Below, one piece after another: positions 1 to 43,936 of a stretch of 43,936 bases of DNA (positions within the stretch are counted from its first letter, which is position 1; each line of letters starts with the position of its first letter). The notes under the pieces were generated by a model. The model worked only from the letters and a program-made list of their open reading frames with translations, was not told the origin of the DNA and did not search any database. The position numbers and the translations under genes were made by a program. Origin of the DNA: Spirogloea muscicola (taxonomy: Eukaryota; Streptophyta; Zygnematophyceae; Spirogloeales; Spirogloeaceae); NCBI GenBank assembly GCA_009602725.1, contig WELB01000004.1, positions 707,852 to 751,787 on the forward strand, read 5' to 3'.

Positions 1-522
1 GCTACCGAATGCGTTTATCTATGTGCCTACAGGGGTCCCAGGCGATTGCTTTACATCGCCGGGCTGGTCGCGCCCTTGCAGCAGCCTCTGGTTCGCGCAG
101 CGGGGTTGCTCTTCCTCCCCTCAGCTCATCCGACTTCCTAGTGCTGACACGGGGGTATTGAGGGTGCCCTGTCTGCCTAGCCTTTGGCTCCGCCATGAAC
201 ACCTGTATGCATCTGGCTGGCAATTTACAGCCGAATCTTTCATATCAGCAGCAATTTTTTGTGCTTGTTTTCTTAGTGATTCCCTTGGCCCCTTCTCGTA
301 CTTTGTCCATTCTATTTCGGACTGGCTTTTTTCAGTCCCTATCCTCAATGGGCGAGCCCTTCTCTCTTTTCTGCCTTGTTCGTTCCTTTGGAACTTGCGG
401 GCAAGCCTTGCTATGGCTGCTACTTCTGGGTCTCGTCGTGATGCCCCTTTTTCACCAGTCAATTTGGCAGCGCTGTTCAGTTTTTTTTTACCTGCAAGTT
501 ACTCCGAACGGCGGCGACTACG
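1..522. other. Upstream region of the cysteine-repeat gene, no gene seen
   Basis: No convincing coding exon was found here on either strand. The plus strand from about 230 to 500 is rich in T and C and ends in a run of nine T's at 481-489, just before the first exon of the next gene. It is best read as promoter plus 5' leader. No TATA box or other known element could be supported. Confidence 0.4.
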
Positions 523-1403
523 ATGCTTGCCGCTGCGGCGCCGGCGGGCGGCCGCGTGGTCTGCCCGCCGGCTCTTCCGTGCCGCCGCCTTGACAATGCT
601 GGCGGTCGCCGCGGCGGCGTCCGGAAGGCGCACCGGAGGACGCCGGCGGTGTCGGCGGCCATCGACTGGGCGGCCCTGCCCGCGTGGTGAGGCGCTCGCG
701 CCCGCCCCGCCGCCATCCGCGTCGCGAAGCGCGGCGGAGCCGCCTGGCTGGCTCAGCGCCGTCTTTGCCGAGGCGCAGGCTGGTGAAGGCGGCGGCGGAG
801 CGCGTGTACCCCGCCAACCCCTGCGGCGACGGGCGGTACCTCGACCCCCGCACCCGCGCCTGCGTCTACGTCTGCCGCCCCGACTACGCCTGGGACGCCG
901 CCGCCAGCGTCCTCGCCGCGCAGCCGCCGCAGCACTCGCCGCCTCCATTGCCTCGCCGCCGCCTCCGCCGGCGGGAGCCCAGCTGCTTCCGCCGGCCTGC
1001 GGCGACGGCTTCGTGTTCGACGCCGAGCTCGACGCCTGCGTGCCGTACCAGGTGCGTCGCCCCCGCTCCTTGCGGCGGCCATGGCATGCTCATGGCGAGC
1101 AGCTCGAGCTGCCGGTGGGCCACCATTGCTCTCAGAGCCTGCCGCCGCTGCTTGTGCCCTCCTCGGCCTTCGCCTCAGGGAGGCGCCACTCAGAAGCGCA
1201 GGCGGCGGCCCGGCGAGGCGGCGCTGCAATGGCTCGCGGCGTACGTGTTTGGCCGCAGCGAGTCGTGTCCCATTGGGTTCTACCTCGATCCTGCCACGAC
1301 AGCGTGCGTGCCGCTCTGCGCGCCGGGATATCTGTACGACCGCGACCTCAAGCGCTGCATTCCCATTTCCCAGCGCCCTCCTGATAGCCAGCGGCCGCGG
1401 TGA
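523..1403 (+). CDS. Small protein with repeated Cys-Gly-Asp motifs, function unknown
   Basis: Four exons join in frame: 523-686, 779-908, 983-1051 and 1194-1403, giving 190 residues and a TGA stop. The ATG at 523 was chosen because its frame runs into a good donor (TG|GTGAGG) and joins the next exon cleanly. The protein holds three related units, beginning CGDGRYLDPRTRACV, CGDGFVFDAELDACV and CPIGFYLDPATTACV, plus a half unit GYLYDRDLKRCIP at the end. The common pattern is C-x2-G-x3-D-x4-A-C-V, sometimes followed by a further Cys. Such spaced cysteines usually form disulphides in secreted proteins, but the N-terminus (MLAAAAPAGG) is not a clear signal peptide. A basic stretch (KRRRRP) follows the second unit. 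I do not recognise the family. The upstream start is the least certain part. Confidence 0.6.
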
Positions 1404-2121
1404 AGAGAAGCGGCGACAGGGAGTCGGACTAGTAGACCTGTTGAAGGCTCGCACTACTTCCGAGCCAGAGTTGGAGGCGGTGAAGCCCATGCAGTGATTG
1501 TGTGTCGCCTCGGCCCTTCATGGAGTCCCTACAAGCTGCGCAGCCCTGCCGTGTCTTGCCCTCGAAGTTTTTGTCGGAGTTGCTGGCTGGCATTAAATTT
1601 GGATCAAACTTGCTGATGCATTGAGGACGTTGCTTGGGGCAATCATCAACCGCCGAGATCCGAACACTGCAGTGTTCATCACTAAGCACCAGCAGGGCAA
1701 CTTACACTACGCTGGACGAATAATAGACGCTGTGGCAACGCAATCATGCACTAGATGCACACTGTGATTCAGTCGCACAAGGCCAGCTGCAACTTGACCT
1801 CGCAGAGAAGATGTCGTTGAGCTGCTCCGGCAGCATGGCTGCCGCTCACACTGGCCTCAAACTCGTGCAGCTGCTGCACAGCTGCCGCAGTGCTCAGAAT
1901 AAAGGGGAGCCAGAACTGGCTCCCCTTTATTCTGAGCACTGCGGCAGCTGTGCAGCAGCTGGGTTGAGAAACAGGCCAGAGCCCTGAGATGCCGCCGTCG
2001 CCACCTTTGCATGTCCTGAGCTATGATGCAGCGGAGTCCACATTGTCACCAGGACTTGCTGGCTGCCGAGGTGGTCACTCAGGGTGATCTCCGGGCCGTG
2101 GCTGCAGATCCCACGTTCGGC
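1404..2121. other. Intergenic region between two plus-strand genes
   Basis: This stretch holds the 3' end of the cysteine-repeat gene and the leader of the NodGS-like gene. The only striking structure is the palindrome at 1868-1961. No exon with family similarity was seen. An upstream ATG at 2023 is in frame with the NodGS start and could extend that protein by 33 residues. Confidence 0.4.
1868..1961. repeat. Perfect 46-bp inverted repeat with a 2-nt centre
   Basis: Arms 1868-1913 and 1916-1961 are exact reverse complements, separated by AA. Each arm carries an AATAAA on one strand (1898-1903 on plus, 1926-1931 on minus). Outside the perfect arms, a 7-nt block at 1851-1857 (CTGGCCT) pairs again with 1973-1979 (AGGCCAG), one base off the symmetry axis. 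Transcribed, it would form a very stable hairpin. It may be a 3'-end structure, a small foldback element or an assembly artefact. Confidence 0.9.
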
Positions 2122-5100
2122 ATGGCGCACTCCCAAGGTGCTGCCGTTGAGGCGGAGCCTAGAGGCGCTGCCGCCATTGCCGCGGCGGTGCGGGCCTGTG
2201 CGGCAGTGGACCAGCACTGCCACAACCTGGCCGGCGACGGCGGCGCCGGGCCTGCCGGCGGGGTGCCGTACCTGCGCCTCTTCTCCGAGGCCGACGGCTC
2301 TGCGCTGGGCGACGCAGTGCACACGCTGAGCTTCAAGGTGCGCCGCAGAAGGAGCTGCGCAATGTGATGAGTCTCAGGGCTACACTGGACGCTGTCGACG
2401 TCCTGACACCTTGAAGACAGCGTGGTCATGGGCACCCAACTTGGCACTCGACGCGCCGGCAGCGGAGCGTGCGGGACCTGGCGGCGGTCTACGGCGTGGC
2501 GCCGTCCCTGGAGGCCCTGGAGGCGCGTCGCCGGGAGCTCGGCCCGGAGGGCTCGGCGGCGCTGCTCCTGAAGGAGGCCCACCTCGCCGCGATCCTCGTC
2601 GACGACGGCCTGGCCCTCGGCCCGGACCCCGTGGCGGCGCTCCCGCTGGCGTGGCACCGGCAGTTCGTGCCCGTCGTGAAGCGCGTCCTCCGCCTGGAGG
2701 CCGTCGCTGAGCACGTCGTGCAGGAGGTGCGGAGACGAGACCAGGCTCCTTGAGGCAAACCCACATTGGCGATCCTCACAAGCAGCGCTGAACAAGACCT
2801 CGGTCATTGCTTGCGGTTGCAATCTCAGCACTGTGCCAAGGAGTGTGCGTTCTGTTACAATTAGAAATACTTTATTGTGACGACTCAAGTGTGGCTACTG
2901 TGCTGCCTGACCAGATGAAGGACGGGTGGAAGGTAAGCACACAGAGGAGATGCGCCGAGGTGAAGGGTGGGGCAGCTTGCTTGTATCTGCTCGCAGCTGC
3001 GCGCGCTCGTGACGTCGAGGCGAGCGGCGGCAAGGGGAGGCCCTGAGCTTGGACGAGCAACGGGCTGCCAGCGCAGGCCAAGCAGCAGCAGCCGGGCTCG
3101 CCAGACGTGCTGGACGACTTTGAAGCTCGCTTTCTGCAGGCCCTTGACCAATATCCAGCACTTACATGGGGAGAATGCCATCTCATGCCTTTCCGTGCCT
3201 TTCCCAGTAGCAACATGTCAGCCAGATGCTGCCAGTACCTTGCGATAGTTGTGCATGATGCTCTGAGCCTTAGCAGACACAGAGTTGCAGAGGTACTTGA
3301 AGGCAAAGCTCTCCAGCCGACGTCCTTGACTGCTCGCTCCCACAGCGGGGGACGATGTGGTGGCCTTCAAGAGCATTGCAGCGTACCGCAGTGGACTGGA
3401 CATCAATTCAGACATTGACGCAGCCAGCTCTGCTGCAAAGCGTGCCCTGGACGACGAAATACGAAAAGGCATGAGCTGCAAAAGCACAGAAAGCGGCTGC
3501 ATCTGCAATCAAGGCGTTGCTTAGCACATGGCACCCTGCTGAGCTATCAGCAAGAACCAAGACAAATGGGTGGAGCAGCCTAGCTTGACAATGCTGCGAT
3601 GCAGGTCCTGGCCGGATCACCAACAAGGATCTCATTGACTATATCTTCTTGACGGGACTGAGAGTTGCGACGATGCGCAGCATCCCACTCCAGATTCATA
3701 CAGGGTATCATTGTGAACCCATACGCATAGCATTGATCCTCAGTCCTCACGAGCTGTCTTTCCTACTGCCTTCTTGTTTGTTGAATGATTGCCTTGTGCT
3801 AATTGTAACTAATGGCCGACTGGATGGCTATTGAGCACATTGGCACAAGAAAGTATCTGCTGAAGCTGCAGACCTTCGCAAGTCTGGCAAGTTGAGAGGC
3901 TCTTAAGGAGAATACGCATGCAGGTTTGGGGACAAGGATCTGGATTTGAGACTGGCGAATCCCCTCCACCTCCGGGCAGTGCTGGAGCACCCAAGCTTCG
4001 AGACCAGCCGCATTGTATTGCTCCACGCTTCCTATCCCTTTGCCAGGGAGGCCGGCTACCTTGCCAGCGTCTACAGCCAGGTAATGTGATGGCAGACTGT
4101 GTGCCTTGTCTCAAAACCTGCAAACTCAATCTCATCCTGATCCATTCTGATCCAGCTGAGACTATGATGTGCTTAATGTGCTTCAGGTTTATGTTGACTT
4201 CGGGCTGGCTGTACCAAAGCTCTCCGTCGCTGGCATGCAGCAGACCTTGAAGGAGCTACTAAGTCTTGCTCCTATTAACAAGGTTTGCTGCGACCTCCAA
4301 TTACGTTCGGGGCTGCAGCACTGGGCTTCACAGCACTGGGCTTCTGTGGTTTCTTGACGTTCAGTTTAACCTCTACTCTGGAAAAAGAGAGAAGGCCCGT
4401 GGTGCACATGCGATGAAAGGGAGGCCAAATCAAAGCGATACACAGTTCAGGCAAAGCTATTGCATACACTGGGGATAAACAAAGCGAAGCTCTTGCTAAG
4501 GGGGGCTAAGGTAACAGTGCGAAAGCCGGCAGAAGTGGACATCAGTACTGACGACTGAGCATATGCGGATTCAGCAAGTAGATGAGTTTGTTTCTTTATC
4601 CTACATTGAAGCTAACAGGCACATAGATTACTTCCTGTCTCACCACAAGTCGCAGTGGTGCTTCTCTTTGGGGTGCAGGTCATGTACAGTGGAGATGGGT
4701 ATGCATATGCTGAGACTTATTATCTGGGTAAGCCAAGGATTGGCCACTGAGCTACTACTTCAGTCCACCTCTGAACAGAAGGATGACTAGGGTCACCCTC
4801 TTGTAAAAGCGTTAGTCAACATCGTCAGTGAGGGGCAGAGATGTACATTGCTTGCATCACGCGACCAGAATATGGGCTGCTCTGTGGGTGCACAGCGGCA
4901 AAGTGCGGGCGTGGAGCTCTGGAGTCCACGCTGTGTGGCGCCATGGACAACGGCGATCTTACTACTACAGAAGCGGTGGAGGCTGCGCATGACATCCTGA
5001 GGAGAAATGCCGAGAGGCTGTACATGCTCGAGCTGCCGGCAGCCACTGCGCCTCCACCCTCAGTGACTTTCTCGAAGAGCTCTACAAGTGACACTGTACT

Positions 5101-7585
5101 TGGGGGGCAAAACAGGACCAGCACGAGGCTCGTCAGACTCCTCTATGTCGATAGTGCAGGGATCCGTCGAGTCAGGGTAAGCTGTCTTGCAGGCCTGTCA
5201 TGTGATATGCTGCCATCAAGTGTTTATCACATGATCGTCTCAAGAGTGCAGTTGCTTTTGTGCATCGCTGGCTTCTGATACGAGTGCTATTGGTGCAGGG
5301 CGTGCCCATTGAGCGCTTTGAGAGGGTGGTTTGTCAGCATGGCATAGGCATCACACAGGGCTGCATGGCGACGAGCTCACACAGCGATGCTCCTGCCAAA
5401 AACAGTGGCCTGACCGCGGTTGGGGAGGTTCACCTGGTGCCTGTCCATGCAGCGAGGCGGCAGCTTCCCTGGTACTGCTCCCAGATTAACCCCTTGGCCC
5501 CTATCAGTCCTCCAACGTCAGCCTTTTGTTAGTGTACTTTGACATTTTCCAACACAAGGTTCCAGCATCTCAAGGTTCAAACACAATGCAATTCTGAAGA
5601 CCCTAGACTCCTGAAGTCTCAGTCAGTCTATGCAGGCAGCAGGAAGAGGACATGGTGATGGTCGAGATGCACACAGGGCCGGGCACAGCGTGGGACCTCT
5701 GCCCGCGAAGCACACTGCGGAGACTGCTGGCGACGCTTACTAAGGAGTTTGGTCTATCCTTGAGGGCAGGCTTTGAGGTCGAGTTCTCGCTTCTCAAGCC
5801 CAAACCCTCTCCAGGGTGAGTACCTACAGCAGACGCACATGTGGATGTCCATTTGCTTGCTTGACTTCTCCTGCAGAGTTTGACCACGATTTTTTTCGTC
5901 ATACTGCAGCATGGGGGCTGAGGGACAAGAATTTGTTCCTGTGGACTGCCTCCCATACTGCTCCTCCGCTGCATTCGATGCACTTGCGCCGCTCCTTGCA
6001 AAGATGTCAACCACGATTGGCAAAATGGGAGTGAGAATAGAGCAGGTAGTGCTTGGCAGCTTTTGCTCGGCCTCTGTCCAGCAAGAGAGTATTATTGTCG
6101 TGAATTATCTTGTCTACAAAGTGTGAGTTTGTGATAACAATCAGTCTGTGGGACAGGTACACTCAGAATCAGGCCACGGTCAATTTGAGTTTGCGCTTGG
6201 CCATGAGGAGGCCCTGCAGGCTGCAGACAACCTGCTCTACGCCAAAGAAGCGATCACCACCGTCAGCCGCGCAAGTGGCTATCATTCCACTTTCCTGCCA
6301 AAGTGAGCTCACTGTCAGCAGCTTACTGGAGCAGACTGCACAGTAGCACAGCTTGGGAGCTAGGCGTCTATGCTCAGAGGCATGCTCAGAAAGACCATAA
6401 TGGTAGACCCCTGCATCCTCTGTGAGGGTTGGCAGGAGCTCTGAGGACGGAGCAGCGAGTGGGTGCCACGTGCATCTCAGCTTGTGGACAGCGGGCGGCC
6501 AGAATGCCTTCTGCGAAGAGAATGACGGAAAGGGGGTGTCGCGCACCGGCGAGAGCTTCATGGCTGGGGTGCTTGCGCACCTTCCGGCCCTGCTCCCCTT
6601 CACAGCGCCGCACCCAAACAGGTGGAAGCTGGACACTACTTGATCATTACATCCAAGTTTCTGCACACAAGATAATGTCCTGTCAAAAGCCTACATTGTT
6701 GTCGTACTGCTTTCAAGGACTTAGATTGTCGCAAGTAATTCCACACATAATTATGTTCATACTGACATCATGTCCATGTGCAGCTACCTGCGACTGCAGC
6801 CAAATATGTGGGCCGGTGCGTATCAGTGCTGGGGCTTTGAGAACAGGGAGGCGCCATTGCGAGTTGCCAAGCCTCCCGGGCATGCCACAGCCACAAACTT
6901 CGAGCTCAAGGCATTCGATGGCTGTGCAAACCCCTACCTCGGCCTTGCTGCTGTCCTCGGAGCAGGCTTAGATGGCCTGCGAAGGGGCTTGCAGTTGCCT
7001 GAAGCCACTCGTAAGTTGCTGTAGTTGCAATTTGCAGCACCCTTTGCATAGCCTTAGTATCCTCCTCTTCTTCAATCACTATAGTGCAATGTTGTATGCA
7101 CTAATTGCTGGAAATTGCAAGAGCAGAGAGAAGTGAATGTGTGCTGCCTGTGCTTCGATGCAGTGCTCAACCCAGCAGAGTCCCCTTCCGACGAGGTGAA
7201 AAGGCTTCCCGCGACGCTCCAAGAGGCCATCAATGAGCTCAGGCTGGATGCAGTCTTGAGTGAAGCTCTTGGTCCAAAGCTTGTGCAGTGCGTCTTGGCT
7301 GTCCGCGAGGTAAGGTTGATACCAGCAAAGCTGCAGACCAGTGAAGTTGATTATGTTTCCCTGTGCAATCTGCCATCTGTTGATGGACTACAGTGCTCTT
7401 TAATTGATATTTGAAAGCAACAAAAAACCTCAGCCATTATGGTGGTTAGATGCATGTAGTCTTCCTTAGACAGCGCTGTAGTTGAAACACAACTTCACTC
7501 TGCACTCATTGTTGTCTTGCAGGCCGAAGTGCGTCATTTTACTGTGAGTGATGTCATCAGCCAAGAACTCTTGCAGATCTACTGA
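2122..7585 (+). CDS. Amidohydrolase-glutamine synthetase fusion (NodGS/FluG-like)
   Basis: Seventeen exons join in frame to 872 residues: 2122-2337, 2463-2726, 3077-3150, 3344-3468, 3605-3704, 3924-4080, 4187-4282, 4679-4727, 4896-5176, 5299-5471, 5636-5815, 5910-6045, 6157-6302, 6436-6621, 6784-7010, 7164-7309 and 7523-7585. The N-terminal half is an amidohydrolase-2 type domain, with metal-site motifs [22 protein letters not shown] and YSGDGY. The C-terminal half is a glutamine synthetase domain with the motifs [29 protein letters not shown] and NPYLGLAA. The family (plant nodulin/FluG-like, Arabidopsis NodGS) has the same two-domain order and a similar length. GS chemistry is glutamate plus ammonia plus ATP to glutamine, but plant NodGS proteins are reported to have lost or changed this activity, so the substrate is open. 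The ATG at 2122 is preferred; 2023 is possible. Confidence 0.93.
3151..3343 (+). other. U12-type AT-AC intron in the NodGS-like gene
   Basis: The intron starts ATATCCAGCA directly after CTTGACCA and ends CTCCCAC before AGCGGGG. A U12-like branch site TCCTTGAC lies at 3323-3330, with its branch A 14 nt before the intron end. Removing it joins FLQALDQ to [10 protein letters not shown] with no gap against the plant family as I recall it. The length, 193 nt, is not a multiple of three, so retention would break the frame. There is no GT donor at this position. Confidence 0.8.
3469..3604 (+). other. GC-AG intron in the NodGS-like gene
   Basis: The exon ends CGAAAAG and the intron begins GCATGA, ending ATGCAG at 3604. 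The join gives [17 protein letters not shown] in frame, as the family expects. No GT donor nearby gives the right phase. GC-AG introns are a known minor class of U2 introns. Confidence 0.7.
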
Positions 7586-8027
7586 ATGAGTTGCGGTAAC
7601 GATACCACCAACTATGTGCTGTTGTCAGACAGTAGCAGACTGTGTGGTAATTCCTTCTTTCCCAACATAGTACAGAGGGCAGCATGTTCTGAGAATCACA
7701 CAACATGCACACAACCGCTGGCACATCAAGTTTGTCCAAAACATCAACTGCCTGTTTGTCGTTCCTGCACTCAAGCAATAATCTATCCTGAAGTCTTCAT
7801 GAGCCCGCTTGCAAGAGTAAGATCTTATGTTGTCCTCCAGAATAATTTCATGTGGGGCTTGCAAGAGACGCATGCCCTGTTTTCTATGTACTCCAAGATC
7901 TGTTTGTGTTCACGTGGTAAAAAAGACACTGGCCTACTACTTCACAAGGCAGCACCATACTTAACAGCACAGTGCTGTGGTCAGCGTGGAAGGATCACCA
8001 AGAAGAAGAATAAAGTGCAAAGTGCAG

Positions 8028-8183
8028 GCCATGTATGGGCAAGGTGGCAGCCCCACTCCACCAAGCGATGGCGAGGAGCCCAAGGAACCTGCACCTTGCA
8101 GTGATGACGTCATTGATGCCAATTTTACCAAAAGGAAATCTCTGCAGGAGCTGTTTGAAAATGAATATTATTTCGCAGCATAG
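8028..8183 (+). pseudogene. Possible Hsp70/DnaK C-terminal tail fragment
   Basis: Directly after a plausible acceptor (AGTGCAG) the plus frame reads AMYGQGGSPTPPSDGEEP and then SDDVIDANFT, and runs to a TAG at 8181. This resembles the end of organellar or bacterial-type Hsp70, where a QAMYGQ-like segment is followed by a low-complexity linker and a VIDAEFT-like end. The sequence continues 17 residues past that end, which is unusual. No ATPase or substrate-binding domain lies upstream. It may be a dead fragment, an orphan exon or chance; likeness only, not searched. Confidence 0.25.
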
Positions 8184-8328
8184 TAAGCCATGTCGTGCTA
8201 CATGCCATCAGTGGCTAAGAAATTGTCAAAGTGACAAGGACGCCAAGGAGGCTGCAGTTTCCAAATGGAAATTGCGTCTTTCATCCGTCTCGTGTGGAGG
8301 TATTTGCGGACACGGCACCTCCAACCCG

Positions 8329-8397
8329 GCTTCGGTCAGGATACATCTACTTGCACCAAGTGCCATCTGGTCGATAGAGGTATCGCCTGACCGAAGC
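8329..8397. repeat. 12-bp inverted repeat (stem-loop) in a 3' region
   Basis: The arms GCTTCGGTCAGG (8329-8340) and CCTGACCGAAGC (8386-8397) are exact reverse complements. The inner bases ATAC (8341-8344) and GTAT (8380-8383) also pair after a 2-nt bulge. The loop is about 35 nt. It lies between converging genes and could be an RNA 3'-end structure. Confidence 0.6.
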
Positions 8398-8959
8398 TGC
8401 ATTGGAGACCATGCTCGCGCGTCCCTGCACATCACACAGATCATTGATGCCCCTCATATTCCTGAAGTTTGCAGCAACCTCGGCGTTATCACACTGACGC
8501 CCAATGAGCCAGCGAAGCTATGTGAAACGACTGCTGTCATGCCATATGACGTCAACTGGGGTACAACGTCGATAGGCCAGATCAGCAGGAACTTCACGTC
8601 ATTGGTAGAGCAAAACAGGTGAAAGTGTGATAGCAAGCTAAACACATAGGTTGGCTTGCACACTTCAACTGATTTGCCCTGCCGGCCACGTAGAGTATGA
8701 CATGTCACCTACTTTCCTGCTGATCTGATCTCTAGAGATTGTTTGCCAGTCGACATCAGAAAGATGGCAGCCATCTAGGCAAACAGATGTCCAGCAAGGC
8801 ATGAAAGGCTGCATGATCAAGCACACAATAAGTATCCACTTACAGAGTGCTTGTTGAGCCCAGTCGATGCAGTCAAGAATAATGGCACCAGCAACAGTGC
8901 CAGACGGAGGATGAGTCTTGCTGGACTTCAACTGAATGCTGATAGCCGATGAAGCCTGA

Positions 8960-11900
8960 TCACTCCAGCTCCGCTACGATGCGCTTCTTCCTCGCAGGCG
9001 GGTGTGGCACTGAGCCAGGCGCACTGTGCTCACGCCTTCGAGCATCCTTGGCGCGCTCTGCGTCCCTCATTGTGTGCCGCAGCTTCTCCACCTTGTAGAT
9101 GGGCTTGGGCAGGTGCCTGTGCCTGCCCATAAGAGAGCTCACACGTAGCCTCCATCAACATGCAGCCTCAACCATATGGTATGATCTCCGCCACAGCAAC
9201 ATCGATGTGCAGTTGCAGCTCAAATGCAGTCATGTAGCCTTCGACTCATATGAAGCTGCCACTGTTTGGAGTCCATTGGTGGCCACAAAGCAATCAGTCA
9301 TGGGGGCAAACCCAAAAACCTGCACTGAGCCAAGGGCTGGCTTCAGACCTGTCAATGCGCTTGATCTCTGGGAGGTGTTTGTAGCGATTCTTGATAGCCT
9401 CCATGTACGCCTGCTTCTTCTTCTCCCTGGGAAGCAACTGCACAAAGAATAAGTAGCACCACGGGTCAGCTCTGTAGCCCAGAAAAGCATGGCTTGTGGC
9501 CAGCTTCACTTCATCATCCACTATTTTGAACACAAGACGACATCCATTGACTCCATCATTCTATGGTTGCTCTCATTTTCCCCACCGCATTTACTCAAGG
9601 AGCTGCCAGGATGAGCCTGAGCAGGCAGAGCTAATGACAGTGGGACCCACCACGCCCATCTGCTGGGAAGCCTTGGCCTTCCACAGGCGAATGTTGGTGT
9701 CATCGCTGCCGGACAGGACATACGTGGCATCGCCGCTGAAGCGCACACTGAAGACCCTGCACAGCCAGCATCACAAAGCTTACATTAGAGGTCGGCATTT
9801 CTCTTCCAAGTGCACATTCAGTCATTCTGTGCTGAAGATGCATCAGAACTCTTCAATCCGCATGGCGAGCTGCAATGCCTCTGTACCGCTGCATCCGCTT
9901 GGTATGATAGACCTCCCGGCTGTGGCCCCCATTGTACGGAAAGATGCGCACCTGGGCATCACAACACAACTGTGGCGCTAAGGGACGCTGCAGCACATAA
10001 CTAGCTCGCAACACGATTCTTGAGAAAACAGACAAGGCTTTGGCAACATGCAAAGGTAGCGTGCAAGTGAACTGACGGTTCGATCGTATGAGCCAGTGAC
10101 AAACTCTCTTCCAGTGGGGGAGAAATCTACGTCCATCCTGCAGACACAAAAGCCACAACAAGCCAGCATATAGCAAAGGCTGCGCATTGATGTGTATCAT
10201 CCAAGGGAGCACCCAGATGTGTCTGAGCATGACATTGAGCTGAATGACAGTTGGTTCTGCGACAAATGCCAGGTGACAACATTTCTGTGCAAGGATGAGG
10301 GCGCAAGATGTGAGCTCACTTACACGGCGGACACATGATCCTCGTGAACGCACAGCGCAGTCTTGAGCTTGCGCATGTCATATGTATAGCACCGGCAGTC
10401 CTCGTTGGCCTGCATGCACAGTGAGTACAGACTTTACACCAGGGCTTTGGGGGAGGACTCAGAGAGGGAGTCCAGAGTCTACAGTCTGGTCAAGCTCAGT
10501 CTGTGAAGGCAAGTCGCTTCCACCATCTTGGCTGCTCTTCAATCCAGTCACTAGACATGCCACTCTGCCGCTGATAACGTTCCAAGTCATTAGCGGGCAG
10601 GCTTAGTGTCACTCTGCTGCAGCTTCAGGCCGAGATGAGACACGAGACCAATGGTGACATACAGCGACAAAGTTGAACGGTTCGCGGGGGTTCCAGGCGA
10701 CTGCATTTGTCCTCGTCTGACAGGGTGCCACACGCGGCTAGTCAGGAGTGCTTGTATTGAGTCAAGCAAGAGCGCGATTCCAACAAGCGCTGCATGCCTC
10801 ACTTCTACAGTAATTTTAGCAGCCTTGGACTGCTGTCGTGAGGGCTGGGAATCATACAAAGACTTCTCCACACCTATCTCTCATCATTAACACTGTGTAC
10901 CAGGAATCAAGTGTAAGCTCACCTGCATGACGAGCTTGCGTAGAGGGGTGCCCATGCGCATGTCATACAGAGCGATGCTCCGGTCCCTGAGGAGAATGCG
11001 GGAACAAGCACGCCACGTGGTGAGCTCAACAACCTTGAAGACCCCTGACTGTGGAGCCAGCAGTGCAGCCAGTGAAGCCATGGCACAGGAGCGCAGCAGC
11101 AGCAATCAGGCTACGACAGCAACAAGGTAAGTGGAAGTTCACGGTCAGAGTTGTGGTGGTCAGCAAGGCATCTGCAAGAGGGCACGCACGAGGCTGTGGA
11201 GGCGAAGATGTCGGGCTCTGCAGGGTTGCAGCGCACAGACACCACGGTGTCGGCCCCCCACGAGAACGTCTGCACCGGCTCCGACCTGGCTATGCCCGGC
11301 ACGAAAGGCAGGTCAGCCACAGACAGGATGCAATAGCCAACTGTCAAGATTTATGCGAGTCCTCTAGGAGACAAAGTGAGGATTCACTGCCTGGACCAAA
11401 CCAAACCTGCTCCATTTCATGTAAAATTGCAGCATAACTGCGGCCTATAGATGATCCCGTGCGGGCTGCTGAGGTTGCGCCAACATACCGGTTCTGGTCC
11501 CACACGTCGACCTGGGCGCCCGCTGTCACAAACGTGCTGCCCTTCGACCTGTGGTCCACGGCTCTGTGCCCCCAGGCAGCCACCCCCGCCGGCCCACGCT
11601 CGTGCTTGGCGCGGGTAAGTGTCATGCCCTCTGCAAGTGGCACTGGGCTTACTTTGCGTACTGGGGCACCATTGGACAGCTCACCGAAAGGAGTTGCGGC
11701 CCTGGAATACTGTCACCGCCTGCAGCAAGAGCGCAGGGCAAGCACATGAGCTGTCGAGAGCTGCACGCCTGCACGCCTTGATCGTAGGCCCTACTCCTTA
11801 TGACAATCCTAGGCCGAAGGACTTGAGCTGACCACGCTGGCGCAACAGCGGCGGCCTCCCGTCACTGGCCAACTTGGTGGCCTTAGCAAGCGGCCAATCC

Positions 11901-12617
11901 TCAAAGCTGGAGTGGTCATCGCATGGGCGAGGCTAGGATCTGCACCTCCTGCTGGGCAGCGCCGCCGTCGCTGCTGCCAGCATGGTTGCCCATCTCCGAT
12001 GCCGGCATGCTCCAGAGTCGGATGCTGGCTCATCAACCGCCACCGTGCAGAGCACGCCATCAGCACCACAGCTATCTCGGCGCCGTGGCACTCGCGGTGA
12101 TGTGCAAGCGAGGGTGCAGAGGCACGACTGCGGAGCACCCACGTGCAGTCGTCTCCGCAGGAGAGGGCATGCAGGCCGTCGGGTGCGATGGCGACGCCGC
12201 GGACGGCGCCGCGGTGGCCGCGGAGGCTGGCAGCGGTCCTCCTGCGAGCACAGCGGCCGAGCCAGAGAAGCGCAACGCCGTCGGCACCACTGTCAGCCGG
12301 AGGCTCGAGGCCACAGGCGCCATCACTGGACCTCCGCAGATGGGGTTGAGTTTTAGGCCATGGAGCTCACCTGTTGGCAAGGTCCCACAGCCGCACGTCT
12401 GCGGCACACAGCCAGCGCCACGACAGCGGCAGGCAGGCAGTCAGCAGGGGCAGCCGGCGGCGGCGCGGCCATGGCCGCAAAGGAGGGGCTTGGGTGCGGC
12501 CGCACCTCCGTCCATGGCGCCGGACAGGAGGGTGGCGAGCGCCGCAGGGCTGCGGGCGAGGCACGCCACGCCATCGCGGTGGCCCTCGAGCGCGCCCACA
12601 AACGGCTTCGCAAACAC
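8960..12617 (-). CDS. DCAF13: DCAF13/SOF1 WD40 protein, N-terminus in assembly gap
   Basis: SOF1/DCAF13 is a WD40 protein of the small-subunit processome, needed for 18S rRNA maturation in the nucleolus. Exons read on minus include 12617-12506 (VFAKPFVGALEGHRDG), 12398-12371 (VRLWDLAN), 12241-12143, about 11575-11487 (VTAGAQVDVWDQNR), about 11290-11195, about 10989-10924 (DRSIALYDMRMGTPLRK), about 10722-10665 (AVAWNPREPFNF), about 10415-10322 (CVHEDHVSAV), about 10137-10070 (MDVDFSPTGREFVTGSYDRT), about 9960-9890 (SREVYHTKRMQR), about 9757-9650 (GSDDTNIRLWKAKAS), 9437-9349 and 9123-8960. The last two carry the diagnostic Sof1 domain (HRHLPKPIYK and PGSVPH), ending KKRIVAELE and TGA. About 55-60 N-terminal residues expected for the family are absent because they fall in the gap. 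The exon or exons between 12140 and 11580 are not resolved. Confidence 0.92.
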
Positions 12618-12683
12618 CTGGGCGCCGTCGGCAGCGGCGCCGGCGCCGGCTGAGCCCTCGGTCTGGCTGCGGTGTCGGCGGCC

Positions 12684-12706
12684 GCGGCGGCGGCGGCGGC
12701 GGCGGC
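12684..12706 (+). repeat. CGG trinucleotide run at the gap edge
   Basis: Seven or more CGG units end directly at the run of N. On minus this reads as CCG repeats upstream of the DCAF13 exon. Such runs often stop assembly, so the gap may be caused by this repeat. Confidence 0.85.
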
Positions 12707-12707
12707 A

Positions 12708-13587
12708 NNNNNNNNNNNNNNNNNNNNNNNNNNNNNNNNNNNNNNNNNNNNNNNNNNNNNNNNNNNNNNNNNNNNNNNNNNNNNNNNNNNNNNNNNNNNN
12801 NNNNNNNNNNNNNNNNNNNNNNNNNNNNNNNNNNNNNNNNNNNNNNNNNNNNNNNNNNNNNNNNNNNNNNNNNNNNNNNNNNNNNNNNNNNNNNNNNNNN
12901 NNNNNNNNNNNNNNNNNNNNNNNNNNNNNNNNNNNNNNNNNNNNNNNNNNNNNNNNNNNNNNNNNNNNNNNNNNNNNNNNNNNNNNNNNNNNNNNNNNNN
13001 NNNNNNNNNNNNNNNNNNNNNNNNNNNNNNNNNNNNNNNNNNNNNNNNNNNNNNNNNNNNNNNNNNNNNNNNNNNNNNNNNNNNNNNNNNNNNNNNNNNN
13101 NNNNNNNNNNNNNNNNNNNNNNNNNNNNNNNNNNNNNNNNNNNNNNNNNNNNNNNNNNNNNNNNNNNNNNNNNNNNNNNNNNNNNNNNNNNNNNNNNNNN
13201 NNNNNNNNNNNNNNNNNNNNNNNNNNNNNNNNNNNNNNNNNNNNNNNNNNNNNNNNNNNNNNNNNNNNNNNNNNNNNNNNNNNNNNNNNNNNNNNNNNNN
13301 NNNNNNNNNNNNNNNNNNNNNNNNNNNNNNNNNNNNNNNNNNNNNNNNNNNNNNNNNNNNNNNNNNNNNNNNNNNNNNNNNNNNNNNNNNNNNNNNNNNN
13401 NNNNNNNNNNNNNNNNNNNNNNNNNNNNNNNNNNNNNNNNNNNNNNNNNNNNNNNNNNNNNNNNNNNNNNNNNNNNNNNNNNNNNNNNNNNNNNNNNNNN
13501 NNNNNNNNNNNNNNNNNNNNNNNNNNNNNNNNNNNNNNNNNNNNNNNNNNNNNNNNNNNNNNNNNNNNNNNNNNNNNNNNNNNNNNN
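12708..13587. other. Assembly gap of 880 N
   Basis: Unknown bases. The gap is bordered by a CGG run on the left and a 64-base A run on the right. It separates the head-to-head genes DCAF13 (minus) and bS18 (plus), so it must hide the start codon of DCAF13, probably the start of bS18, and the promoter between them. Confidence 0.99.

Positions 13588-13651
<64 letters not shown>
13588..13651 (+). repeat. A64 homopolymer beside the gap
   Basis: Sixty-four consecutive A's follow the N run and lead directly into GC-rich sequence. This may be a real homopolymer, an inserted poly(A) tail of a retroposed element lying in the gap, or an assembly artefact. Confidence 0.95.
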
Positions 13652-13654
<3 letters not shown>

Positions 13655-13843
13655 GGGCTGAACGCGGGCAGTTTCGGCACAGAGCGGGCGGCGAGGGCCA
13701 GGAGCGCGGACCGCCTGCCGGGCAGAGCCGCCGCAGCCGCCGCCGGAGAACCTGGGGCCGCCGGCGACCGCAGGCCGCAGCCGGCGCTGGGCGAGAGCCA
13801 GCGCCGGGAGTTCCTGCGCCTGCTCCGCGAGGCCGAGGGCCGC

Positions 13844-15079
13844 ATGGCCGCCGACGACGAGCTGGAGGGCCGCCGGCCCGCGGGAAGCTCCGCCGGCGGC
13901 CATGGCCAGCTGCGGGAGCTCGACAAGGACGAGGACGTGGGGGACGACGGCGGCGGCGGCATTGGCCTTCTGGGCTGGGACCCAGATCGGCGCCACGGCG
14001 CCAGGGCCGTCTCGCTGGTCGAGGACGGGGACGAGGAGGACAAGGCGCAGCCGGCGACGTTCGGCGGTGGCGCGATGACTGACGCGGCGCTGGCGGCCAT
14101 GGAAGTGGTTGACCTCGACGACCCCGCCGCGAAGCCGTTCCAGTACCGCCCCGAGCGCCTCTTCTTCCCCGGCCAGTCCTACGACCTCGAGGTGCGCCAC
14201 GGCAGCCGCTGGTGGAGCTCCGCGCCGGCTCCATCTCTGCTGCCACTCTTGGCTGATGCTCGCCGCCCACCTTGCCCACCCTCGCAGGACCTGGACCTCA
14301 CCAAGCCGCCGGCGGCGAAGCCTATGGTGGTGAAGAAGCAGCGTGCCGTTCACACCACGCGCACCGTCCTGGACCAAGCTGACTTCCGGGTACTGGATCG
14401 CCCCTGCCGCTGCCGCTGCCGCCTAGTCGTCTTGGCATCAGTTGTGGGCTTGCCTGCGGCAGGCTGGGCAGTCCTACTTTGGCAGCACTCCGCAGGAGCC
14501 TCTGCACACACCTTGTCGCTGGCCGAGCGCGCTGTCAAAGCGGTCTTCGGAAAGTGCTCAGCTCAAGCACTGCGGCTGCAGAGCCGCGAGTCAGCAAGCC
14601 GTCAAGCCTCAGGCACGCACGGGCTGAGGCATGTGTGAACATACACAGACGTTCACACCTATGCCTCTTGACGGGCATTCTTGTTGGTGCAGAATGTGCG
14701 GTTCCTGGCGAACTACCTCACGGACACAGGGAACCTTGTCCCGCGCCGACAGGTGAACGCTCAGCTTCAGCGATCGGGCAGCTTGTGCAATGTGCCTGCC
14801 TGCAGGCTGATCCGGAGTAGCTTGTTGATTGCAGTCAATGCCAACTTGTCTCTTCAACATACTATCAAATGCTTCAATCTGGTGTCCGAGCACCTGATGC
14901 CAAATGTATTGCCGCTGCTGGCGCAGACAAGGGTAAGTGCCAAGGCCCAGCGGAAGATGGTGCGGGAGGTGAAGACGGCACGCGCACTCGGGCTGCTGCC
15001 CTTTACCAGCATTGGGCGGCCGCCGTTCCGCGCCCACCGCTTCCGACAGGGCCGCCCCTCTGACCTCGATGGGTCTTGA
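13844..15079 (+). CDS. Organellar ribosomal protein bS18
   Basis: bS18 belongs to the small subunit of bacterial-type ribosomes. Four exons are seen: up to 14191, 14288-14389, 14693-14752 and 14927-15079 (TGA). The core reads FLANYLTDTGNLVPRRQ, then SAKAQRKM and REVKTARALGLLPF, which matches bS18. The segment before it, LFFPGQSYDLE, resembles plant mitochondrial S18-like proteins, so mitochondrial location is favoured over plastid; this is inference. The first ATG in frame after the gap is 13844, but the frame is open back to the A run, so the true start and targeting peptide may lie in the gap. The N-terminal extension is long, acidic and Gly-rich (around 13920-14060), far larger than a bacterial S18. 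It is divergent with DCAF13, perhaps sharing a promoter. Confidence 0.88.
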
Positions 15080-15952
15080 CTCCGCATTCTTAGCGCCACT
15101 GCTTTAGACAGGCTGCGGTGCTCATTTGCGTAGTGGATAGCAGGCAACTTGGTTGAAGGCTATCTTACATGCTTGAGAGCGCATCGAGGATGGTTGTCTA
15201 TGCAACGCACGCCATTACATGGCCACCCTTGTGACTCATACCACAAGATGCTCCTTGTGAAGGACAGTCTATGGGAAGGCCAAAGCCTACATAAATCAGA
15301 GCCCAGCACGGGGCAACACTGTAGTTGTCGCTCTGCCCACCTCAGGTGGCCTCTTGGTTCTCCAAGATGATTGTGCTCATCCGGGTTGAAGGAGCAAGCT
15401 GCAACCCATGAACGTGGAGCTCCTCAGCAGCGACAATGTGTATCCCTAATGCAGCTCACGTTGCGGAGCTGAGCTAAGCTGAGCTCCCACAGGCCCCAAT
15501 ACATGACACTTATAGTCATACTGAACCTCCCCTGCGGGGCAGGACAGAGTGAGTACCCAAGCAGCAACATCCTCCGCACTGCACGAATTGCAAAGTCTGA
15601 CCAAAGAGTGACTGGTCTTGTAATGCGATGCTTTTCTATGACGGTAGGTCCACTGATCATCCCACGAGACCTCAGAAATTTGCAGCAGGGTCCGTCCGAT
15701 ATGTCAACGCTTTACTTCCCTTGGAAGAGTCCCCAGATCACTGACTAAGTAATAAGATGTGACTTTATTCGTGTATGCAAACACAAGCACAACTCCACAT
15801 ACAAGTAGTAGAGCAAGGGCGGATTGCTTGAGCAACTTTGCTTTGCACCTTCGCTACTTGAATTCATACAGGCTGCTTATGAGATGCTGGCTAAGCTTGA
15901 CACAGGTGCCTCAGGACTTCTAGGCTCTCGCAGCCCGCTGCACCTCTAAGTG
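15080..15952. other. Region between convergent bS18 and MOR1 genes
   Basis: About 870 bp holding both 3' ends. No exon with recognisable similarity was found. A short internal repeat (GAGCTAAGCTGAGCT around 15471-15486) is the only pattern noted. Confidence 0.4.
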
Positions 15953-18900
15953 CTAGGATGTCTCAGACAGCTGTCTTCCCTCTTTTAGATGCATCATGCG
16001 CGCCTGTAGCCTGAAGGCACTGACGGCCCGTGTTTGAGCTCGGTCTGTACTCATGAGGGGCAATCGGCTGCCACCAAGCTCCGCTGACTTCTGCTCTGCC
16101 GCAGAGGGTAGCACATTCTGGTGGTCTCGGTGGACCCCTGCAGCACCCTGCACTGCACCAACTGCTGCCTGAATGCTGCGCATGCGCTCGAGGAGGACTG
16201 CAAGATTGGTTGGAGTGCCTGCAATGTCGATAGGGAAGGGCCAATCAGCTACAAGCATGCACAAGCTGATGTTGCCACAGCGAGACAAAAGTCACCAACA
16301 TGCATATGGTGAGGACGGTGCAAAGTGATCTAGTGCTGCTTTTCCTGCTGGCCTACAACAGCCTGCACGCACTCTCAGGACCAAGATCAGTATACGAATC
16401 AGCTCAATAGTATTGCATGAAAGCCAGATTGAGCGATGACAGACCAGGGGCAGGGGGGGCGGTTGGCAGAGAGTATAAATTGTCAAGCTTCATGCTGCTG
16501 TGCGGGCGTGCCAATTGACCAGGCCGTTCTAAACTGTCGCCTTCTGCTGCATTGACGGCGGGCGGTGTCAAAGGAGCAGCAGAGTCTTCTGGCAGCCTAC
16601 TAGCGAGGTTCTCCTCAACCTGTTGCAGGGCAACTGGAGTCTCAGAAGAAGCATGCAGATTCATGGTGGACAGTGACAATGGAGTGAGGAAAGTAAGATA
16701 TACAGCGGGTGAACATGCTCTCAGATCCGTGCGCGACTTGCAGTAATCAGCCACTGCTTGCAGTGCAATTACCTGGGCGAGACCGTTGCGGATGAAGGAG
16801 TGGAATGTGTCGCTTGTGTTATGAAGATGAGAGAAAATGTCAACTCGAGGATTCTGCTGCCTGAATTTGTATAGCTCATACATGCCATCCATGCTCGTCT
16901 TCTTCTCACTTACTCGCCTCATGATTACTGCTAGCTTCTCCTGGCAACAATTGATGGACAAATAGATGGACCAACGGCTAGCTTTGTCAGAGCAATACAG
17001 GAGGAAGATAGACGGAAGATAGAAGGAAGATAGAATAGAGGGGAGATGGAGGAACATAGAAGGTGGCTCCCTGAGAAGAAGAGCGGCTATGCAAAGCAGG
17101 GGTGAAGACTTGCTCAACAACCACAATGCAGGCTAGCACATGCTTCTTAGCATCTGCAGAAGCGCACCTTGATATTGATATCTGGGTCAGAAGTGGCATG
17201 CTTAGGCCCCAATCGACTCCCAGACATGTGCCCCTCTGCAAGGCTCTGCATCCAAGCCAGACCAGCAATAAGGAAAAACAAGAGTACAGCTATGCTTACT
17301 ATTTGCAGGAGAATCCTGGCTGACGTTCCTGCAGAGACTCCTTACAGATGTGCTGCCTCTAATGTGATGGAAGCATCATCATGATGGAAGCAATCATCCT
17401 GTTCACCTGCAGATTGAGGTCAATCAGATTGAGCATTGTAGGAGGGGGAATCCTGTCGAGGGGTACAAGTGACAGGTAACCCTTGATTGACGGGCCCTGT
17501 ACCCGGCACAACTCGAAGAGCACTGTCTTCACCATTACTAGACGCTGGTCATTGACTGCAGCCCTGTCAATCAAAGTTGAGGCCCCATCCTATCAGTTCC
17601 AAGACCTTGCTGTGGCCACTGTCATAGCAAGAAGGAATACAAGCACTGCCATATGAAGACTGTCCTTCTAGGAGGTTGTGGCAGGCAAGCCAGTATGACA
17701 GACCTCTGTCGCATGTCGTCTGGGTTGATCACATCCAAGAAGTCATGAATGCACTTGAGGACAGTGTCCAAATCGAGTTCACTGATGAGGGATGGAAATA
17801 CCTGCATGGGGAGTGCTCATCAGCCAGTTAACATGTTTAGGCCTAAGTTCAGTTGGCACTGTCATGCATGGAGGCCATATTAGATAGCAAAGTGCCACAA
17901 GAAACACATCTGAAGGCAACAGCAGGTGCATACCAAGGTTGCCCACACTGCTATCTAAGAAAAGGCAGTGCATGAGCCGATTTACCTTGCAAAGTTTCAT
18001 GAGGCACTTCATGACGATGGAGTTAAACTTCTCTCCTCTAGGACCAAGGTAAGCTTCCGTAGCAAGGCCACATCCAGGCTTCTCACCGTCCCTCGGGTAT
18101 AGCCCAATGAGGGCAGTGACTAATGTTGTTGGGTCACCAGCTTCCTGTGACACTGACGGTGTGTCAGTAAGCAGTAAGCAGTAAGCAGTAAGCATGCATG
18201 ACACTGAAGAATATGTTAGTACTGGCATACACAAATCAAGCTCTTATTGCTGACAGCTGCCATTCACAATCTGGGTGATCTGGGAGTCTTGACCAGTATT
18301 CTGAAGATGATGGAATTGAGCCTCCTGATGGCTTCTGAACCCTCCTCCATTTCGGCAACACAATCACTGATCAACCACATGATCAGGTTCCCCAGCAAAG
18401 CTTGCAGTGCTTCAGTCCCAACGCGCCTTGCTAGTCGTGGCATCATGAAAATCTGCACCACCTCTTCACGTATCGTCACCTTGTGAAGTATGCATAGCGA
18501 TTGATATACACGACCCAAGAGTCTATTCAAAGCGCTTCTACAACCGAGTTGTGGCATCTCAGATTTCTGCACCCTCTTCCCATATGGTCACCATTGGCAC
18601 CGTGAATTATGCAAAAGCAGTCTGCAAGACCCAAGTCTATCGAAAGCGGTCCTACAATCGAGTCAAGTTGATTGACCAAACAAGCAGCTCAAGCTTGTAA
18701 TTCAGTGAACCTGCTGAGTCAGGTTGTAAGAGCAGCAACAAATATGAGCATGTGATAAGATGACGCGATGAGCGGTGACCATATGCTTGTGAATGTGAGT
18801 AGAAACTTGCTACAACTTACAGACAATAGCGTCTTCAGGCTGTACTTAGAAAGCCTGACAGCTGCTCGTAGATCTTGTTCTGAAAAAGCTTTCATTACCT

Positions 18901-21900
18901 GAGAGCAGAAGACACAGAGAATGCTTGTGAGGGCAGAAAATCTGGAAGGGCATAGCATAAATGTGTCATGAGAGGTCAACCAGGACGCAAGTCAGGAGGA
19001 GGTGAATTGATCCCTTCATCCAATGTCATCGAGTAGCCGGAGAGGTTGATGCAGTCAGGCATCTATATGCACCCCAGCAAGGTTGGTCATACAATCTCTG
19101 CTATGCTTTAGTGAGCTGAAAGAGGTGCAATCAACTATGCACTGTACCTTATCACTTAGCACGCTCGTCAGGTGGTCAACATCACCACCACATTCTTCCA
19201 AGGCTTGAGAATCAACCGTCTCGCTGATTCTAGTCAGCTCATGCATGATGACCTTCATGCCATTGATCTCCTGCACAAATAACAAGTTAAGCTATATATA
19301 ATCTCACAATCTGCTATGAGAATCATTGATGTCCGACAAGGAAAAGCAAGAATTGATGCCATCACAAAGAACATCCATTATTCTTGCACTTGCACCTGTT
19401 CGAGCGTTGTCCCATACTCGAGCATATTCATTGCCTTATTCCAGTCATATCGAGCCACGGTTTGCCAATCAGTCTCCGGACTGCACAAGTGCATGAAGCT
19501 CTGCTTAGCACCCGCTAGTATTCATATACATGCTACCCACGTAGACACTGTCAAGCATATGCAGACTCTGTCAAGCATCTGCAACATCTATGCGCCACTT
19601 TCAGATAAGCGGCCCTTATTGACACCCCATGCCCATGTAAGGCGCCATGAGGCGCTTTACGATGCCATTTAAGAGCCACAATTCGCCGGTCAGGAGTACA
19701 TCCTGGAGAGCAGCGTTCTCTATGTCGCTACTAAGGTGTAGCAATGCAAAGAGTTGCGCAGATGCGTACTCGGGAGATTCGCTGTTGCTTGGACCATCTC
19801 TTGCAGATCTTGGCCAGGTATGCTGCATCTGCACTTTTTGGTCTGACATCACCTCTGTGGTCTCATTGGCAAGAAGGCCCCTGTTCAATTGCAACAAGCA
19901 ATTTGCTATCTGTGTGTCAGTGCCTGAGGATGCCTAACGAGCCTGACCAGGACAAGCTCACGGAGCAATTTGAGCTATCAGCAAGCAGGATCTCCTAAAA
20001 GAAGTGGCAGAACCCACGTTTCCTGCGATCGTCTCAGAGCAGCACGCCCATCTCCTGGCATGCCCTCATTCTTCTTCTGCATCTCCTTAACCTGCATCCA
20101 GTGACTTCCTCTACAGTCAGTGATGCAACACAAGGGTTGGGATGGCTCCGATGAGCGATGGAGCAACGCTGGTAGTTCCAATTAGATAAATACTGGGACC
20201 TTCCAGTACCTTCCATTTGAATTTGTCCTCAATAAGTCCCTTTTGAGTCTCGGAGACTTTTCCGAGGTGCTTCCATACGTCATCACCTGTTCAAGGAGTT
20301 GCCAAGTTGTGCTCTTTGAGCCTTTACGGTTCTGTTCTGTGCTTGAGATCCTTGGCCACGGCTTGAGCTTCAACAAGCTGTGCGAGAACAACATGGTAGT
20401 AGAGCACAAGCAAGACCTGTACTTAGCATCAGACATCCTACCTTGACAACCTTGACATGTCTTCATCAATCTTTCTATATCAGCTTAGAGCTTTTGAGAG
20501 TTCTTGTGCCTGCCAGTATAGCCCCAACAATGATCGAGGAAGAAGCACGTACCAAGAATTGTGTATGCAGTGGCGAGCGCATTCAGTGCAGCTTTTCGAA
20601 GGTCTGCATCCCTCTCTGTGGACAGTGACGCTATGGCTGCAAGAGCTTTTGTGGATCCCACAATCTGCATGTGCACCACAAGTCAATTGCACGCGGTCAA
20701 TCAGAGAAGTCCTCTGAATGGAGCTTCCACTATGTGGCTCAATCTGTCAGCCCGCACAAACAGCATCTTGTTCTGCTGTACACCCTTGTTAGTGTGCTTT
20801 TAACAAACACACATTCTGGCAGCCACTTGGTGCACAATATGGCTCCTTGGGAGGTGTACATTGCAACACAGATGCTATAGTTGCTATCAACATGGTACAC
20901 AGCTACGACAACGATGAGAGGCAAAGTCGGACCTCCACTCCATGTCGCTCAATCATGGCTTCAATGTGCTCAACACATTCAACTCGTGTACGGTTATTCT
21001 TCGACTTCAAACCATCAACAATGAAGGCAAACACTTTAGATGCTGGGTAAAGGCAGCAGAGGTTGCGCATAAGCTCCCTCATCTTCTCTCTTACATTTGA
21101 TATGTTGTGGCCAAGCTGCATGATATCACAGGGCCAATTCAAGGTAGAGTGAGGGGCAAGTCGAACAACTTGTGTTTGTGCATTTTTAAGCTCATGTGCA
21201 GGAGCACCAGCTACAGCTCAATCAAGCAGTGGCTGCACAGATTCGTTGCGATACAGCTTGTGCCTACCTTCTCAACAAGGCAGGGGATGAAAATGTTTGC
21301 CTCTGCATCAGTGAGTGTGTAGCTCTCCTTCTTGAGACAGTCTACCAATTGTGGAAGAAATTCAAGGACCTGCATGGAGAAGTCCAGAAATTGCACTCTC
21401 TCAGCTGCAGTGGCACCATCCAGCAAGATCTGCCAATAACTGTGGTCAATCAACACCAGCAGTCTATATAGACAGCGTCCATGTAAAGTATCTGCTTCCG
21501 CAACCGGTGGAGACCTTCAGCAATGAAGTTGTGTTAGACTCGCAGAGGCGCAGAGTGATCCAACGTAAGACAAGGTCAATCACTTGAATACTTCCTTCCA
21601 CATTCTCGCCAAGCTCCTGTGAGAATAGAGTGCACAGCACATGTCAAACCCCTTGCTTGTTAAATCAAAGCACTGGGTCACAAGCTCAATGCAATACATT
21701 ACTAATGGGAAATCTCACCCTTTGCAGCATATCAATTCCTCCCACTTGAATCTTGAAGTCTTTGCTGCACAATTTTTTCACCAGATCCTCACGAAAAACA
21801 GGTGCCATGTCTACCTGCAATCACACAATGTGTTAGCTAGTTATTTTGCAAGCAGCCTTGACACAACATGGTGTACACTCCTGGATATTCCAAAATGTGA

Positions 21901-24900
21901 TGCAGTTTGTGGAGCTGAAGGTCAGGTTCTTAACAATGCAAGCTGCCTCCGAGGAAGTATAGTTATTTTGAGTTACTACTTTCCATTCATCAAGCCTGAA
22001 TCGGGTTATCTTGGCGGCTTGACCTCAAGCTCCACTGCGTGCTCCGGTCTTGGTTCCTCAAATTTAAGTCTTCGGCAGAGGTGCCTTTCTCGCTCTTCCT
22101 GTGGACATGAAGGAATGAGCAATATGAGGATTGATGCTGATGAGCTGATTGATAAATTGATGAAAAACAGGATGTGCTGAGATCTGTGTGCACATTGACA
22201 AGCCTAAAGCCAAGACAATGTTTACGAGCCTTGTTGGAGTCCTGAAGATTGAAAAGGGCCTGCCCCTGATAAGCCACTGCCTGCGCCTCCTCTGCCGCTT
22301 GTTTTGCAGCTTTTGGGCCAGACTGTGTTACCTTCACCTGCAGTACAGAAAAACATGAGGGTTCAAATGCATATTGGATTAAGGCGCAAATGATGTGAAA
22401 TCATCAAGGAAGTGTCAGTGACATGTTAACAGCTGCATGACATCTGTCACTTGACTCATGGTAGGAATGCTGATGTCTCTGCAACACAACTGCTATTACC
22501 AGCATGCTCGCTACTGATAAGCTACTGAAGCAACCTAATCGTGACGAACCATCAAGACTTGCAGAGCGCAGGCACGTGAGAGTACATACCGTAGAGCATC
22601 TTGATTTGACAGAAACTGGTGTAGGCTTGCTGCTGACATTAGGCCGACTAGGGAAACTAATGTCTGGGGTAGGTGCTGTCTTGCACAAGGGCAAGTTCAT
22701 GAGATGCCTCGTCTTTTGAAACGACTCTGATGCACTCGTGAGATTCATTGGATGCATTGCATGACGATGATGCTTCGTGAAAGCACTTTTCTACCTCTTA
22801 GGGATGACCGAAAGCAGAGGACACGAAGGCATGACTTGATGTGCATACCAGCCTGTTGTGCACAGCCCTTCTTTTCCATTGCGGCTAGAAGGACTGCAAG
22901 AGTTGGTGGCTTAAGTTCATCGCGAGCAGCCTTAAGCACCTGACAGCAGTACAATGTGAGCAAGCCGTCAGCCAAGACCGCCAAAAGTGTTTTGAGTCCA
23001 TGTGTCTGCACATGGGAAAGATGGAGAGGCGTAGTTTAGGCTGGCCACATTGAATATGGGATGCATGGAGGACAACTTTACCAGGTCATAAGTGCAGCTG
23101 TCAACCAGCTCATTTACTGTAGACTCAGCGGCTTTCCTCACATCTCCTGCCTTATCCTGCAGGATAGATCACAAATAACACTTGCTCCACTTAGCTCGTG
23201 CAGTGGTGCTTCTTCAGACAATATCAAGTTACATTGGAATTACATAGGACATGCACATAATCAGCAGAACCAGGTCTGCTGATAGTAGCACAACCAGGCT
23301 GCAACAGGCTAGCTTAATGCTCCTGCTAGTGCTATGCTAGTGTAAACAACCGAAGCGGCAATCTAAAAAGCGGCAGGCACCACAGTAAAGAACCTGCAGG
23401 CATGCAGCAGCTGGCTTGACAAACTGCAGAAGCTCTAGTCGATCTGATGCCTTGGGCAGCTGTTGTGCCACCCAATCGAGCAGATCTCTTCTTCCATCTG
23501 CACAGAGCTTAGGGTCTGCTAGTCCGGCTGCAAGATGGACAATCTGCACCAGGAGAGCACACAATATGCAGAAGCTGTATATCAGATTGTTTCATCTTTG
23601 CAGTCAGTTCTTAAGGATGTTCAGTGTCACTATGAAGGGAATGATTTGCACAAATTGTCAAGGGAGGAGAAAGACTCACCATCTTATCAAATGAGATTAC
23701 AGTAGACCAGATAGTCAAGAGTCGTAGCACTGCATCTCTTAACATCTTCTTATTATCACTGAGGGACTTGAGAGCCTCAGGTATAATAAGCTGCAAGCAC
23801 GTACATTACAAGATGCTGCTGTCAGCAAGGAGTGCAACCGTGATGAGAACGTGGTGTCAACAATGCACAGCAAGCCAGGTCTGCTATGTGGAGCTTCAGG
23901 TTGTGATGAACTTGTAGCTGGCACACCTTAGTGTATCTCTCAGAACTAGCACCCAGTGCTCCTGCTAGATGGCCTAAGGTGGCCATAGCCATGATGGCCA
24001 GGTTCTTGTTTGAATCAGACAATCTTGTCTTCAAGGAGATGAAAAGCTCGCCTGCAGATCACGTCATATCGTCAGGCGCATAAAATCAGGATACCACAAA
24101 TCACACTTTCGCATCTTCAAATGTTCCTCTGCAACATGCTTGACCCCTAAGGCACTTCGGCGACACACTTTTGTGCAGTCTATCTGTCATCTGACCTGTT
24201 CCTGTCACTTGAATTCGCCCATTAGCTTCAGAAATGATTGCGTTCACACACTCAATGGACTCTTGTCGAATCTGCACAAAAAGACAAAGATTGCGGTCTG
24301 GAAAAGGCAAGAATACTCTTGTTGTCAACCTTGACAATTTGCATAGGTAATTTGCTAGAGACTTTGCTTGTACCTGAGATAGGAAAACATTGATGCAAGG
24401 CACAGCACATTGTGGGGGAAGTATCACCTTCCATTCTGGACTACTCATGTCAGCGAGAAGAGCAGGAGTTAGATGCTGCCCAATGTCCTCTCTGGGTAGT
24501 GCGTCTCCACGTAAGCTCTTCACAGGTGCAGTCTTGACCTGCCTCTTTGGTGCCTTTGGTGGTCCCTGCAATGACAAGAGGGTAAGTGTTGGTCTGTCAA
24601 ATCATAAGTATCCAAAGTAGGACGCTGAGCAGCTTCTCTGATCGTGAGCGAATGAAGGGCAACAAGATGTACCTCATAAGGATTCTTTTCAAACTCCGCA
24701 TCGATTGGTGTCATCAAGGCTGGTCTGACTTCGGTCAGGAAACCTGTAAGCTCTGCATTGAGAAATAATTGATGATGCAGGTCAACAGGGCTGTACAACA
24801 AGCAACTCATTAAGCACACAACACAGACATAGTAGGTGCTTGACCACTTAGGTATGATTTGAGTGCAACACATGGAAGTGCTATCAAGATGCTTTGAGAA

Positions 24901-27900
24901 GGTCAGTGCATTCACTGGATAAGTGAGATAGTGAACTGCCGCAGCATACACAAACCTGGGCCGACAAACTTGTGGAGACAACCAAGAACTTTGATTGCTG
25001 CTGTGCGAACAGCTGCATTACTGGAGTCAAGACAGCTCTTCTCTGCTTTACAGAAATTTAGGAGTTCCTGTACAATAAGATTCTGAACTTTAGGAGTTTT
25101 ACATATTTCAGTGGCGCATCTTTCCAGATACTCACCCTGCTCTAGCGTTGCAGACCAATCTAAGGTCCTTTGGGACTTCTTGCAACATTTCTTGCAACAG
25201 CTAAATCACAACAGCAGCTACTCTTGCAGAAGCCAATCAGACTCGGTTGAGAGAGGTCTATGAGAGAAATGGGTTTGCAGAAGCACCTTCAATTTGAATT
25301 GACCAACGCCAAACTCTTCTATGGTCATCGCCATCCAAAGCAGTCCCTCACTTTGCACCTTGGGATTCTTGTGCTCCTTCATTATCTTGTACATCTGCGA
25401 CTTGAAGAGATTCCACTGAGAGCCCAGACCTTGTACTATGCTGTTGCACAGTAACAAGCTTGCATTTCTAGGCAGTTGCTATCTTTGAGCTACTACCAGC
25501 TCAATATACAGTGCGCACGACTTATGGTGTCATCGGCAACTGCATGGCGGAGCATATCAAGCGAAATTGCACGGGAACAATTAACAGCTGAAAGAACTCG
25601 ACACTTTTACACCATAATACAATAGCCTGATTGGAGGGCTGACAGGAGGTCACCCGCTCGAAGACAAATTGAGGGCCCACTGTCTCACAAAAGGCTGTCA
25701 GGCAGGGTGCAGCCTGCATCCTTGTCTTTGTATCAGCAAGCTTCTCAATAACTCCTGTTCAGCAGACACAGAGCTATGAGCCAAGATATCACTGATAATG
25801 GTGGATTGATTGCAAGTCTCAGCACTGCTTCGGGACGACAAGATCTGGTGGTCCAACTTTACATCTCGCTTGTACGCAGCAAGCATGTGGCAGCGAGAAA
25901 GTTTGCAAAATCTGGCCAAGAGGAGTTCATATGTCAATACCAGGAAGACAAATCAGCACACATCGTTTTGAAAATTTGGTGCTTGCATGAGCCAGGGTTG
26001 TAATACATTCAAGCATCTTCTGCATGACCTGCAGTTCAAATTTGCAGAAGTAAACAAGAAGTAAGGCCTTGAAACCCCAACTATGGTTGCATGTATGTCA
26101 CTCTAGCATCTGGAGATCAAGTATTCACCTGAATGTTTTTGTCACCCCACCCAGGGGAGACAGAGAGCAATCTGACCAGCAGTTCAGCATGGACATCAAC
26201 GCTCGACCCCATCCCGTCCACGGTCTCATTAAGCACACCCATTGCTACAAAGAAGCAGACAGCTCCTCTCAGAAATGTACCATCAGATGAAGATGCCGAC
26301 ATGCAATTAAGCCATGCACTGCCAGCTTACAGACAGCTGGTCTCTGGAGTTCAAGAGCATCAGATCTGGTACATGACTCACACCTTCAAGCCGTTCTTTC
26401 CAATTGGCGCTTTTTAAATCTTGGAGAATGTCTGACTTCACAACTTCAGCTAAGCGCATCTCCACTTCTTCAACACTTAGAGACCCAATCTGAAGTGCAT
26501 GTCAGTGCAGAGAAGATACCAGCATCAGTGATTATGAAGCAAAGAAAACGTGATTGCAGGTCGCCTGCACTTAGTTGCAAGATCACGTCAAGAGATGCAA
26601 GAACACGGCAATGCAAGAACTTTGTATTTGGTAGTAGTTGCAACGTCTATAGCTCAATAGCATCAGAGGCTACAGCCTCTACATTGATTGCACCTCGAGA
26701 TCTTCCTCAGGCTCCACTGATCTGGCCGCCTTTCCAGCTCCTGTCGATTTCTGGGGCTTTGTCTCGGAGCTGGCACTTGGCTTCCGAATAACCTATGGCC
26801 AATCAAACCATTGGCGGACTCCAATAAGATTGCAAATTGACCAGCTGAGATGTATATTTAACATGACATAAGCAAGAAGCATTCCTTATAATATAGACAA
26901 ATTCTTTTCTATACAAGAGCTGTTGACCTCTGGCTGTCAGTTCAAGATCTCAAGCAATCCACGTATTAAGCAACATGGCCACACCATGTCCTAAATTTGT
27001 ATAGTCTCTGCATACTTGGCCGGTGGATCGCTTTGCCATTAAGGACGCTGCTGCCGAGCCCCTGACTATCTGAACATCCTGCATGCATGACCTCACAAAA
27101 CTTAGGTATATCTAATTGGAATATCTAACGAAGTTTCTGGATGCATGACCTTGATATCTTGATGTTTAACAGTGAATCGTTTTATATGCAGTGCAAATGA
27201 CATGCCAGAAAGCATGGTGTAGGGATGCAGCTGCCAATCACCTTCAAGCTGGTCTGTACTGCACCTTTGAGATTAGAAGCTGCCAAGTGGAGATCTGAGA
27301 ACATTGTTAGTAAATCAGCAGACAACACCTAAAGACTCTATTCGCAGACGTCTGCTGGGCACAAGTCCTGGCATGCAAGCGATCTTATTTCTGCCTTTTT
27401 TTTTTAAAACATTAGGGAGAATATTAGAATCACTAGAAGAGAGTTGTTTTTAACACCAGGATTCAGATCCATTTCAATTGTCTACTCGTCAGCAACAACG
27501 GCGCGACTGCAACATGCTCTATCTAATATAATACTGCTGTTACCCAGCCGCACATGAGGTTGCCATGCAATTCTTCCAACTCTTTGCTTCTTGTCGATGA
27601 ACTTACTGTTTGTAGATGCCTGATCGAGGGTGTCAGATCCAGAAGCTGCAATCAACTCCGTCAACTTTTTTCTCCGGACATCATCTAGCTTCTCAATGGA
27701 CCTCTCTAATGGCCTCAAACCTACAGCCTGTACAAGCGCTACCCGAGCATCAGCCTGCTTGTAATGGACTCAAAGTTCTATAACTACATCGCAAACATGA
27801 CAGGATTGCGGCGATGGGAGGCAGCCAATACGTGCCCAAGTCGAAAAGCTCTAGCTGCAATTATCAGCGTTGCACTTCCAAATTTTTCCAGAATGGGTCA

Positions 27901-30900
27901 CTTATCAAGATGCTTCAAAGCTGGTCCTTGCAATCACCTTGGCGAGGCTTGCAAGAGCAAGGAATGAGGAGTCCCTGACTTCAGGTATGCTGTCCTGGAG
28001 GCTCTGTATCCGTGCACAGCAAAGCAGTCAATAAAAGCGCTGCAAGGATCAGAGAGATAGGAGGTCTGCCACAGCGCAAACCGTGGCGCAAACGAGCAAC
28101 TGCATGTGACATTGCTTTGCCACATCGTGGTACCTCCATAAGCAGGGGCACATATTCCTTGTGGAGTTTCAACAAGTCTGCTTTCTTGCTATTCTCAACA
28201 CAGAAAGTAATCCATGCCAGAGTCTCTGCGCGTACTCCAGGAACCTTGTTCTTGGCAGCAAGTTTGACATCTGCAGGTGGTATTGGAGACAGGGGAAGCA
28301 GTCAGATGACTTTTCTGCAAGCAGCTTGCTATGCTCATGAAAGAGACTGTGCTATTCGATCAACGGCTATTACCGCTGCTGCCCTCAAGGCATGCTGAGA
28401 AGAAGCATGACAATCATTTGAGAGCTCCTGCTCTGCTCCTAAGACAATCCCTGAGCTTAGGTCTATGCTTCTATAAAAAAACCCAGCTCCTTCTCCTCTT
28501 TCGAATGAGCTGCCCATATGCTACAGACCTTCCAAGAAGTCTGCCATTGGTAAGCACCCGCTTTTGTGTATGGCTTGTAAAGCTTCTCTGACTGCTTGCA
28601 ATATTGTGGGCTTCTTCTCCTTGAATTTGTCCTGGTGCAGCACTCGCCAAATGACATCAGCTGAAGTTAATGCTCCTATGCTCAGCCTGCAGATGATGAG
28701 CCTCTTGGATGTAATCCTACTGCTTACCAGCAAAACAGGCAAGAGGAGGCGTGCACCACCCGAGAAATTAGCCCTCAGACCTCGGGCAAGATTGCCTGTC
28801 GCTTGGATGGCTTCTGTAGCAACAGCTATATTTACATCTGTCATTAGCTGTGAGGCAGTGCAATACAACATGTCAGAGCCGTGCCACCGCTTGCCTCATG
28901 GAAGGTAGAAGTGGTGTTTGCTGAGCTGCACAACAGCTTGTCGCATGTATATTGCAAGATGGGCTAAATGTCCTGTGCATAACCTTCTTAAGGCTGCGGT
29001 AGATCTCCAAGAAATCCCCAGCAGCTATCTTGGGCACTGAGGAGACCTTTGTCAGCTCTGCAACAGCATCCCTCCTCTCCATCCACTTTGCTGCTTTCTG
29101 TTCTCAAAGCACCAAAGACCAGGCCCACCAGCTTCTGGTCTGTTCAGTCGTAGAATTGAAGAGAGAATGCTGCAAGCAGCATGGAGGTTGGACATCTGGC
29201 TGCAGAAGCTCAGCACAACGGAATATGCTTACCAGTCCATCCCAGAAGCCTGTCTTCTCAAGGGGGCTTAATATGTTGACAGGGTCCTCGAACTCATATT
29301 CATCAACTTCACAAGGACCTGCAAAGTGTAAGCTCAGTCGTCACTGGGTCTTGTCTGATTGTAGGTGCTGCAGGTACCTGCAATGAGCAGAGCAGATCAC
29401 GTATACACTCTGGACATTTCGTTTTTCTTTGAGACGGGTTGACTTTTGCTGCTCAGGTGTCAGCATTCAGCTTGATATACATACCAGCGGCAGCATCATC
29501 AGCCACAGCTGAAGCTGCAGGTCCTGCAACAACTTCCTCGAAGACCTTATCCTGCTCAGAGCGTATCCTGCGGCTTGCAACAGCACCAGCGCTCACTCCC
29601 TCAATCTCGCTTTCCAGCTCCTTCTTCTGCGGTCATGCAATACGTTATTCCTGAGAACGTCCGAAGGTGCAGTGACGGCCACGGTCACACGTTGTCATTG
29701 ACCTAGGTGCTCATCAACATGGGATGGGGCCTGATGGAAAGAAGAAGGCCTGCCTCAGATAGCCATAAGAGGTGGCATGGTAAGCTGCCACAAACAAGAT
29801 CTTGCAGTGGATGTATCTTACAGTTGCATCGCGAAGCTCATCAAGTAAGACGCGCTTAATGGCATCCTTTCCGATCCAACGACACAGCTCCACTGTCAGA
29901 CCCTTGGCAGCAGCACGCACGCTCTGGTCCGCATGGTTGAAAAGCTTTGGCAGAAGCTTGATGACACGTTTGGCAGGTATCACCTTAGTTCCAAACTGGC
30001 TGCAGCAGGATGCAGGTGGACTGTTGGGTACACAGATGGTGCTTGTGCAAATCCACCTCACAGGGTTCCACTGATCAATCGCAACAGCAACTTGAGGAGG
30101 ATATGATTTGAATATACAACTATTGTAAGTCACCTGCAGCTTGCTAAGTAAGGTAGACAGTGAAGGCTGTTACTTACTTGACAGCTTGAAAGAGGGCATC
30201 TATTGCAGGAACGACAGCTTTGGCCACCTTGTTCTCAACAGCTTTCTCCATGGTGTCCTGAGGGCATCAAGGTAACTCTGGCTTTGTGTCAGAGGCATCA
30301 ATGCTGCTACACGTCGAGCAGCCTCCACGTACTGTCAAGGCTTGCATGACTATAATATATGCTTTGGTCTGAGTAGCTTCGCCTGATGCTTCATTCTGAT
30401 GAAGTAGGAATAAGCAACCGTTTACCAAGAATTGTTCAGCTGCCTCAAGTTCCACCCAGAGCAGGAATACTGCCAGCGCTTTCTCAACAGTCTTTGTGCG
30501 GCCCGTGAGGCACTTTGCAGCCACCGCATCGCAGGTCTCCTTAGCAAACCTGCATAGAGGGTTGTCAAATGATCGTGAGTGACCACGTGGCGAGTAAGCT
30601 GTCTTCTTCACTGCAATGCCTGGAACCATTCCTTGGGGATCGGTGGCAATTACAGAGCATGCATCAAGCTGCACAGAGACTGAACAGCGGTTGCGCTCTC
30701 CTCAGACTGGCAGAGGTCCTCTACGAGATTTATATCTTATCCACTAATGAGTTTTGAGCCTGCTACAGCCGCCTCTGCTCTGACTGACATGTTGAAGGAC
30801 GTGAAGCCATGAGTGTCCTGCAATCACCTGCCATACTCCGCATCAGCTACTTCCAAGAAGGCAATAAGCGCGTCTAGACCCCGCTCCTGCGCTGCAGCGT

Positions 30901-31349
30901 TGGAGTCCGAGACCAGCTTCTTGAAAAGAGGTGCTGCGCCGCAAGACGCCAGACACGGTGCTGTCAGCTGTTCCGGCACGGCTGAAGTTGTGCTTCCCGT
31001 AGGTCTGAGCGCAGAGCCCTTGGGTAAGCGCTGCATGCTGCGGGTCTTCGCGAGCATGATCCTGGCGCCGAACACTCGCCGGCCATCCTCCGTGAGGCGG
31101 AGCAGCCAAGCCGAATAGCTGGCCAGCGAGGTCGGCAGCTGCAGGACCGGCGGCAAAGGCGGGATGGCCTGAGATCCCCGCATTACCGAGCTCCCGCAGC
31201 CGGGGGTCCCGAGGCCCCGCGGCCGCGGCGCAGGCGGCGGCCATGTCGCCGCACGCGTCCGCGCGGAGCTTCCAGTTGCGGTGGCCGCAGCGCTCCTCCC
31301 ACGGCCACCGCTTCGCCTCCGCCAGCAGGCGCTCCTCCTCGGTCGCCAT
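15953..31349 (-). CDS. MOR1: MOR1/XMAP215/CKAP5 microtubule polymerase
   Basis: XMAP215 proteins bind tubulin through TOG (HEAT-repeat) domains and speed microtubule growth. The ATG at 31349 opens MATEEERLLAEAKRWPWEE, as in plant MOR1. Exons include 31349-31187, 30933-30828, 30549-30426, 30257-30178, 29999-29822, 29626-29485, 29318-29233, 29097-28984, 28847-28728, 28631-28529, 28270-28134, 28003-27938, 27727-27607, 27065-27016, 26792-26694, 26489-26384, 26244-26129, 26028-25941, 25754-25654 and 25394-25297. TOG1 spans about 31.3-29.8 kb, TOG2 29.2-27.6 kb, a basic linker (SAAASLMAKRSTGQ) 27.1-26.7 kb, TOG3 26.5-25.0 kb, TOG4 24.6-22.9 kb and TOG5 21.8-20.0 kb. The tail keeps plant features such as YKFRQQNPRVDIFSHL (16.85 kb) and the last exon FRLQARMMHLKE before TAG at 15953. 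The total is clearly over 40 exons; those left of 25 kb were recognised but not bounded exactly. No disabling change was noticed. Confidence 0.95.
17005..17050 (+). repeat. GA-rich imperfect repeat in a MOR1 intron
   Basis: Repeats of a decamer-like unit GGAAGATAGA appear three to four times. On the coding (minus) strand this is a long pyrimidine tract, which could act in splicing of a 3' MOR1 intron or be simple slippage. Confidence 0.6.
18165..18192 (+). repeat. Four tandem copies of CAGTAAG
   Basis: Four exact 7-bp units lie in a MOR1 intron. On minus they read CTTACTG repeated, a few dozen bases upstream of the acceptor before the exon beginning EAGDPTTLVTALIGLYPRDG. Copy number may vary between strains. 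Confidence 0.85.
18447..18668 (-). repeat. Diverged direct duplication across a MOR1 splice junction
   Basis: A block of about 100 bp occurs twice: 18447-18551 and 18566-18668. Shared pieces include CCAAGAGTCTAT / CCAAGTCTAT, AAAGCGCTTCTACAACCGAG / AAAGCGGTCCTACAATCGAG and CTGCACC near the right end on minus. The first copy covers the acceptor and first 35 or so bases of the exon VTIREEVVQIFMM; the second is a decayed copy lying in the upstream intron. Confidence 0.7.
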
Positions 31350-31800
31350 GGCGCAGCTCGCGGCGCGCCCTCCGCGGCGCTGCGGCCGCCGCGAGTGGCG
31401 GCGCGGAGGACGGAGCCGCGGAACGGGGGGCCTGGCGCTTGCCGGACAGCCTCGGGTTTGAACAACGCCGCGGGCCGCGCAGTCCTCTGCGGGTTCTGTC
31501 AGACGCCGTACAGTCCGTTGGGCTGGCCCCTCACAGCCTTTGCATTACGTTGGGAGAGCCGTCTCGTCCTGAACCCTGCAGGCCGCGGCGGAGCGTGGCG
31601 GCGGAACGGCACCTCGGCCACCCGGAGCGGCCAGCCGTTACCGCCAGAGGACGCGTCGGCTCGCCGTCGGCCCGTCGTCCGTGAGCATCCTCGTCCTCGT
31701 CCTCGTCCCGTCCGAGCTGCAGGCCGCCACCCCGCCGCTCTCCCCGTGTGCACACCTGTGGCCTGTGGCCGTCAGATGGGGACCTACATAACAAGCAGGC
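31350..31800. promoter_or_regulatory. GC island upstream of MOR1, possibly bidirectional
   Basis: The GC-rich stretch that holds MOR1 exon 1 (31187-31349) continues about 450 bp upstream of its ATG. On the plus strand it then falls off towards 31.8 kb. Other genes in this window have GC-rich first exons, so the width suggests a promoter serving MOR1 and a divergent plus-strand gene. No named element was recognised. Confidence 0.4.
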
Positions 31801-32249
31801 CTCGAGGATAACTCTACAGGAAACTGGCTCCCAGAGCTCAAATGGGACCAACGTTAGGGACAGGCTAGAGTGTGAAAGTAGCGTGCCCACGCCCACTTGA
31901 ATGCAGACGTCGTCACGAGCAGAGGGGGCTCCTTACGTTGGGGCAGTGGCTGTGAAAGTCCAGCCAGATAATAGGCAATCCTGTTGATGGGTGCATGAGA
32001 TACTCGAGGCTCCATGTGGTCGTCAACTCGGAAGAAAAGTTAGGAGTAAGGGGAGTTGAAGTAGTAAAGAGTTCTTAGCTTTGCAGTTATCAAAGTCAGA
32101 TGAGCTCTACGTTGTCAAGGAGCTGAGGTCGTTGATCTCTTCGTCATCGTTTCCTCTCTTTCACTCTGAAAATCTGACTCACCCTCTCGTTGCTGACCAG
32201 GCAGTCATGACTCCGTTTTCTTTGACGCACTTTACTGGTGACCTCTCAG

Positions 32250-32923
32250 CCAAAAGCCTTTTGAGTACAGCCAGCTGGCCAACCCTTTGCAATCACTGAC
32301 CCCCATGGAGGAGTCTCTTCTGGCCCTATTTGTGTGCATACAATGCCCTGGCCCGAAGCTGCCAGCTTACAGCGATCAAGAGCAGCTCCCTGCACTCCGG
32401 TGCCTGAAGGAATGCTACCGCTGCGAAGTCACCGCCCCCAACTCGGCGCCACAGCCCTCCTTACCCAAACCCAAGCGCACAAGATCTACAGACCACCTTT
32501 CTCGATTGCAAGTAGGCTGCCTCCGGTACAGTCGCACTGCATGTGCACGGCATGGCAGACTCTGGTCATGGCCACAAGTGTCGCAGAGGCTTTGTCTACT
32601 GCAAGCTCAAACGTGTCGTCCACTGGAGGTTCGTAGCAGCAAACAACAATGACAAAGTAGCTGCAGCTTGTAGCACTACTCGTCATGCTCATCCAACCTC
32701 CCGGCAGGGCTCACTAGCCTACTGCCGCCTCCATCTGGACACCCAGGGCTGCTCAGTGGCCTTGGGTTCTTGTGCAACAGCCTCTCGGGAATTATTGCCA
32801 TCAACTTAGGCCAACTTGGAGAGCCTGAAGCACTCATGACTGAAGCAGATGTTGGGCCCATGACTGGCCATAAGCAATGGCAAATTGCTCTCGACGAATA
32901 TTCCTTGCAGAAGAAGTTCCTGT
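32250..32923 (+). CDS. Candidate plus-strand gene, family not recognised
   Basis: An open segment from about 32250 to 32510 reads KPFEYSQLANPLQSLTPMEE, later KLPAYSDQEQLPALRCLKE and CYRCEVTAPN, with a possible donor after RLQ (CAA|GTAGGC, about 32511). A second open segment, about 32674-32923, reads LPAGLTSLLPPPSGHPGLLS, later GIIAINLGQLGEPEALM, and ends HKQWQIALDEYSLQKKFL with TAA. These look like real exons by composition, and both lie downstream of the GC island at 31.4-31.8 kb. The joins between them are not resolved, nor is the first exon. A piece around 31901-31984 (MQTSSRAEGAPYVGAVAV) may belong. I cannot name the family, and part of this may be non-coding. Confidence 0.3.
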
Positions 32924-33190
32924 AAGCATAGACAATCTGCAGATTCTCAGTACCATGAAATCCGAAACATAAGTGCCATGGGCAGCCTTCTCAAATGGAT
33001 GGGAACATTGAGCAGTCTGAGTGTTGTCTCGGCTGCAACACACACAGAACACTCTAGTAGATAATGTCTTAGACGTAGTCCTCAAGACTTCGGAAATCTC
33101 AATCCAAACAGGGTATGATTCCAGGACAGAAGGGGTACATCTCCGCGTACTGCGATGACTTTGATGCTGCATCGGCAAGTTAGATTGCCA

Positions 33191-35958
33191 TCAAAGGTTG
33201 TCCTGATATTGCTTGCTGTCGTCTTCCACAAGGGGATCATTTGTTGTCCTCTGCTTAATCCGTCTCAGCCGCAACTTGTGATACAGCAGCAAAGAGCACA
33301 ACACCACAACTGCCGCTAGCAGGTACATAGGAATAGTGCAGGTTCTTTGAGCTGCAAAGATTGCGCCCGTGCATGACTCAGTCAAACCTAGACTGGAGAA
33401 ATTCACAGAATCTCTTGTGACATATTTTTGTTTCGTCCAGCACCATTCTGCGCCTCTCCACAAATGCTCTATGCCACTACTTGCAGCAAAGCTGCGCACT
33501 TGCAAGCTGAAGCTCTCGATGGTGGCTTTGCTTCTGAATCAGAATCGAAGTCAGCAATGAAAATTTACACAGGTATAGAGGACAGACACACTACCATGCA
33601 CAGCAGGTCACGATGGCATACTTGGGGGTGAAGCTTTTTGCTCTTGACAGGCAACTAGCTCTGCAAGGAGAGATGCAGCATAGACTATCAGAAGGAGCTC
33701 ACAACTGCTTGAGCTTTCACTTTATACTTAGATGCACAGACTTATTGCTGTCATGTCAATGCCAGGTGGCAAGCATGACATGCCATAAGAGCTGTCGTAT
33801 GTGTCTTTGAATGTCATAAGTATCACACCTAGATAGGACGTTGCCGTGCCTGGAAGTCGGAGAAGACACCGTCCACATGTAGACGCTCCAGAAACAGTGC
33901 GTACTCCTCAAGCGGATCCTGTGTGTGGTGGTAGCTCAGGATCAATATTTGCAGTTTGCATTAGACAGTCAAGTGTGCATAAAATGTTGATGCTTTCGAC
34001 AATACCTCTCATCAAAGCGCGTCAGCAAGATGACAACTAATATTTACCTCCAAGAGAGTGTTTTCCTAAGTTGATAAGCAAGCTGACCTGCTGCCTCACA
34101 AGTGCAGGCGTAGCTGCTGCCAGTATCACAACAATTTGTGCACGTTCCAGTATATTGACTACTGCATCATACCAGAGGTTCTTACTTGTCCGTAATCGAA
34201 AGCCAAGAATTGGTTCTCATTGCGGAAGGTGTAAGCATGCACGAGCAGGCCACGCTTGTGAGCTTGCCGTACAAGGTCTGTCGCATTGCCAAGCCTCTTA
34301 GTCCTGGGCTCAACGGCCACCAGGCTTTCCTTGGCAGGCCCAATAGCATCAGCATAAACGCTGAAGTTGTCCAATAGCTCCATTGGCGAGCGACTTTCAG
34401 GCCGTGCAGCGCCGGAGAAGTTGTAGTCTCTCTGAGCGTGAAGCACACGTACAGGCATGTGGCAAACATCAAGTTGCAAGTGCAATGAGGTGACTGGAAG
34501 CATCAATGCAGCTCCTGGTGATTCTCAACGACCTGCAATTGATTGCCACAGTGATTCTTACACTGTTTCCGATGAGACAATGGTGGTGATAACATGCCAC
34601 TGCCATCAGCTTTCGTGCTACCAAAGATGGACTTGGTAACAACTGACCTCAATCCAGTCAGTTTCCAGAAGCTGCACAAGCGGAAGCCTCGTCCGTTCCT
34701 TCAGCTGCCTAAGGCTATATGCATCAAAAGATTCGAGAAATGATGCGCCTCCGTGCTCCTCAACACGGAACTCGTCCAGCAGCTCCAAGAGTTTGTCCTC
34801 AATCCCAAGGCCAAGGCTTCTATGCCACTGAGGATGCTGCCTAGTGAGAAAACAGAAACACTGCTCAACTTCTCTGCTTGTGGACGCATAATGAAGTTGA
34901 AGCCAGCAGCAGGTCATTATCAAACCAAGTATTGAGCTCACGTGATCAAGTGCTGGCCCAGCCATGAGCTTGTGCAACCTCACACCTTCGTCTCTACGTA
35001 AATGCAGACGGGCTGACCCCTTGTATTATTCAGCAACAGATTCATGTACTCTCTCAAGGTCGCTACCTCAAAGAGGCCATCATAGGACGGATCTCTGAAC
35101 GAGAGTCTCTGCACAGCTGAGGCAACATAGACAGGTCATGCATGACAATGTCTCGCTTGCATGGCAAAACATGCTGCGGGTGAGGAATATAGATGGTCTG
35201 CTGACCACGGAGTTGCTTGATCTCCTCCAAAGTGAAGTCAACTGAGAAGAAGCCCGTCATCTCAATGCCGTCAATGCCGTCAAAGTTCGCCGCCGGTCTG
35301 CAAATTTGGGGTGGTCTTTCACATTGGTCGTCTATACAATATTGGGCTCATGACGACAGATGGGTACGCTGTCCTTGGTCCTGCACACGGGCACAAGTAA
35401 GAGTCAGCAGGATCCAAATCAAGTGTATAAGTCTCCACAACCAATGGCATACTTAATTTCACAGAGTGCTCTTGCATCGGTGTTAGCAGCTCAGTCAACT
35501 TGTATCCAGAAGCTTGCATCGAAGGTAGCAGCTTATCAGATTGTACACAAAGCCAGCCCTGCGAACTTGGCATAGTCGTGAAGCTGAAGCTGGAGTACTG
35601 GCTGGCGCACATGACAACGTCACATTCCACTGCGTGGGCGCCCTCTCGGATTGCCCTTGCGTAAGAGGCCAGTGTGTGCTCCGGCAGAGCCCCGCAGCTG
35701 CCCCTGTGCCCGATGACAAGCGGACCGCTTCCTGCACACAGCATCACATACACCGCAGGAGTGCTAATTGTGCAGTACTGATAACAACTTACAACATAAC
35801 GTTAACAACTCTCCTGCATAGGCTGATGGATGCATTCTCGGCTGTCCTTGGAAGCAAGCTTTCTGCATGGGGCTCCTACCGGCACCAGCGGCCGGCCATG
35901 GGGCGCTGAGGAGCGGAGGCAGCAGCAGGAGTAGAGCGAGGTGCTGGCCGCGGCCCAT
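33191..35958 (-). CDS. Glycerophosphodiester phosphodiesterase, possibly disrupted
   Basis: GDPD enzymes split glycerophosphodiesters into glycerol-3-phosphate and an alcohol. The ATG at 35958 gives a hydrophobic signal-like start, GQHLALLLLLPPLLS. Exon 2 (35731-35611) carries the catalytic IGHRG and VECDV; exon 3 starts at 35380 with TKDSVPICRHEP. Later exons read RDPSYDGLFEV (about 35.1 kb), LLELLDEFRVEEHGG (34.8 kb), VHAYTFRNENQFL (34.2 kb) and LFLERLHVDGVFSDFQ (33.9 kb). The last exon encodes a membrane segment (MYLLAAVVVLCSLLLYHKLR) and a short polar tail ending at TGA 33191. Exon 3 contains an in-frame TAG at 35332-35334 and a one-base frame change near 35287-35302, yet conserved family sequence continues on both sides. 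It is either a damaged gene or a consensus error. Predicted form: membrane-anchored, outside-facing enzyme. Confidence 0.85.
35287..35334 (-). other. In-frame stop and frameshift inside GDPD exon 3
   Basis: On minus the frame reads CRHEPNIV, TAG, TTNVKDHPKFADRR; the family has one residue where the stop stands. After ADRR the conserved FDGIDGIEMTGFFSVDF is in a frame shifted by one base. No splice solution fits: no GT donor of the right phase precedes the stop, and the intervening sequence is itself conserved. Confidence 0.8.
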
Positions 35959-36192
35959 GTACGTTGCTGCTGGGCGGCCGCTTAGGCCTTGGCGGCGGAG
36001 AATGGTGCACGTTGGTGGTCGTCAAGTGGGAGGTGAATGGTGGGCCTGGTCACTGCGGCCCCCCCGCAGAGCTCGGCGCTATCAAGCTGCGCTTGGCGTA
36101 GTTGCTGGCGGGCTGTGGCGGCAGCGCCAGAGACGAGCCAGCTTGTTGCAAAACAAGGACAGCCCAACAACGTTGGTGCTGCTGCTGCCGCC

Positions 36193-36234
36193 GCTGCAGC
36201 TCGCCGACACCCCTCTGCAGCTCGCCGACACTCC
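36193..36234 (+). repeat. Two tandem copies of a 21-bp unit
   Basis: The unit CTGCAGCTCGCCGACACYCC plus T repeats twice with one base difference. It encodes LQLADTP twice in one plus frame and VGELQRG / VGELQRR in a minus frame, so either strand might be coding. Confidence 0.75.
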
Positions 36235-36390
36235 TCCCGGCCGCAATCGACACTTTCGGCTGCTTGGGTCCTCGCTTCCATACCCTACTCGAGAACATAG
36301 CGAGTCTGGGATATGCACGACGCGAGGATATGCTCCCAGCCCAGATGGGTATGCCGGCAGCCTATCTGTCATTTCTGCGACGTCAAGTGT

Positions 36391-36699
36391 CAACCTGTCT
36401 GCAACGAGCTCAGGCGTATGCTCTGCATCAGAAAGCTGGTCGAGCCTTAGCTGCTGGCACAAGAGCTAGTCAATTGCCGTCCGGTATTCGAGCGTCAGCT
36501 AGCGACCTCTATGTGCTGACTCGTGGTTACTGAGCGGGTCAGCTTAGCAGCAGGTGACGTACATTTGTCCAATGTGCTTGCCTTTGTACTTGGCCACACA
36601 TGGCCTCCCCTAATATACACGCATTTTCTGTCGGCTGTGGCAGCCTGTCTGCAGCGAGCACAGGCTCATGCTTCGCACCAGAGACAGGGCGAGCTTTAG
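36391..36699 (+). repeat. Diverged repeat pair, possibly from a mobile element
   Basis: Copy one (36391-36450) and copy two (36641-36699) align over about 60 bp at roughly 75 percent by eye. In the plus frame copy one reads STCLQRAQAYALHQKAG and copy two ACLQRAQAHASHQRQGE. A neighbouring piece of the first unit (about 36504-36530, DLYVLTRGY) reappears at about 37213-37242 (ELHVLTRRYR), as if the second unit had been split by some 500 bp. Family unknown. Confidence 0.55.
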
Positions 36700-38234
36700 T
36701 TCACGAACACGAGAATGAAAAAGGACACAGCTCTGCCAAGAAGGAAGAGACACAGTAAGGGAGGCATTTTCCAAGGATCACCACCGTATAGATTACTTCT
36801 ATCATGCATGGACCTTGCTTAGGTGTGTGATCCAGCGGTTTTCGGCCCCTTCGGACCCTTCTGTCGATCCATTTCGTGCTGGCTAATCACAGTTCTCGCC
36901 CCCTTCAGAAGAGCTCACTTTGCTTCTCTATCTGTGTGCTAAGGACATTCACGGCGGCCACAGTAAGATATGATCCTCCCTCCACCAGCATTTGGCCCAG
37001 CTTGTTGACGCGCGTTGTCACAGTCGGGGAGGAGGCTTGGGGCACACTAGCATTGCGCAACCATCACTTGCATGTTACAAAATGCGCCTTCTGCTAAGTT
37101 CGCAGTGCTCCGAAGCTTAAGCAGTACATCGTGCTGGGCGTGCTCCAAGCAAGGCCACGAGCGCCAGGCCACTAGCTTCCGTGGCGGTGCTCCAGGTCCC
37201 CAAGTTAGTCTGTCGGAGTTGCATGTGCTCACTCGTAGGTACCGTTGTCCCCCTTCAGCAGGCAGTTTCACGTTAGCCCCTCTTAGCTTAGGGCTTCGCT
37301 CTGTGTAGCCCCATCCTTTGCACCGTCTTCTGCTTAAATAGTGAAGGCTTGACTTCGCCTCCTCCTCTCACTATGAGGCAGATGTATCCTTAGGTCTAGG
37401 TTCATAGCCATCAAGACGAATTCTCAGTCCTTGATGGCCTGGCCTTTCACAGCCATCGCCCCCTATGGACGGGCTACTTCGTCTTCCTCAGTCGAGGTTA
37501 TGGGGCGTTTGAAAATCACAGCTCTGTCTGTAGTGCCCCCTCCACGCCAGAAACTCAGACCTGCACTAAGCCGACTGCCGCGAAGGTGATACTAGCAACT
37601 ACCATGTCTGCTGCCATGGCGGCACCAGAAAGTGACATACTGCCTACGGTTGCCAACAGCAGAAGCCTCCAGGGCGTTCAAACCATTCTAAGCAGGGAAT
37701 GCAGAGGCAGTTCAGCTGATGCACAATGCATCTGTGAGCTACTTCGCTTTTCCAGTCGACTAGTTTTGATATTCTGTGCTGCTGCAGAAGGCTGTCAGAG
37801 ACATTCAATGTAACAAAGGGAGCACTACTAATTGAATCATTCAATGAGCAAGTTGAGATGTTACTCACTGCCTTGAGTGGTTGGTGAGGGGGTGGTTGAC
37901 AAATGGGGCCATGATGCGGTCAGCATGTGCCCACACGCAGCTGCAGAAGCTATGCATGCGTGGTCTGGCTAATGAGCTTCTTATACAGAGCAAGTCAAAG
38001 AGGGGCCTTGTAAGTGGGCTCTTGCTTGGCAGGCCCAGGGGCTCTACTCATAATGGATACAACTATCATTTGGCAATACGCCAAAGTTAAAGAATACAAT
38101 AGCTGGAGGCCTACTTTAGAGTCTTACCCGAAGTGGCTGCAGATGAGCGTCTGAAAACAGTGGGCTATACAATGTGCCAGCACAGGAGAGGACTCAGCAT
38201 TACTGAAGTCTTTTTCCAGGGGCCCTATGATTTA

Positions 38235-43936
<5,702 letters not shown>

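Follow-up and report, generated by a model that had tools for sequence, protein, structure and literature searches.

The interval 3151-3343 of the window (the whole stretch of DNA analysed, 43,936 nucleotides in length) reads, with a probability of roughly nine in ten, as an AT-AC intron of the U12 type that interrupts a NodGS-like gene in a streptophyte green alga (most probably Spirogloea muscicola), and it would almost certainly be removed from RNA by the minor spliceosome. Direct reading of its boundaries gave ATATCCAGCA...GTCCTTGACTGCTCGCTCCCAC/AG, and the ATATCC start, the CAC end and the branch-like motif 14 nt before that end, all of which had been described in the initial annotation, were borne out. 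The same applied to the restoration of the reading frame, as the intron has an AC 3' end at 3343/3344 and the spliced product continues in frame as ...CA + AGCGGGG.... Splicing would involve the pairing of U11 to the 5' splice site through UCC and of U12 to the branch site UCCUUGAC, with the reaction performed by the U4atac/U6atac.U5 complex and CENATAC, leaving the exons joined in frame (...CA to AGCGGGG...).

The sequence at 3323-3330, TCCTTGAC, conforms to the branch-site consensus TCCTTRAC, and its branch A lies 14 nt before the last intron base both here and in a duplicate of the gene on contig C7. This is a short distance, slightly beyond the optimum of 11-13 nt given for branch to 3' splice site (PMC3584512). 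Relative to the 5' splice-site consensus /ATATCCTT, the window has ATATCC at 3151 followed by AG rather than TT at +7/+8, whilst the duplicate has ATATCCTA; the match of the window copy thus stops at +6, and its 5' site is weak because +7 to +9 are AGC and not TTT. The arrangement ATATCC...TCCTTRAC(N5-13)AC was encountered in none of 20,000 first-order random sequences modelled on 3077-3468, and it occurred once in the whole window, against means of 0.04 (forward strand) and 0.015 (reverse strand) in 200 random windows each.

The interrupted gene is one that we take to be a member of the NodGS/FluG-like family. The glutamine-synthetase catalytic domain (PF00120) was detected in two exons, at 6407-6626 and 6725-7024 (60.6 and 86.3 bits), and the amidohydrolase domain (PF04909) in the spliced N-terminal peptide (48.8 bits). 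The peptide had no match in NCBIfam, and a search for bacterial relatives of the amidohydrolase part confirmed none. Coordinates of the features are collected in Table 1.

Table 1. Positions of the features discussed; plain numbers refer to the window and C numbers to other contigs of the genome.
Feature	Position	Strand	Basis and remarks
Predicted AT-AC minor (U12-type) intron	3151-3343	+	193 nt, phase 2; read directly, with frame, duplicate-gene comparison and chance test
5' splice site ATATCC, full site ATATCCAGC	3151-3156	+	ATATCC also in C7 copy (ATATCCTAT)
Putative U12-type branch site TCCTTGAC, branch A at 3329	3323-3330	+	Same letters in C7 copy
3' splice site CAC	3341-3343	+	Terminal CAC also in C7 copy (GCAC)
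Presumed NodGS/FluG-like gene encoding an amidohydrolase domain joined to a glutamine-synthetase catalytic domain	2121-7585	+	Limits approximate, by eye; Pfam domains
Upstream coding exon	3077-3150	+	66/71 columns identical to C7 over 3080-3150; 3077 is the start of the analysis, not the exon 5' end
Downstream coding exon	3344-3468	+	112/124 columns identical to C7 over 3344-3467; PDB 2QPX match from DDVVAFKS on
In-frame GT-AG alternative (rejected)	3195-3345	+	14 extra residues, A to P change; C7 comparison
U6atac gene	C40:67983-68101	-	Rfam
U6atac gene	C294:115190-115309	-	Rfam
U6atac gene	C69:305419-305538	-	Rfam

A protein search of the genome returned 12 matches to the NodGS-like gene, all of them on C4 or C7, and revealed a single second copy, on C7. 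The window belongs to C4, where the intron occupies 711002-711194. Window positions 2000-7700 and the corresponding C7 stretch were 87% identical, with the flanking exons at 90-93% and the intron at 74% (150 of 203 columns, 11 of the columns being gaps). Within this diverged intron three pieces were kept: ATATCC at its start, the run GTCCTTGACTGCTCGCT, and CAC at its end. The intron measures 193 nt in the window and 202 nt in the C7 copy; both lengths are 1 mod 3, therefore retention breaks the frame, and the C7 copy read unspliced runs into stops within the intron in the frame of the exons. That there is no intron at all, one gene copy being in decay or misassembled and the stretch meaningless, is a reading to which the 153 Mb analysed, out of a reported genome size of 174 Mb if the species assignment holds, might lend something; it is nevertheless barely credible given that frame and sequence of the exons on either side are preserved in both copies, that the differences between window and C7 are concentrated within the proposed intron, and that each of the two introns is 1 mod 3 in length.

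The C7 copy also bears on an ordinary U2-type GT-AG intron at 3195-3345, which would leave 14 extra residues in the protein. The window copy does offer a GT at 3195 and a CAG ending at 3345 in frame, with an open stretch between them, yet the GT is aligned with TT in C7, the window and C7 copies have their in-frame GT donors at different places with none in common, and in C7 the stretch is interrupted by a stop in the frame of the exon. The part of this stretch that would be exonic was identical to C7 in 34 of 48 columns, a level that is intron-like and not exon-like. When compared with PDB 2QPX, a TIM-barrel hydrolase that we take to be a bacterial protein, the AT-AC product reached 95.5 bits, its alignment having a one-residue gap close to the join, and the GT-AG product was poorer at 87.0 bits, both queries skipping a short unresolved exon farther upstream. 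The GT-AG intron is hence highly unlikely and was rejected on the TT at its donor in C7 and the lack of any in-frame GT donor common to the two copies.

Genes for the minor spliceosome were sought in 153.1 Mb of genome sequence in 471 contigs, with the snRNA families represented by the Rfam models RF00548 (U11), RF00007 (U12) and RF00619 (U6atac). There were three copies of U12 (81.1, 80.1 and 80.1 bits; Rfam cut-off 53), three of U6atac (85.5, 85.5 and 83.2 bits; cut-off 33) and four of U11 (59.6, 57.2, 52.4 and 45.8 bits; cut-off 39), so that all ten genes resembled their families at scores above the cut-off. The branch-pairing sequence GUAAGGAAAA was kept in all three U12 genes, and AAAGGG in three of the four U11 genes, the copy on C439 having AGAGGG. 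Minor snRNAs were thus present in the same genome for U11, U12 and U6atac but not for U4atac, which was not found by the Rfam search (48 of 1771 candidates scored); two patterns derived from the complement of the host U6atac gave one match each, as did each of their reversed controls. We infer that a U4atac gene does exist in the host genome. A gene for CENATAC (PF14968) was detected on both C7 and C4 (99.2 and 97.9 bits), the human protein being needed chiefly for AT-AN minor introns (PMC8280824).

These genes bear on whether the intron 3151-3343, though AT-AC, could be spliced by the major spliceosome. Major-class AT-AC introns are known (PMC8280824), and a 5' site that is weak past +6 would suit one, but an exact TCCTTGAC branch site stands at a U12-type distance and is kept in C7, and the genome encodes minor snRNAs and CENATAC, all of which makes this reading extremely unlikely. 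Assignment to the U12-type AT-AC class, already made in the initial annotation, is well supported by the ends and branch site kept in the duplicate, by the want of a common in-frame GT donor, and by the occurrence of three of the four minor snRNA families together with CENATAC in the genome.

Nine of the ten snRNA genes were preceded by a TCCCA element (-66 to -75) and by a TATA-like element (-30 to -33), the latter scored with a motif list picked by eye. The TCCCA element was located at -74/-75 in U12 and in three U11 genes, whereas the U6atac genes had it at -66/-67. In plants, the spacing of upstream elements sets apart the snRNA genes of Pol II from those of Pol III, and the arrangement seen here looks like that rule, with a different spacing. 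The fourth U11 copy (C439:1913-2051) is without the TCCCA and TATA-like elements and has an altered 5' end, AUAGAGGG; judged by these letters, it is probably a dead copy. The first 60 nt were the same in all three U12 genes, and likewise in all three U6atac genes, with 300-nt flanks that were 24-81% identical.

Further AT-AC introns were found in a gene for an NHX5/6-type Na+/H+ exchanger, which is present in three copies (C155, C90 and C58) with two such introns each. The first, ATATCCTCTT...TTTCCTTGAC...CAC, is 370, 347 and 350 nt long, and the second, ATATCCTTTC...GTCCTTGAC...CAC, is 149, 147 and 138 nt long; frame is kept by both in all three copies, and the distances from branch to intron end are 16 and 11 nt, respectively. 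The peptide across the first join aligned to Na+/H+ exchanger 9 without a gap in the three alignments listed, and the second join reads ...CAL/LFKYAGLSVYK in all three copies. ATATCC, TCCTTGAC and a terminal AC were therefore common to eight of eight intron copies at three positions (two NodGS-like and six NHX), with G as the R of TCCTTRAC in every one. Plant and animal Na+/H+ antiporters have two U12 intron positions in common (PMC2426677), and the host NHX5/6-type gene is alike in also having two U12-type introns, a likeness of gene and intron class.

A genome-wide search with the pattern TATCCTT...TCCTTRAC (spacing 81-141) gave 35 matches as against 12 in the reversed control. Thirty of the 35 were inspected, three of which were the copies of NHX intron 2 and served as a positive control. 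R was G and not A in 29 of these 30 matches, some being copies of one another. Two groups of loci, L029/L033/L048 (callose-synthase-like, named by eye) and L040/L044, were judged to be chance matches because their 'branch' falls in sequence that is conserved between copies in the manner of an exon, and L055 was set aside as what looks like a chance match within a U2 intron. Another match, L038 (C44:575662-575798), reads ATATCCTTTC...GCTCCTTGAC...GCAC and is by its signals a plausible AT-AC minor intron; its peptide was without a Pfam match and it was left out of the intron count. The pattern does not yield a number of minor introns, nor do the matches inspected explain its excess over the control.

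The lineage of the host was inferred from the photosystem proteins of plastid contig C392, taken here as the host's own. Among the best 60 of 170 matches to PDB, PsaB scored 1623-1627 bits with 8htu, 9lut, 6l35 and 7ksq, 1583-1594 bits with 7wfd, 5l8r and 5zji, 1529-1558 bits with the older entries 4xk8, 4y28, 2wsc, 2o01 and 3lw5, 1524 bits with 6zzx, and 1519 bits with both 6ijj and 6igz. Of these we take 8htu, 6l35 and 7ksq to be the moss Physcomitrium, 7wfd, 5l8r, 5zji and the five older entries to be flowering plants, and 6zzx, 6ijj and 6igz to be Chlorella, Chlamydomonas and Bryopsis, respectively. PsaA also placed moss first (1633-1649.5 bits), followed by Chlamydomonas (1605.1), flowering plants (1538-1603), Chlorella (1572.5) and Bryopsis (1554), hence flowering plants were not separated from Chlamydomonas by this protein, whereas PsaB separated them clearly. 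Both proteins were nearest to those of land plants, as befits a member of the Streptophyta, and the host looks like a streptophyte mainly on the evidence of PsaB, because PsaA puts Chlamydomonas level with flowering plants. The initial annotation had left a choice between a chlorophyte that retained the minor spliceosome and a streptophyte; the latter is better supported, and a chlorophyte was rejected, again mainly on PsaB (1519-1524 bits for chlorophytes versus 1623-1627 for moss).

Spirogloea muscicola is, as we understand it, a zygnematophyte with a triplicated genome. The U12, U6atac and NHX5/6-type loci occur in threes, and genes in two or three copies fit a triplication of the whole genome. 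For this species, a gene stretch in 'all three copies' is also mentioned (PMC11096116). As a separate observation, the NodGS-like and CENATAC pairs are both located on C4 and C7, with other genes in two or three copies distributed over C155/C90/C58 and C42/C8/C39.

No U12 introns of Chlamydomonas turned up in a survey from 2010, which has green algae among its listed losses (PMC2846911). On the streptophyte side, a 2023 survey counted 110 minor introns in Klebsormidium nitens and 166 in Chara braunii (PMC10639083); these are, like the host, streptophyte green algae with minor introns, and they differ from it in that the host is most likely a zygnematophyte. Spirogloea, Mesotaenium and Zygnema are not mentioned in the main text of that survey, though its supplement may list them, and no report of zygnematophyte minor introns was present among the literature matches listed, a coverage to which most subscription papers do not belong. 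Since minor introns have been published for streptophyte algae before (PMC10639083), the intron described here is no longer surprising, and it lies in a lineage where such introns are expected. The unexpected feature is the altered U6atac box, and not the intron itself.

The Rfam consensus of U6atac starts with GUGUUGUaUGAAAGGAGAGAAGGUUAGCA, and all three host genes start with GUGUUCGUUGAGCCGAGAGAAGGUUAGCA, with differences at positions 6-8 and 12-14 (two of the three genes were aligned to the consensus). At positions 12-15, the 5' splice-site box, all three have GCCG in place of the canonical AAGG (RF00619), even though they score far above the Rfam cut-off, and the box region is AGCCGAGAG instead of AAAGGAGAG in each, the same among copies whose flanks have diverged. 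The U6atac core GAGAGAAGGTTAGCA occurs at only three places in the 153.1 Mb searched, hence the searched genome contains no canonical U6atac copy, as these places are the three altered genes. No comparators for the altered box were found in viral and prokaryote collections, and the difference from the canonical sequence is one noted for this host.

Work on human U6atac has positions 11-16 pairing with intron positions +9 to +4. In this standard register the host U6atac would pair completely only with AUAUCGGCU, a 5' site present in none of the eight supported intron copies. Out of six possible pairs, the host U6atac forms two with the NodGS-like site of the window, three with that of C7, four with NHX intron 1 and four (one a wobble) with NHX intron 2, and it is mismatched at +6 and +7 with every supported site; the consensus U6atac would form three, five, five and six, respectively. 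The window copy loses a single pair because its 5' site is weak with either U6atac. A shifted register would allow runs of up to five pairs at the NHX sites and of three to four at the NodGS sites. Host U11, with AAAGGG in three of its four genes, pairs over +4 to +9 as a consensus U11 would, which for the window NodGS copy amounts to UCC only.

We tentatively propose, at somewhat under even odds, that the U6atac genes retain a single one of the four AAGG-box bases whilst the introns keep AUAUCC and U11 keeps AAAGGG, and that activation of the core then rests on U5, on proteins such as CENATAC or on RNA modification, with weak or shifted-register pairing of U6atac. The alteration may mean that weak pairing is tolerated, that another register or a modification is used, or that many other introns have fitting sites. 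Were the proposal true, U11 would recognise the minor 5' site normally and then hand over to a U6atac that in the standard register offers no more than two adjacent Watson-Crick pairs, A16-U4 and G15-C5 at +4/+5, supplemented in some introns by pairs at +8/+9, or that pairs in a shifted register, which would contradict the requirement for U6atac pairing reported for human cells. The host genome would in that case uncouple the 5' splice-site sequence from the U6atac box that recognises it, although the two are regarded as linked, and if this is confirmed the alga would offer a natural experiment on how far minor splicing depends on U6atac pairing.

Two minor observations concern the window itself, in which no snRNA was found. 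A run of 880 N, either a gap or sequence that was withheld, occupies 12708-13587, within a stretch of odd composition values (12001-14000). The intron that follows in the NodGS-like gene, at 3469-3604, is of the GC-AG type (AAAAG/GCATGAGC ... GATGCAG/GT), and GC is also present in the C7 copy.
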